From an uncultured Pelagibacteraceae bacterium (GTDB lineage Bacteria > Pseudomonadota > Alphaproteobacteria > Pelagibacterales > Pelagibacteraceae): 57,507 bases of DNA. The DNA lies in contig CABYPZ010000006.1 in the NCBI GenBank assembly GCA_902521005.1, positions 1 through 57,507 on the forward strand. The letters run 5' to 3'. Below the pieces are notes generated by a model that worked only from the letters and a program-made list of their open reading frames with translations, ran no database searches and was not told the origin of the DNA. Positions 1 through 57,507 of the stretch are shown here, piece by piece. A program made the translations under genes and the position numbers. How positions within the stretch are numbered: position 1 is the first letter of the stretch; each line of letters starts with the position of its first letter.

Positions 1-196
1 TAAAATACATTTTTGGGATTGGATCAAAAGTGATCACACCAATTTTAAGATTTTTTTTGTTTTTATATTTTCTTGCTAAATTAAATAATTTTTGATGACC
101 TAAATGTAATCCGTCAAAGTTTCCAATTAATAAAATGGAATTTTTATGTTTTTGTAAAACATTAAAGTTCTCATATAATTTAATTTTCTTTACCAT
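1..196 (-). CDS. ribF: Riboflavin kinase / FAD synthetase, N-terminal part (cut by window edge)
   Basis: Only the first 65 codons are in the window; the rest lies beyond base 1. The visible peptide begins MVKKIKLYENFN and contains GNFDGLHLGHQ, the nucleotide-binding signature of the FAD synthetase (FMN adenylyltransferase) domain, followed by the family-typical VITFDPIP. RibF proteins phosphorylate riboflavin to FMN and adenylylate it to FAD. The ATG at 194-196 lies within the last codons of the upstream HAD gene, whose stop is at 190-192, so the two overlap by 7 bases and are probably cotranscribed and translationally coupled. The kinase domain cannot be checked here. Confidence 0.9.
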   Translation of the reverse strand, partial: MVKKIKLYENFNVLQKHKNSILLIGNFDGLHLGHQKLFNLARKYKNKKNLKIGVITFDPIPKMYF

Positions 197-1008
197 GAAA
201 GATTAGATTGAATAAAGTTTACTTTTACTTTGTATTTTTTTAAAATATTTTCAAAATTATTTGTTTCAATTTCTTTTTTATGAATACCATTTGATATTAA
301 AAGTGAGTCAAATGACTGAATATTTGAGCCTCTTATGTCGGTATTTAAATTATCACCTATACATAAAATTCTTTTATTTTTTGTTTCTGCTGACAAGTTA
401 TAAACTAGTGGGTAAGGTTTTCCAAAATATTCAACTTTACCACCTATTTCCTCAAAAGTTTTAGCAACAGATCCTGCGCAATATTCTCTAACTTGACCCC
501 TATCAACAATTAAATCGGGATTTGTACAAATCATAATTTTATCAATTTTTGAATTAAGTATTTTTTTATAATGATTCAAATCTTTATCAAACTCATCGAA
601 CAACCCCGTACATAAAAAATATTCTGCCTTATCAAGGTTTTGGGTTTTCATGTTTTCAAATTCTTGAAATAGTCCAAAATCTCTTGGGGGGCCAATGTGA
701 TAAAAAAGTTTATCTTTATAATTTTTAATCAAATAATTTAAAGCTGCTTGGCCTGAAGTATATACTTTTGAAGTATATTTTTCGTTAAGACCCATCCTTA
801 AAAGAAAATCGTTTACATTTCGATTAGGTCTCGGTGCGTTAGTAAGAAGAATGAACTCTTTTTCCATTTCAAATAAACTCTTTAGTACTTCAACAGCATC
901 TTTATGTAGATCAATACCATTATGAATTACACCCCAAATGTCTATAAAAAATAGATCATAATCTCCTGCTATGCTTTTAAAGCCTAATTTATTAATGTCT
1001 TGGGTCAT
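190..1008 (-). CDS. HAD-superfamily class IIA hydrolase (NagD-like, TIGR01459 type)
   Basis: About 272 residues from the chosen start MTQDINKLGF. Motif I is DIWGVIHNG near residue 23, with the nucleophile Asp; motif II is LTNAPRPNRN; motif IV is CIGDNLNTDIRGS near the C terminus. Trp at the +2 position of motif I, where most HAD phosphatases have Asp, is usual for this subfamily (DxWGVxHDG). The protein is probably a soluble phosphatase of unknown substrate. The open frame continues upstream to 1113, but the extra 35 residues are unlike the family and would run through the groES promoter region, so the ATG at 1008 is preferred. The gene overlaps ribF downstream, so a link to flavin nucleotides is possible but unproven. 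Confidence 0.85.
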   Translation of the reverse strand: MTQDINKLGFKSIAGDYDLFFIDIWGVIHNGIDLHKDAVEVLKSLFEMEKEFILLTNAPRPNRNVNDFLLRMGLNEKYTSKVYTSGQAALNYLIKNYKDKLFYHIGPPRDFGLFQEFENMKTQNLDKAEYFLCTGLFDEFDKDLNHYKKILNSKIDKIMICTNPDLIVDRGQVREYCAGSVAKTFEEIGGKVEYFGKPYPLVYNLSAETKNKRILCIGDNLNTDIRGSNIQSFDSLLISNGIHKKEIETNNFENILKKYKVKVNFIQSNLSW

Positions 1009-1076
1009 TTTTGAGATATATATCAAAAAAAAGCTAATTTCTTTGTTTTTTTGAAGCTTTAAATTTTTACATTCTT

Positions 1077-1105
1077 CTTGAAATACTGATCTCTTGTATC
1101 TATAT
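1077..1105 (+). promoter_or_regulatory. Candidate promoter of groES-groEL
   Basis: CTTGAA at 1077-1082 is followed after 17 bases by CTATAT at 1100-1105. This matches the alphaproteobacterial housekeeping pattern, and the CTTGAAA box would also suit a heat-shock sigma factor. Predicted transcription starts about 20 bases before the groES ATG, leaving room for the AGGAG ribosome binding site at 1121-1125. No CIRCE inverted repeat (the HrcA operator) is visible, so HrcA control is not supported. Confidence 0.45.
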
Positions 1106-1131
1106 GAACTCAATATTTATAGGAGTTTTAT

Positions 1132-1425
1132 ATGAAGTTTAAACCGTTACACGATAGAGTTTTAATCGAAGTTCTAGATAGCAGTGAGAAAACTGCAGGA
1201 GGGATAATCATCCCTGATACTGCTCAAGAAAAACCTCAAGAAGGAAAAGTAGTTGCCATAGGTGGTGGAGCAAAAACTGAAGATGGAAAATTAATTCCAA
1301 TGGACGTTAAAGTTGGTGATAAAGTTCTTTTTGGCAAATGGTCAGGAACAGAGGTAAAAATTGATGGTAAAGAATATAGCATAATGAAAGAGTCTGACAT
1401 TATGGGTATTTCTAACAGCAAATAA
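1132..1425 (+). CDS. groES: Co-chaperonin GroES
   Basis: A 97-residue protein of normal GroES length. It starts [21 protein letters not shown] and carries [16 protein letters not shown], the mobile loop that docks onto GroEL. It forms the heptameric lid of the GroEL folding chamber in the cytoplasm. AGGAG at 1121-1125 lies 6 bases before the ATG. groEL follows after a 19-base gap with its own AAGGAG, the usual two-gene operon. The strand and spacing leave little doubt about the start. Confidence 0.98.
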
Positions 1426-1429
1426 TTAA

Positions 1430-3100
<1,671 letters not shown>

Positions 3101-3125
3101 TACCTTTTTCGTACCTATGAATTTT

Positions 3126-3165
3126 AAAAACGCCAGAGAAATCAATCACTCTGGCGTTTTTTTTT
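3126..3165 (+). terminator. Intrinsic terminator of groES-groEL
   Basis: A perfect 8-bp GC-rich stem, CGCCAGAG (3131-3138) with CTCTGGCG (3149-3156), encloses a 10-base loop, is flanked by an A run on the 5' side, and is followed by nine T residues (3157-3165). It lies 26 bases after the groEL stop. The A run upstream means it could also act on transcripts from the other strand. Confidence 0.93.
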
Positions 3166-3175
3166 GTTCTAAATT

Positions 3176-3206
3176 TAGATGAACAATTAGATGAACGATA
3201 GATGAA
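3176..3206. repeat. Three short direct repeats of TAGATGAA(C)
   Basis: TAGATGAAC occurs at 3176-3184 and 3188-3196, and TAGATGAA at 3199-3206, giving unit spacing of 12 and 11 bases (about one helical turn). The repeats lie just after the groEL terminator in a 441-base gap (3166-3606). They could be a protein-binding cluster, or chance in AT-rich DNA. The gap also holds the AT-only hairpin ATTTAAAA-CTCC-TTTTAAAT at 3518-3537 and a doubtful small ORF. I see no tRNA or known RNA in it. Confidence 0.35.
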
Positions 3207-3276
3207 AAATTTTCTAAAAAGTAATGAAAAATTTTTAAGACGCTTTAAAAGGGTAAAAATTTATCTACGATAAAAT

Positions 3277-3468
3277 CTACACCCATTGATAATTAAAATC
3301 ATTACTATTATGAGTACCAACTCTTACTTTTTGAGTATAAGTAACATTTGATCTTTTCCATTTAAATGTCCAATCTAACCTACCTACCTTCTTTATACTT
3401 CCAGGTATAATTTCTATATCGTTCTTTTTAGGGACTGGGTGTAATGTTTTATTTAATCCAAGTGTCAT
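3277..3468 (-). CDS. Doubtful 63-residue hypothetical protein
   Basis: An open frame from ATG to stop inside the groEL-typA gap. The product is basic and aromatic-rich (for example GRLDWTFKWKRSN and NDFNYQWV at the end), with no signal peptide or membrane segment and no family I recognise. No convincing ribosome binding site precedes the ATG. The amino acid mix is more protein-like than most chance ORFs in AT-rich DNA, having several Trp and Gly residues and few Lys/Ile/Phe runs. It is therefore listed, but it could be spurious. Confidence 0.35.
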   Translation of the reverse strand: MTLGLNKTLHPVPKKNDIEIIPGSIKKVGRLDWTFKWKRSNVTYTQKVRVGTHNSNDFNYQWV

Positions 3469-3606
3469 TAAGAATAAAAATATAAGTTTAATTATGTGAT
3501 GTCAATACTGTAGTTTTATTTAAAACTCCTTTTAAATAAATTGATCAATGCACCAATAAATAAAAAAGTTTTTAATATTTAAGATTAATGTATAAGAACC
3601 TGAATA

Positions 3607-5433
3607 ATGAATAAAAATTTTCGAAATATAACAATAATTGCCCACGTTGATCATGGTAAGACTACTTTAATTGATGCATTAATGAAACAGAGTGGTTCAT
3701 TTAGAGATAATGAAGTTGTTGAAGAAAGATTAATGGACTCAGGAGAACTTGAAAAAGAAAGAGGGATTACAATTTTAGCAAAACCTGCTTCCATAAACTG
3801 GAAAGACTCTAGAATAAATATCATCGATACTCCTGGACACAGAGATTTTGCAGCTGAGGTTGAAAGAGTTTTAAGTATGGCAGACGGAGCTTTGTTGCTT
3901 ATAGACTCGGCTGAGGGAGTAATGCCTCAAACAAAATTTGTTTTATCAAAAGCTCTCAAACAAGGTCTAAGGCCAATTGTTATAATTAATAAATTAGATA
4001 AAGCTGATCAAAGAGCTGAAGAGGTGTTAAATGAAACATTTGACCTTTTTGTAAGTTTAGATGCTAACGAAGAACAACTTGATTTTCCAGTTCTTTATGC
4101 AAGTGGTAGATCTGGCTGGGCTTGTAAGGAAATTAATGAAGAAAAAAAAGATCTGAGCCCATTGCTTGATTTGATTATAGATCATATTAAACCAATACAA
4201 CCAGATACAACAAAACCTTTTGCTATGCTCTCAACACTGTTATATGCAGACAGCTTTTTAGGTAGAAGCTTGGTAGGAAAAATATCTCAAGGTACTGCGA
4301 GAGCTAATCAAAGGATTAAGGCAATTAATCTTAAAGGTGAGATAGTTGATGAAGGTAGATTAACGAAAATTTTTAGATATGAAGGAACAAAAAAAGTGCC
4401 AATAGAAGTTGGATTAGCTGGTGATATAGTTGTAATTGCTGGATTAGAAAAAGCAAACGTTGCTGATACCATCTGTGATATAGAACTTAATGAACCAATA
4501 AAAGCCACTCCAATTGATCCTCCTACTATGTCTATCACAATAACAGTAAATAGTTCTCCACTCGCAGGGACGGAGGGAAAGAAACTAACAAGCACCCAGA
4601 TAAGAGAGAGACTATTAATTGAAGCACAAAATAATGTTGGAATATCATTCTCAGAAAATGAAAAAAAAGATGCTTTTGAAATAAGTGGACGCGGCGAATT
4701 AATGCTTGAAATTTTATTGACTCAAATGAGACGTGAAGGTTTCGAAATGACAGTAAGCCCACCAAAAGTACTATTTAAGAAAAATGAAGATGGAAAAAAA
4801 TTAGAACCAATAGAAGAAATAACTGTTGATATTGATGATGAATATTCTTCAAAAATAATAGATTCTATGAATAAAAGAAAAGGTAAATTGATAGAATTAA
4901 AAGACACTGGTAAAGAAAAAAAAAGATTAATATTTCAAGCACCAACCAGATGTTTGATGGGTTACACCAGTAGGTTTTTAACATTAACAAAAGGTAATGG
5001 AGTTATTAATAAAATATTTCATAGTTATGGAGATTATGAAGGGGAGATCGAAGGAAGGAGAAATGGTGCGCTAATTGCAATGGAACAAGGTAAAGCAGTA
5101 GCATTTGCTATTTTTAATCTACAGGCAAGAGGAGAAATGTTCATTACTCATAATGACCCTGTTTATGCTGGAATGATAGTTGGTTTAACCCCAAAACCAG
5201 GGGATATGATTATAAATGTTATGAAAGGAAAAAAGTTAACAAATATGAGAACTCAAGGGACTGACGAAAACGTAGTGCTTACACCTATTAGAAAGATGTC
5301 TATAGCAGAACAACTAAGCATGCTTAATTCAGACGAGGCTTTAGAAATAACACCCAAATCATGTAGGTTAAGGAAAGCAATTTTAGATCCACATCAAAGA
5401 AAAAAAATTGAGAAAGCCACCTCAATAAATTAA
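3607..5433 (+). CDS. typA: Ribosome-associated translational GTPase TypA/BipA
   Basis: A 608-residue protein with full TypA length. G motifs are AHVDHGKTT (residues 12-20), RGIT (52-55), DTPGH (74-78) and NKLD (128-131). They are followed by EF-G-like domains and the family-specific C-terminal region containing GRRNGALIAMEQGKAVAFA. TypA binds ribosomes, helps 50S assembly, and supports growth under cold and other stress. A TATAAG box at 3591-3596 lies 10 bases before the ATG and no Shine-Dalgarno is visible, so the mRNA may have almost no leader. The 3' end overlaps the convergent YczE-like gene by 4 bases. Confidence 0.96.
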   Translation: MNKNFRNITIIAHVDHGKTTLIDALMKQSGSFRDNEVVEERLMDSGELEKERGITILAKPASINWKDSRINIIDTPGHRDFAAEVERVLSMADGALLLIDSAEGVMPQTKFVLSKALKQGLRPIVIINKLDKADQRAEEVLNETFDLFVSLDANEEQLDFPVLYASGRSGWACKEINEEKKDLSPLLDLIIDHIKPIQPDTTKPFAMLSTLLYADSFLGRSLVGKISQGTARANQRIKAINLKGEIVDEGRLTKIFRYEGTKKVPIEVGLAGDIVVIAGLEKANVADTICDIELNEPIKATPIDPPTMSITITVNSSPLAGTEGKKLTSTQIRERLLIEAQNNVGISFSENEKKDAFEISGRGELMLEILLTQMRREGFEMTVSPPKVLFKKNEDGKKLEPIEEITVDIDDEYSSKIIDSMNKRKGKLIELKDTGKEKKRLIFQAPTRCLMGYTSRFLTLTKGNGVINKIFHSYGDYEGEIEGRRNGALIAMEQGKAVAFAIFNLQARGEMFITHNDPVYAGMIVGLTPKPGDMIINVMKGKKLTNMRTQGTDENVVLTPIRKMSIAEQLSMLNSDEALEITPKSCRLRKAILDPHQRKKIEKATSIN

Positions 5434-6077
5434 TTAAATAATTTTCCAGTAATATATAAACCCAATGCAACAGCCGGGCCAATGCCAAAAGCAAATAAGA
5501 GGGTCCCTATTCCAACAGTACCTCCTAGATACCATCCTATACTGACAACACTAATTTCTAAAAATGCTCTAACTAATGCTATAGGAAAATTAGTTTTTTT
5601 TTGAAGACCTACCATAAGTCCATCCCTTGGACCTGGTCCTAAATTTGCAATTAAATAAATTCCACCACCTAAACCAACAGTAAGTACAGCTGTAAAAGCT
5701 AAAATTAATTGACCTATAAAACTTTCAGGAGTTGGCACAAATTTTATACAAACATCAATCATAATCGAAATAATGATTGCATTAAGTATTGTACCTATTC
5801 CAGGTTTTTGTCTTAAGGGTATCCATAGAAATAATACTGCAATACTTACTAGTAATGTGATTGTTCCAATAGACAAATTAACATTTAAAGAAATACCTTG
5901 GGCCAGAACACTCCAAGGTGATGCCCCGGAATTGGATACAATCAATAACCCCTCTCCTAAACCAAACAAGGTCAAACCTAATATTAGGAAAAATAAACTT
6001 GAGGGTTTTGGTTTTAAATTTAAAGGATTATCTGAGCTCCAGGAAACTTTAGGGACATTTTTAATAGACAAAAACAT
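5430..6077 (-). CDS. YczE/YitT-like integral membrane protein
   Basis: A 215-residue protein with about five hydrophobic helices. The first begins near residue 28 (LFFLILGLTLFGLGEGLLIV), and the family-typical segments SGASPWSVLAQGIS and LGPGPRDGLMVGL follow. These match the YczE/YyaS/YitT group of membrane proteins, whose molecular function is not established. Two Gly-Pro loops between helices are the most conserved elements. The gene is convergent with typA (4-base overlap) and divergent from the DUF6134-like gene. No operon partner suggests a substrate. Confidence 0.75.
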   Translation of the reverse strand: MFLSIKNVPKVSWSSDNPLNLKPKPSSLFFLILGLTLFGLGEGLLIVSNSGASPWSVLAQGISLNVNLSIGTITLLVSIAVLFLWIPLRQKPGIGTILNAIIISIMIDVCIKFVPTPESFIGQLILAFTAVLTVGLGGGIYLIANLGPGPRDGLMVGLQKKTNFPIALVRAFLEISVVSIGWYLGGTVGIGTLLFAFGIGPAVALGLYITGKLFN

Positions 6078-6133
6078 TTATTAACTAATTATACTCTTTG
6101 ATACAAAATAAAAGTCTATTATTGTATAATTTG

Positions 6134-6814
6134 ATGAAAATTTTATTAGCCTTTATCATTTTATTTATAAACGTTGGCAATGTTTTTGCTCATTCTTCTC
6201 ACATTAAAAATTTATCAAAAATAGAAATGGAAGTCTTAAGAAATGGTAAAGTAATCGGTTTTAGCGACTATTATTTTGAGCACAAAAAAGATCTAATGAT
6301 TGTTAAAAATGAAACGAATTTTTTAGTAGAAATGGCAGGTATAAAAATTTTTTCTATCAAAGGAAATTCAGAGGAGGTATATGAAAATGAAAAATTAATT
6401 TCTTTTAAATCTTCTACTTTACAAAATAAAAAGAGGAAATTTGTAAAACTGATTTTTGATGAAAATAAAAACTTATTTATTATTGATGGTTCATCTTTTA
6501 AAGGTGAAACAGGTTCAGATAATGTTATTGGAAATTGGTGGAATTCTAAAATATTACAATCTAAATCTCAAATAAGTCCTTTATCAGGTAGTGTTAAGGA
6601 ACAAATAGTTAGGCTGATTGGTAAAGATGAAATGATTTTAAATGGAAAAAAATATAAATTATTTAAATTTAATTTAAAATCATCTAATGAAGAACTGCCT
6701 AAAGATAAAAAATTAGACTTTAATATATGGTTAGAACCTAACGAAGGTTTAATTTTTAAAGTTCAATATAATCGACTTGGGAATTGGGAATATAAAATTA
6801 AAAATTTTTATTAA
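6134..6814 (+). CDS. Exported DUF6134-like protein
   Basis: About 226 residues. The N terminus MKILLAFIILFINVGNVFA is a clear signal peptide, and the mature part is a beta-rich domain with paired motifs such as EVLRNGKVIGFSDYYFEH, as in the DUF6134 family of periplasmic proteins of unknown function. An in-frame TTG at 6098 would add 12 residues, but the ATG at 6134 gives a better signal peptide. TATAAT at 6125-6130 lies only 3 bases before that ATG, suggesting a leaderless transcript. The 3' end abuts the convergent pmbA gene with no gap. Confidence 0.7.
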   Translation: MKILLAFIILFINVGNVFAHSSHIKNLSKIEMEVLRNGKVIGFSDYYFEHKKDLMIVKNETNFLVEMAGIKIFSIKGNSEEVYENEKLISFKSSTLQNKKRKFVKLIFDENKNLFIIDGSSFKGETGSDNVIGNWWNSKILQSKSQISPLSGSVKEQIVRLIGKDEMILNGKKYKLFKFNLKSSNEELPKDKKLDFNIWLEPNEGLIFKVQYNRLGNWEYKIKNFY

Positions 6815-8131
6815 TTATTTTCCTGCAACAGTCATGCCTTCAATTAATGTTGTTGGTGAATTAGTTGCATATTTGTACTCTAGATCATCAGCTAATGTTA
6901 AATTTTTAAAAATATCTTTAAAATTTCCTGCAATTGTTATTTCACTTACTGGATAAATAAATTCTCCATTTTCAATAATAAAACCTGATGCCCCTACTGA
7001 ATAATCACCTGTAACTATGTTTGAACCATGACCAATAGTTTCTGTAACATAAAGTAATTTTGGATGTACTTTTATTAAATCATTAAAACTAATAGAACCG
7101 TTTTGAAAAAATAAGTTAGTAGTTCCGCCTGCTCTTCCATTAGATTTTAAGTTAAGTTTTTTGCCATAATAAGTATCGAGTAGATAATTTTTTAAAATAC
7201 CATTTTCTACAATTTTAATTTCACTAGATTTTACACCTTCACTATCAAATGGTCTTGAGGCTAAACCTTTTAAAATATTAGGTTTATCTATTATATTTAT
7301 ATTTTTATTAAAAATCTCTGTATCAATTGCTCCTTTTAAAAATGATGTATTTCTTGCAATCGAGGAGCCACTGATTGCAGATGAAAGAACACTTAAAATT
7401 CCTCTAGAAATTCTCTTATCAAATACGACAGGTATTTTTTCACTACTTATTTTTTTTGAGTTTAACTTTTTTATTGCGTTGCTTGATGCAGCTTTCCCAA
7501 TTTTATCTGCTTTAGTTATGTCTTCTAAAAATCTTTGGTTAGTAAACTCATAATCTCTTTCCATGCTACCATTAGATTTAGCTACAGCTACACAAGAGGC
7601 TGAAAACGATGAGCTTTTATAGCCACTTAAAAAACCTTTTGAATTTGCAAGAGTAAAAATCGATTTATTTTCAGAAAATGATGACTCTGAATTTTCAATT
7701 TTGTCATCCATAAAAACATTTTCCTCAACTTCGGTTAAAAAATTGATTTTTTTCTCGTTTGATATGTGATTTTTGTCATATAAATTTAATTCTGAAATTT
7801 TTTTTGCCAGCAATTCTTGCTCAGGAAGCGTATTGCACTCATCTTCAGGACTATTTTTTGCAGTCTCTACACATCTATTTATTAAAATATCTAAATTATT
7901 ATTTTCTATGTTTGAAGAACTAATAGTTGATTTTCTTTTATTTATAAAAGTAGTTAAATTTAAAATAAGTGTATCAGATCTCTCTGACTCATCTAATTTT
8001 TTATTTCTAAAGTTTACTGTTTCCGAAACACTGTTCCCAACTGAAACTTGAACATCTGTTGCGCCATTTTTTTTTGCACTATCAATACAGTATGATGCTT
8101 TATCATCTAAAAAACTCTGATCTTTAATCAT
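6815..8131 (-). CDS. pmbA: TldE/PmbA-type metalloprotease subunit
   Basis: A 438-residue protein of the TldD/TldE family that lacks the HExxxH metal site of TldD, as expected for the TldE (PmbA) partner. Family features include SSEIKIVENGILKNYLLDTYYGKK and the C-terminal GDYSVGASGFIIENGE. In Escherichia coli TldD and TldE form a heterodimeric protease that trims peptides such as microcin B17 precursor and CcdA. tldD lies 3 bases upstream on the same strand, so both subunits are encoded as one operon here. Confidence 0.92.
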   Translation of the reverse strand: MIKDQSFLDDKASYCIDSAKKNGATDVQVSVGNSVSETVNFRNKKLDESERSDTLILNLTTFINKRKSTISSSNIENNNLDILINRCVETAKNSPEDECNTLPEQELLAKKISELNLYDKNHISNEKKINFLTEVEENVFMDDKIENSESSFSENKSIFTLANSKGFLSGYKSSSFSASCVAVAKSNGSMERDYEFTNQRFLEDITKADKIGKAASSNAIKKLNSKKISSEKIPVVFDKRISRGILSVLSSAISGSSIARNTSFLKGAIDTEIFNKNINIIDKPNILKGLASRPFDSEGVKSSEIKIVENGILKNYLLDTYYGKKLNLKSNGRAGGTTNLFFQNGSISFNDLIKVHPKLLYVTETIGHGSNIVTGDYSVGASGFIIENGEFIYPVSEITIAGNFKDIFKNLTLADDLEYKYATNSPTTLIEGMTVAGK

Positions 8132-8134
8132 TTG

Positions 8135-9547
8135 TTATATTTGAGTTCCACCCACTGTCATTTTATTAATCAATATCGATGGTTGAGCTACACCAACAGG
8201 TACTCCCTGACCTGCTTTGCCGCAGGTTCCTATACCTGGATCAAGCATCATATCATTGCCTACCATTGAAACTTCTTTTAATGCAGATGGACCATCGCCT
8301 ATAAGTGTTGCACCTTTAATCGGAGATCCTATTTTTCCATTTATGATTTCATATGCTTCTGTACAATTGAAAACAAATTTTCCTGAAGTGATATCAACTT
8401 GACCCCCACCAAAACTTACAGCAAATATACCTTTGTCTACAGATTTTATCATTTCTTCTTGTGTATGAGTTCCATTCAACATCATGGTATTTCTCATTCT
8501 AGGTAAAACTATATGCTTGTAACTTTCTCTTCTACCATTTCCAGTAGAATTAGTTTTCATCAATCTAGCATTCAATCTATCTTGCATAAAATTTTTTAAT
8601 ATTCCATTTTCAATCAATACTGTTTTTTCTGTAGGTGTTCCCTCGTCATCAATTGTTAAGCTTCCTCTTCTGTTCTGTAAAGTTCCATCATCAACTATTG
8701 TAACTCCATCACTAGCAACTCTTTGATTCATAAGGTTATGGAATGCAGAAGTTTTTTTTCTATTAAAGTCACCTTCAAGCCCATGTCCAATGGCTTCATG
8801 GATTAATATTGCAGGCCAACCAGGTCCCAAAACAACTTTCATTTCTCCTGCTGGCGCTGGTTTGCTATCTAAATTTACTGATGCAATTCTAAAAGCTTCG
8901 TCACAAACTTTTTTCCAATTTTCATTTTTTAAATAATCTTCATAAGATTGTCTTCCACCAATACCATAAACTCCAGTTTCTTTTTTTCCATTTTTTTCCA
9001 ATACAACAGACACATTAAATCTTACTAATGGTCTGATATCTGTTAGTATTTCGCCTCCTGCCCTTATAATTTCTACTGATTTATGTTCACCCAAAAAATT
9101 TGCAGTCACTTGTTTAACATTTGGGTTTTTAGATCTGGTATATTTATCTATCTCTTCTAAAATTTTTATTTTGGAGCTAAATGATTTTTCCTCTATTGGA
9201 TTTTTATCCTCATAATATTTTATATTACTTTTTGATATAGAATGGTTGTAAGTACCTTTTTTTGATTTTAATGTAGATTTCAAATTTTCACTTGAATTTT
9301 TTAAAGAATTTTTTGAAATTTCATTGGAGTGAGAGTATGCAATGACTTCTCCTGTTACGGCTCTTAGTCCATATCCAATATCGGAATTATATGATGAGTT
9401 TTTGATTTTACTATCATCTAAAACTATATTTTCAGTTTTTGAGTTTTCTAAATATAGCTCACCATCATCACAATTTTTTAGTGTTTCAGAAACTACTTTT
9501 TCAGCATCATTTCTTGAGATATCTGACTTTATAAAAAAATCTGTCAT
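8135..9547 (-). CDS. tldD: TldD metalloprotease, catalytic subunit
   Basis: A 470-residue protein with the zinc-binding HEAIGH motif at residues 250-255 (pattern HExxxH), in the context WPAILIHEAIGHGLEGDFN. The C-terminal family block DPGIGTCGKAGQGVPVGVAQ is intact. It is the active subunit of the TldD/TldE protease. It is the first gene of a two-gene operon with pmbA. The cytoplasmic location follows from the absence of a signal peptide. No peptide-toxin or RiPP gene that might be a substrate is recognisable nearby. Confidence 0.95.
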   Translation of the reverse strand: MTDFFIKSDISRNDAEKVVSETLKNCDDGELYLENSKTENIVLDDSKIKNSSYNSDIGYGLRAVTGEVIAYSHSNEISKNSLKNSSENLKSTLKSKKGTYNHSISKSNIKYYEDKNPIEEKSFSSKIKILEEIDKYTRSKNPNVKQVTANFLGEHKSVEIIRAGGEILTDIRPLVRFNVSVVLEKNGKKETGVYGIGGRQSYEDYLKNENWKKVCDEAFRIASVNLDSKPAPAGEMKVVLGPGWPAILIHEAIGHGLEGDFNRKKTSAFHNLMNQRVASDGVTIVDDGTLQNRRGSLTIDDEGTPTEKTVLIENGILKNFMQDRLNARLMKTNSTGNGRRESYKHIVLPRMRNTMMLNGTHTQEEMIKSVDKGIFAVSFGGGQVDITSGKFVFNCTEAYEIINGKIGSPIKGATLIGDGPSALKEVSMVGNDMMLDPGIGTCGKAGQGVPVGVAQPSILINKMTVGGTQI

Positions 9548-9635
9548 AAGGTAAATGTAATAATGTATATAGAATAATCAACTGCTGTATTTAGCGCATA
9601 TACTTTTTTATTTAATGTTTTATTTTACTGTAATA

Positions 9636-9983
9636 ATGAAAGTTTTTTTTAATAATTCCTGCAGTATTTGTAGAGCGGAAATAAATCTTTATAAAAAAGA
9701 GCAAGTAGAAGGAATAGATTGGGTAGATATTACACACAATAAGAAAGCTGAAGCAGAAACTAAAAAAAAAGATAAATCTTTACTAAGAAGATTGCATGTT
9801 AAAAAAGATGAAAAAATTTATGAAGGAGCTGAGGCTTTTTTATTAATTTGGAAAAAAATTCCAAAGTACCGTTTTTTATTTAAAATTCTTTCATTGCCAA
9901 TTATTTTTAATTTATTTTCAATATTATATGAAGTTGCTGCTTTTTTTTTATATTTGAAAAATAAAAAACAACTTAAAAACTAG
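9636..9983 (+). CDS. DCC-family (DUF393) thiol-disulfide oxidoreductase-like protein
   Basis: About 115 residues starting MKVFFNNSCSICRAEINLYKK. The N-terminal CxxC (C-S-I-C) and the downstream LHVKKDEKIYEGAEAFLLIWKKIP match the DCC family, which usually opens DGxCxxC; here the Asp-Gly is replaced by Asn-Asn. The C-terminal third is hydrophobic, with one probable membrane-associated helix. The ATG at 9636 is chosen because it starts directly at the conserved strand; an upstream ATG at 9615 adds 7 residues of no family likeness. The 3' end overlaps the convergent gene by 4 bases. The function is unknown. Confidence 0.72.
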   Translation: MKVFFNNSCSICRAEINLYKKEQVEGIDWVDITHNKKAEAETKKKDKSLLRRLHVKKDEKIYEGAEAFLLIWKKIPKYRFLFKILSLPIIFNLFSILYEVAAFFLYLKNKKQLKN

Positions 9984-10273
9984 GTTAATATTACTAGTAG
10001 TATTTGACTAGTAAAAGACATTAGAACTAGAAAGGACAAAAAAACAATTAAATACATTATTGTTACAGCTCTATTTTTTTTTCTTCTAATTAAAATATAA
10101 TTCCTATCATCTAGCATTGAAATATCTCTCTTACCAATAACTGGATAATCATAACTCCATTTCCAAACTGATTTTGTAAGTCTTAAGTCCAAACTATTGT
10201 AGTAATTAATCCATGCAACCGACCATTTGAAAATAAAAAACAAAATTATGAGTATCAATGTGGTTGTTATCAT
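9980..10273 (-). CDS. Small membrane protein of unknown function
   Basis: A 97-residue protein with an N-terminal helix (MITTTLILIILFFIFKW), a central charged region containing YDYPVIGKRDISMLDDRNYI, and a C-terminal helix (TIMYLIVFLSFLVLMSF). It has two transmembrane segments with a hydrophilic loop of about 50 residues between them. I do not recognise the family. It is convergent with the DCC-family gene and divergent from the J-domain gene, with only 29 bases between the two start codons, so the two divergent promoters must be compact or overlapping. Confidence 0.6.
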   Translation of the reverse strand: MITTTLILIILFFIFKWSVAWINYYNSLDLRLTKSVWKWSYDYPVIGKRDISMLDDRNYILIRRKKNRAVTIMYLIVFLSFLVLMSFTSQILLVILT

Positions 10274-10302
10274 TTATTTATTAAATTATATTATAATTAA
10301 TT

Positions 10303-11028
10303 ATGTCAATTTTTGGAAGTTTAATTGGAGGAATGATAGGTTTTTCTTTGGGTGGACCTTTCGGAATGCTATTAGGATCTTTACTTGGAGGTAAAATTTC
10401 TAGATCACGAACAAATGCTAGATTTAATTCCCAAGCTCAGGGTCAAAGAATATTTGCATTATCATTAATTGTTTTGTCTGCAAAACTAAGTAAAGCGGAT
10501 GGTCAAGTTAGTCGTGAAGAATTGATAGCTGTAAAAGATAAACTAAAAATTCCAGAAAATGAGATAGATCAAGTAGGTAAAATTTTTAATCAGGCAAAAA
10601 ATGAAAGTACTGGGTACGAGCCTTATGCAAAACAAATAGCTCAATTTTACTCTGGTAACTTAAATGTTCTTGAAGAGGTAATAAATGTATTGTTCTACAT
10701 TGCTGAAGCAGATGGGGAAGTTAGCTTAAAAGAACTAGAAATGATTGAAAATATATCAAAGATTTTTGGTTTAACTCATTCTCAGTTTGAAAGTATTAAA
10801 GAAAGTAGAAAAGGATCAGATAAACTTAATCCTTATGTAGTTTTAGAAAGTGATCCAAATGATGATCTTTCAACTATTAGAAAAAAATATCTAAAATTAA
10901 GCAAAGAGCATCATCCAGATTTATTAATTAGTAAAGGAGTTCCTCAAGAAGTAATAAATGAAAGCAAAAATAAGATGAGGGCTATAAACTCAGCTTGGAC
11001 ACAAATCCAAAAGCTAAAAACAAATTAA
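10303..11028 (+). CDS. DjlA-like co-chaperone: TerB domain plus J domain
   Basis: A 241-residue protein. Residues 5-30 form a Gly-rich hydrophobic segment ([20 protein letters not shown]) likely to sit in the membrane. Residues 50-165 are a TerB-like helical domain with two acidic repeats, KADGQVS and EADGEVS. Residues 176-238 are a J domain with the HPD tripeptide at 204-206, which stimulates DnaK. This order matches DjlA-type membrane-anchored J proteins. TATAAT at 10292-10297 ends 5 bases before the ATG, implying a leaderless mRNA. The 3' end overlaps aceA by 4 bases, tail to tail. Confidence 0.88.
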
Positions 11029-12302
11029 AACTGTTCAGACTCTGTTGAGCCTTCCATAGCTGTTGTGGAACTTTTTCCAGAACTAATAGTATTTGATACT
11101 GCATCGAAATAAGATGTTCCAACTTCTCTTTGATGTTTAACGCTTGTATATCCATCTTTTTCTCTTGCAAACTCATTTTGTTGGATTTTAGAATATGCGG
11201 TCATTCCTTCTTTTTTATATTTTTCAGCTAATTCAAAAATTGCAATATTTTGAGTATGAAAACCAGCGAGAGTAATAAATTGAAACTTATAACCCATTTC
11301 TCCAATCTTAATTTGAAAAGAAGCTATCTCTTCATCTGACAAATGTTTTTTCCAATTAAATGACGGAGAACAATTATATGCTAGTAGTTTTCCAGGAAAT
11401 TTTGCATGAATTGCATCTGCAAACTTTTTAGCTTCTTCTAGATTTGGAGTAGCTGTCTCACACCATATTAGGTCTGCATAGGGTGCGTATGCTAAACCTC
11501 TAGAGATAGCTTGATCAATCCCATCTTTTACATAAAAGAAACCCTCAGGAGATCTCTCACCAGTTAAAAAAGGTTTGTCATTTTCGTCAAAATCATTTGT
11601 TATTAATTTTGCAGCATTGGCGTCTGTTCTTGCTAATATAATTAATGGAACATCTGCTATATCTGAAGCTAATCTAGCAGATTTCAAATTTTTAATCATT
11701 GTACCAGTGGGAACTAAAACTTTGCCTCCCATATGACCACATTTCTTTTCACTTGCTAATTGATCTTCAAAATGTACTCCTGCCGCTCCTGCTCTAATAA
11801 ATTTTTTTGTAAGTTCGAATACGTTTAATGGTCCACCAAATCCAGCTTCACCGTCAGCAATTATAGGTAACATATAATCAGTTTTATTTTCTTTCTTCAT
11901 GTCCCCATCAGATAATTCCATGTGTTGAATTTGATCAGCTCTAATTAAAGAATTATTCATTGCCTCCACTAGTTTTGGAGCGCTATCATAAGGATATAAT
12001 GATTGGTCAGGATACATTTCACCAGCACTATTGGCATCTGCAGCTACCTGCCATCCACTTAAATAAATTGCTTTTAAACCTGCTTTAGCATGCTGAACAG
12101 CCTGATTCCCTGAAAGGGAACCCAGTGTATTTACATACGACTCTGTGTTAAGCAAATTCCATAGTTTTTCTGATTGTTGTTTACTAATTGAATATTCTAT
12201 TTTTAATGAACCCTTAAGTCTTTCTACCTCTTCTTGAGTATAATCTCTTTTAATTCCCGCAAATCTTTTTAAATCATAACTTATTTTTTGTTCAGAGCTC
12301 AT
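11025..12302 (-). CDS. aceA: Isocitrate lyase
   Basis: A 425-residue protein with the catalytic KKCGH motif at 186-190 (in [15 protein letters not shown]), the metal-binding [12 protein letters not shown], and [13 protein letters not shown]-like context. It cleaves isocitrate to glyoxylate and succinate, the first step of the glyoxylate shunt, which lets cells grow on acetate or other two-carbon compounds. A 53-codon gene lies 31 bases upstream on the same strand. Beyond that is a divergent ScfR/RamB-type regulator and a repeat-rich operator region, so regulated expression is likely. Malate synthase is not in this window. I see no glycine riboswitch before it. Confidence 0.97.
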
Positions 12303-12333
12303 TTTTTTGAATTTTTATAGGTTTAGGGATAAA

Positions 12334-12495
12334 TTATTCTTTATCACTAAACTCTTGAGTGAATTCATTCATACCACTTGATCCCCAATCGCAATGGTCA
12401 TCTCTTAGGTAAATACCTCTAGATTTATGCTCATTATGCTCATGAATATCAGTAGTATTAGAGTGTTTTTCAGTGTTAATTTTGTTTTTATCCAT
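12334..12495 (-). CDS. 53-residue conserved-looking small protein upstream of aceA
   Basis: An ATG-to-TAA frame. The first 24 residues are polar and His/Asn-rich (MDKNKINTEKHSNTTDIHEH and so on), followed by RGIYLRDDHCDWGSSGMNEF and an acidic end. The second half has a clearly non-random composition for AT-rich DNA, with two Asp-Asp/Asp-Trp clusters, Cys, His and Gly. I do not recognise a family. It is on the aceA strand, 31 bases upstream, so it is probably the first gene of an aceA operon, and its start faces the TTTACAAAA repeat region. TATAA near 12507-12503 (minus strand) suggests a leaderless or short-leader start. Confidence 0.65.
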   Translation of the reverse strand: MDKNKINTEKHSNTTDIHEHNEHKSRGIYLRDDHCDWGSSGMNEFTQEFSDKE

Positions 12496-12508
12496 AAGAA
12501 GTTTATAA

Positions 12509-12605
12509 TTTACAATATTTACAAAATCTACAAAAAAGTTAAAAAAGCTTGTAAATCAATAAAATTTTATGTAAATTTTAATTTACAAAATTTACAAAAC
12601 GTAAA
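12509..12605. promoter_or_regulatory. Candidate ScfR/RamB-type operator: TTTACAAAA repeats
   Basis: Three direct units with a 9-base period lie at 12509-12535 (TTTACAATA, TTTACAAAA, TCTACAAAA). Two more with the same period lie at 12582-12599 (TTTACAAAA twice). Reverse-oriented copies occur at 12549-12555 (TTGTAAA) and 12570-12575 (TGTAAA), and GTAAA at 12601-12605 just before the regulator ATG. The cluster fills the space between the small gene upstream of aceA and the divergent regulator gene. Known ScfR-family regulators bind repeated TTTGCAAA-like sites, so these repeats are probably its operators, controlling both directions. Confidence 0.65.
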
Positions 12606-12606
12606 A

Positions 12607-14031
12607 ATGAGTCAAATAGATTTAAAAATTGGTCCAAAACTTAAGGTTTTTAGAAGACAACAGGGTTTTCAAGCCAATAAACTGGCTGAGAAGTTAAACA
12701 TTTCTCCTAGTTATCTAACTTTAATTGAGGGTGGAAAAAGGAGAATTGATGCTGACTTGCTTCTTAGAATCTGCCAAGAACTCAAAATAGAGGTATCAGA
12801 TCTAACCAATAAATCTGACTATAACTTAGTGAATAACATATCTGAATTACTAGATGATAAATTATTTGAAGATTTGGACATTCTTGGGCCTGAAGTTCAA
12901 GATTTAGTAAGTACTAATCCTAAAATTGCTAAAGCATTAATAAAACTTGGAGATAATTATAAAAAAAAAGATCACGAACTTGTAAACAAAATAGAAAAAC
13001 TCTCTGGAAAGATTGTAGACAATAGAAAAAACTCTTTTCCAGGAGAGGTGATTTCTGATTTTTTACAAGAGAATAAAAACTATTTCCCTGAATTAGAAAA
13101 TTTTGCAAATAATATTTTTGATAAAGTAAAACAAAATAATAGAACTAGATATGTAGCTCTTAGTAGTTTTATGAAATCAGAATATGGAATAACTGTAATA
13201 GACATTATTCCTGAGGAGGGTAAACCGTTTTCTAAAATTTTTAATAAAAATAAAAAGGAATTACTATTGTCAGATTATTTATCCCTAGAAACTAAAAAAT
13301 TACATGCTGCAGCTCAAATCGCACAAGAAGGCGCTTTGGATATAATTAACAAGTATTTAAAATCATTTAATTTTCCTTCTGAAGAATCTAAAAAATTAAC
13401 AAGAGTTGCTTTATTAAATTATTGTGGAGCAGCAATTTTAATGCCTTATAAATTATTCCATAAAGAGTGTAAGGAACTTAAATATGACTTAGAACTTTTG
13501 CAAAATACTTTTGCAACATCATTTGAACAGGTAGCTCATAGAGTTACTTGTCTTCAAGATCCTAAACTTCCAGGTATCCCATTTCATTTTTTAAGAGTTG
13601 ATGTAGCTGGAAATATATCAAAAAGATTTTCTTTATCTGGTATTGAAATACCAAGATATGGTGGGGCTTGTCCTAGATGGAATGTATATTCTGCTTTTTC
13701 AAGACCAGGAGTAATTCAAGCGGCCGTTAGTAAAATGACCAATGGTGAAAAATATGTTTGTATTGCAAGGACAGTTGAAAAAGGTGTTGGAAGACATGGA
13801 CAAAAAAAAAGTATGCTTTCTATAGGTCTTGGTTGTGAAGCAAAGTATGCAAAAGAATTTGTGTATACAGAAAATATAGATATTGCAGATAAAAAAACAG
13901 AAATACCAATAGGTGTGTCTTGTAGAACTTGTGATAGACTAGATTGTTCTCAAAGAGCTTTTCCTCCATTACATAAAAAATTTGATGTTGATATAAATAA
14001 CAGAGGTGTATCTGTATATGTTAATGACTAG
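12607..14031 (+). CDS. ScfR/RamB-type XRE-family transcriptional regulator
   Basis: 474 residues from MSQIDLKIGPKLKVF. Residues 8-65 form a helix-turn-helix of the XRE type (LNISPSYLTLIEGGKRRI). The long C-terminal part matches the short-chain acyl-CoA regulator family (DUF2083) and ends with CRTCDRLDCSQRAFPPL, a CxxCx4C cluster typical of the group. Relatives such as RamB and PccR control glyoxylate-cycle and propionyl-CoA genes in response to acyl-CoA levels. It is divergent from aceA, which fits a role as aceA regulator. The open frame extends upstream to 12427, but that would translate the operator repeats, so the ATG at 12607 is preferred. Confidence 0.88.
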   Translation: MSQIDLKIGPKLKVFRRQQGFQANKLAEKLNISPSYLTLIEGGKRRIDADLLLRICQELKIEVSDLTNKSDYNLVNNISELLDDKLFEDLDILGPEVQDLVSTNPKIAKALIKLGDNYKKKDHELVNKIEKLSGKIVDNRKNSFPGEVISDFLQENKNYFPELENFANNIFDKVKQNNRTRYVALSSFMKSEYGITVIDIIPEEGKPFSKIFNKNKKELLLSDYLSLETKKLHAAAQIAQEGALDIINKYLKSFNFPSEESKKLTRVALLNYCGAAILMPYKLFHKECKELKYDLELLQNTFATSFEQVAHRVTCLQDPKLPGIPFHFLRVDVAGNISKRFSLSGIEIPRYGGACPRWNVYSAFSRPGVIQAAVSKMTNGEKYVCIARTVEKGVGRHGQKKSMLSIGLGCEAKYAKEFVYTENIDIADKKTEIPIGVSCRTCDRLDCSQRAFPPLHKKFDVDINNRGVSVYVND

Positions 14032-14034
14032 ATA

Positions 14035-15201
14035 TTAGTTCTCTTTTTTATTTTTTGATCTTTCTCTTGATAATAATTGAGTAAGAGAGTCTACCATAAT
14101 GTCAGAGGCTTTAAATATTTCACTTGGTTTATATTCATAAGAATTATTTTTTTCTGGGTTTGTTTTATCTTCAATAATTATACCTTTGTCTGGAGAATTA
14201 TCTTTTATATAAATAAGTATTAACCACTCATCATCTTGGGACTCGTCCCATTTAATAAAAATTTCTCCTGTTTCAAATCTCCTATCTATACATCTAAAAA
14301 TCGACATTTGCCTTGTTAAGTATCTTTTATTAAGTTGAAAAACCAAACTGTTAGCACTTCTATAAAAACTTTCTAAAGCATTTTCAATTTTCTGCCTTTC
14401 AATATTATAGTCTTTTTCTTTTTGTAGTAATGTAAACCTGTCATCTCCGTCTGCAACCTCTACACCTAAAGCTTCAACCCGCTCTCTAATTTTTTGGTCT
14501 CTAATTAACTGATATTTTTGTTTTAACTTATCAATTCTTTCTTGAAGGCCCGCGTAATCTTCTCGTTGTTCTTTTAAAGAAATTTTCTCTAATTTCTCTA
14601 ATTCTTTTATTTCTCTTACTCTAAATTTTTCTATTTGTTGTTCTAATTTAATTTCTTGTAAAAATCTTTTTTGTCTTTCGGCCTGTTCCTTTCTTAATAT
14701 TGCCTGTTCTTTTCTTAAAAATAATTTAATATCTTTTGCTCTTGCCTTTTCTAATCTTTCTTCCTCTTTTATTAATTGTTGTTTTAATTTAAGTTGTATT
14801 TTTTCTTCTTCTAATTTATTTCTTTGAATATCCTCTTTTTCCTTTTTTACTCTTTCAATCTCCTCAATCTTTAATCTCTTTTTTTCCTCTGCTTTTATGA
14901 TTTTATACTTTTCAAATTGGTTTTCTATTTTTTGAAAAAAGCTTTGAATAGAACGATCTATTGAAAGTAAATTAAAATTTACTTTAAATTTTAATTTAGA
15001 TCTTACAGACTCTTGAAACCTAATAAAATTTAAAATTAAACTATCCGATTTTTTTGTTTGAATTAATTTTATTTTTTTCTTTTTAATCTGTTGTTTTTTT
15101 TTTGAATATTTTTTTGCCCTATTTTTTTTTCTTTTCTTATAACTTTTTTTAATAGGTTTTTTTTTAGTTTTATATTTATTTTTTTTTTTCTTTTTTTTCA
15201 T
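14035..15201 (-). CDS. Lysine-rich coiled-coil protein of unknown function
   Basis: 388 residues. The first 51 are extraordinarily basic, with about 29 Lys and few other residue types. Residues of roughly 90-235 form a long charged coiled coil (for example KAEEKKRLKIEEIERVKKEK). The last 140 residues look globular, with IFRCIDRRFETGEIFIKWDE and DDEWLILIYIKDN. No signal peptide, membrane helix or recognised domain is visible. It is last of three same-strand genes (DapA-like, cfa, this) with a 30-base gap to cfa. The Lys-rich head may bind nucleic acid or anionic lipid. The start could lie further in, but there is no internal Met in the first 290 residues. Confidence 0.75.
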   Translation of the reverse strand: MKKKKKKNKYKTKKKPIKKSYKKRKKNRAKKYSKKKQQIKKKKIKLIQTKKSDSLILNFIRFQESVRSKLKFKVNFNLLSIDRSIQSFFQKIENQFEKYKIIKAEEKKRLKIEEIERVKKEKEDIQRNKLEEEKIQLKLKQQLIKEEERLEKARAKDIKLFLRKEQAILRKEQAERQKRFLQEIKLEQQIEKFRVREIKELEKLEKISLKEQREDYAGLQERIDKLKQKYQLIRDQKIRERVEALGVEVADGDDRFTLLQKEKDYNIERQKIENALESFYRSANSLVFQLNKRYLTRQMSIFRCIDRRFETGEIFIKWDESQDDEWLILIYIKDNSPDKGIIIEDKTNPEKNNSYEYKPSEIFKASDIMVDSLTQLLSRERSKNKKEN

Positions 15202-15231
15202 TAAATGGCTTTAAGATTTATCAATATTTTC

Positions 15232-16425
15232 TTAATAAATATAGTCCCTTGTATTTGGTGCAGTCGTTAAATCTTTTGTTAGTTGAAACTGAAATACAAC
15301 TTGGTCACCCCATTTAAAAGCCATTTCACAACCTGCGAGATAGAACTCCCACATTCTATAAAATTTTTCATCAAACATTGTTAACACTTCATCTTTTTTT
15401 CCTAGAAATCTTTCTTTCCAATGTCTTAAAGTGTGTGAATAATGCATTCTTAATACCTCCATGTCTGATATAATTAAACCTGACCTTTCAATAGGTTTGG
15501 CTACCTCACTTAAACTTGGAGTATATCCTCCTGGAAAAATATATTTAGTTATCCATGGGTGTGGGTCTCTAGGTGTCATTACTGAACCAATTGTATGAAT
15601 TAAAGCTAAACCATCATCTGAAAGCAAGTTTGAAACTTTTTCAAAATATTTCCCATAAAATTTTCTTCCTACATGTTCAAACATTCCTACACTTACAACT
15701 CTATCGAACTTTTCATTTAATTCCCGATAATCCATCAATTTAAAATTAACTTGATTTTCTAAATTAAGCTCTTTTACTTTGTTTTGACTATATTTTAGTT
15801 GATTTTCTGAAAGTGTAATTCCTGTTACTTCACACTTTGATTGTTTTGCAATTTCTATTGCTAGAGTTCCCCATCCCGAACCTATGTCTAACACTTTTTG
15901 ATTATTTTTAAGATTTAATTTTTTAATTATATGATTCATTTTATTTTTTTGAGCAGTTTCAAGACTATCATTATCATTTTTAAAATAAGCACATGAGTAC
16001 TGCCTATTCTCATCTAAAAACAAATCATAAAGTTTTTCAGAAATATCATAATGATGTGCAACATTGCTTTTTGATTTATTAATGAAATTAAAATTAGTTA
16101 AATAGCGATAAGTGCCAAAAACTTTTTTTATTGTTTGTGCATATATATTTGTTTCACCTCTTCCAATATTTTTCATTGCTATCTCTAAAAAATCAGTAAT
16201 CGAACCATTTTCAATTACCGCAGATCCATTGGCATATGCCTCTCCAAAATAAAGATCTGGGAGTAAAAGCAATTTATAGTGTAAACTTTTATCTAATATT
16301 TTTAGTTTTATTGGAATATCTTTCTTTGGTTTTCCAATTGTATATTCTTTTGAGTTTGCATCTACTAGTATAAATCCATCTTCTTTAAACAAAGATTCAC
16401 AAAAATTTTTTAAACTTGTATTCAT
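15232..16425 (-). CDS. cfa: Cyclopropane-fatty-acyl-phospholipid synthase family methyltransferase
   Basis: A 397-residue protein of usual CFA synthase length. The SAM-binding motif is VLDIGSGWGTLAIEIAK near residue 176, followed by VTGITLSENQ. Family signatures include ALIHTIGSVMTPRDPHPWI, YIFPGGYTPSL and HYSHTLRHWKERF. It transfers a methylene from SAM to unsaturated acyl chains of membrane phospholipids, and is usually peripheral at the inner membrane. It lies 3 bases after the DapA-like gene and 30 before the coiled-coil gene, on one strand. Some homologues methylate other substrates, so the exact product is inferred. Confidence 0.9.
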   Translation of the reverse strand: MNTSLKNFCESLFKEDGFILVDANSKEYTIGKPKKDIPIKLKILDKSLHYKLLLLPDLYFGEAYANGSAVIENGSITDFLEIAMKNIGRGETNIYAQTIKKVFGTYRYLTNFNFINKSKSNVAHHYDISEKLYDLFLDENRQYSCAYFKNDNDSLETAQKNKMNHIIKKLNLKNNQKVLDIGSGWGTLAIEIAKQSKCEVTGITLSENQLKYSQNKVKELNLENQVNFKLMDYRELNEKFDRVVSVGMFEHVGRKFYGKYFEKVSNLLSDDGLALIHTIGSVMTPRDPHPWITKYIFPGGYTPSLSEVAKPIERSGLIISDMEVLRMHYSHTLRHWKERFLGKKDEVLTMFDEKFYRMWEFYLAGCEMAFKWGDQVVFQFQLTKDLTTAPNTRDYIY

Positions 16426-16428
16426 ATT

Positions 16429-17301
16429 TTAATAATTAATATTAAAATCTAATTTTCTTAAATCTTCAAATAGTTTTTTTTTATTATTCTCAGATAATAA
16501 ACTTAGGGTAGGTAATAGATTTTTTGTATATTCATCTTTTTCTCCAAAAAAAGTGTGTAATCCTGAAATTAAATTAAATTGCTCAAAAACCTCTCTAACT
16601 TTACAAAGTTTTTCATTTAAATCTGGGGTTTGGTTATTCTTAAAATCGTCATATACTTTACGTGCTAATTCTGAAGTGACATTGCAAGTAGCAGTGATTA
16701 TTCCAGAAGATCCTAATTTTAAACCATCCAAAAGCTTAGCCTCTGAACCTGGTAAAACAGAAAAATTTTCAATTTTGATTTCTTTATACAGATTATAGGA
16801 ACTATCCTTTACACCTATTATTTGTTCAGGAAATTTTTTTACAAGCTCCAATACACACTCTTTGCTAAACTTATAACCACACAATTTTTCAAAATTATAT
16901 AATATTATTTTTGCCTCTGGAACATTTTGAACTAGATTAGAGTAAAAATTAATTACTTCTTGATCGCCATACTTATAATAAGCAGGTGGCATTATCAAAA
17001 AAGTATCGAAACCCATTTTTATTGAAATTTTTATTAGGTTAATGTTTTCAATTAAAGAATTTAGACCCGTTCCTATAATAAAATTGTCTTTGAGTTTATT
17101 TTTACTTATTTCATTAATTAAATTAATTTTTTCACTTATAGGTATAAGTTGAGCTTGACCTGTACTCCCAAAAAAAACCACTCCATGACATCCATTATAA
17201 ATAAGATTCTCAGCATGCTTTATTGTTTTTTTTACATTTAATGATAGATTTTCATTAAGGATGGATAAAGTAGCAGCATATATTCCGTTTATTTGCTTCA
17301 T
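16429..17301 (-). CDS. DapA/NAL-family aldolase (dihydrodipicolinate synthase-like)
   Basis: 290 residues starting MKQINGIYAATLSILNEN. The Schiff-base Lys is in IIGVKDSSYNL, the catalytic Tyr in KIILYNFEKLCGYKF, and the pyruvate-binding motif GSTGQ in VVFFGSTGQAQLIP, where canonical DapA has GTTGE. These show an active class I aldolase of the DapA/N-acetylneuraminate lyase family. The GSTGQ variant and overall divergence argue against the main lysine-pathway DapA, so the substrate is open. An in-frame ATG at 17334 adds 11 residues unlike the family. It leads a run with cfa and the coiled-coil gene. Confidence 0.85.
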   Translation of the reverse strand: MKQINGIYAATLSILNENLSLNVKKTIKHAENLIYNGCHGVVFFGSTGQAQLIPISEKINLINEISKNKLKDNFIIGTGLNSLIENINLIKISIKMGFDTFLIMPPAYYKYGDQEVINFYSNLVQNVPEAKIILYNFEKLCGYKFSKECVLELVKKFPEQIIGVKDSSYNLYKEIKIENFSVLPGSEAKLLDGLKLGSSGIITATCNVTSELARKVYDDFKNNQTPDLNEKLCKVREVFEQFNLISGLHTFFGEKDEYTKNLLPTLSLLSENNKKKLFEDLRKLDFNINY

Positions 17302-17348
17302 TAGTCTAATTTTTTTTGAAAAAATATTATACATATTAAATAACTGAA

Positions 17349-18284
17349 ATGAAAAAAATAAAATCTCTTATTGTTGGATCGGGTGTAATTGGCTCATATC
17401 TATCTAGGCTTCTTATCAAAAAGGGTCACAAAGTATTCGTTACTTCAAGATTTTCAAAGAAAACTCACAATAATTACAGAATTTTAAAAATTTCAAAAAA
17501 AGTAAATTTTAAGAAACTTAATGTATTAAGCAAAATGGAAATAAAAAGAGTTATAAATGATATAAAGCCTAATAATATTTTTTATTTAGCTGGACAAAGT
17601 TCAATTCCAAAAAGTTTTAATTTATCTAAAGAAACTAAGGACTCAAACTTTACAGGTGCTAAAAATTTTTTAGAGATAATTGAAAAAGAAAAAATTAATT
17701 TAAACTTCTTTAAAGGTAATTCTGGATATATTTTTAAACCAAACAATGGAGTCGTTGATTTAAAATGTTCTTTAATTAAACCAAATAATCCTTATGTTAA
17801 AGCTCAACAATCTGCTTATAAATTAATTAAAAAATACAGATTAAGAAATTTAAATTGTTACAGCCTTATATTTATGCAAATTGAATCACCTTTAAGAGAT
17901 AAAAATTTTTTCATTAAAAAAGTTTGTTTACATGCAAAAAAAAGAAAGAAAGTTGTAGTTGGCAACATATATACGCTTAGAGATTATTCTTGGATTGAGG
18001 ATATAGTAAAGGGTGTTTATTATGCTACATTTATAAAACCTTGCGATATAATTCTGTCTAGTGGAAAAAAATTATCTGGTAGAGATATTTTAAAATACGC
18101 ATACAGTTTGAATAAACTAAATTTCAAAAATTTTTATTCTGTAAACAAAACATTTGTAAGAAAACGGGAAAATAAAATTGTAATTGGTTCAAATTCTTTA
18201 ACAATAGAAAAGTTCAAAAAATTTAACTGGAAACCAAAAATATACAAAGAGAAACTTATTAAAAAAATCTATAATTCAATATGA
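17349..18284 (+). CDS. GDP-mannose dehydratase-like SDR protein with degenerate active site
   Basis: 311 residues with an N-terminal Rossmann motif (IVGSGVIGSYLSRLL) and YLAGQSSIPKSF near residue 79, closely like the NLAAQSxVxxSF of GDP-mannose 4,6-dehydratases. In those enzymes the catalytic set is Ser/Thr-Glu plus YxxxK. Here the Tyr context is NPYVKAQQSAYK, with Gln153 four residues after Tyr149 instead of Lys, and the Thr-Ser-Glu segment reads NSGYIF. Either the fold has been recruited for another reaction or the protein is inactive. It overlaps the GT9 gene by 4 bases (ATGA), so it probably acts with it in surface sugar assembly. Confidence 0.75.
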   Translation: MKKIKSLIVGSGVIGSYLSRLLIKKGHKVFVTSRFSKKTHNNYRILKISKKVNFKKLNVLSKMEIKRVINDIKPNNIFYLAGQSSIPKSFNLSKETKDSNFTGAKNFLEIIEKEKINLNFFKGNSGYIFKPNNGVVDLKCSLIKPNNPYVKAQQSAYKLIKKYRLRNLNCYSLIFMQIESPLRDKNFFIKKVCLHAKKRKKVVVGNIYTLRDYSWIEDIVKGVYYATFIKPCDIILSSGKKLSGRDILKYAYSLNKLNFKNFYSVNKTFVRKRENKIVIGSNSLTIEKFKKFNWKPKIYKEKLIKKIYNSI

Positions 18285-19243
18285 AAGTATTAGTTATACA
18301 AAATAGAATGGGTATAGGTGATATGGTTATATTTCTTCCATTTATAGAAGCAATTTCAAAAAAACTGAATACACAGGTAAGTATTTTAGTAAAAGAGAAT
18401 TCAAAAGCTAAAGAATTTTTAAATGAAACCAGGAGTATAAAAGAAATTATAAGCTTAGAGAGAGATAATAAAAAAAAAGGTAATCATGATGGTTTTTTAG
18501 GAACATTGAAACTCATTAAAGAAATAAAAAATCACGATTTTGATAAAGTTTTCATTTTTAACTCATCCTTAAGATTTTTTTTAATTTGTAAATTAGCAAA
18601 TATTAAAGATGTTCATCAATATCCATTATTTAAAAAAAAGAACCAGCACATTATAAAAGCAGCTCAAGATTTTTTAAATAAAAAACTAAATTTGAATGTA
18701 GAAAGTAAACCAGAGATAACTTTGGACGAAAAAAAAATAAATGATGCAAAAAAAAAATATAATTTTTCAAGTTCAAAAACTAACATTTTATTAGGTATTG
18801 GTGGCTCTGGAGACACTAAAAGAATTCCAGCTGAAACATTTATAAAATTTATAGATCAATGCAGTAATTTTAAAGAATGTAGATTTTTTTTAGCAACTGG
18901 AAACAATGAACAAGAATTAATAATTTTAAATAAAATCTTGAACTCCGCAAATGGCAAAAACTGTGAAAAACTAAATCACCTTCAAATAAGTGAAACATTA
19001 CCCATAATTAGAAATTGTAATATATCAATTTGTAATGACTCTAGTTTTAGTCATTTGTCTGCAGCATTAAGTATTCCTACTATTGTTTTAATGGCAGATA
19101 CTCCGCTCCTTTATGGAAATTATAATCCGATGATGCACCCAATAATGCCAGATGGGGAAAATAATGTAACACATAATACATTGGGTAAAGATAGAATTAA
19201 TCCCAATAAAATTTTTAAAAAATTTAGAGAAATTATAATTTAA
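18281..19243 (+). CDS. Glycosyltransferase family 9 (heptosyltransferase-like) protein
   Basis: 320 residues. It starts MKVLVIQNRMGIGDMVIFLP, the family opening in which GD contacts the acceptor. The C-terminal half has ILLGIGGSGDTKRIPAETF and ISICNDSSFSHLSAALSIPT, which match the nucleotide-sugar site (NDSGxxHLAAALG in relatives). GT9 enzymes add heptose or similar sugars to lipopolysaccharide core at the cytoplasmic face. The gene overlaps the SDR-like gene by 4 bases. The acceptor and sugar are unknown, and no other LPS core genes are near. Its 3' end overlaps the convergent J-protein gene by 4 bases. Confidence 0.85.
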   Translation: MKVLVIQNRMGIGDMVIFLPFIEAISKKLNTQVSILVKENSKAKEFLNETRSIKEIISLERDNKKKGNHDGFLGTLKLIKEIKNHDFDKVFIFNSSLRFFLICKLANIKDVHQYPLFKKKNQHIIKAAQDFLNKKLNLNVESKPEITLDEKKINDAKKKYNFSSSKTNILLGIGGSGDTKRIPAETFIKFIDQCSNFKECRFFLATGNNEQELIILNKILNSANGKNCEKLNHLQISETLPIIRNCNISICNDSSFSHLSAALSIPTIVLMADTPLLYGNYNPMMHPIMPDGENNVTHNTLGKDRINPNKIFKKFREIII

Positions 19244-19749
19244 ATAATATCTTTTAGCACTACCTCTTTTGCCTCATTAACTATCGAGGCTAATCTTGTC
19301 AACTCAGGACTTATATCCGGATGAATTTTTTTCATGATTCTTTTGTAAGAGTCTAACACTTCTTTTTTGTTATATTTCTTACTTGGATTTAAATTTAAAA
19401 TTTTATAGGCCTCTTCTAGAGATACATTTTGAGTATTTGTCCTATTAGCAAATTTACTAAAGCTAAATCTCCCCATACCTTTTAAAATCCTAAGTAAGTT
19501 CCAAACTCTCAAAATTTGCAATAATGTTAATCCAGCCTTAGTTTTTATTAAAGGCAAAATCATCAACATAAATGGCAATGAAAATATGTATCTTCCAGCA
19601 AATATCATTATCATTGCAATTAAAATTGATGCAATTATTGTCGAATTTCTTATTACCTTTGATATTTTTTTACTTGATGTTTTTACAAACCAATTAAGAA
19701 TCAAATAAATAATTATAAAAATAATTAGTGTTAAGAAAAAAATATTCAT
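19240..19749 (-). CDS. Membrane-anchored J-domain protein (Pam18/Tim14-like layout)
   Basis: 169 residues. Hydrophobic helices at about 3-20 and 36-68 place it in the membrane. A short J domain fills residues 110-169, with the HPD tripeptide at 143-145 (RIMKKIHPDISPEL). The layout of membrane segments, linker (KGMGRFSFSK) and C-terminal J domain resembles alphaproteobacterial and mitochondrial Pam18/Tim14 proteins, which recruit Hsp70 to a membrane site. The Hsp70 partner is not in the window. The gene is convergent with the GT9 gene and divergent from oligopeptidase B. Confidence 0.82.
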   Translation of the reverse strand: MNIFFLTLIIFIIIYLILNWFVKTSSKKISKVIRNSTIIASILIAMIMIFAGRYIFSLPFMLMILPLIKTKAGLTLLQILRVWNLLRILKGMGRFSFSKFANRTNTQNVSLEEAYKILNLNPSKKYNKKEVLDSYKRIMKKIHPDISPELTRLASIVNEAKEVVLKDII

Positions 19750-19766
19750 GTATTAAATAATTTAAA

Positions 19767-21842
19767 ATGAAAATACCACAACTTAGAAAAAAACTAGATA
19801 TAAAATCTTGTCACAATACAAGTTGGGAAGACAACTATAGCTGGATACACCAAAATAATATACTAGACGTTTTAAAAGATAGCTCTAAGCTATTACCTGA
19901 AGTTAGGAAGTATTTAGAGGAAGAAAATGCATATACAGAACATCATTTAGAAAATACCAAACAAATACAAAAAGAATTATTTAATGAAATAAAAGGTCGA
20001 ATTAAATTAGATGATGAAAGTTTGCCATATAAAGATATAAATTATGAATATTGGACTAAAACCACGACAGAGGGTAATTACTCAATAAAATTAAGAAAAA
20101 AAATTGGTTCAAATGACATTGAAGAAATCTGGAATGGAGATAAAGAAAAAGATAAATTAAATACTGAATATTTTGGTGTAGGAGATTTAGAGGTAAGTTT
20201 TAATGACAAACTATTAGGTTATTCATTAGATCTGAAAGGATCAGAATACTACACTATTTATATTAGAGACATTTCAAATGATAAACTTGTTACTGAAAAA
20301 ATTGATGAGACCAGTGGCTCAATTACATTCAGCTTAGACGATAAATTTATATTTTATTCTAAGCTAGACAAATTTCATAGACCTAGAAAAATCTTTAGAC
20401 ATAAAATAGGTACCTCAATTAGAGAAGATGAATTAATTTTCGAAGAAAAAAGTGAAGCATTTACTGTAGGTATAGGTTTGAGCGCAGATGAAAAATATTA
20501 TTTTATATCAACTTCCGACCACAATACTTCAGAACAATATTATTTTAATATAGATGAAGAACAACCAAAACCAAAATTGATTAAAAAAAGAGAAAAAGGA
20601 GTGCTTTATTCTGTAAACTCTTGGGAGGGATCATTTTATAATCATACAAATAAAGATGCTGAGGATTTTAAAATTGAAAGATGTAAAGATTTAACAGATC
20701 AAAAGTGGGAGATTTTTATTCCTCCTAAAAAAGAAGTCCTTATAGGAGGTTTGGTATTTTTAGATAATTGGATTTTAAGGTCAGAAATTTCTAACGCCTT
20801 AGGCAAGATATATGTCAAAAATAAAGAAAATGAAATTGAGCAAGAATTAATTTTCTCTGATGAAAAAGTAATTATTCCAAGTGTTTCTTTAATGCAAAAA
20901 AACAAAAATACAGACTTAATTCATTTATCTTATTCTTCTCCAAAGACACCTGGAAGGACATATTTATATAATCTTAAATCAAAAGAAAAAAAGCTTATTA
21001 AAGAACAAGAAATTCCATCAGGACATAAACCAGATGATTATATAGTAGAAAGATTTGAATGTCCTTCTCATGATGGAAAATTAATTCCAGTTACAATTAC
21101 AAGACACAAAAATACAAAAATTGATGGTACATCTAATTTATTATTATACGGTTATGGATCATATGGAAGTTCAATGTGGCCAGGATTTTCTTCTACAAGA
21201 TTTAGCTTAATTAATCGAAATATAATTTGGGCTACAGCGCATATAAGGGGTGGAATGGAAAAAGGAATGAAGTGGTGGAAGGAAGGAAAACTTCTTAACA
21301 AAAAAAATACTTTTGAGGATTATATTTCAGTTGCTAAATTTTTAATAAAAAAAAAATATACTGCAAAAAGAAAAATAATTGGTATGGGTGGTTCAGCCGG
21401 GGGTTTGTTAATGGGTGCGGTAGTAAATCAAGAACCAGATTTATTTTTAGGAATTAATATGGCAGTTCCATTTGTTGATTCATTGACTACAAATTTAGAT
21501 CATTCTTTACCTTTGACTGTAGGAGAATTTGATGAATTTGGAAACGCAAAAGATAATAAGGAGCATTTTGACTATATTTATTCTTATGCACCTTACAACA
21601 ATATTAAAAAGATGGATTATCCTCATATTTTAATCACTACAAGTTTAAGTGATAATAGAGTTTTATTTGATGAGCCTGCAAAATTTACTGCAAAACTTCG
21701 TGACTTTAAAACAGATAGCAATCTTTTACTTTTAAAAACGGAAATGAACGCTGGACATGGTGGCAAATCAGGAAGGGATGGTGCTATAGAAGAAGTTGCA
21801 TTTGATTATGCATTTATCTTAAAAATCTCAAAAAAAATTTAA
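19767..21842 (+). CDS. ptrB: Oligopeptidase B (S9 family serine peptidase)
   Basis: A 691-residue protein of normal oligopeptidase B length. An N-terminal beta-propeller is followed by an alpha/beta-hydrolase domain with the nucleophile Ser543 in GMGGSAGGLLMG and the catalytic His in MNAGHGGKSGRDG. The WATAHIRGGMEKGMKWWKEGK segment is characteristic. It cleaves short peptides after basic residues in the cytoplasm; there is no signal peptide. No operon partner is seen. The 3' end overlaps the convergent exported-protein gene by 4 bases. Confidence 0.93.
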   Translation: MKIPQLRKKLDIKSCHNTSWEDNYSWIHQNNILDVLKDSSKLLPEVRKYLEEENAYTEHHLENTKQIQKELFNEIKGRIKLDDESLPYKDINYEYWTKTTTEGNYSIKLRKKIGSNDIEEIWNGDKEKDKLNTEYFGVGDLEVSFNDKLLGYSLDLKGSEYYTIYIRDISNDKLVTEKIDETSGSITFSLDDKFIFYSKLDKFHRPRKIFRHKIGTSIREDELIFEEKSEAFTVGIGLSADEKYYFISTSDHNTSEQYYFNIDEEQPKPKLIKKREKGVLYSVNSWEGSFYNHTNKDAEDFKIERCKDLTDQKWEIFIPPKKEVLIGGLVFLDNWILRSEISNALGKIYVKNKENEIEQELIFSDEKVIIPSVSLMQKNKNTDLIHLSYSSPKTPGRTYLYNLKSKEKKLIKEQEIPSGHKPDDYIVERFECPSHDGKLIPVTITRHKNTKIDGTSNLLLYGYGSYGSSMWPGFSSTRFSLINRNIIWATAHIRGGMEKGMKWWKEGKLLNKKNTFEDYISVAKFLIKKKYTAKRKIIGMGGSAGGLLMGAVVNQEPDLFLGINMAVPFVDSLTTNLDHSLPLTVGEFDEFGNAKDNKEHFDYIYSYAPYNNIKKMDYPHILITTSLSDNRVLFDEPAKFTAKLRDFKTDSNLLLLKTEMNAGHGGKSGRDGAIEEVAFDYAFILKISKKI

Positions 21843-24178
21843 TCACAATCTCCTTCACATGCTTTATGTTCACCTTGCTCATGAGCATTTCCCTGATTTG
21901 GATCATTTTGACCTGGACCAAAAGTTGGTCCTGTACTTGGATTTAAGCCTAAACCAGAACCAGCGACGGTACCCTCTATTGCTTCACCAGTAGCGTTTGC
22001 TGCTTCAGCTATCGCTTCTTTGAGCTCACCCTCTGTCAAAGATTTTAAATCTATATCTTGATACTTAAATATATGCTCGCTTATTCTTGCTAATTCTCCA
22101 TCTATTAATTTTTGTTTTACTTCCTCAGACATATTATCATTTTCTAGATATTTTTTCTCGAGATCAGCTCTAATCTCATCTAAAGATTTATTTGAATTAT
22201 TGTTATTTAAAGAAGTATTTTTTAAGTTTGGTAATTTTTTAAAAGTTCCTACAACCGCAACTGGTTTTGTTGTAATTATAATATTACCATTCTCATCTTC
22301 CTCAATTGTAATGCCCCATGCTTCTTCATTTTGCTTCCAATATTTTTTATATTTACTTGAGCTATACCATTTTTCAACTGCAGCGTCTGCATCTTCCCAA
22401 CTTCCACCTCTGTACCTTACACTTTCAGATACATATGTACCTTCAGTCCAGGTATCGACATAATTATTCCAGACATTTCTTCTTATTTTTTCCGCGTCTT
22501 CTTCTGAATATTCAAAGTCCTTTATAGCTCTATCATAGAATGCATTTGAAATTTTTTGAGCTTCATCAAAAACATCACCTTCCCACTCACCAGAATCTGT
22601 GTTGTAATTGATATTTTCATAAACTCTCATACTTATTTCTAAATCGGCTCTAGTATCTGAAGGATCAAATTTTAATATTTCGGTTCCTTTTAACGAGTCT
22701 AAGTATGCTCCAAATGTACTTTCGTCAGGTATCCATTCTTTGTCTGAGTCTTCCTCGCCCCACCTTTCAAACCATTCTGTATAATTATTATTTGGATTCA
22801 TTGCCCATTTTTCTACTGCTAAATCTGCTTCGTCATAAGTTTTTCCAGCTGCTAAAGCTTTTTCCATTACGTATGTTCCATCTAGCCAAATATCTAAATA
22901 TGTTGATGCAGCATTGGCTCCAAGTATATCAGCTTCAGCATTTGAAAAGCCTTTATCAAGAGCCATTTTTTTTACAAATTCTGCGACCTCATCTGCTTCA
23001 CTATATGGATCTCCCTCTCCTTCTCCTTGACCAGTCATAAAATCTTGCGTTAAATAGCTAACTGTTCTTGCCATTGCCTCTTTGTTTAATCTGTCATCTG
23101 ATAATTCATAAGTTTCAATTTCACCATCACCAATTTTTGTAAACCAATCTTTTAATGCATCTGGATTTGGAAGATGTTCATCTTCTGGATCATCTATTCT
23201 ATAAAAGTTTAAAGCCCATTGATTAAATTTATTATTAGGATCTAAGAACCATTTGTCTAAAGCAGCATCAGATTCTTCCCAAGACCCTCCTGCAGCTCTT
23301 GTTTGTTCAGCAATTTCGGAACCATGAAACCACATATCGTAATACGCTGAATAAGCATTGCTTGCCAATAAATTTGCTTTATCTTCACTAAAACCAAATT
23401 TGATTGCCTCATCATAAACTGCTTTCTGAATGTCTAATGCTTCGTCAACTGGTTTCCCTACTGAAATTCTATAATCATTCTTTTCCCAGCTATAATCATA
23501 GTTTTGGAGTGTTCTGACTGTTGCAAAATCTTTTAACCTATCTCGGTTTGGATCAAGTGGACTAAACTTTGGCGGTATAATTTCACCAGAATCATCAGAT
23601 TTGAACTCATCTTTTGGAATTGAAGCAATTTCTTCCCCACTTGGGATTGAATTATCAATTTCTAATTCTTTTAAACTTTCGTTAATTGAATTTATATTTA
23701 TTCCTACATCTTCTAAGTTTTTAATACTCTTTAAAATTTTGATATTTTTTTTTTGTTTTTTTGCTTTAGAAGAAGAACTTAATTGCATCATCACATTTAA
23801 AGTTTCTTCACTAATAGAATCATTTTCATTGTTAGAAACTTCTCTGGTTATTTCTTTAGGAATAATTTTAGATATGTCTTTAATGTAAAGATCAATTAAG
23901 TTCAGGCTATCAAGCAAAACATCTTGTTTATCTAAGCTCAAATTTTGTTTCGAGAATTCTACAATTATGTCTAGTTTTTTGAGACTTTTATCAATTTTTT
24001 GAGCGTCCTCAGACTCATTTTCTTTTAAATTTGAAATTTTCTTTTGTAACTTTTCTATTTTTTTTTTATACTTCTTAAACGATTTATCTAAGTCTTGATT
24101 AATTTTATCATCTATATTTGCATAAGTATGTGTAAATGCAAATAATATGAGAAAAAAATAAATTAGTATATTTTTCAT
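21839..24178 (-). CDS. Large exported protein with three internal repeats, unknown function
   Basis: 779 residues. Residues 1-20 are a signal peptide (MKNILIYFFLILFAFTHTYA). Residues 22-110 are a Lys/Glu-rich coiled coil. Three related units of 105-108 residues follow at 214-321, 363-469 and 510-614, sharing FDEA/VDEA, FSEDKA-like, YxDxWxxGxYV, GGSWEEADAAVEKW and a closing W. A polar tail ends with HKACEGDCD, a possible metal or disulfide site. The protein is acidic overall. I do not recognise the family. A second exported protein gene lies 1 base upstream on the same strand. Periplasmic or surface location is inferred from the signal peptide. Confidence 0.8.
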   Translation of the reverse strand: MKNILIYFFLILFAFTHTYANIDDKINQDLDKSFKKYKKKIEKLQKKISNLKENESEDAQKIDKSLKKLDIIVEFSKQNLSLDKQDVLLDSLNLIDLYIKDISKIIPKEITREVSNNENDSISEETLNVMMQLSSSSKAKKQKKNIKILKSIKNLEDVGININSINESLKELEIDNSIPSGEEIASIPKDEFKSDDSGEIIPPKFSPLDPNRDRLKDFATVRTLQNYDYSWEKNDYRISVGKPVDEALDIQKAVYDEAIKFGFSEDKANLLASNAYSAYYDMWFHGSEIAEQTRAAGGSWEESDAALDKWFLDPNNKFNQWALNFYRIDDPEDEHLPNPDALKDWFTKIGDGEIETYELSDDRLNKEAMARTVSYLTQDFMTGQGEGEGDPYSEADEVAEFVKKMALDKGFSNAEADILGANAASTYLDIWLDGTYVMEKALAAGKTYDEADLAVEKWAMNPNNNYTEWFERWGEEDSDKEWIPDESTFGAYLDSLKGTEILKFDPSDTRADLEISMRVYENINYNTDSGEWEGDVFDEAQKISNAFYDRAIKDFEYSEEDAEKIRRNVWNNYVDTWTEGTYVSESVRYRGGSWEDADAAVEKWYSSSKYKKYWKQNEEAWGITIEEDENGNIIITTKPVAVVGTFKKLPNLKNTSLNNNNSNKSLDEIRADLEKKYLENDNMSEEVKQKLIDGELARISEHIFKYQDIDLKSLTEGELKEAIAEAANATGEAIEGTVAGSGLGLNPSTGPTFGPGQNDPNQGNAHEQGEHKACEGDCD
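22337..23539 (-). repeat. Three protein-level repeats inside the exported 779-residue protein
   Basis: The units correspond to bases 23216-23539 (residues 214-321), 22772-23092 (363-469) and 22337-22651 (510-614), with a period of 147-149 residues including linkers. The nucleotide sequences have diverged, so the repeat is seen only in protein. Shared positions are the opening Arg, a helix with Ala-rich NAYSAYYDMW / NAASTYLDIW / NVWNNYVDTW, GGSWEESDAALDKW / GKTYDEADLAVEKW / GGSWEDADAAVEKW, and a final Trp. An ancient tandem duplication is the simplest explanation. Confidence 0.8.
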
Positions 24179-24179
24179 A

Positions 24180-24830
24180 TTAGTTTTCTAAAAATTCGTA
24201 AAGTTTATTTATTTCTTTTTTTTCAATTCTTTTTTTTAAAAAACCTACTGTTGATTTATATTCTGATAGTAGACTTTCTCTTTTTTTTAATTCTTTGTCT
24301 ACTTTTGCAACTTTTAGATCTCCTCTTTGTAAAAAATCTCCTATGATCCAATAATATTTAATTACATATTCAGGGCTTTCTGCAATACTCATGCCTAATG
24401 CTTCCCTCATAATTTTTCTAGTTTCATTGGCCTTAATTAAAGATGAAATGTCTTTTCCTTTAACAATTTTTTTTGGCCATTTTTCTCTGAATTTCTTAAG
24501 ATCTTTTTGTGCATTTTTTAGTTTTGACAAATAATATATTTCATATAGTGCCATTGCATAAATTTGGCTTCCAGGATTTCTATCATTATATTTTTGAGTT
24601 CTTTTAAACCTTAAAGACATTTCTTTGGTTGCTTTATTTTTTAAGCATATAAAATTATCGATTTTACAATTTTTAAATGTTGTTTCCATTAAACCATTTG
24701 GATATGATTTTGGCATATCTAAATTACCTATCTCTTTTAATTTTATTTCAACAAGATCTATAGTTTTTTGATCAGAATATACAGGTAGAGAAAAAAGTAA
24801 GAAAATAAAAATTATAAAAATTTTTTTCAT
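24180..24830 (-). CDS. Exported helical protein of unknown function
   Basis: 216 residues with a signal peptide (MKKIFIIFIFLLFSLPVYS). The mature part is mostly helical and basic, with two Cys in FKNCKIDNFICLKN that could form a disulfide. There are no recognised domains. It is separated by one base from the downstream 779-residue repeat protein, so both are almost certainly expressed together and may interact in the periplasm. It is divergent from the hsp20 gene, with a 140-base gap that holds the hsp20 control region. Confidence 0.7.
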   Translation of the reverse strand: MKKIFIIFIFLLFSLPVYSDQKTIDLVEIKLKEIGNLDMPKSYPNGLMETTFKNCKIDNFICLKNKATKEMSLRFKRTQKYNDRNPGSQIYAMALYEIYYLSKLKNAQKDLKKFREKWPKKIVKGKDISSLIKANETRKIMREALGMSIAESPEYVIKYYWIIGDFLQRGDLKVAKVDKELKKRESLLSEYKSTVGFLKKRIEKKEINKLYEFLEN

Positions 24831-24880
24831 ATTTATGAATTTAAGAAAAAATAAATAATTTTCAAGTTTCTTTATTTTTC

Positions 24881-24910
24881 CCTTGAAAACTAAGGATACG
24901 TACCTAAATA
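24881..24910 (+). promoter_or_regulatory. Candidate heat-shock (sigma-32 type) promoter of hsp20
   Basis: CCTTGAAA at 24881-24888 is followed after 14 bases by CCTAAATA at 24903-24910. Both boxes and the spacing resemble RpoH promoters (CTTGAAA, 11-15 bases, CCCATnT-like). Transcription would begin near 24917, giving a leader of roughly 54 bases that contains the ROSE-like hairpins. Confidence 0.55.
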
Positions 24911-24915
24911 AGATT

Positions 24916-24970
24916 TGTAGGTCGCCTGATGGGGCTTACATAAATTAACTTGCTTTAAAAGGAGGAAAAC
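24916..24970 (+). promoter_or_regulatory. ROSE-like RNA thermometer in the hsp20 leader
   Basis: The leader folds into two hairpins. The first pairs TGTAGGTCGCC (24916-24926) with GGGGCTTACA (24931-24940), with one unpaired G and a TGAT loop. The second pairs CTTGCT (24949-24954) with AGGAG (24960-24964), hiding the Shine-Dalgarno. Its strand contains TTGCT, the U(U/C)GCU signature of ROSE elements, and pairing with AGGA leaves one bulged G (24952) exactly as in ROSE. ROSE thermometers block translation of small heat-shock genes at low temperature, mainly in alpha- and gammaproteobacteria. This leader is shorter than most described ones. Confidence 0.7.
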
Positions 24971-25417
24971 ATGACAAGTAAGGATATATCTATATTCAAC
25001 TCATTAAGACCTTATTCAATTGGTTTCGACGATATGTTCGATCAATTTGAAAGTATGTTAGGTAATGGAGGTTTGACAATGCAGTCAAACTATCCACCAT
25101 ATAACATAAGAAAAACAGGTAAAGACAACTATGCAATAGAAGTTGCTCTTGCTGGTTTCAATAAAAATGATGTTGAAGTTGAGTTTGAGGATAATTTATT
25201 AACAGTAAGAACTAAACAAGTTGATAAATCTGATACAAAAAACGAAAATGGTGAAGTAATTCACAGAGGTATTTCGCAAAGACAATTTGCTAGATCATTT
25301 ACAATTGCTGATGATGTAAAAGTAAATCTTGCAGAATTAAAAGATGGACTTTTAACTATAGATTGTGAAAGAATTTTACCAGATCATAAGAAAAAAAGAC
25401 TTATTGATATTAGGTAA
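24971..25417 (+). CDS. Small heat-shock protein Hsp20 (IbpA-like)
   Basis: A 148-residue protein. The alpha-crystallin domain covers about residues 40-135, including YNIRKTGKDNYAIEVALAGF, VEVEFEDNLLTVRTKQ and ISQRQFARSFTIADDVKV; the last of these is typical of the IbpA group. The usual C-terminal I-x-I anchor may be weak (RLIDIR at the end). These proteins hold unfolding proteins for later refolding by DnaK/ClpB. A near-perfect Shine-Dalgarno, AGGAGG at 24960-24965, precedes the ATG and is predicted to be masked by a ROSE-like hairpin. The gene appears monocistronic. Confidence 0.95.
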   Translation: MTSKDISIFNSLRPYSIGFDDMFDQFESMLGNGGLTMQSNYPPYNIRKTGKDNYAIEVALAGFNKNDVEVEFEDNLLTVRTKQVDKSDTKNENGEVIHRGISQRQFARSFTIADDVKVNLAELKDGLLTIDCERILPDHKKKRLIDIR

Positions 25418-25429
25418 ACTTGAACCTTG

Positions 25430-25453
25430 CTTGTGGGGATAATTCCCCACAAG
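25430..25453. terminator. Perfect hairpin between convergent hsp20 and lipoprotein genes
   Basis: CTTGTGGGG (25430-25438) pairs with CCCCACAAG (25445-25453), a 9-bp GC-rich stem with a 6-base loop, 13 bases after the hsp20 stop. No T run follows on either strand, so it is not a classical intrinsic terminator. It could still stop transcription, block 3' decay of both mRNAs, or act with Rho. It sits between two convergent genes. Confidence 0.5.
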
Positions 25454-25461
25454 TGATAAAT

Positions 25462-25764
25462 TTAAATACATCCGCTTGAAGCAAATCCTACAATTGTTCC
25501 ATTTGTATTAACTTCAAACTTTCTCTCACAAGGTATTCCATATTTTTTTGTTTTATATACCAAAACTTCATTACCAAGTTCATTTATAAAATCTTCACTA
25601 GCCGCACCAAGCTCTAATTTTAATTCATTTACTTGTTGACCAACAAATAATCCAAACCTTTCATTTTCTTTTGCTGCAACTTCATCAGATTTTTTTTTGA
25701 TTGTTTGACATCCGCTCATTAAAATAAAAGACGTAAATAAAACAATTATGATTCTAATTTTCAT
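25462..25764 (-). CDS. Small lipoprotein of unknown function
   Basis: 100 residues. The N terminus MKIRIIIVLFTSFILMSGC is a lipoprotein signal with lipobox L-M-S-G-C, and Cys19 would be acylated. The mature domain, with GQQVNELKLELGAASEDFI and VYKTKKYGIPCERKFEVN, has the small two-helix, beta-strand pattern seen in SmpA/BamE-like lipoproteins, with a Cys pair that could form a disulfide. That likeness is weak and only structural. It is convergent with hsp20 and divergent from the NCS2 permease, so it stands alone. Confidence 0.75.
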   Translation of the reverse strand: MKIRIIIVLFTSFILMSGCQTIKKKSDEVAAKENERFGLFVGQQVNELKLELGAASEDFINELGNEVLVYKTKKYGIPCERKFEVNTNGTIVGFASSGCI

Positions 25765-25911
25765 ATTAAGATCATAACAATGAATTGTGTCAAAAAAATT
25801 AACCTTATGGTTGTAAAAATTAGTACTTTAGTAACATAATTGTTCTATTTTAATAACTTCATTAAGATTTTTTTTATCGAATCATCTAGTGTGCATAAAA
25901 ACGGAGGTCTA

Positions 25912-27201
25912 ATGTTAGATAACTACTTTAATTATAAAAAACATAAGACAGATTTTAAAACAGAAGTCATTGCAGGAGTGTCAACATTTTTGACAATGGC
26001 CTATATAATGTTTTTAAACCCTGTCATACTTGCCGACGGTGGTTTTGATTTTGGCGGTGTTTTTACAGCAACAGCTTTGGCCACGGCCTTAGCCTGTTTT
26101 ATTGCTGCATTTTACGCTAAAACGTGGCCTGTTGGACTTGCTCCAGGGATGGGAATAAATGCTTTCATCGCTTATGGGGTTTGTTTAGGAATGGAATATA
26201 CTCCTGCAGAAGCACTTGGTGCTGTCTTTGTTGCGGGTGTAGTTTTCTTAATAATATCTTTAACACCAGTGAGAGCTTGGTTAATAAATTCAATTCCAAA
26301 AAGTTTAAAATTAGGAATAGGTGCGGGTATAGGCCTTTTCTTAGCAATTATAGGTTTTGAACTTATGGGGCTTACAGCTGATAATCCAGTTACACTTGTT
26401 CAGCTTGGAGATGTTTCAAATCCTTTATTGTTGTTAGGTGCTGCTGCATTTGTATCGATGATAGTAATGGAAAAGATGAAAATAAAAGGAAATATTATTA
26501 TTGGAATTTTAGTATTTAGTATAATCGCATGGTTAACTGGATATGGAAAATTTAATGGTGTAGTTTCATCACCGCCACCAATGACACATTTACTAACTTT
26601 TGATTTGGGTGCTGCATTAAGTGCATCAATGGTGACTGTGGTTTTTACTTTATTTTTTATCGATTTTTTTGATACAGCAGGAACCTTGACTAGTGTTGCA
26701 AACGTTGCGGGTAAAGTTGGAAAAGATGGTAAAATTCAAGATATCGAAAAGGCTATGCTTTCAGACAGTGTATCAACTGTAGCTGGATCAATGCTTGGAA
26801 CATCTACAGTAACAACATATGTTGAAAGTGCTGCCGGCGTAAAAGCAGGTGGAAGAACTGGTATGACATCATTAACAATTGGTTTATTGTTTTTATGCTG
26901 TTTGTTTTTCAGTCCACTAGCAACATCTCTTCCTAAAGAAGTCGATGCTGCTGCTCTTATATATATAGCTACTTTATTTGTTAGAAATATTTCAGATATA
27001 GAATGGGATGATATTGCAGAGTCAGGTCCTGCAGTAATTGCGATGATTGCAATGCCATTTACATATTCGATATCTAACGGAATAGCTTTAGCATTTGTAT
27101 CTTATGCAGCTATCAAAATATTTACAGGTAAATTTGCTGAAACGAGTCCTGCTATTTGGGTTGTGGCAATACTTAGTATAGTTAGTTTTGCTGTTGCTTA
27201 A
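25912..27201 (+). CDS. NCS2-family purine permease (AzgA-like)
   Basis: 429 residues starting MLDNYFNYKKHKTDFKTEVI. Family signatures include AGVSTFLTMAYIMFLNPVIL, GMGINAFIAYGVC and FFDTAGTLTSVAN, together with multiple membrane helices (about 12-14). They match the AzgA/GhxP adenine, guanine and hypoxanthine transporters. GGAGG at 25903-25907 fixes the ATG at 25912 rather than the upstream frame start at 25840. It converges on a purine-type phosphoribosyltransferase gene, so both may serve base salvage. I see no purine riboswitch in the 147-base leader region. Confidence 0.9.
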   Translation: MLDNYFNYKKHKTDFKTEVIAGVSTFLTMAYIMFLNPVILADGGFDFGGVFTATALATALACFIAAFYAKTWPVGLAPGMGINAFIAYGVCLGMEYTPAEALGAVFVAGVVFLIISLTPVRAWLINSIPKSLKLGIGAGIGLFLAIIGFELMGLTADNPVTLVQLGDVSNPLLLLGAAAFVSMIVMEKMKIKGNIIIGILVFSIIAWLTGYGKFNGVVSSPPPMTHLLTFDLGAALSASMVTVVFTLFFIDFFDTAGTLTSVANVAGKVGKDGKIQDIEKAMLSDSVSTVAGSMLGTSTVTTYVESAAGVKAGGRTGMTSLTIGLLFLCCLFFSPLATSLPKEVDAAALIYIATLFVRNISDIEWDDIAESGPAVIAMIAMPFTYSISNGIALAFVSYAAIKIFTGKFAETSPAIWVVAILSIVSFAVA

Positions 27202-27217
27202 AAATTAAATTGAAATT

Positions 27218-27253
27218 AAAAAGGGCTAATAAATTATTTAGCCCTTTTTTTTT
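27218..27253. terminator. Bidirectional terminator between permease and phosphoribosyltransferase
   Basis: GGGCTAA (27223-27229) pairs with TTAGCCC (27238-27244), with A run on the left and nine T residues on the right (27245-27253). On the minus strand the same hairpin is followed by five T residues. The stem includes the last codons and stop of the phosphoribosyltransferase gene (stop at 27234-27236), so coding and terminator sequence overlap. Confidence 0.8.
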
Positions 27254-27767
27254 GTTTAGAAACTATCTCCTCAATATTTAATTCTTCATAATGTTCTGTG
27301 GGCTGAATTATCCATGGATCACTATTTAATCTAACAGGGCAAAAATCTGGTGTAAATGAAGACGATTTTTTTTTCCACAAACAGGCTGTTTTTATCTCTT
27401 TAATATAATTTTTAACTGGTTCATATTGTTTTAACCATTCTATACTTTTATTTAGTGTAAGACCTGTATCAGATAGATCATCCACTAATAATACTCTTTC
27501 ATAATCGGTATTACTTGCGATCGAACTTATATCTCGTGCAAAAATTAGTTCTCCTTGTTTATTTTCAATTCCACTACCAGAATAACTTTGAATTACTATA
27601 TATGCAGTTGGTAACTTTAAAATCCTAGATAAGATGTCAATTATAGGAGCTGCCCCTCTCATGATACCAACTAGAACAGTTGGTTTATAATTTTGACTTA
27701 TTGTTAATGCTAATTTCTCAACTGTATCTAAATATTCATCAAATTTTATAATTAACTTTTCAGCCAT
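27234..27767 (-). CDS. Purine-type phosphoribosyltransferase (Gpt-like)
   Basis: About 177 residues from MAEKLIIKFDEY. The PRPP-binding loop is RVLLVDDLSDTGLTL, and the N-terminal IMRGAAPIID supports a type I phosphoribosyltransferase of the xanthine/guanine/hypoxanthine group. The C-terminal DPWIIQPTEHYEE is typical of Gpt-like proteins. It would convert a free purine base and PRPP to the nucleotide. An ATG at 27782 adds 5 residues and cannot be excluded. It converges on the NCS2 purine permease, consistent with salvage. The exact base specificity is unknown. Confidence 0.83.
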   Translation of the reverse strand: MAEKLIIKFDEYLDTVEKLALTISQNYKPTVLVGIMRGAAPIIDILSRILKLPTAYIVIQSYSGSGIENKQGELIFARDISSIASNTDYERVLLVDDLSDTGLTLNKSIEWLKQYEPVKNYIKEIKTACLWKKKSSSFTPDFCPVRLNSDPWIIQPTEHYEELNIEEIVSKQKKRAK

Positions 27768-27810
27768 AAAATTTGGTATCATAAACTAAAAAATTTAAAA
27801 AGGAGAATTT

Positions 27811-28098
27811 ATGAAAGGTTATTGGGTATGTGTATATGAAAAGATCAATAATATAGAAAAATTAAAGGAGTATGCTGTCAAAGCCAAACCAGCGGTTGAA
27901 AACTTTTCTGGAAAATTCATAATTAGAGGTGGAAAAAATAGAACTAACGAAGGAATAGACTCTCCGAGAACAGTTGTTGTTGAATTTCCTGATTATAATA
28001 CTGCTTTAAAATGTTATGACTCTAAAAAGTATCAAGAAGCACATGACATTTTAGAAGGCCATGTAGTAAGGAATCATCAATTGGTTGAGGGAATTTAG
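27811..28098 (+). CDS. DUF1330-family protein
   Basis: 95 residues with the DUF1330 pattern: KGYWVCVYEKINNIEKLKEY, KFIIRGGKNRTNEG, and RTVVVEFPDYNTALKCYDSKKYQ. This is a ferredoxin-like dimeric alpha/beta barrel related to antibiotic-monooxygenase/EthD folds. Its reaction is unknown. AAGGAG lies 5-6 bases before the ATG. It is divergent from the phosphoribosyltransferase and convergent with the glycosylase gene, overlapping its stop by 4 bases. Confidence 0.87.
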   Translation: MKGYWVCVYEKINNIEKLKEYAVKAKPAVENFSGKFIIRGGKNRTNEGIDSPRTVVVEFPDYNTALKCYDSKKYQEAHDILEGHVVRNHQLVEGI

Positions 28099-28721
28099 TA
28101 CTGTATTGGCTCATCATCAATTGATCTCCACAAGTACCAAGTTGCAACTGAACAATAGGGACTAAATTTTAATTTTAAATAATTTACAAATTTTTCTGGG
28201 GGTAAATATTTTTTATTGTAGTTATTAGATATTGCTCTTAATAAACCTATATCTTGAACTGGCCAAATATTTTTACGATTTAAAGTAAATAACAAAATCA
28301 TTTCAGCAGACCATCTTCCAATTTGTCTTAAACTAGATAGATATAATATCGCCTCTTCATCATTCATATTTTTTAAAAGTTTAGGATCAAAAGATTTATT
28401 AGAAAATTTAATTGATAGTTCTTTAATACCTTTTGTTTTTTGCCTACTCAAACCACAACTTTTTAATTTAGCAAAACTTAACTTTTTAACGACTTTAGAG
28501 TTTATTTTGCCTTTGCAAGCTTTATTAAATTTTTTAAACACAGAATTTGCAGCAGCTACACTGATTTGTTGTCCAATAATACTTTTGCATAATGAATAAA
28601 AAATATCTTTTCTAGTGGTCAAAGTTTTATCTTTGTATTGATTAATTAATTTTTTCATTACTTTATCTTTATTAGATAAATATTTTATAGCCGAGTTCCA
28701 ATAGGTAGGTTTTTTACTCAT
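28095..28721 (-). CDS. AlkA-like DNA-3-methyladenine glycosylase (HhH-GPD)
   Basis: A 208-residue protein. The helix-hairpin-helix and catalytic Asp are in LRQIGRWSAEMILLFTLNRK followed by IWPVQDIGLLRA, where the Asp is in place. SIIGQQISVAAA is the usual N-terminal helix of the fold. It excises alkylated bases in base-excision repair. It has no Fe-S cysteines, which argues against Nth/MutY. It is somewhat short because AlkA's extra N-terminal domain is absent. Its start overlaps the end of the DMT transporter gene by 8 bases. Confidence 0.85.
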   Translation of the reverse strand: MSKKPTYWNSAIKYLSNKDKVMKKLINQYKDKTLTTRKDIFYSLCKSIIGQQISVAAANSVFKKFNKACKGKINSKVVKKLSFAKLKSCGLSRQKTKGIKELSIKFSNKSFDPKLLKNMNDEEAILYLSSLRQIGRWSAEMILLFTLNRKNIWPVQDIGLLRAISNNYNKKYLPPEKFVNYLKLKFSPYCSVATWYLWRSIDDEPIQY

Positions 28722-29595
28722 GACGTGATATCGAAACCTGCTTTTTAAGATAAATTTCTCTTCTAAAAATTATAATTGAGGAAATTATTACTAATGAAGC
28801 ACCAAGTAATGTTTTAAATGAAGGAATTTCATCCCAAATAAAATATCCAAATGCAATTGCAAAAACTAAAGCTAAATACTTTAAAGGGCTTACTAGAGAT
28901 ACTTCAGCTAACTTATAAGATTGGCCTAACCATAAATTTGCAACACCTCCAAATACTCCAATTAACATTAATAATAATAGGTCACTGAAATTTGGCATAA
29001 CCCACCCATAAGGCAATGTAACCAAACTAACTAAAGTAATAGCAATCGAAAAATATAAAGAAATCAACCAAACTGGTTCTGTAGTTGATAGTTGTCTAAT
29101 AGCAATTGCTACATATGATAATCCTAAACAAAAAATTATTGGATAAATAAAATAAATATTGAAAGAAGAAAATCCAGGTTCAGTAATAATTAAAATTCCA
29201 ATAAAACCTACGAGCACAGCTATCCATCTAAATATACCAACTTTTTCGCTTAATAAAAAAATAGAAAAAATTGTTGTGAAAATTGGAGCAGCAAATGATA
29301 TACTTACAACAGTTGCCAAAGGAAGATTTCTTAATGCTATAAATATAGCAACTAAGGCTATTAAACCAGACATGCATCTTAAAAAATGTAAACCAGGTCT
29401 CTTGGTAAGATAAAAATTTTTAATTCTATCTCTAGGCATAATTATAAAGTAGAGAATAACTCCAAAAAAACCTCTAAAAAATAAAACCTGTCCAAGAGGG
29501 TAAGCTTCTGACCATTTTACAATGATATCCATGATTGAAAATGCACAAACTGACATTAACATGTACAAAAAGCCTAATTGATTTTTGGAAAGCAT
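28714..29595 (-). CDS. DMT-superfamily (EamA) transporter
   Basis: 293 residues with about ten hydrophobic helices in two EamA halves. The first half includes FFRGFFGVILYFIIMP, and the second includes SLVSPLKYLALVFAIAFGYF with the closing IWDEIPSFKTLLGA. These drug/metabolite transporters export or import small metabolites; the substrate cannot be read from sequence. The downstream glycosylase gene overlaps by 8 bases. It is divergent from msrA with a 34-base gap. Confidence 0.87.
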   Translation of the reverse strand: MLSKNQLGFLYMLMSVCAFSIMDIIVKWSEAYPLGQVLFFRGFFGVILYFIIMPRDRIKNFYLTKRPGLHFLRCMSGLIALVAIFIALRNLPLATVVSISFAAPIFTTIFSIFLLSEKVGIFRWIAVLVGFIGILIITEPGFSSFNIYFIYPIIFCLGLSYVAIAIRQLSTTEPVWLISLYFSIAITLVSLVTLPYGWVMPNFSDLLLLMLIGVFGGVANLWLGQSYKLAEVSLVSPLKYLALVFAIAFGYFIWDEIPSFKTLLGASLVIISSIIIFRREIYLKKQVSISRHE

Positions 29596-29629
29596 AATAA
29601 TAACTTTAAATTATATAAAACAATAATCA

Positions 29630-30076
29630 ATGGAAATTGCCATAATAGCTTTGGGATGCTTCTGGGGACCAGAAATTAAGTTTAGTAAACTTGAAGGGGT
29701 TTTAAAAACTGAAGTTGGTTATTGTGGAGGAAACAGTAACAAAACAACCTATGAAGAAGTTTGTACTGGTACTACAAATCATGCAGAAGTTGTTAAAATT
29801 GAATTTGATCCTAAGATAATATCATATGAGCAGCTTCTGAATTATTTCTTTGATATTCATGATCCTACTACATTAAATGCTCAAGGACCTGACATTGGAA
29901 CACAATATAGAAGTGAGATTTTTTATTTAAATGAAAATCAAAAAAATATTGCTCATAAGGTTTTAAAGGAAAGGAATATTAAACTTTCTGGCAAAATAGT
30001 TACTAAAATCTCACAAGATAAAAACTACTCTACTGCAGAAAACTATCATCAAAAATATTTAGAAAAAAGATTTTAG
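29630..30076 (+). CDS. msrA: Peptide methionine-S-sulfoxide reductase A
   Basis: 148 residues. The catalytic Cys10 lies in GCFWGPEIKF, and conserved TEVGYCGG and HAEVVKIEFDP follow. It reduces the S-form of methionine sulfoxide in oxidised proteins. It is a little shorter than typical MsrA (about 170-210), but the core is complete. It is first of four same-strand genes with 2-3-base gaps (msrA, sseA, RND adaptor, RND pump), so oxidative or sulfur stress and efflux genes may be coexpressed. Confidence 0.95.
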   Translation: MEIAIIALGCFWGPEIKFSKLEGVLKTEVGYCGGNSNKTTYEEVCTGTTNHAEVVKIEFDPKIISYEQLLNYFFDIHDPTTLNAQGPDIGTQYRSEIFYLNENQKNIAHKVLKERNIKLSGKIVTKISQDKNYSTAENYHQKYLEKRF

Positions 30077-30078
30077 AA

Positions 30079-30894
30079 ATGTCAATAGTTTCAACTGATT
30101 GGACAGAAAAAAATTTAGGTAAAATCAAAATCATTGATTGTTCTTGGCACATGCCTAATCAAGAAAGAAATGGTCATGAGGAATATTTAAAAAATCATAT
30201 CGAGAATGCAATTTTTTTTGATTTAGACAAAAATTCAAATCAAAATACAGACTTACCACATATGCTTGCAAGTAAAGAGAATTGGGAAAAAATTATCTCT
30301 GAAATGGGTTTAAATAATAATGATAATATTGTTGTTTATGATAATTCAGATGTAATAAGTTCATGTAGATGTTGGTATAATTTCATTTACTTTGGTCATA
30401 ATCCAAATCTTGTACATGTTTTAGATGGTGGATTGAAAAAATGGATAGAGGATGGGAAGTTTACTACAGATAAAATCACACAAACAAATTTTTCGAAGTA
30501 TATAGCAAAAGAAAATAAAGAATTAGTTAAAAATAAATTACAGATTGACAATAATATATTAAATAAAAACTTCATTGTAATAGATGCAAGGAGCAAGGAT
30601 AGATTTGAAGGCAAAGTGAAGGAACCTAGGAAAGGATTAAGAAGTGGATCAATACAATCTTCATTTTGTATTCCGTTTAATGAATTAATTAATAATGATC
30701 ATTCATTTAAAAGTACAAATGAACTTGCAAATATATTTAAAAAAATTTTAGGAGATAATATGTCTTTAAATGTTGTTTTTTCATGTGGATCGGGTGTTAC
30801 AGCATCTGTTTTGGCACTTGCATATTCTCTAATAAATAATAAATATATGCCTGTCATTTACGACGGTTCATGGGCAGAATATGGTAGGATTTAA
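30079..30894 (+). CDS. sseA: 3-mercaptopyruvate sulfurtransferase
   Basis: A 271-residue two-domain rhodanese. The active-site loop is CGSGVTAS with Cys236; CGSGVT rather than CRKGVT marks mercaptopyruvate sulfurtransferases. The N-terminal inactive domain includes NIVVYDNSDVISSCRCWY and a second domain IVIDARSKDRFEG. It moves sulfur from 3-mercaptopyruvate to acceptors such as cyanide or thiols. It starts 2 bases after msrA and is 3 bases before the RND adaptor gene. Confidence 0.92.
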   Translation: MSIVSTDWTEKNLGKIKIIDCSWHMPNQERNGHEEYLKNHIENAIFFDLDKNSNQNTDLPHMLASKENWEKIISEMGLNNNDNIVVYDNSDVISSCRCWYNFIYFGHNPNLVHVLDGGLKKWIEDGKFTTDKITQTNFSKYIAKENKELVKNKLQIDNNILNKNFIVIDARSKDRFEGKVKEPRKGLRSGSIQSSFCIPFNELINNDHSFKSTNELANIFKKILGDNMSLNVVFSCGSGVTASVLALAYSLINNKYMPVIYDGSWAEYGRI

Positions 30895-30897
30895 TAT

Positions 30898-31767
30898 ATG
30901 AAAAGATCAACTAAGGTATTATCAATTGTAATTATTTTTTTTCTAATAATTGCTACTGTGATTATTGGAAGAACAATGATTGGTAATCACTTTAAAAAAA
31001 AATTTAGTAAAAGACCTCCCCCTGGCATAGTTGTTACTGAAGTAATTCAAGAAGATTTTTCTGAAAAAATATCTAGTTTTGGAACTGCGGTTTCGAAGAA
31101 AACTGAAACTTTTAGAATAAAAAAGAATGAACTAAATAGTGAGCTTAAATTAGAAAAATATGTGAATAAGGGAGATTTGATAGTAAAATTAAAAGATAAA
31201 TCAATTATTGCACCATTCAATGGTGTTTTGGGATATCGAGGTTTAACTGATGATGTTCTTGGCAGTGATAATTCGATTATTATAACTTTGGATGATAGCT
31301 CAATTATTTATTGTGATTTAAAAATACCAGAGAACTATGCATCATCAATAAAGAAGGGATTGCCAGTTGATGTAAAATTTTCAGGATATAAAAATAAAAA
31401 ATTTTTTGGGTTAGTGGATATGGTCTCTAGTAGGATAAATGCAGAAACTCGAACACTTCTAACAAGAGTTAAAATTGAAAATAATAATTATGAACTCATT
31501 CCAGGCTCCTTATTGGAAATTACAATAAATTTTAATACTAGAAACTCTCTTAGGGTTCCGGATACAAGTGTAATGATGGAAGGAGAGAAGGTATTTGTTT
31601 ATACAGTTTCAGAAGATAATATCGTAAATAAAAAAGAAATTGAAATTGGATTAAGAGACCAAGGTAATGTAGAGATTTTGTCAGGATTAAATCTTGGCGA
31701 CACTATAGTTGCTGAAGGTCTAAAAAAAGTTTTCCCAAGAGGAAAAATTAAGCCTATAAAAAATTAA
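30898..31767 (+). CDS. RND efflux adaptor (membrane fusion protein) lacking the alpha-hairpin
   Basis: 289 residues, short for an adaptor (usually 350-400). An N-terminal membrane anchor (residues 8-24) is followed by the lipoyl, beta-barrel and membrane-proximal domains. The two lipoyl halves YVNKGDLIVKLKD and IIAPFNGVLGY are joined directly near residues 100-102, so the long coiled-coil hairpin that docks to TolC-like channels is missing. The C-terminal VPDTSVMMEGEKVFVYTV is normal. The pump gene follows with no gap, so the pair is functional in principle. Such hairpin-less adaptors occur elsewhere but are uncommon in Gram-negatives. Confidence 0.85.
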   Translation: MKRSTKVLSIVIIFFLIIATVIIGRTMIGNHFKKKFSKRPPPGIVVTEVIQEDFSEKISSFGTAVSKKTETFRIKKNELNSELKLEKYVNKGDLIVKLKDKSIIAPFNGVLGYRGLTDDVLGSDNSIIITLDDSSIIYCDLKIPENYASSIKKGLPVDVKFSGYKNKKFFGLVDMVSSRINAETRTLLTRVKIENNNYELIPGSLLEITINFNTRNSLRVPDTSVMMEGEKVFVYTVSEDNIVNKKEIEIGLRDQGNVEILSGLNLGDTIVAEGLKKVFPRGKIKPIKN

Positions 31768-34700
31768 ATGTTTATAACTGAATTAAGCATACGTAGACCG
31801 GTGGTATCTTGGGTAATGTCATTAATACTTATAGTATTTGGTTTATTTGTTTTTTGGAAGTTACCAGTAAGAGAACTACCATCAGGAATTCAGCCACCTG
31901 TGGTTCAGGTACAAGTTAATTATAATTCTGCTGCAGCTCCAATTGTTAATCAAGAAGTTACACAAGTTTTAGAGGATGTGATTGGAGGTGCCGAAGGTAT
32001 AAAAAATATCGATTCAAAATCTGAAAATGGAAGAAGTACAATAAATATAGAATTTGATACAAGTATTGAATTGGACAATGCTGCAAATGATGTAAGAGAA
32101 AGAGTTGCAAGAGTAGTAGATAATTTACCATCAGAAGCTGATCCGCCTCAAATATTAAAAAGAGCGGCAGGTTTTACTACTACTATGTGGTTAGCTTTGT
32201 CTTCCTCTACTTGGAGCGACCTTGAGCTTGGAGATTATGCTGAAAGATATCTTGTAGATACTTTTTCAAGTGTAAAAAATGTTGGAAGGATTTTAGTTGG
32301 AGGACTTAGAGAATTAAGTATTAGAGTTTGGATAGATCCTATTAAACTTGCTGCAAACGATTTAACAATACAAGAAGTTGAGCAAGCACTTAGAGGTGAA
32401 AATATAAGATTACCCGCAGGAACTCTTGAGGCAGATAATATAGACCTGACCCTAAACTTAGATAAGTCTTATAATTCAATAGAAACAATTAAACAATTAC
32501 CAATTAAAAAAAATAACAAGCAAATTGTAACATTGTCAGATGTTGCAAAAATAGAGTTTGGCCCAGTTTCAGAAAAAACATTATTTAAAGCACAAAGAAA
32601 AGATCAACTCAATTTAAAAACAGTAGGTATTGGAATATATGCTAAAAGTGGAGCTTCAACTGTAGAGTTATCTAAAGAAATTAAAAAGAAAATATTTGAA
32701 GTTAACAAAACTTTACCTGATGGGTTAAAACTTGAAATAGCTTTTAATAGAGCAACTTATGTAGGAGCAGCAATCAATGAGGTTTATAAAACTTTAGTAA
32801 TAGCTTTTATATTAGTAGTTATTATCATTTATTTATTTTTAGGAAATTTGAAAGCAGTAATTGTACCAGCTATTGCCTTACCAGTAAGCTTAATAGCCTC
32901 ATTCCTTGGTATTTATTTATTTGGATTATCAATAAATATATTTGTTCTTTTAAGCTTTATTTTAGCAATAGGCATTATCACGGATGACTCGGTAATAATG
33001 ACAGACGCAATTTATAGACGAATTGAAAATGGCGAGACCCCTCTGGTAGCTTCATACAAAGGTTCTAAACAAATTACTTTTGCAATAATTGCTACAACAT
33101 TAATTTTAATTGCAGTTTTTTTACCTTTAATATTTATTGAAGGAATATCTGGTACATTGTTTAAAGAAACAGCAATAGCACTATCTTTCTCCATTGTAGT
33201 TTCATCATTTGTCGCATTAACTTTGTCACCAATGTTAGCAAGTAAATTCTTAACCAAAAAAACTGACAAAAATTTTATTATTAATAGATTTGAAAAATTC
33301 TTTTTAAGTTTTTCAAAATTTTATGAGGAAACCTTGACAGTTTTAATGAAGAAAACAAAATCAATAACTATTTTTATTATTTTAATTATTGTTGGATCAA
33401 TTCTACTTTTTGATTTTTCAAAAAAAGAATTATTACCTATGGAAGATAGAGGTGCGTATCTAGTGATTGGATTTACAGATGAAGGTAGTTCATTTGAATA
33501 TACTCAGGAAAAAGCTCAGGTAATAGAAAAAAGGCTAATACCACTATTACAAGAAGAAAATAGTCCTTATTCAAGATTTATTATGAGAGTTCCTGGTTTT
33601 GGATCATCTGCAAATTCATTTAATAGTTTTATAATAATTGCATTGTTAGACAATTGGGATAATAGGAAAAAGAATTCTCAAACAGTAATGAGAGAAGCTA
33701 TTGGAAAAATTGTTACTGTACCACAGGCAGTTGCTTTTCCTATCTCTCCACAATCAATAAGAGTATCAAGCTATAATAAGCCAGTTCAAATGGTTATATA
33801 TGGAAGTACTTATGAGGAATTAGAAAAAATTCAAAGTCAAGTAATTAGAACCCTTCGAAAAAATGGCAATCTTTCTAGAATAGAGTCAGATTATTCAAGG
33901 AATAAACCAGAAGTAAAACTTTTAATTAACAAAAATAAAGCTAAAGATCTGGGAGTTTCCACTGAAAAAATTGGTAGAACATTAGAGACTTTATATGGTG
34001 GCAAAAAAGTAACTACATTTAATAAACTCGGAAAAGAATATCCAATTATATTACAACAATATTTAGCAGATCGAAGAAATAAGGAGGGAATATCAAAAAT
34101 TTTTGTAAGATCTGATACAACAGGTAAATTAATTTCTCTTGTTAATCTAGTTGATTTTAAAGAGGTAGGTGCTGCAAAAGAATTATCAAGATATAATAGA
34201 CAGCCAGCTGTTACCATTTCAGCAAATATTTCAGAAAATTATTCGTTATCTGATGCAATAAAATATTTAGAAAATACTATGGAAGAAGTTGCTCCACAAA
34301 ATCAAATTACATGGAAAGGTAAATCTGAAGAAGTAAAAGAGACCAGTAATGAACTATTTATTATTTTTGCTTTAGCATTGTTAACAGCATACTTGGTAAT
34401 GGCTGCTACATTTAATTCATTTGTACATCCATTTATTATTATTTTGACTGTTCCATTAGCAATTTTTGGAGGTTTAGTTTTTATTTTATTTTTAAATAGC
34501 TCTGTAAATATCTTTTCACAAATTGCTCTTATTATTTTAATTGGAATATCAACAAAAAATAGTATTTTGATTGTCGATTATGCAAATCAAATTAGAACCA
34601 AAGGTAAAAACATAGAAACTGCTGTAAAAGAAGCTTGTAGCATAAGATTTAGGCCAATTATTATGACATCTTTGAGTACCATGATTGCTATGATGCCATT

Positions 34701-34890
34701 GGTAATTGGGAATATAGGGCCTGGAGCTGGTGAAGGTTCTAGATTAGCAGTTGGTTCTACTATTTTAGGTGGAATGATTATTTCAACGTTCTTTACACTT
34801 TATGTTACTCCAGCAATGTATTTGGCTTTAGCTAAAAATACAAAAAGAATAGATGCCGTTGATATCGAATTAAAAAAAGAACTTCGTTAA
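31768..34890 (+). CDS. RND-family efflux pump (AcrB/MexF-like, HAE1)
   Basis: A 1040-residue inner-membrane pump of normal length. It starts MFITELSIRRPVVSWV, and the paired proton-relay Asp are in LAIGIITDDSVIMTDAIYRR. The matching Lys is in IGISTKNSILIVDYANQ. Two large periplasmic loops and 12 helices are expected. It uses the proton gradient to export drugs or other hydrophobic compounds. It is coupled to the preceding adaptor gene, and no outer-membrane TolC gene is adjacent. Its 3' end overlaps the convergent lipoprotein gene by 4 bases. Confidence 0.94.
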   Translation: MFITELSIRRPVVSWVMSLILIVFGLFVFWKLPVRELPSGIQPPVVQVQVNYNSAAAPIVNQEVTQVLEDVIGGAEGIKNIDSKSENGRSTINIEFDTSIELDNAANDVRERVARVVDNLPSEADPPQILKRAAGFTTTMWLALSSSTWSDLELGDYAERYLVDTFSSVKNVGRILVGGLRELSIRVWIDPIKLAANDLTIQEVEQALRGENIRLPAGTLEADNIDLTLNLDKSYNSIETIKQLPIKKNNKQIVTLSDVAKIEFGPVSEKTLFKAQRKDQLNLKTVGIGIYAKSGASTVELSKEIKKKIFEVNKTLPDGLKLEIAFNRATYVGAAINEVYKTLVIAFILVVIIIYLFLGNLKAVIVPAIALPVSLIASFLGIYLFGLSINIFVLLSFILAIGIITDDSVIMTDAIYRRIENGETPLVASYKGSKQITFAIIATTLILIAVFLPLIFIEGISGTLFKETAIALSFSIVVSSFVALTLSPMLASKFLTKKTDKNFIINRFEKFFLSFSKFYEETLTVLMKKTKSITIFIILIIVGSILLFDFSKKELLPMEDRGAYLVIGFTDEGSSFEYTQEKAQVIEKRLIPLLQEENSPYSRFIMRVPGFGSSANSFNSFIIIALLDNWDNRKKNSQTVMREAIGKIVTVPQAVAFPISPQSIRVSSYNKPVQMVIYGSTYEELEKIQSQVIRTLRKNGNLSRIESDYSRNKPEVKLLINKNKAKDLGVSTEKIGRTLETLYGGKKVTTFNKLGKEYPIILQQYLADRRNKEGISKIFVRSDTTGKLISLVNLVDFKEVGAAKELSRYNRQPAVTISANISENYSLSDAIKYLENTMEEVAPQNQITWKGKSEEVKETSNELFIIFALALLTAYLVMAATFNSFVHPFIIILTVPLAIFGGLVFILFLNSSVNIFSQIALIILIGISTKNSILIVDYANQIRTKGKNIETAVKEACSIRFRPIIMTSLSTMIAMMPLVIGNIGPGAGEGSRLAVGSTILGGMIISTFFTLYVTPAMYLALAKNTKRIDAVDIELKKELR

Positions 34891-35486
34891 AAAATAATAT
34901 ATTTATTTCTATTTAATTTATTTTGACAAGACGATAGTTGTTTTTTGTATTTTATAGATTGCTTTTCAACCTTTTTTGCAATTAATATTATTCTATTGTT
35001 ATTCTTATAATTTTTGTAATTTCCCCAGCCCTCATGATAAGCAATATACTGTTTAAAAACATCCTTTTTGGATATTTTTAATATTTTTGAACTTTTGCTT
35101 GTATACCAACCAATAAAATCAACACTATCTTTAAATCTTGCTCTAGTAGCAAGAGGTTTTTCATTTTCCTTTTTATACTGCTCCCAAGTACCCTTAACTG
35201 CTTGTGAGTAACCAAAAGAACTTGAAGGTCTTTTATATGGAATTACTTTAAACAGTTTATGACGTGGAGGTTTTGCTAACCAATCGAAGTCTGACTCCAT
35301 TTTAATAAAAGCTAGTTGTAAATGAACTGGAGTCCCCCATTTCTTCTCAGTTTTTTTAACATGCTTATACCAAAAATATCTTTCAGAAAATATTGAACAA
35401 CCATCAGCAGTATTTTTAGGAATTGATGAACAAGCTGAAATTAAAAAAAATAAAAATATAAATAATAATTTTTTATTTAGAATCAC
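34887..35486 (-). CDS. Lipoprotein with lytic transglycosylase (SLT) domain
   Basis: 199 residues. The lipoprotein signal MILNKKLLFIFLFFLISAC has lipobox ISAC. The domain has IKMESDFDW, with the catalytic Glu, and SSFGYSQAVKGTWEQYK, the second SLT motif, plus AYHEGWGNYKN. It probably cleaves peptidoglycan at the outer-membrane inner face. The gene lies 15 bases after the nuclease gene and is the last of a four-gene minus-strand run from 36668. It is convergent with the RND pump. Confidence 0.82.
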   Translation of the reverse strand: MILNKKLLFIFLFFLISACSSIPKNTADGCSIFSERYFWYKHVKKTEKKWGTPVHLQLAFIKMESDFDWLAKPPRHKLFKVIPYKRPSSSFGYSQAVKGTWEQYKKENEKPLATRARFKDSVDFIGWYTSKSSKILKISKKDVFKQYIAYHEGWGNYKNYKNNNRIILIAKKVEKQSIKYKKQLSSCQNKLNRNKYIIF

Positions 35487-35501
35487 TAATAAACTTATAG
35501 T

Positions 35502-36026
35502 TTATTTATTTTTTTTTCTCCATTCTTCTGGAAAAATAAATTCTCCAGACCACATGCCTTTCTTTTTTATCATTGCTTCTTCTTGATCTTTTAAATATTT
35601 ATCTGAATATCTTAAATAAGCTACCGCATGTCCTGAGAGTACCATAGCCTGATTGAGATTATATATTCTTTTTGGACCTACAAAGCACTCACCGAGTACT
35701 CTATTATATTTGTCAAACTCAGAATAATAACAAAATACTTCTTTCAGATTTTTTAAGTTCTTTACATCATCAATAAATGATATCAGAAAATTTTTTGATA
35801 AATGGCCACATGCATAATCTTCATTATTTTTATCCTTACATAATTGTTTCATCTCTGGAGCATCGATTCCCAAAAGTCTTATTCTATGTTTTTCAATTCT
35901 TATTGAATCTCCATCAATAATTTTTACTTTACCAGAAATAAATTTTTCTTGACTATGTAATTGGGTTATAAAAAATAAAATAAATATACTAAATAAACTC
36001 AGACTTAGCTTTTTCGTTAAGCTCAT
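35502..36026 (-). CDS. Exported thermonuclease-family (SNase) protein
   Basis: 174 residues starting MSLTKKLSLSLFSIFILFF, a signal peptide ending near HSQ. The domain contains GKVKIIDGDSIRIEKHRIRL, LLGIDAPEMKQLC and FDKYNRVLGECFV, with the Arg and Glu expected for the active site of staphylococcal-nuclease-like proteins. It degrades nucleic acid outside the cytoplasm, or acts as a binding domain. Its ATG at 36026 lies 38 bases inside the upstream zeta-inhibitor gene; the open frame goes further to 36050 but the signal peptide begins here. Confidence 0.85.
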   Translation of the reverse strand: MSLTKKLSLSLFSIFILFFITQLHSQEKFISGKVKIIDGDSIRIEKHRIRLLGIDAPEMKQLCKDKNNEDYACGHLSKNFLISFIDDVKNLKNLKEVFCYYSEFDKYNRVLGECFVGPKRIYNLNQAMVLSGHAVAYLRYSDKYLKDQEEAMIKKKGMWSGEFIFPEEWRKKNK

Positions 36027-36297
36027 CCATTTTCTTTCTAATATCTTCATCTGGTATATTGTGATTTTTTAAATCTTCTTTTACTTTTCTAAAAACATCT
36101 TCATCTCCAGCTTCAGCAAAATCTGCTTTAATTACAGATTGAATATATTCTTTTTCTTTTTCTTCATTGTAACCAAGAATCTTTGAGGCCCATTGTCCTA
36201 CATATTTATTTCTTCTAGCACTCACTTTAAACTGAAGCTCTTGATCGTGTGCAAACTTTTTTTCAAAACCTTTTTGTCTCTCATCAAATGAACTCAT
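35989..36297 (-). CDS. DUF1476 / F1-ATPase zeta-type inhibitor
   Basis: 102 residues from MSSFDERQKGFEKKFAHDQE. DERQKGFEKKFAHDQEL and RRNKYVGQWASKILGY are the signature of the alphaproteobacterial F1FO-ATPase inhibitor zeta subunit (DUF1476). The inhibitory N-terminal helix is intact. It blocks ATP hydrolysis by the enzyme when energy is low, though this role was shown in Paracoccus and is weaker in some species. GGAG lies 6-9 bases upstream, so the ATG at 36297 is right rather than 36309. The C-terminal end overlaps the nuclease gene by 38 bases. Confidence 0.88.
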   Translation of the reverse strand: MSSFDERQKGFEKKFAHDQELQFKVSARRNKYVGQWASKILGYNEEKEKEYIQSVIKADFAEAGDEDVFRKVKEDLKNHNIPDEDIRKKMDELNEKAKSEFI

Positions 36298-36668
36298 TTT
36301 TTTCTCCAATAATTTATAAGTTTTATAATTGCAAATGAAACTATAACTCCTGCTATATTACCAAACATATCAGAAAATTGAAACGACCTATTAGGAATAA
36401 TTAAATGAGAAAGTTCAAGAATTACAGAAGTAGAAAATAAATATAATATTATTAAATTTTTGTAATTCTGAATAAATATTTGAAATCCACATAAAGATAT
36501 TATTAAAAATGCATAAAAGTGATTAGAGGAAATAATAAAATCTTTTGTTAATTGAGGTTGAATTGAACAATCCTTATAAAATAAACATCCAAATATACTT
36601 CCTGGATAAATATAAAAAATTATAAATGCTATGTTAACTATGAAAAAAAGTATTTTTATTAATTTCAT
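36294..36668 (-). CDS. VanZ-like membrane protein
   Basis: 124 residues with about three to four helices. The C-terminal ELSHLIIPNRSFQFSDMFGN and IAGVIVSF carry the VanZ-family E..H..P.R..s..D...N..G pattern. VanZ proteins confer low-level teicoplanin resistance in Gram-positives, but homologues elsewhere have no defined role. The stop overlaps the zeta-inhibitor start by 4 bases. It leads the four-gene run (VanZ-like, zeta, nuclease, SLT) on the minus strand. Confidence 0.7.
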   Translation of the reverse strand: MKLIKILFFIVNIAFIIFYIYPGSIFGCLFYKDCSIQPQLTKDFIISSNHFYAFLIISLCGFQIFIQNYKNLIILYLFSTSVILELSHLIIPNRSFQFSDMFGNIAGVIVSFAIIKLINYWRKK

Positions 36669-36693
36669 TTTTAAATTATAGTTTAAATATCTG

Positions 36694-37404
36694 ATGAGTC
36701 ATTTAATTTTAGTAAGGCATGGACAAAGCCAATGGAACCTTGAAAAAAGGTTTACAGGTTGGGTGGATGTTGATTTGGCGCCAAATGGTAAATTAGAAGC
36801 CTGTAAGGCAGGAGAACTAATTAAAGAACTTAAATTAAATCTAGATTTTTTTTTCTGTTCATATCAAAAAAGAGCAATTGAAACTTTAGACTTAATTTTA
36901 AATACACTTAGAATTAAAAATAATAATGTTATAAAATCTTGGCAGCTCAATGAAAGACATTATGGTGCCTTAACGGGTATGAATAAAGATGAAATGAAAA
37001 TTAAGTTAGGAGAGAAAAAAATAAAAGAATTTAGAAGATCTTGGGATGTTGCTCCAGATCCATTAAATCAAAATAGTCCATATCACCCAGTAAATATTGA
37101 AACTTATAAGAATGTACCTAGAGATAAAATTCCAGATACAGAGTCACTTAAAGATACATTCGAAAGAGTAACAAATTATTATGAAAAAAATATATCTGAT
37201 AAAATAGATAAAAACATAGTTATAGCTGCTCATGGAAATTCTATTAGAGCTTTGTGTAAATATTTATTTAAAATAAACGAAAATGATATTTCAAAACTCG
37301 AAATACCAACAGGTAATCCTCTTTTAATAGAATTTGAGAAGGGAATAGTTAAAAATGCTAGATACCTTGATAAGGAAAGAGCACAAGATCTAATTAACTT
37401 TTAA
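36694..37404 (+). CDS. gpmA: 2,3-bisphosphoglycerate-dependent phosphoglycerate mutase
   Basis: 236 residues. LVRHGQSQWNLEKRFTGWVD at residues 6-25 contains catalytic His9, and WQLNERHYGALTG with the second active-site group and IVIAAHGNSIRALCKYL complete the site. It interconverts 3- and 2-phosphoglycerate in glycolysis and gluconeogenesis. The window has no other glycolytic genes. It converges on the murU-like gene, overlapping its 3' end by 11 bases. Confidence 0.94.
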   Translation: MSHLILVRHGQSQWNLEKRFTGWVDVDLAPNGKLEACKAGELIKELKLNLDFFFCSYQKRAIETLDLILNTLRIKNNNVIKSWQLNERHYGALTGMNKDEMKIKLGEKKIKEFRRSWDVAPDPLNQNSPYHPVNIETYKNVPRDKIPDTESLKDTFERVTNYYEKNISDKIDKNIVIAAHGNSIRALCKYLFKINENDISKLEIPTGNPLLIEFEKGIVKNARYLDKERAQDLINF

Positions 37405-38083
37405 TAATTTCATTAAAAATTTCTAAATCAGTGACATGAAAAAATTCATTTGTACTCTCAAAACCATTTAAATTATTTTTACTAAGTTCAGTATTCCATA
37501 CTTTGGATATTGAAAAAGAAGTATCAGATATATTGTTTAGAATTTTTTTGTTAATAATCTGACACCCAATATAAATAAAATTATTATTTTCGTATTTGAA
37601 TAAAGATTTATTTTTAAGTTCAAAATCTCCTATAAATCTTTTGTCAAAACTTTTTTTTTTATTTACTACTAACAGCAAATTATTAAGTTTATTTGAATTA
37701 TAATATTCAATCATAGCTTTTAATTCGTCAATATATTTTATATCCCACATTGTATCTGGATTAAAAACTATAAAATCTTCATCTTTAGAAGAGTTAATTA
37801 AATTAAGTATTCCTCCACCAGTATCTAAAATTTCTTTTCCATCTTTTATAATCTCAATTTCTAAACTTGATTTATAATTTTTTATAAAATCAATAATTTG
37901 ATCTTCAAGGTAAAATGTATTTATTTTTACTTTTTTAATCTCTAATTTATCGATTATCTTTAGTGTTCTTTCTAATAAAGTAATATCTTTTATTTTAAAT
38001 AAAGGTTTGGGTATACTTTTGGTTAATGGTTGTAATCTTTTGCCAAAACCTGCGCATAAGATTAAAGCAGTTTTGACACTCAT
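37394..38083 (-). CDS. murU: MurU-like N-acetylmuramate-1-phosphate uridylyltransferase
   Basis: 229 residues of the nucleotidyltransferase fold. The start LILCAGFGKRLQPLTKSIPKP is the NTP-binding signature, and DTGGGILNLINS and VFNPDTMWDI supply the sugar and metal sites. In Pseudomonas and other bacteria AmgK and MurU turn recycled N-acetylmuramic acid into UDP-MurNAc. Here it follows an AmgK-like kinase with a 4-base overlap and tsaE, the common alphaproteobacterial order. A related mannose-1-phosphate transferase cannot be excluded from sequence alone. Confidence 0.75.
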   Translation of the reverse strand: MSVKTALILCAGFGKRLQPLTKSIPKPLFKIKDITLLERTLKIIDKLEIKKVKINTFYLEDQIIDFIKNYKSSLEIEIIKDGKEILDTGGGILNLINSSKDEDFIVFNPDTMWDIKYIDELKAMIEYYNSNKLNNLLLVVNKKKSFDKRFIGDFELKNKSLFKYENNNFIYIGCQIINKKILNNISDTSFSISKVWNTELSKNNLNGFESTNEFFHVTDLEIFNEIIKS

Positions 38084-39051
38084 AATTTGTACCTAACCTC
38101 TTTTGGAAAATACATGTCTATATTGTTTTTTAAATATTTAAAATCTTTACTTTCTTCTATTCTTTCTTCAATTAGTTTCCACGCGTAAGGTATTAATTTT
38201 AAATATGTTTTTTTTTTATCTCGTTTGTGGAGTCTTTTAAATATACCTATAATTTTAAAATTTCTTAATATAGATAGAATAAGAAAATCGTTATTAAAGT
38301 TTTTCTTATTTATTTTTTTTTTGTTAATTAAAAAATATTTTTCATAAATCATTTTTTTTATTTTTTTTGATGTCTTTATCCTAACATCATCAATTAAAGA
38401 GGCTAAATCATAAGCAATATTTCCAAATAATGCATCCTGAGAGTCAATTATAAAAAGTTTTTTTTTGTAAATCATAATATTTGAAACATGAAAATCTCTA
38501 TGAACAAAAGTGTTGTTTTCATTTTTGAGATTTTTACACATATTGATAAAAATTTTCAAAAATTTTTTTTTAATATACTCACCTTTTTTTCCTTTGTAAT
38601 AGTCCGGCAAATACCAATTTAAAAATAGCTTGGCTTCATCTATTAAAGTTCTATTTGTATATTTTTTTATTTTATAAAATTTATTCTGAAAATTTTTAAT
38701 TTTGTTTGTTTTGATATTTTGGATTTTAATTAGTTTTTTTAGGATTGAAACAAATACCTTGCTATTATTATTTTTTTTTAGTTCAGAAAAAACAGTTTTA
38801 TCTCCTAGATCATCAATTTCTATAAAATTTTTTTTATAGTTTTCAGAAATTAAATTTGGAACTAAAATTCCATTAATATTCAGTAATTTATTTATAGATG
38901 CATAATCTAAAAGGTTTTTTTTTTTTTCTTTATTAGCAAAAACTATAATAGATGTACCATTGGTATTTTTTTTTCTATAAAATTTTCTTAAAGAAGCATC
39001 ACCTTTTAAGGATGAATATTTTTTAAAATTTATTTTCTTTGAGTCTTCCAT
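38080..39051 (-). CDS. amgK: AmgK-like N-acetylmuramate/N-acetylglucosamine kinase
   Basis: 323 residues of the aminoglycoside-phosphotransferase fold. FVHRDFHVSNIMIY holds the catalytic Asp and Asn and LFIIDSQDALFGNIAYDLAS the metal-binding Asp. The SLKGDASLRKFYR start is typical of AmgK, which phosphorylates MurNAc at C1 in the peptidoglycan recycling shortcut. It is coupled to murU downstream and overlaps tsaE upstream by 29 bases. The protein is exceptionally Lys-rich even for this genome. Confidence 0.8.
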   Translation of the reverse strand: MEDSKKINFKKYSSLKGDASLRKFYRKKNTNGTSIIVFANKEKKKNLLDYASINKLLNINGILVPNLISENYKKNFIEIDDLGDKTVFSELKKNNNSKVFVSILKKLIKIQNIKTNKIKNFQNKFYKIKKYTNRTLIDEAKLFLNWYLPDYYKGKKGEYIKKKFLKIFINMCKNLKNENNTFVHRDFHVSNIMIYKKKLFIIDSQDALFGNIAYDLASLIDDVRIKTSKKIKKMIYEKYFLINKKKINKKNFNNDFLILSILRNFKIIGIFKRLHKRDKKKTYLKLIPYAWKLIEERIEESKDFKYLKNNIDMYFPKEVRYKL

Positions 39052-39469
39052 AAAAATAAATTTCTAAATTTCTTTCTTCCATATTTTCTGCATATTTAAA
39101 ATATAACTCTAGTCTGTTCAATGGTTTCTCATCAATTAATTCTGGCCACTCAATTACAGTAATAATATCATCTGTGTTATCAAATATCCCTAGGTTATTT
39201 AATTCATCTTTGCTTTTTAGACGATAAAGATCAAAGTGTTTTATCAATATTTTATTTATCTCATATTCATAAACAATGTTGAATGTAGGGCTAAGAACTT
39301 CACTTTCGGGTAGTTTATTTTTTACTTCTAAAGAATTTACTAAGAATCTTGTAAATGTAGTTTTGCCACTTCCAATTTCTCCAAATAAAAAAATATAATC
39401 TCCTGGTGATATAATTTTATTAATTTTTTCTGCGATTTTATTTAGATCTTTGGGTGATGAAATATTCAT
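39023..39469 (-). CDS. tsaE: tRNA threonylcarbamoyladenosine biosynthesis ATPase TsaE
   Basis: 148 residues. The Walker A motif is in YIFLFGEIGSGKTTFTRFLV, and SPTFNIVYEYE and HFDLYRLKSKDEL are the family signature, followed by VIEWPELI. TsaE is the ATPase that works with TsaB and TsaD to make t6A37 in tRNAs reading ANN codons. It follows ahcY by 11 bases on the same strand and overlaps amgK by 29. The tsaE-amgK-murU order is common in alphaproteobacteria. Confidence 0.93.
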   Translation of the reverse strand: MNISSPKDLNKIAEKINKIISPGDYIFLFGEIGSGKTTFTRFLVNSLEVKNKLPESEVLSPTFNIVYEYEINKILIKHFDLYRLKSKDELNNLGIFDNTDDIITVIEWPELIDEKPLNRLELYFKYAENMEERNLEIYFYGRLKENKF

Positions 39470-39480
39470 CTAAAACAGAT

Positions 39481-40767
39481 TTAATATCTGTAAGCGTCTG
39501 GCTTGTAAGGTCCTTCAGTTTTAACACTTATATAATCAGCTTGATCTTTTGATAGTGGTGTTAATTTTGCACCAACTTTATCAAGGTGTAGTCTTGCAAC
39601 TTTCTCATCTAGATGTTTTGGTAGCACATAAACTTTTTTCTCATATTTATCTGAGTTATTCCATAACTCTATTTGTGCTGTAACTTGGTTTGTAAATGAT
39701 GCACTCATTACAAAACTTGGGTGACCTGTAGCACATCCAAGATTTACAAGTCTACCTTCAGCTAACAAAATTAGTCTTTTGTTATCTGGAAAGGTAATTT
39801 CGTGGACTTGAGGTTTAATTTCATCCCACTTATAATTTTTTAAAGCTTCTACCTGTATTTCATTGTCAAAGTGGCCAATATTACAAAGTATAGATCTATC
39901 TTTCATAGCTCTCATATGATCTGCCGTTACTATGTCTTTATTACCTGTAGCTGTAACAACTATATCAGCTTGACCAATCATCTCATCCATTAAGACAACC
40001 TCATAACCTTCCATAGCCGCTTGTAGCGCACAAATTGGATCAGTTTCAGTTACCATTACTCTTGCACCACTTTGTCTAAGTGATGCAGCACTTCCTTTTC
40101 CAACGTCACCAAAACCAGCAACAATTGCAACTTTTCCAGACATCATAACGTCAGTAGCTCTTTTTATACCATCAACTAAACTTTCTCTGCACCCATAAAG
40201 ATTATCAAATTTTGATTTTGTGACCGAGTCGTTAACGTTGATTGCAGGTACTAAAAGTGTTCCCTGCTCTTCCATTTTTTTCAGAGCTAAAACGCCTGTA
40301 GTTGTTTCCTCACTTAAACCTTTTATATCCTTCATTAAATCTTTATAATCTTTGTGCATTAGGGCAGTAAGATCACCACCATCATCTAAAATCATATTAG
40401 GCTTCCAATCTTTTTTACCCTCAATTGTTTGTTTTACGCACCACCAGTATTCTTCTTCCGTCTCACCCTTCCACGCGAATACAGGAATACCTGCTTTCGC
40501 TATCGCTGCAGCTGCATGATCTTGGGTAGAAAATATATTACATGAAGACCATCTTACTTCTGCACCTAGGTCTACCAATGTTTCAATTAATACTGCTGTT
40601 TGAATTGTCATGTGCAAACAACCTAAAATTCTTGCACCTTTAAGCGGGTTTTTTCCTTGATATTCTTTTCTTAGTGCCATTAAGCCAGGCATCTCAGTTT
40701 CTGCTAAAGAAATTTCTTTTCTTCCAAATTCTGCTTGATTGATATCTTTTACTTTGTAATCACTCAT
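39481..40767 (-). CDS. ahcY: Adenosylhomocysteinase
   Basis: 428 residues. The NAD-binding motif is [19 protein letters not shown], and [17 protein letters not shown] and [12 protein letters not shown] are family signatures. It hydrolyses S-adenosylhomocysteine to adenosine and homocysteine, needed after every SAM methylation. It follows the ChvG-like kinase gene by 52 bases, on the same strand, and precedes tsaE by 11. I looked for a SAM or SAH riboswitch in the 52-base gap and see none; the gap is too short for known types. Confidence 0.97.
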
Positions 40768-40819
40768 AAAATGCGGTTTGTAACAACTTTATCAAATTTA
40801 ATCAACGTTTAACTTAAAG

Positions 40820-42355
40820 TTATATTTTTGGGAACGTAATCTCAATTTTTGCACCTTTATCGTCATTATTTGATGCGCGAATTTGACCATTATGAAGTTC
40901 AACAAGATTTTTTACTATATTTAAACCCAAGCCTGAGTGCTCACCAAATTTTTCAGGTCTATTACTATAGAATCTATTAAAAATTTTATTAGTATCAGTC
41001 TCTTTAAATCCCTCACCCTGATCAATAACATTAAGATTTATAGAACCATTTTTTGCCTTTTCCAGCTCAACTTCTATTTCTTGGTTATCATTACTGAAAG
41101 AGATAGAATTATCTAATAAGTTTGCAATGATTTGCTCAACTCTATTTTCAATACCTAAAATTTTATAATCTTTTGAGCCATTGGTATTTAATTTTACAGA
41201 TATACCTCTTTTTGAATTGTAAACTCCATTATAATCATCAACAACAGATCTGATAATTAATTTAAGATCAAGCTCTTTCATTTGTTCTGAGGAAATTGCA
41301 GCTTCATCTTTTAACATTTGAGAGTAATCTGTTACTAATCTCTCAATCCTTTCAACATCATGGGAAATTATACTTATTAATTTATCTCTTAAAGTTTTAT
41401 TTTCTGTTTCTGAAATAATTTCAGAGGCACTTTTAAGCGAAGCTAATGGATTTCTAATTTCATGAACTAAATCTGTTGAAAAATTTTCAGCGTTTGTAAT
41501 TCTTTTGTTTAATTCTTTTGTCATTTCATCGACAGAGTTTGATAAAATTCCTAATTCATCATTTCTTTTTTTGATATTTTCTATATTTGTTTCTTCATTA
41601 CTTTTTTCTTTGATAATATTAGTATAGTTGACGATATTTTTAATAGGTTTAAGAAAATATCTGTTAAGCACAAATGAAAAAATCATTATAACAACAATTA
41701 CAATTGCAGCTGTTCTCAATATAAAATTTTTCCTTTCATTTATTGCAACTCTAATTTCATTTGCATTTTCTTGTATCACTATAAATCCATAATTATTTTC
41801 ATCTATATTGACATTTTTTATTGTTGTTAAAATAAATTGTTCATAAGTATTTTGAGTAAATGCCAAAGGTTTTCCAAATTCTGATGAGTTAGCATAATTT
41901 GTTAGTTTATCTTTTAAAAAAGGCAAATTTTTACTTTCTAGTGATGTTTGTTTATTTGAATCAGTTTTTTTTACTTCGCTATCTAAAATATCCATCTCAA
42001 CAATTCCAAGTTTTGGAGAAAAAGATCTTGGATCTAGGTCTAAAGTATCTGTATCCCCTATGAGATTAAAGTTACTATCAAATATTACGACTCTATCAAG
42101 ATTTTGGAAAAGAAATCTCGTAGAAAATAAAAATTTTTTAATTTCATCAATATTTAAATTAATTTTTAATCTTTTTAAGTGGTCTGTAGTATTATCAATG
42201 ATTTGTATATGATTAGAGGCTTTATTTTTAATCAATGACGGTTCAATACTTCTTAAATATAATAAAGTAAAAATCCCAATTACTAAAAAAAATACCAAGT
42301 TTAAAAAAAGAAATTTTTTTAATATTGAAAGATTTTTGATAAAATTACTTAACAT
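40820..42355 (-). CDS. chvG: ChvG-like sensor histidine kinase
   Basis: 511 residues from the ATG at 42355. Two membrane helices (about residues 13-34 and 211-230) frame a periplasmic sensor domain. A HAMP segment follows. The H box is DLVHEIRNPLASLKSA with His298, and the ATP lid includes GEGFKETDTNKIFNRFYSN and GLGLNIVKNLVELHNG. The gene starts one base inside the response regulator's stop (TGATG), so the pair is translationally coupled. ChvG/ChvI systems sense acid or envelope conditions in Rhizobiales and Caulobacter; the signal here is unknown, and no ExoR gene is adjacent. Confidence 0.88.
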   Translation of the reverse strand: MLSNFIKNLSILKKFLFLNLVFFLVIGIFTLLYLRSIEPSLIKNKASNHIQIIDNTTDHLKRLKINLNIDEIKKFLFSTRFLFQNLDRVVIFDSNFNLIGDTDTLDLDPRSFSPKLGIVEMDILDSEVKKTDSNKQTSLESKNLPFLKDKLTNYANSSEFGKPLAFTQNTYEQFILTTIKNVNIDENNYGFIVIQENANEIRVAINERKNFILRTAAIVIVVIMIFSFVLNRYFLKPIKNIVNYTNIIKEKSNEETNIENIKKRNDELGILSNSVDEMTKELNKRITNAENFSTDLVHEIRNPLASLKSASEIISETENKTLRDKLISIISHDVERIERLVTDYSQMLKDEAAISSEQMKELDLKLIIRSVVDDYNGVYNSKRGISVKLNTNGSKDYKILGIENRVEQIIANLLDNSISFSNDNQEIEVELEKAKNGSINLNVIDQGEGFKETDTNKIFNRFYSNRPEKFGEHSGLGLNIVKNLVELHNGQIRASNNDDKGAKIEITFPKI

Positions 42356-43053
42356 CAACTTACATTCCAACGATAACCACTGCCATATCTAGTTTCTATT
42401 GCAGAAAAATTACTATCTACTTTTTTAAATTTTTTTCTTATTCTCTTTACGTGACTATCTATAGTTCTATCTTCGATGTCCGTATCCTCTCTATATGCAA
42501 TATCCATTAATTGCGATCTTTCCTTAATTATACCTGGTCGTTTTGCTAACTCTTTAACTATTAAAAATTCTGTAGTTGTTAATTTATCAGGCAATTGTTT
42601 ACCTGCCCACTCACACTCTAATTGGGATGGATCAAGTTTTAGTTTTCCATGAGATATGATGTTCTTATTATCCTCTACGTTGGTATCCTTTTTTCTTAAT
42701 TGAACTCTAATCCTCTCAATTAAAATTTTCTTTGAAAAGCCACCTGATTTTTTTACAAAGTCATTAGCACCTAGTTTTAAATTTAATAATTCATCTACTT
42801 CTTCATCTTTTGAAGTTAACATGATTACAGGCAAGGAAGTTTTCTTCCTCAATTTTCTAAGCAACTCTTCACCATCCATCCTAGGCATTTTAATGTCTAT
42901 AACCGCTAGATCTGGAGGTGATCTAGTTAAACCAATAAGAGCACTTTCTCCATCCAGATAAGTTTGAACTTTAAAACCTTCTTTTTCTAAAGCAATACTT
43001 AAGCTGGTTAAAATATTTCTATCATCATCAATTAATGCAATTGTTTCTGTCAT
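42355..43053 (-). CDS. chvI: ChvI-like OmpR-family response regulator
   Basis: 232 residues. The receiver domain holds Asp53 in LAVIDIKMPRMDGEELL, and PVIMLTSKDEEVDELL, while the C-terminal winged helix has DRTIDSHVKRIRKKFKKVD and TRYGSGYRWNV. It is the partner of the overlapping sensor kinase. The gene lies 53 bases after polA. The same-strand run goes on through the kinase, ahcY, tsaE, amgK and murU with only short gaps, so some read-through is possible. Confidence 0.9.
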   Translation of the reverse strand: MTETIALIDDDRNILTSLSIALEKEGFKVQTYLDGESALIGLTRSPPDLAVIDIKMPRMDGEELLRKLRKKTSLPVIMLTSKDEEVDELLNLKLGANDFVKKSGGFSKKILIERIRVQLRKKDTNVEDNKNIISHGKLKLDPSQLECEWAGKQLPDKLTTTEFLIVKELAKRPGIIKERSQLMDIAYREDTDIEDRTIDSHVKRIRKKFKKVDSNFSAIETRYGSGYRWNVS

Positions 43054-43106
43054 AGACTACTTTAAAAATACTAAATTGTTCTAATTTGGGCAATAGATGG
43101 TTTTGC

Positions 43107-45875
43107 TTAATGTAGTTCACCCCAATTATTACCATGATTAATGTCAATTGAAAGAGGTATTGAAAATGTATGTAAATCACTGTCCTTAACACTTGACATC
43201 TCTTTTTTTATTAATTTTTCATATTCTAATACTTCATCTTTTTTTACTTCAAAAATTAATTCATCATGTATTTGTAATAAAATTTTACAATTCAGGTTTT
43301 TAATTGACTCAAATTTCTTATTAATTCTTATCATTGCAAGTCTCATTATTTCTGATGCTGATCCCTGAATAGGAGCATTAATTGCGGCTCTTTCTTGAAA
43401 ATTTCTAACATTAAAATTTTTATCGTTAATTCCTGTAACATGCGTTCGCCTTCCAAAAATATTGTTTACAAATCCACTTTTCCTACAAAATTTAATTGTA
43501 TTCTCCATATAATTTTTAATTTCTGGAAATTTTATAAAATATGAGTTTAGAAATTCTTCTGCTTCAACATTGGAAACGCCTATCTGTTTTGCAAGACCAT
43601 ATTGGGAGATTCCATAAATGATACCAAAATTAATTGCTTTTGCTTTTCTTCTCATATCAGAATTGACATCTTTAACTTTAACATTAAAAACTTGGCTTGC
43701 AGTTAAGGAATGAATATCCTCGTTATTTTTAAATGCTTTTTTTAATTCTTTTACATCAGCTAAATCAGCTAAGATTCTCATTTCAATTTGATTATAATCA
43801 GCAGAAATAAGCAACGATTGATTATCAGCTATAAAAGATTTTCTTATATCTTTTCCATCGTCTGACTTGATTGGTATATTTTGTAAATTTGGATCGCTAG
43901 AGGCTAATCTACCTGTAGATGTTGCGGCAAGTAAAAATGATGTATGAACCCTTTTAGAATTTTTATTTATATGTTCTTGTAATGAGTCTGAATAAGTATT
44001 TTTTAGTTTTGTTACCTGTCTCCAATCCAAAACTAATTTTGGTAATTCATGTCCTTTAAATGATAAATCTTCTAATACTTGTGCGCTAGTTGCAAAGCTG
44101 CCTTTTTTTGTTTTTTTTATATTCGCAATTTTCAATTCATTATACATTATTTCACCCAATTGTTTAGTTGAGCCGATATTGAACTCTTTTTTTGAAATTT
44201 TGAAAATTTCTTTTTCAAGTTTTTGTATCTTTCCTTCAAATTTTTTTGATAAAATCTTCAAAAAGTTATTATCAACTTTAATTCCACAAATTTCCATATG
44301 TGCTAAAATTTTTATCAGCGGTTTTTCAAAGATTTCATAAATATTTAGTAATTTTTCAGATTTCAGATTTTTTTTAAAGATTTGATATAGTCTAAAAGTT
44401 ATATCAGCATCTTCAGATGCATAATTTTTTGCCAAGTCTAAATCTACCTCACTAAAATTAATTTGTTTTTTCCCTGAACCAACTAAATCTTTATAAGATA
44501 TGGTTTTATGATCTAAATGAATTTGAGACAATGTATCCATGTTATGGCGATTTTTTCCTGCATCTAAAACATAAGACATCAACATAGTATCCTCCATTGA
44601 AGTCATATCTATTCCTCTATGAAATAATATTATGTAATCAAATTTAATGTTTTGACCAATTTTTTTAATACTCTTATCTTCTAGAATTGGTTTAATCTTT
44701 TTTATTATTGATTTTTCATTCATGTTTTTTTTAGATTTATGTGCTAGTGGTATATAACAAGCATGACCAACTTTAGTTGATAAGGAAATACCAACTAAAT
44801 CAGCCTGATGAGGATCCAAAGATGTTGTTTCGGTATCAATTGCAAATTCACCTTTTTCTTCTGCCTCTTTTAACCATTTATCTATATCTTCCTCATTTTC
44901 TATTAATTGATAATTTTTTGAATTAATTTTTTGATTTATACTTTTTTCAGTTTTTTGATCTTTCTCAAATCCTATTTCGCCATATGTTGATATTACTGAA
45001 CTTAATAATCTGTTAAATTCCATTTCTCTTAAAAAATCATAAAGTTTTTTTTTATCAACATTTTTTAATTTAAACTCAATTATCTCATTTTTAATTGGAA
45101 CATCTTTTTTTAAGGTTACTAATTTTTTACTTACTATAGCTTTATCTTTATTTTCAATTAAAGTTTGTCTTCTTTTGTTTTGCTTAATTTCACTAGCTTT
45201 TTTTAATAAATTCTCCAAAGTTTTATATTGATTTATTAATTCAGCTGCAGTCTTCACACCTATACCAGGTACACCTGGTACATTATCACTACTATCTCCT
45301 GCAAGCGCTTGGACATCTATTACTTTGCTTGGTTCAACTCCAAATTTGTCTAATATATCTTGATCAGAAATATATTTATTTTTCATTGGGTCATAAATTC
45401 TAATATTTTTTTTATAAAGCTGCATTAGGTCTTTGTCAGAAGATATAATCGTAACTTTTGCACCTACAGACAAAATTTGTTCAGAATAGGTTGCAATTAA
45501 ATCATCAGCTTCATAATTCAATAACTCTACTGAGGGTAGATTGAAAGCTTCTACAGATTTTCTTATATAATCAAATTGAGGTATCAAATCATCTGGTGCA
45601 TCAGATCTGTTTCCTTTGTAATCAGAATAAATTTCATTTCTAAAATTTTTTCTTGCTGAGTCAAAAATTACTACAAAGTGTGTTGGTTTTTCTTTATTAT
45701 CATCTGACTTTGAGTCCTCAAGTAATTTGAATAACATATTACAAAACCCATTTACAGCTCCAGTAGGTAGTCCATCACTTTTTCTAGTCAAAGGTGGAAG
45801 AGCATAATATGCTCTAAAAATATATCCTGATCCATCAATCAAATAGAAATGATCAGTTTTTTTTATTTTAGTCAT
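43107..45875 (-). CDS. polA: DNA polymerase I
   Basis: 922 residues with three domains in order: the 5'-3' exonuclease (FYLIDGSGYIFRAYYAL; the metal site includes EADDLIATYSE and SSDKDLMQLY), a 3'-5' exonuclease with intact DxE in FAIDTETTSLD, and the polymerase with STGRLASSDPNLQNIP, KAINFGIIYGISQYG and LLQIHDELIFE. The proofreading Asp/Glu pair is kept. It removes RNA primers and fills gaps in lagging-strand and repair synthesis. It is divergent from the ABC ATPase. Confidence 0.97.
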   Translation of the reverse strand: MTKIKKTDHFYLIDGSGYIFRAYYALPPLTRKSDGLPTGAVNGFCNMLFKLLEDSKSDDNKEKPTHFVVIFDSARKNFRNEIYSDYKGNRSDAPDDLIPQFDYIRKSVEAFNLPSVELLNYEADDLIATYSEQILSVGAKVTIISSDKDLMQLYKKNIRIYDPMKNKYISDQDILDKFGVEPSKVIDVQALAGDSSDNVPGVPGIGVKTAAELINQYKTLENLLKKASEIKQNKRRQTLIENKDKAIVSKKLVTLKKDVPIKNEIIEFKLKNVDKKKLYDFLREMEFNRLLSSVISTYGEIGFEKDQKTEKSINQKINSKNYQLIENEEDIDKWLKEAEEKGEFAIDTETTSLDPHQADLVGISLSTKVGHACYIPLAHKSKKNMNEKSIIKKIKPILEDKSIKKIGQNIKFDYIILFHRGIDMTSMEDTMLMSYVLDAGKNRHNMDTLSQIHLDHKTISYKDLVGSGKKQINFSEVDLDLAKNYASEDADITFRLYQIFKKNLKSEKLLNIYEIFEKPLIKILAHMEICGIKVDNNFLKILSKKFEGKIQKLEKEIFKISKKEFNIGSTKQLGEIMYNELKIANIKKTKKGSFATSAQVLEDLSFKGHELPKLVLDWRQVTKLKNTYSDSLQEHINKNSKRVHTSFLLAATSTGRLASSDPNLQNIPIKSDDGKDIRKSFIADNQSLLISADYNQIEMRILADLADVKELKKAFKNNEDIHSLTASQVFNVKVKDVNSDMRRKAKAINFGIIYGISQYGLAKQIGVSNVEAEEFLNSYFIKFPEIKNYMENTIKFCRKSGFVNNIFGRRTHVTGINDKNFNVRNFQERAAINAPIQGSASEIMRLAMIRINKKFESIKNLNCKILLQIHDELIFEVKKDEVLEYEKLIKKEMSSVKDSDLHTFSIPLSIDINHGNNWGELH

Positions 45876-45924
45876 AAATAATGTTACCTTAATTTATACT
45901 AATGTTATAAACGTATATTTAAAT

Positions 45925-46854
45925 ATGAACAAAAAAAATGTTTTGTATGTTAAAAACTTAAATAAAACTTATTCAAAAGATAGTTCTAAATCTACTCTTG
46001 CACTTGATGGATTAAACTTAGAAGTGAAAGAAGGAGAAATTTTTGGTCTTTTGGGACCAAATGGTGCTGGCAAAAGTACATTTATTAATATTTTAAGTGG
46101 CACAACTATGAAATCTTCAGGAGAAGTTAGTGTTTGGGGGTTTGATATTGATAAAAATCCAAGACAAGTAAGAGCTTCGATTGGTATAGTTCCTCAAGAA
46201 ATTAACGTTGACCCTTTTTTTACTCCAAGAAAATTATTAGAATTACAAGCTGGAATGTATGGAATAAGAAAAAAAGATCGGATTACAGATGTTATTCTTA
46301 AGCTTGTTTCATTGGAAGATCAGTCTAGAAGTTATACAAGAAGTTTATCTGGAGGAATGAAAAGAAGATTAATGGTAGCCAAAGCATTAGTTCATAAACC
46401 ACCTATAGTAATATTAGATGAACCAACTGCGGGTGTTGATGTCGAATTAAGAGGAAATCTTTGGGATAACGTTAAGTCTTTAAATAAACAAGGTGTTACA
46501 ATAATTTTAACAACACATTATTTAGAAGAAGCTGAAAAAATGTGTGATAGAATTGGTATTCTTAATAAAGGGAGGTTAGTTGCTTTAGATAGTACAAGTA
46601 ATCTTTTAGAAAAAATTCAAACAAAAAAAGTAAAATTCACGGTTAATAAAAAAGTTAATACCGAAGAAAATTTATTTAGTTCACTTAAAATATTATTAAA
46701 TAATGAGAATTATCTATCTGTTATATATGAAAAAAGTAAAGTTAATATGAAGGATTTAATTCAATCTATAGAAACGCAAGGTGTAAATATAATTGATATA
46801 TCCACAGATGATGGTGATTTAGAAGATGTATTTTTAACATTAACAAAAAACTAG
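45925..46854 (+). CDS. ABC-type transporter ATP-binding protein, ABC-2/YadG-like
   Basis: 309 residues. Walker A is GLLGPNGAGKSTFINIL, the signature is RSLSGGMKRRLMVAKAL, and Walker B is IVILDEPTAGVD; the family His is in TTHYLEEAEKM. A C-terminal domain follows (about 75 residues). The sequence pattern is of ABC-2 exporters such as YadG or CcmA-like rather than of ECF importers, so pairing with bioY is not supported by sequence. No membrane permease gene lies beside it. It is followed by bioY after 32 bases on the same strand. Confidence 0.88.
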   Translation: MNKKNVLYVKNLNKTYSKDSSKSTLALDGLNLEVKEGEIFGLLGPNGAGKSTFINILSGTTMKSSGEVSVWGFDIDKNPRQVRASIGIVPQEINVDPFFTPRKLLELQAGMYGIRKKDRITDVILKLVSLEDQSRSYTRSLSGGMKRRLMVAKALVHKPPIVILDEPTAGVDVELRGNLWDNVKSLNKQGVTIILTTHYLEEAEKMCDRIGILNKGRLVALDSTSNLLEKIQTKKVKFTVNKKVNTEENLFSSLKILLNNENYLSVIYEKSKVNMKDLIQSIETQGVNIIDISTDDGDLEDVFLTLTKN

Positions 46855-46886
46855 ATAAATCTAAATAATAGTAGTAAAGTCAAACT

Positions 46887-47438
46887 ATGGAAATCACTAA
46901 GGCAAATAATTTACAAAAAACTTTAAAATATTTTTTAGTAATTTTTCTAGGCACCATTCTACTAACGTTATCTGCTAAAATTAAAATTCCCTTTTATCCT
47001 GTACCAATGACCATGCAAACGTTTTTGGTAATTTTTTTTGGTATTGCATTTGGATATAAAATAGCTTTAGCAACTGTTGGGCTTTATTTATTAGAGGGTA
47101 TTTTAGGTTTTCCAGTTTTTTCAAATTCACCTGAAAGAGGAATTGGCTTAACATATTTCACTGGTCCAACTATGGGATATTTAATTGGATTTTTATTTGC
47201 TACTTTTTTAGCTGGTTTTTTTAATTATAATAAAAATATATTTTATAATTTTTGTAAAATAATATTGTCAGTATCTAGTATTTATATTTTAGGTGTGATT
47301 TGGCTTGGAATTTTAATTGGATGGGATAAACCTCTTCTTGAACTTGGTGTTTTACCATTTCTTTTAGCTGAATTATTTAAGATGTTAATACTAGCTTTAT
47401 TAGTGAAAAAAATTATTAAATTAAGAAAATTTATCTAG
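46887..47438 (+). CDS. bioY: Biotin transporter substrate-binding component BioY
   Basis: 183 residues with six hydrophobic helices. AKIKIPFYPVPMTMQTFLV and LGFPVFSNSPERGIGLTYFTGPTMGYLIGF are hallmark BioY segments that line the biotin pocket. Solitary BioY can take up biotin in some alphaproteobacteria; otherwise it works with BioM/BioN in an ECF complex, of which neither is seen here. This fits a streamlined cell that may rely on external biotin. Its 3' end overlaps the convergent regulator by 8 bases. Confidence 0.92.
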   Translation: MEITKANNLQKTLKYFLVIFLGTILLTLSAKIKIPFYPVPMTMQTFLVIFFGIAFGYKIALATVGLYLLEGILGFPVFSNSPERGIGLTYFTGPTMGYLIGFLFATFLAGFFNYNKNIFYNFCKIILSVSSIYILGVIWLGILIGWDKPLLELGVLPFLLAELFKMLILALLVKKIIKLRKFI

Positions 47439-47994
47439 GAGATCTTTTTGAAAGTATTCTTTGAAGAGTTCTTCTATGCATCTTAAGTCTTCTTGCAGTT
47501 TCCGATACATTTCTATTACATAATTCAAAAACTCTATGTATATGTTCCCACTTAACTCTATCTGCTGACATTGGGTTTTCAGGTGGTGCAGCTTTGCTAT
47601 TAGGATCGGCTAAAAGAGCTCTTTCTACATCATCTGCATCTGCAGGTTTTGCTAAATAATCTATCGCACCTTGCTTAATTGCTGCAACTGCAGTTGGAAT
47701 ATTTCCATAACCTGTTAGCATAACAACTCTACTTTTTGAATTAGAGCTCTGTATTTCTTTTACAACCTCTAATCCATTTCCATCACCTAATCTAAGGTCA
47801 ACTACTGCAAAAGCAGGTTTTTTTTGTTTAACAGATTCTAAACCTTTTTTTACACCTTCGGCTTGAGATACTTGAAAACCTTTTTTTTCCATAGCTCTAG
47901 CTAATCTCTCTCTAAAAGGATTGTCGTCATCAACTATGAGTAGTGATTTATCCTCAAATTGACTTATATTTTTAATGTTTTCAGAGGGTGTCAT
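47431..47994 (-). CDS. regA: RegA/PrrA/ActR-type response regulator
   Basis: 187 residues. The receiver has Asp66 in FAVVDLRLGDGNGLEVVKEI, followed by RVVMLTGYGNIPTAVAAIKQ. The C-terminal Fis-like helix-turn-helix is VSETARRLKMHRRTLQRIL, characteristic of the RegA/PrrA/ActR group, which controls redox-responsive genes. The kinase partner RegB/PrrB is not adjacent. The gene is divergent from the decarboxylase operon (145-base gap), and its 3' end overlaps bioY by 8 bases. Confidence 0.9.
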   Translation of the reverse strand: MTPSENIKNISQFEDKSLLIVDDDNPFRERLARAMEKKGFQVSQAEGVKKGLESVKQKKPAFAVVDLRLGDGNGLEVVKEIQSSNSKSRVVMLTGYGNIPTAVAAIKQGAIDYLAKPADADDVERALLADPNSKAAPPENPMSADRVKWEHIHRVFELCNRNVSETARRLKMHRRTLQRILSKRSPR

Positions 47995-48064
47995 AGGAAC
48001 TCATATGGTGTTTAAAAATTTAATTTCAATAGTATTATTTTCTTTACTTTAATGAATATATCCC

Positions 48065-48113
48065 ATAAATGCTGAATTTATAAAGGTGCATAGGAGATAT
48101 GCACTTTTTTTTT
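48065..48113 (+). promoter_or_regulatory. Tandem hairpins with terminator form, leader of the decarboxylase operon
   Basis: A first hairpin ATAAAT (48065-48070), GCTGA loop, ATTTAT (48076-48081) is directly followed by GTGCATA (48086-48092), GGAGA loop, TATGCAC (48098-48104), then nine T residues (48105-48113). The second is an intrinsic-terminator shape. It lies 26 bases before the decarboxylase ATG, downstream of any promoter of that gene that fits between the divergent genes, so it may work as a transcription attenuator. Alternatively it ends transcripts from bioY. A TATTAT box at 48033-48038 is a possible -10 for the operon. Confidence 0.55.
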
Positions 48114-48139
48114 GTTAAATTTTTTTTGAGGGGCTAAAT

Positions 48140-49318
48140 ATGGAAAAATTTAAAACAGTTGAAAAATTAGTAAATCAACTGCGACCGGATGAACCAATTT
48201 ATTGTATAAGAAAAAGTTCTATACAGGTTGCATCAAAATATTTTCAAAACAATTTTCCTGGGAAAGTTTTATATGCTGTTAAAACTAATCCTCATCCACT
48301 AGTAATTAAGACAATAATTGACGGTGGGATTAAGAACTTTGATGTTGCATCTATAAACGAAATTAAAGCAATTAGAAATATAGATAAAAATGTTAAATGT
48401 TCATTCATGCATACAGTTAAAAGTAGGGAAAGTATTAAAGAAGCATATTTTAATTATGGGATAAAAACCTTTTCTTTAGACTCTAAAGATGAATTAATCA
48501 AAATAATAGAAAGCACTGGTCAAGCTAAAGATTTAGAATTATTTGTCCGTGTTGCGGTATCTAACGAACATGCGGAGATTGATTTATCAAAAAAGTTTGG
48601 TGCACTTACTTCAGAAGCTACTGGTTTACTAAGACTAACAAAACAATATGCTAAAAAAATTGGATTGAGTTTTCATGTAGGATCACAATGTATGCATCCA
48701 ATTTCTTACAGTAAAGGGATTAAAGAAATAGGAAACATTATTAAACGTACAAAAATTATTCCTGACTATATAAATGTTGGGGGAGGTTTTCCAACAATAT
48801 ACCCAGATTTAATACCTCAATCCATAGAAAGTTATTTCAATGAAATCCAAGATGCTTTAAAAAATTTAAAATTAGAAAATCTTCCAGAAATTATTTGTGA
48901 ACCAGGTAGAGCCATTGTTGCTGAAAGTGGTTCTACAATAGTAAGGGTAAATTTAAGAAAAAAACAAAAACTTTATATTAATGATGGAACATATGGAACT
49001 TTGTTTGATGCTGGAGTTCCAAATATAGTTTATCCTAGTAAATTAATAACTAATGGTCGGATAATATCAAAAAAATTAACTTCATTTGATTTTTATGGAC
49101 CAACATGTGATAGCATGGATTATATGAAGGGTCCTTTTATTTTACCCAATAATATTAAAGAAAATGATTACATAGAGCTTGGCCAACTTGGAGCATATGG
49201 ATTAACATTTAGAACTGATTTTAATGGTCTGTATTCAAATAATATATTTGAATTAGAAGATAGACCCATTATGACTATGTATGACAAAGAATTTGATAAA
49301 CAATTTCTTGTTGCATAA
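48140..49318 (+). CDS. Group IV PLP decarboxylase: ornithine/lysine decarboxylase
   Basis: 392 residues. The PLP Lys48 lies in VLYAVKTNPHPLV, and LSFHVGSQCMHPISY and ICEPGRAIVAESG, plus the catalytic Cys in FYGPTCDSMDYM, place it in the fold type III alanine-racemase-like decarboxylases. Alphaproteobacterial members convert ornithine to putrescine and often also lysine to cadaverine. GAGGGG lies 7 bases before the ATG. The next gene starts one base inside its stop (TAATG). Its leader contains a terminator-like hairpin, which suggests regulated transcription. Confidence 0.92.
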   Translation: MEKFKTVEKLVNQLRPDEPIYCIRKSSIQVASKYFQNNFPGKVLYAVKTNPHPLVIKTIIDGGIKNFDVASINEIKAIRNIDKNVKCSFMHTVKSRESIKEAYFNYGIKTFSLDSKDELIKIIESTGQAKDLELFVRVAVSNEHAEIDLSKKFGALTSEATGLLRLTKQYAKKIGLSFHVGSQCMHPISYSKGIKEIGNIIKRTKIIPDYINVGGGFPTIYPDLIPQSIESYFNEIQDALKNLKLENLPEIICEPGRAIVAESGSTIVRVNLRKKQKLYINDGTYGTLFDAGVPNIVYPSKLITNGRIISKKLTSFDFYGPTCDSMDYMKGPFILPNNIKENDYIELGQLGAYGLTFRTDFNGLYSNNIFELEDRPIMTMYDKEFDKQFLVA

Positions 49319-50361
49319 TGTCAGATAAAAAAAATCTAGGTCACAATAGTAAAAAAGATTTTTTAAAATCTCCTGTAGAACATATTGATATAACTTCATT
49401 CGACTCTAGAAAAATAATTCAATCTATGAAAAAAATGTCTTTCGTTTCAAGGGAGACGGCAAATGCTGCTGATATATTCAATCAAATGATAAAAGACAAA
49501 GAATGTTCAATATTTTTAACTCTAGCTGGATCTACTTCAGCTGCAGGATGTATGCATATCTATAGAGATATGATTAAATACAATATGGTAGATGCAATAG
49601 TTGCTACAGGGGCGTCTATAATTGATATGGATTTCTTTGAAGCACTAGGCTTTAAACATTACCAAGGTTCTCAATTTCAAGATGATACTGTATTAAGAAA
49701 AAATTATATAGATAGAATTTATGACACTTATATTGATGAAAATGAGCTTCAGATGTGTGATAAAATAATTTGTGAAATTGCCGATAAACTTGATCCAAAG
49801 AGTTACACTTCTAGAGAATTTATTTTTGAAATAGGAAAATATCTAAAAAAAAATGCAAAAAAAAAGGAATCTTTAATTGAAATGGCTTATGACTATAATG
49901 TTCCAATATTTTGTCCAGCATTTACAGACTCAAGCGCCGGATTTGGGTTGGTAATGCATCAAGAAAACAACCCTAACAAACATATAACAATTGACTCGAT
50001 TAGAGAATTTAGAGAACTAACAGAAATTAAAATTAAATCTAAAGGGTCTGGTTTATTTATGATAGGTGGAGGGGTTCCAAAAAACTTTATTCAAGATACA
50101 GTAATTTGTGCTGAACTATTAGGTAAAAATGTAGATATGCATAAGTATGCTGTTCAAATTACAGTTGCAGATTCAAGAGATGGTGCTTGCAGTAGTTCCA
50201 CATTAAAAGAAGCAAGTTCTTGGGGTAAAGTTGATATTACCAAGGAACAAATGGTATTTGCTGAAGCAACAAGTGTGCTTCCATTAATTGCGAGTGATGC
50301 TTATCATAAAGGTGATTGGAAAAAAAGAGATAGAAGAAATTTTACAAAAATTTTTAGGTAA
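49318..50361 (+). CDS. Deoxyhypusine-synthase-like protein
   Basis: 347 residues of the deoxyhypusine synthase fold. SIFLTLAGSTSAAGCMHIYRD and AIVATGASIIDMDFFEALG form the NAD-site core, and EASSWGKVDI holds the Lys expected to form the enzyme-substrate imine. Bacteria lack eIF5A, so bacterial homologues are thought to make polyamines such as homospermidine from putrescine, or related transfers. It is placed between a decarboxylase and a ureohydrolase gene, which supports a polyamine role. It starts in the decarboxylase stop (TAATG) and ends 4 bases before the ureohydrolase TTG. Confidence 0.88.
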   Translation: MSDKKNLGHNSKKDFLKSPVEHIDITSFDSRKIIQSMKKMSFVSRETANAADIFNQMIKDKECSIFLTLAGSTSAAGCMHIYRDMIKYNMVDAIVATGASIIDMDFFEALGFKHYQGSQFQDDTVLRKNYIDRIYDTYIDENELQMCDKIICEIADKLDPKSYTSREFIFEIGKYLKKNAKKKESLIEMAYDYNVPIFCPAFTDSSAGFGLVMHQENNPNKHITIDSIREFRELTEIKIKSKGSGLFMIGGGVPKNFIQDTVICAELLGKNVDMHKYAVQITVADSRDGACSSSTLKEASSWGKVDITKEQMVFAEATSVLPLIASDAYHKGDWKKRDRRNFTKIFR

Positions 50362-50365
50362 TAAT

Positions 50366-51247
50366 TTGAAATATTTGTCCAATAAAAGTGGTTTTCTAGG
50401 GGTCGATAACAAATTTAAATTTAAAGAAAAAGTAGTTATTGTTCCATTTGGTTTAGAAAAAACTGTGAGTTACGGAGGAGGCACAAAAAATGGTCCAAGA
50501 GAAATAATAAAAGCATCACACCAAGTAGAATTGTATGACGAAGAGCTTAGATGTGAGCCATATAAAAAAATTGGTATAAAAACTCATAAATTTTTTAAAA
50601 TTAATAAGAATATAAAAAAAGCACTAGGGACAATTTCAAAGATAAATAGCGAAATATTAAAAAAAGGAATATTTCCTCTTACATTAGGTGGTGAACATTC
50701 AATTACTCCTGGATGTATTGATCCTTTTGCAAAAAAATATAAAAAATTATGTTTGTTACATTTCGATGCTCATGCGGATCTACGAGAGAGTTATAATGGA
50801 GAAAAATTTTCTCACGCTTCAGCAATTAAAAGATGTTTAGATAATAAAAATGTATCAGTAATTTCTTTTGGTATCAGAAATATTTCACAAAGTGAGATTC
50901 CAATATTAAAAAAAAATTCAAATAGAATTAGTATATTTTGGGCTAAAGATAAAAAAAAATGGAACTTAAATAAATTTAAAAAATTAATAAAAGGTAAAAC
51001 TGTTTACTTAACTTTTGATGTTGATGGTTTTGACTCAAGTATAATGCCTGCTACAGGAACTCCTGAACCGGGGGGTCTTTTGTGGGATGAAACATTAGAA
51101 ATAATTAAAATTGCATTTAAAAATTCAAATATTGTAGGAGCTGATATTAATGAATTAGCACCAATAAAAGGATTTAATTCATATAATTTTCTTGTGGCTA
51201 AACTTGCCTATAAAATTTTATCTTACAAATTTTGTTTAAAAAACTAA
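50366..51247 (+). CDS. Ureohydrolase (agmatinase-like)
   Basis: About 293 residues. GGEHSITPG, HFDAHADLRE and TFDVDGFDSSIMPATGTPEP supply all the Mn ligands of the arginase/agmatinase family. Agmatinase makes putrescine and urea from agmatine; other family members act on related guanidines. The frame runs back to an ATG at 50288 within the upstream gene, but homologues start near YLSNKSGFLG. The TTG at 50366, preceded by AGG at 50356-50358 and 4 bases after the upstream stop, is the better start. A downstream ATG is absent. Confidence 0.88.
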   Translation: MKYLSNKSGFLGVDNKFKFKEKVVIVPFGLEKTVSYGGGTKNGPREIIKASHQVELYDEELRCEPYKKIGIKTHKFFKINKNIKKALGTISKINSEILKKGIFPLTLGGEHSITPGCIDPFAKKYKKLCLLHFDAHADLRESYNGEKFSHASAIKRCLDNKNVSVISFGIRNISQSEIPILKKNSNRISIFWAKDKKKWNLNKFKKLIKGKTVYLTFDVDGFDSSIMPATGTPEPGGLLWDETLEIIKIAFKNSNIVGADINELAPIKGFNSYNFLVAKLAYKILSYKFCLKN

Positions 51248-51792
51248 ACTGTTTTAAAAGTTCCTATCAATAATTTAAATGGAATTAACATAACTAAAGC
51301 AACTAATATTTTTACAGTCAAATCCCCAAGAGCTAAAGTAAACCATGGGATGCCTGTCGCATAAAAAGATATAGAAAAAAATAAAAAAGTATCAATTGTA
51401 GATCCTACCAAGGAAGATGTAAGTGGTGCTATAAACCATTTCTTTCTTCTCAATTGATCAAATATCTGCACATCTAATAGTTGAGCAACAATAAATGCAA
51501 TACCAGATCCAAATGCAATCCTTATGGAAATTAAGTCAGAAAAATTTGTTGAAAAAAATAATGTAAAAGAAATTCCTATTATAAAACCTATATATACAAT
51601 TTTTCTAGCAACTAATTTTCCATACGATCTATTCGCTAGATCAGTTATTAAAAAGGCAACTGGATAACTAAATGCTCCATAAGTTAAAAGGTCTTCAAGA
51701 CCGTAATATTTTACGGGGAATTGTACTAGAAAATTTGATGCTAGTACTACAAATCCCATCAAAAATGACAGGGTAAAAAAATATTTATTCAC
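51244..51792 (-). CDS. yhhQ: Queuosine precursor transporter (QPTR/YhhQ family)
   Basis: 182 residues with six helices. GAFSYPVAFLITDLANRSYG and VAQLLDVQIFDQLRRK are the family signature for YhhQ, which imports queuine precursors for tRNA queuosine. The start codon is GTG at 51790-51792, one base inside the rpmB stop (TAGTG). A downstream ATG at residue 12 is possible. It is the last gene of the lysS-pyrD-rpmB run. Confidence 0.85.
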   Translation of the reverse strand: MNKYFFTLSFLMGFVVLASNFLVQFPVKYYGLEDLLTYGAFSYPVAFLITDLANRSYGKLVARKIVYIGFIIGISFTLFFSTNFSDLISIRIAFGSGIAFIVAQLLDVQIFDQLRRKKWFIAPLTSSLVGSTIDTFLFFSISFYATGIPWFTLALGDLTVKILVALVMLIPFKLLIGTFKTV

Positions 51793-52073
51793 TAAGCTGA
51801 TTTACTTAATAGATTTTTTTTTAACTTTTTTAATCGCACTGACAAATATTTACTTTTTGTACTTTTAATAAATTGGTCAAAACTTCCTTTTTTATCAACT
51901 GACCTTAGACCTGCATTAGATACAGTAAGTCTCATGCTTTTATTTAATATCTCACTTTTAAATTTTACTTTTTTTAAATTTGGTAAAAATCTTCTTTTAG
52001 TCTTGTTGTTAGCATGACTAACGTTATGACCTTTTAGAGGTATTTTTCCAGTAAGTTCACATTTTTTAGACAT
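51792..52073 (-). CDS. rpmB: 50S ribosomal protein L28
   Basis: 93 residues starting [20 protein letters not shown], the L28 signature, then [20 protein letters not shown]. The frame continues upstream to 52127, but the extra 18 residues are unlike L28 and overlap the pyrD end, so the ATG at 52073 is right. It binds near the 50S exit side late in assembly. The length is a little more than in E. coli (78) with a C-terminal extension, as in other alphaproteobacteria. The next gene starts one base inside its stop. Confidence 0.96.
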
Positions 52074-52116
52074 AAAAATTAAGATTGTATAAGTGCAATA
52101 AAGTTTCCAGTCAAGA

Positions 52117-53157
52117 TCATTTTTCATTTCCTATTATATCAGATATATTTTTCACACCTTTTTTTTCTAATATATTTATTAATTCCTCACTTATTATTGA
52201 TGCAATGTTTGGACCTTTGTAAACCATACCAGTGTAAAGTTGAACTAAATTAGCCCCATTTAAAAATTTCTCAAAAGCACTTTTGCCAGAGTCAACACCT
52301 CCAACTCCAATAATTAATATTTTACCTCTTAAAATTTTATAAAATTTACTTATTAAATTATTTGATTTTTTTTCAATTGGTTTTCCTGACAACCCACCTT
52401 TTTCTAATTTATTTATATTAATTAAGTTTTCTCTGGTACTATCTGTTGTATTTGAAATAATAACAGCACTTATTTCAAATTTTAAAAGTAATTCTGAAAT
52501 AGTTGGTATATCGTCTTCTTGAATATCGGGAGAAATTTTTACAACTATAGGAACTGCAGAATTTAATATTTTTTTTTCTTCATTAATTAATTTTAGCAAT
52601 TCATTCAACTCACTTTTATTATGAAAGCTTCTTAAATTTTCAGTATTAGGTGATGAAATATTAATAGTAATATAATCTGCAAAATTATGAAACTTTCTAA
52701 AACATACCAAATAGTCTTCTAATCTGTTTTGAGAATCTTTATTAGGCCCAATATTAATTCCTAATAATCCTTTTGGTTTATTTTTAGTTATTTTTGAAAG
52801 AACTTCTTCTGACCCTGAATTATTAAAGCCTAATCTGTTTATAAGAGCCTCATCCTCCTCAAGCCTAAAGACTCTTGGTTTTTTATTTCCATATTGTTTA
52901 AGAGGAGTCACTGTTCCAACTTCTACAAACCCAAAACCTAGATCAAATATACTATTATATACTTCTGCATCTTTATCAAAACCTGCGGCAAGTCCAATAG
53001 GATTCTTTATTATTTTTGAAAATAATTTTGTTTCAATTAATTTATTATTTGGAATTTTTTTAGGTGGAACAAAATTATATTTTAGTGCTTTAATAGCCAA
53101 GCTATGAGCAACTTCTGGTTCAAATTTAAATATTAAGGATCTTATCTTTGAAAACAT
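52117..53157 (-). CDS. pyrD: Dihydroorotate dehydrogenase (quinone), class 2
   Basis: 346 residues. The N-terminal [17 protein letters not shown] is the membrane-associated helix of class 2 enzymes. [34 protein letters not shown], and [16 protein letters not shown] carry FMN and substrate contacts, and the catalytic Ser is in INISSPN. It oxidises dihydroorotate to orotate in pyrimidine synthesis, feeding electrons to quinones. The start is one base inside the lysS stop (TAATG). Confidence 0.95.
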
Positions 53158-54719
53158 TATTTAATCTTATCTCTAATTACCTCTTGCATTTCTTTAACAC
53201 CAAAAAAACTAATAAAAAAACCCATTCTAGGTCCATTTTCATCTCCAAATACAACTTCATATATTAATTTAAACCAGTCTCTTAGGTTTTCTTTATAACC
53301 ATTTTCTTTTCCAACAGTATATATTAGAGTTTGAATGTCTTCAGGTTTCATTTTGTCATCACATTTTTCAAGTATTTGAATTAAAGCTATCAAAGCCTTT
53401 TTTTCTAATTCATTTGGCTTTTTATATTTTTTATTTTTCTTAATAACATCATTAAAATATTTTATCGCATATTCTATCAACTTATCAAAAATTGGATGAT
53501 TTTTTTCTAAAATATCTGCTTTGTATTTTTTTACAAATTTCCAAAGTAGTTCTTTTGAACTAGCGTTGCTTGTTTCAACCAAATTTAATAACATAGAAAA
53601 AGACATGATCATGTTTTCTTTTGGTATAATTCCATTATGAACGTGCCAAACAGGATTTAACAACATTTGAAGTTCGGTTTGATTTTTACCTTTATCGATA
53701 AAATCAAGATATTCGTCTACAGCTTTTGGTACAATTTCTTTATATAGTTTTTTTGCTCGCTTTGGGTTCTGATACATAAACAAAGAAAGACTCTCTGGTG
53801 AAGCATACTCCAACCATTGATTAATAGTAATACCATTTCCTTTAGATTTTGAAATTTTTTCACCTTTTTCATCTAAAAATAACTCATATGCAAAGCCAGA
53901 TGGATTTACTTTTCCAAGACTTTTTATAATTTTTGTTGATAAGATAGCACTCTCTATTAAATCTTTTCCATACATTTCAAAATCAATATCTAATGCAAAC
54001 CATCTCATAGCCCAATCAACTTTCCATTGTAATTTGCAATTTCCATTTAAAATACTTGTTTCCAATTTCTTACCAAAGTTATCAAAGACTATTTTTGAAT
54101 TTTTTTGATCTATCTCTAAAACAGGTATCTCCAAAACAACTCCAGTATCAGGGCATATTGGTAAAAATGGAGAATAAGTTTTTTGTCTCTCAACACCTAA
54201 AGTAGGTATAATTATGTTCATTATTTCTTGATATTTATTCAGAATTAATTTTAAAGTTTCATTAAAAAATCCATTTTTATAAAGTTCAGTTGAGCTTTTA
54301 AATGAATAAGTAAAATTGAATTCATTTAAAAAATTTTTTAACATTTCATTATTATGTTCCCCAAAACTATTAAACTTTTGAAAAGGATCTGGAATTTGAG
54401 TTAATGGTTTATGTAAATTATTTTTTAATATTTCTTGGTTAGGTATATTATCAGGTACTTTTCTTAAACCGTCCATATCATCTGAAAAAGTAATTATCTC
54501 TTTTGGTATTTCTGTAATTTGATTAAGAGCATTTACAACCATAGATGTCCTTGCTACTTCACCAAAAGTACCAATATGAGGCAGTCCACTTGGGCCATAA
54601 CCAGTTTGAAGAATTATCTTGCCCTTTTTTTCAATATATTTTTTTCTCTCTCGAAGAATTTTTTTTGCCTCAACAAATGGCCAGGCGTTAGTTTTTTCAA
54701 TGTTGTTTTTATCGATCAC
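53157..54719 (-). CDS. lysS: Lysyl-tRNA synthetase, class I
   Basis: 520 residues. The HIGH-type motif is PHIGT at residues 47-51 (GYGPSGLPHIGTFGEVART), and the KMSKS-type motif is KISKS at 288-292. This is the class I, archaeal-type LysRS, common in alphaproteobacteria, rather than the class II enzyme of E. coli. It charges tRNA-Lys. The gene leads a four-gene run (lysS, pyrD, rpmB, QPTR) coupled by 1-base overlaps at two junctions. Confidence 0.95.
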   Translation of the reverse strand: MIDKNNIEKTNAWPFVEAKKILRERKKYIEKKGKIILQTGYGPSGLPHIGTFGEVARTSMVVNALNQITEIPKEIITFSDDMDGLRKVPDNIPNQEILKNNLHKPLTQIPDPFQKFNSFGEHNNEMLKNFLNEFNFTYSFKSSTELYKNGFFNETLKLILNKYQEIMNIIIPTLGVERQKTYSPFLPICPDTGVVLEIPVLEIDQKNSKIVFDNFGKKLETSILNGNCKLQWKVDWAMRWFALDIDFEMYGKDLIESAILSTKIIKSLGKVNPSGFAYELFLDEKGEKISKSKGNGITINQWLEYASPESLSLFMYQNPKRAKKLYKEIVPKAVDEYLDFIDKGKNQTELQMLLNPVWHVHNGIIPKENMIMSFSMLLNLVETSNASSKELLWKFVKKYKADILEKNHPIFDKLIEYAIKYFNDVIKKNKKYKKPNELEKKALIALIQILEKCDDKMKPEDIQTLIYTVGKENGYKENLRDWFKLIYEVVFGDENGPRMGFFISFFGVKEMQEVIRDKIK

Positions 54720-54811
54720 AATTTTAACTTAATAATAACTCATAAAAATAGAGCTTTTAATAATTCTTATAGAGTTGAAATTTATTTACCATAAAATAAT
54801 GTTCATTCAAA

Positions 54812-56257
54812 ATGTCGAATTATAAAACAGTCTTTTTCACACTTGGATTATTACAAGTGATTCTTGGTTTTGCTATGATTATACCTGTAGTAGCTCAATT
54901 AATTTATCAAGAATTTGATTCTTCTTTCATCAGCTCAGGTATTATTACTGTAGTTTTTGGGGTATTATTTTTTCTCTCAAATTTAGATCACGATAAAAAA
55001 TTAAACTTACCTCAAGCTTTTTTATTAACAGCTCTTTCTTGGTTAAGTATTGCAATATTTGGTTCCTTGCCTTTTATATTTTCAAATTTAAATTTAAGCA
55101 TTACAGATTCTTTTTTTGAAAGCATGTCAGGGATAACTACTACAGGTTCAACTATTATTCAGGATTTAGAAATTGCTCCAAAAAGTATTTTATTATGGAG
55201 AGCTATTCTTCAATGGCTTGGGGGAATAGGTATTATTGTTATGGCTATAACGCTAATGCCAATTATGAATGTTGGAGGAATGCAACTATTTAAAATCTCA
55301 AGTAATGATACTGCGGAAAAAATTTTACCAAAATCAAAACAAATAAGTATTAGATTAATTGTTATTTACTCAACACTTACATTGATATGCGCTTTATTTT
55401 ACAAATTATTTGGTATGAATTTTTTTGATAGCTTAACTCATTCTATGACTACAATTGCAACTGGAGGTTTTTCAAACTACAATGAATCTATAGGATATTT
55501 TGATAGTTTTCTTATTGAAATAACTTCAATGATTTTTATAGTTTTAGGTAGTATTCCTTTTATTGCTTATATAAAATTTTTAAATGGAGATAAAAAAATA
55601 TTTTTTTCTGACACACAAGTTGTGGCATTTTTAAAAGTAACTTTTTTTTCTATTATTGTATTATCTATTTATTTATTTTTTTCAAAAGGATTTCAAAACG
55701 AAAGCTTGAGATCTGTTTCTTTCAATGTAATTTCAATACTTACAGGTACAGGTTATGTTACTAAAGATTTTGATGAATGGGGTAATTTTCCTTTAATATT
55801 TTTTTTAATTTTAATGTTTATAGGTGGATGTGCTGGATCAACCGCATGTGGTATTAAAATTTTTAGAGTGCAGTTGTTATATCGTTTTTTATTAAATCAA
55901 TTAAAAAAAATTATTTATCCAAGAGGTATATTTGTAATTAAATATGATAAAAATATTATTGATGATAAATTTATGTCATCGGTAATATCATTTATATTTT
56001 TATATATTGTAATTTTCTTCTCTTTAACTGCTATATTATCTTTAACTGGTCTAGATTTTGTTACATCTATCTCAGGAGCAGCTACATCAATTTCTAATGT
56101 TGGTCCAGGCCTTGGAGATACAATAGGTCCAAATGGAAACTTCTCTTCTCTAGAAAATTCATCAAAATGGGTACTAAGTTTAGGGATGATTTTAGGTAGA
56201 CTTGAGTTATTTGCTATACTAGTGTTATTTATTCCATCATTTTGGAGAAAATTTTAA
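54812..56257 (+). CDS. trkH: TrkH-family potassium uptake protein
   Basis: 481 residues with four membrane-pore-membrane repeats. Selectivity-filter segments include MSGITTTGSTI, MTTIATGGFSNYN and TGTGYVTKDF, each with the filter Gly, and GAATSISNVGPGLGDTIGPN as the fourth. This resembles TrkH/TrkG. It moves K+ with the NAD-binding TrkA, which is not in the window. No Shine-Dalgarno is seen. The AmpG-like gene starts one base inside its stop (TAATG). Confidence 0.92.
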   Translation: MSNYKTVFFTLGLLQVILGFAMIIPVVAQLIYQEFDSSFISSGIITVVFGVLFFLSNLDHDKKLNLPQAFLLTALSWLSIAIFGSLPFIFSNLNLSITDSFFESMSGITTTGSTIIQDLEIAPKSILLWRAILQWLGGIGIIVMAITLMPIMNVGGMQLFKISSNDTAEKILPKSKQISIRLIVIYSTLTLICALFYKLFGMNFFDSLTHSMTTIATGGFSNYNESIGYFDSFLIEITSMIFIVLGSIPFIAYIKFLNGDKKIFFSDTQVVAFLKVTFFSIIVLSIYLFFSKGFQNESLRSVSFNVISILTGTGYVTKDFDEWGNFPLIFFLILMFIGGCAGSTACGIKIFRVQLLYRFLLNQLKKIIYPRGIFVIKYDKNIIDDKFMSSVISFIFLYIVIFFSLTAILSLTGLDFVTSISGAATSISNVGPGLGDTIGPNGNFSSLENSSKWVLSLGMILGRLELFAILVLFIPSFWRKF

Positions 56258-57507
56258 TGATTGAAAGAAAACAAACATGGTCTGAGTCATTGCTAGTGTA
56301 CAAAGACATTAGAATGTTGAGAATATTATTGCTAGGTGCAATAAGTGGATTTCCTTGGGTATTAATTGCAAGTAGTTTGAGCTTATGGTTAAAAGAAGAA
56401 GGATTAAGTAGATCTACTATAGGATGGGCAGGTTTAATTTTTGGTGTTTATGCGTTTAATTATTTATGGGCTCCAATTGTTGACAGAATTCAAATACCTT
56501 TATTAACAAAAAAACTAGGCCATAGAAGAGGCTGGATAGTTTTAATGCAAATAGCAATTTTAATAAGTTTGGTTGTTTGGAGCTTTATAAACCCTACTGA
56601 AAATTTGGCGCTTCTTATCTCTGTAGGTCTAATAATAGCTATTGCATCAGCGACTCAAGATATAACGGTTGATGCATTAAGAATTGAACAAATAAGTGCC
56701 AATGAAGGAAAGTCTATGGCAGCTGGAGCTGCAATGGCTGTAGTTGGTTGGTGGACAGGTTATAAACTTGGAGGAGTTATAGCTTTATTTACCGCAGAAT
56801 ATTTTCAAAATATTGGTATTTCAGATTACTGGCAAACTACTTTTTTAGTTCTAGGAGTTGTAGTAATTTTAATGAATATTGGTCTAATGTTTGTTAATGA
56901 GCCTACCGACTCTGATAGAGAAGCAAAGCAAAAAGAAACTGACAAAATGATAGAGAAAAAGTTAGGATCAAGTAATATTTTTACAAATTTTATTGCATAT
57001 ATAACAGGGACTATTGGTGGTCCAATAATAAGTTTTTTTAAGAAGAATGGCTATTCAATCGCCATAGGAATTTTAGGCTTTGTATTTTTATTTAAAATTG
57101 GAGAAGCCTTTCTTGGAAGAATGTCTATAGTCTTTTATAAAGAAATAGGATTTTCAAAAGGTGAAATAGCAATCTATTCAAAAACATTGGGATGGATAAC
57201 TACAGTAGTATTTACCTTGCTGGGTGGAATATTCGCTATGAGATCTGGAACAGTAAAAACAATGTTTGTTGCAGGTGGGTTTATGGCAGCTACAAATCTT
57301 CTTTTTGCTTTGCTAGCTTGGTCTGGAAAATCTGATTTATTATTTGCCTTAGCGGTTATAGCTGACGATATATCTGCAGCATTTGCTACTGTAGCATTTG
57401 TAGCTTTTATTTCATTGTTAGTAGACAGAACATATACGGCTACTCAGTATGCTCTTCTTGCATCAATCGGTACAGCGGGCAGAACAACATTGGCTTCTTC
57501 ATCAGGG
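56257..57507 (+). CDS. AmpG-like MFS muropeptide transporter, N-terminal part (cut by window edge)
   Basis: 417 codons are visible with no stop before the window end. It starts MIERKQTWSESLLVYKDIRM, then AISGFPWVLIASSLSLWLKE, WAGLIFGVYAFNYLWAPIVD and ASATQDITVDALRIEQ. The PIVDR and ATQDI-DALR motifs are typical of AmpG, which imports anhydro-muropeptides for peptidoglycan recycling. An AmgK/MurU-like pair lies 17 kb away in the window, consistent with a recycling route. It is coupled to trkH (TAATG). Confidence 0.85.
   Translation, partial: MIERKQTWSESLLVYKDIRMLRILLLGAISGFPWVLIASSLSLWLKEEGLSRSTIGWAGLIFGVYAFNYLWAPIVDRIQIPLLTKKLGHRRGWIVLMQIAILISLVVWSFINPTENLALLISVGLIIAIASATQDITVDALRIEQISANEGKSMAAGAAMAVVGWWTGYKLGGVIALFTAEYFQNIGISDYWQTTFLVLGVVVILMNIGLMFVNEPTDSDREAKQKETDKMIEKKLGSSNIFTNFIAYITGTIGGPIISFFKKNGYSIAIGILGFVFLFKIGEAFLGRMSIVFYKEIGFSKGEIAIYSKTLGWITTVVFTLLGGIFAMRSGTVKTMFVAGGFMAATNLLFALLAWSGKSDLLFALAVIADDISAAFATVAFVAFISLLVDRTYTATQYALLASIGTAGRTTLASSSG

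Follow-up and report, generated by a model that had tools for sequence, protein, structure and literature searches.

The leader of a small heat-shock gene in a SAR11 genome, at positions 24917-24970 of the DNA analysed here, is very probably a short ROSE-type RNA thermometer built from two hairpins, judging by its sequence and predicted structure. The DNA, referred to below as the window, is a stretch of 57,507 nucleotides from an uncultured Pelagibacteraceae bacterium. The leader fits the published definition of the ROSE motif yet passes no Rfam ROSE family as these are now built. A ROSE-like thermometer had been proposed at this place in a first-pass annotation of the window, and that reading is supported in sequence and structure by a conserved anti-Shine-Dalgarno (anti-SD) sequence with a bulged G, by covariation, by a bulge in hairpin I that is shared with ROSE elements, by the promoter and by the association with heat-shock genes. 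SAR11 bacteria are known for sparse regulation. They are the dominant aerobic heterotrophs of marine surface waters (PMC2704228), and if the thermometer is real, they gain a translational heat sensor of only ~54 nt. The features of the region are as follows.

24882..24888, + strand: -35-like element CTTGAAA, from a pattern match at 24882-24909; its spacing is conserved in SAR11 leaders
24903..24909, + strand: -10-like element CCTAAAT, from the pattern match; its position is conserved in SAR11 leaders
24917..24939, + strand: hairpin I, 9 bp, with bulged G24924 and loop UGAU, from folding and covariation
24949..24955, + strand: anti-Shine-Dalgarno CUUGCUU with bulged G24952, the 5' arm of hairpin II, from the letters and the conserved motif
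24959..24964, + strand: AAGGAG, the 3' arm of hairpin II, from pair counts and the leader-only fold
24960-24965, + strand: Shine-Dalgarno AGGAGG
24971..25417, + strand: hsp20 coding sequence (PF00011), the gene that the leader would control
24976..24982, + strand: AAGUAAG, from the third base of codon 2 through codon 4, the alternative 7-bp partner of the anti-SD, from folding

In the proposed mechanism, a sigma-32-type promoter would start the transcript at or next to hairpin I, which would form a stable 5' hairpin. The imperfect helix of hairpin II, with its U-G pair and bulged G, would hold the Shine-Dalgarno and keep translation repressed at normal sea temperature. Following the published ROSE mechanism, warming would loosen hairpin II and hsp20 would be induced both transcriptionally and translationally. 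Pairing of the anti-SD with codons 2-4 may provide a second repressed form.

The hsp20 gene of the window encodes 148 aa and matches PF00011 in Pfam at E 4.3e-17. The closest named relatives of its product are Pelagibacteraceae genome records, with a top identity of 98%, and on sequence grounds the window is SAR11 (Pelagibacteraceae) DNA. The genome that it belongs to is recorded as 1.0 Mb in 33 contigs and is 86% complete. A simple pattern finds a strong Shine-Dalgarno before 7 of 56 open reading frames in the window (ATG-started, at least 100 aa, unfiltered for real genes), and the AGGAGG before hsp20 may therefore be uncommon in this DNA.

Related leaders were taken from 140 loci (L001-L140), of which 60 came from whole genomes and the remainder were the best 80 of 559 relatives. 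The 60 whole-genome loci are best or chosen matches and include most of 31 chosen genomes. An Hsp20 was found in 289 of the 397 genomes of the family, and the leader sample represents best or chosen matches, not all of them. As some genomes occur in both sets, counts are given for distinct leaders, with 113 being distinct from hairpin I to the ATG. All but one of the 140 loci could be parsed; no start was found in L139, which matches the leader model trained on SAR11 alone at 54.5 bits.

The two hairpins and base pairs described in the first-pass annotation are correct in their letters and pairing, and hairpin II consists of the pairs given there plus C24949-G24964 and U24955-A24959. Its helix runs C-G, U-A, U-G, bulged G24952, C-G, U-A, U-A. 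The motif CTYGCT-N2..14-AGGAG has a single occurrence on the two strands of the window and stands only before hsp20 among the same 56 unfiltered reading frames. When positions 24917-24959 were shuffled with the Shine-Dalgarno held fixed, 81 of 20,000 shuffles reproduced the motif. CT[TC]GCT followed by AGGAG is present in 139/139 parsed SAR11 leaders, the window included, in a sample where the choice of start codon favoured an ATG preceded by AGGA or GGAG. A fourU thermometer was also considered and rejected, the CUUGCUU anti-SD having no run of four U.

The structural elements of the published ROSE definition have counterparts in this leader. In the 3'-proximal hairpin the Shine-Dalgarno is imperfectly paired with a U(U/C)GCU sequence, leaving a bulged G, although pairing with codons 2-4 competes. 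The 5' UTR of a small heat-shock gene carries two stem-loops, where two to four are described, and the gene is assigned by its PF00011 match. The structure is backed by covariation, strong in hairpin I and modest in hairpin II. Outside that definition, the boxes of a putative sigma-32-type promoter lie at fixed spacing before the hsp20 leaders.

The covariation was measured in two alignments. In 52 of the 113 SAR11 leaders 97.3% of cells are paired, with a covariation of 0.327 against at most 0.124 in slid controls; the Shine-Dalgarno is off by one base in a few rows of this alignment, that of the window included. This was mended in an alignment of 51 leaders that includes other alphaproteobacteria, where 97.5% are paired and covariation reaches 0.454 against 0.199 in shuffles and at most 0.117 in slid controls, figures that are upper estimates since a model-fitted alignment leans towards the structure. 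One of its rows, L197, has no aligned hairpin II, the match stopping before the true hsp20 start. Hairpin I is paired in 98.9% of cells in the first alignment and 98.7% in the second, and 8/9 and 7/9 of its pairs, respectively, are changed on both sides. For hairpin II, 94.9% of cells are paired in the 52 SAR11 leaders, and the changes within SAR11 are few: the U-G becomes C-G or U-A, and one U-A becomes A-U. This modest covariation is attributed to functional constraint on hairpin II. The check for covariation across homologous leaders suggested by the first-pass annotation was thus passed, strongly by hairpin I and modestly by hairpin II.

Hairpin I combines a covarying stem with a conserved bulge and loops that are mostly U-N-A-U. 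A narrow first pattern for it missed 14/139 leaders, in which variant hairpins are visible by eye. In the window it is separated from hairpin II by a 9 nt linker. One SAR11 leader (L124) has a hairpin I in which UUGCU and AGGA pair around a bulged G, just as in the thermosensing hairpin, and hairpins I and II may therefore be related by duplication.

The promoter keeps a fixed geometry in SAR11. Exactly 16 nt separate TTGA from the -10-like heptamer, taken as the best-scoring choice, in 108 of 120 distinct leaders, and the end of the heptamer is 7 nt from hairpin I in 96 of the 120; a match is absent or poor in five (5/120). This supports the sigma-32-like promoter that had been postulated before hsp20, a promoter type with CTTGAA and CCNATNT-like boxes. 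Within the window the pattern alone is not significant, being present in 36/100 shuffles. As the position of the promoter is fixed relative to hairpin I, the 5' end of the mRNA would lie at hairpin I and the leader would be ~54 nt long, with transcription predicted to start at ~24915-24917, at or next to the hairpin. The leader had been described as shorter than most ROSE leaders. It is indeed short and AT-rich, but its length falls within the class, as the ROSE elements of Pseudomonas ibpA measure 61-62 nt (PMC3669281).

Folding of the leaders at different temperatures, which had been put forward as a check, shows a masked Shine-Dalgarno but an opening that is merely gradual. In the 113 leaders alone the mean unpaired fraction of the Shine-Dalgarno rises from 0.19 at 5 C through 0.22 (15 C) and 0.28 (35 C) to 0.46 at 55 C, compared to 0.43 to 0.57 when the upstream part is shuffled, and native leaders thus mask it better than shuffled ones. 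With 30 nt of coding sequence at 15 C the unpaired fraction is 0.37 on average and 0.55 in the window, a weaker masking that arises because CUUGCUU pairs with the AAGUAAG of codons 2-4. The leader of the window with 15 coding nucleotides folds with a z-score of -2.81 (3/200 shuffles are as good), and in this fold CUUGCUU pairs with codons 2-4, not the Shine-Dalgarno. For the window with coding sequence, the lowest-energy fold at 25 C and above pairs the anti-SD with the coding start, while at lower temperatures the two pairings are mixed.

When the bulged G is deleted in silico, or U24951 changed to C, the Shine-Dalgarno closes: its unpaired fraction at 25 C is 0.07, compared with 0.27 in the native leader. 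This agrees with the majority of the published Pseudomonas mutants, though not with every one (PMC3669281). In P. aeruginosa deletion of the bulged G leads to repression, while in P. putida it causes a small drop in basal expression and a stronger induction (PMC3669281). A U-to-C change at the wobble position of Pseudomonas ibpA removes most of the response, and combined with deletion of the bulged G it leaves the element locked (PMC3669281). CUCGCU occurs naturally in some SAR11 leaders, though according to folding such a change locks the hairpin of the window.

Rfam as it stands does not recognise the leader. No family matches anywhere in the window at gathering score, and no ROSE model matches the region 24600-25200 at E 10. 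The scan with the ROSE models RF00435 and RF01832 that the first-pass annotation had recommended therefore did not bear it out, with no match at gathering score in the window and none listed for 24600-25200 even at E 10. RF00435 passes its gathering score in 0/21 relatives, where its single match is sub-threshold (19.3 bits, E 0.68, cut-off 45) and falls on an hsp20 leader (L141). RF02523 passes in 0/190 genomes of the class, with a sub-threshold match in 61/190. Neither of these two genome scans has a positive control of its own, as the cut-off was not passed in 14 named control genomes. When Rfam was run on 11 related loci, the only ROSE match was to ROSE_3 in L180, a related alphaproteobacterial hsp20 leader that aligns to the full length of the model at 28.6 bits (cut-off 43). 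Among 15 mostly SAR11 loci the only ROSE matches are in the SAR11 leader L122, below threshold, at 22.8 of 65 bits for ROSE_2 and 21.3 of 43 bits for ROSE_3 over the full model. The ROSE_3 alignments to L180 and L122 both include the bulge of hairpin I. As separate positive controls, RF01832 gives E. coli ibpA 100.4 bits, and RF00435 places four of five hsp20 leaders from alphaproteobacterial plasmids at or above its cut-off of 45 (L250-L253, 45.0-85.5 bits), the Paracoccus leader L249 being below it at 38.6.

Comparison with known ROSE elements shows where the SAR11 leader resembles and departs from them. The classical rhizobial element (RF00435) has a hairpin I with a bulged G just before CC, as in the window, and the R. 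leguminosarum leader L250 reads GGTCGCCGGATGGGGCC where the window reads GGTCGCCTGATGGGGCT. Its last hairpin pairs UUGCU or UCGCU with AGGA, again like the window. However, RF00435 spans 94 positions and three hairpins, whereas the SAR11 leader has the 9 nt linker in place of the middle hairpin. The simplest reading of these likenesses is that the SAR11 leader would be a ROSE element in which hairpin I and the thermosensing hairpin are kept and the middle one is absent. The E. coli ibpA element (RF01832) likewise ends in a hairpin of UCGCU and AGGAG, and its predicted fold contains an upstream hairpin, CGCC-UGAU-GGG with a bulged G, of the type of hairpin I; unlike the window, it has a longer leader and an extra hairpin. 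The bulged G of hairpin I is thus common to SAR11, rhizobial ROSE and E. coli ibpA, in the last case according to the predicted fold.

The nearest studied case is the short ROSE of Pseudomonas ibpA, with two hairpins, sigma-32 transcription and a U(U/C)GCU anti-SD (PMC3669281). In that leader hairpin II melts while hairpin I stays (PMC3669281). Rfam RF02523 (ROSE_3), which has a similar two-hairpin consensus, appears to be linked to the Pseudomonas ibpA ROSE. In 2013 the role of the 5' hairpins of ROSE elements was described as not fully understood (PMC3669281), and a hairpin I with a bulged G common to SAR11 and ROSE makes that role directly testable.

A similar fold occurs before other heat-shock genes in the class. 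A first covariance model, whose training set consisted entirely of SAR11 hsp20 leaders, was applied to 289 genomes of the class and found 21 places outside Pelagibacteraceae at E<=0.1: 7 before hsp20, 3 before rpoH, 2 before dnaK and 9 before other genes, the following gene being taken as the longest open reading frame that starts near the end of the match. The 9 best of these places all precede heat-shock genes. One of the 7 hsp20 places (L197) is matched by hairpin I alone, with hsp20 starting 20 nt past the match. A broader model, which adds those 12 heat-shock places, was run on 385 genomes and found 40 places, of which 5 lie within Pelagibacteraceae. The 35 outside the family comprise 14 HSP20, 8 sigma-70-type (RpoH-type), 6 HSP70, 1 ClpB and 6 others, so that 29/35 are heat-shock genes, as are all of the top 20. 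Counting only places outside the training set, 17/23 are heat-shock genes (7 hsp20, 5 rpoH, 4 dnaK and 1 clpB). Of ten following proteins compared with NCBIfam, 5 sigma factors pass the cut-off of the RpoH subfamily and 2 DnaK proteins pass theirs, while a ClpB fragment and two Hsp20s, with IbpA as their best models, fall short of the cut-off. For the remaining three sigma factors the RpoH assignment comes from sequence only. Canonical ROSE leaders score weakly with the broader model, at 9.5-18.9 bits, the E. coli ibpA leader reaching 11.0.

These leaders share the fold as well as the position. The 15 rpoH, dnaK and clpB leaders are 91.4% paired with a covariation of 0.714, compared to 0.233 in shuffles and at most 0.185 in slid controls, and the 13 hsp20 leaders from outside SAR11 are 94.7% paired with a covariation of 0.604; as both alignments are model-fitted, these are likewise upper estimates. 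A further measure, the number of additional pair types in the 15 leaders, was reached by 96/500 shuffles. A scan of the phylum gave matches in 3/398 genomes at E<=0.01, namely that of the window, another Pelagibacteraceae genome and one outside the class, where the matched hsp20 leader (L254) has both hairpins.

Distribution nearer to the window is narrower. The window's own rpoH and dnaK leaders contain no such element on reading, and its genome, at 86% completeness, gives no further copy, the next best match having E 3.0. With filters off, the broader model scores 10.1 bits at a site within the SAR11 rpoH gene and 15.9 bits (E 0.07) at one immediately past dnaK; both were taken as chance. 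No copy was detectable in the sister family of the order (f2), where the best E among the matches listed under strict filters is 0.1. Some Pelagibacteraceae genomes have no leader match or a weak one, and G001, G012, G015, G032, G040, G230 and G294 among them also have no Hsp20 match.

Alternative accounts of the leader differ mainly in the part that they assign to each hairpin. The leader may serve mainly to bind Hsp20, through hairpin I, hairpin II or both, with autorepression lasting until unfolded proteins titrate Hsp20 away and RNA melting playing a minor part. This is possible but rather doubtful as the main function, although it is compatible with a thermometer and the confidence placed in the two need not sum to one. 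In E. coli, translation of ibpA is repressed by binding of IbpA to the 5' UTR, for which R93 is needed (PMC10474464), and the same paper describes good conservation of R93 and Y34 among alphaproteobacterial IbpAs (PMC10474464). When matched by pattern instead of alignment, the equivalent of R93 is R in 119/119 distinct SAR11 Hsp20s and that of Y34 is Y in 113/119, the other 6 being unmatched. Together with the conserved bulge and the mostly U-N-A-U loops on the covarying stem of hairpin I, these residues suggest that hairpin I may be a protein site. However, the residues may be kept for chaperone function, and the published thermosensing part of ROSE is the bulged-G anti-SD. A wider version, which we hold only tentatively, is that the two-hairpin element would be a heat-shock RNA operator shared by hsp20, rpoH, dnaK and clpB in different lineages of alphaproteobacteria, mostly with small genomes, in which hairpin II senses temperature and hairpin I is the site of Hsp20 feedback on its own and other heat-shock mRNAs. 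If true, it would provide a function for the 5' hairpins of ROSE elements.

It is less probable that the functional lock is the hairpin formed by CUUGCUU and AAGUAAG, with the Shine-Dalgarno and AUG in its loop and pairing of the Shine-Dalgarno secondary. At 37 C the minimum-energy fold of the window's leader contains this hairpin. Codons AGT and AAG are fixed in 95/95 genes that begin MTSKD, while further on AGT accounts for 67/823 Ser and AAG for 310/1229 Lys. Synonymous recoding of 36 leaders weakened the pairing in several clades, where the native codons 2-4 are better than their recodings and only 2-3% of recodings are as good in L001, L130 and L138. This support is mixed across clades, however, with an opposite or null effect elsewhere (z +1.7 to +1.9 in L132 and L134, ~0 in L129), and leaders whose codons 2-4 are different, for example ATGAAAGAA and ATGAGTAAT, retain the pairing with the Shine-Dalgarno. 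Least probable of all is a leader that does not sense temperature, in which hairpin I shields the mRNA at its 5' end, hairpin II tunes translation and heat control is transcriptional only. Folding predicts no sharp transition in the physiological range, and the conserved sigma-32-type promoter could already give heat control. On the other hand, the bulged G and imperfect pairing are conserved, and the same fold recurs before hsp20, rpoH, dnaK and clpB.

The thermometer reading also extends what has been reported for ROSE elements. A 2014 review ties ROSE always to small heat-shock genes (PMC4166951), and the fold before rpoH, dnaK and clpB would reach beyond that; ABC transporter genes were added as ROSE-associated in 2024 (PMC11342760). 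A 2019 study of the SAR11 strain HIMB5 listed one possible RNA thermometer among 47 intergenic regions, with its gene unnamed in the main text (PMC6429828). This candidate comes from the same clade as the window and may or may not be the hsp20 leader, and priority for the SAR11 leader can therefore not be claimed. In the titles and abstracts of the open-licence literature no thermometer before a SAR11 hsp20 and no ROSE before rpoH or dnaK was found. Judged against that literature, what appears to be new is that every SAR11 leader examined carries the element, that the element is minimal, and that the fold also precedes rpoH, dnaK and clpB.

The surroundings of hsp20 show some further features. 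Upstream, 21839-24178 on the - strand encodes a 779-aa protein with a signal-like start and, by eye, apparently three repeats of ~110 aa; it has no Pfam match at E 0.001. Downstream and convergent to hsp20, 25462-25764 on the - strand encodes a 100-aa lipoprotein-like protein (MSGCQ) with no Pfam match, and the same neighbour seems by eye to be present in several relatives. Between hsp20 and this convergent gene, at 25430-25453, lies a perfect 10 bp inverted repeat (CTTGTGGGGA/TCCCCACAAG), at which a terminator scan gave no site. A perfect stem of at least 8 bp is present in 88/104 distinct SAR11 hsp20 3' flanks, and its sequence varies between clades.
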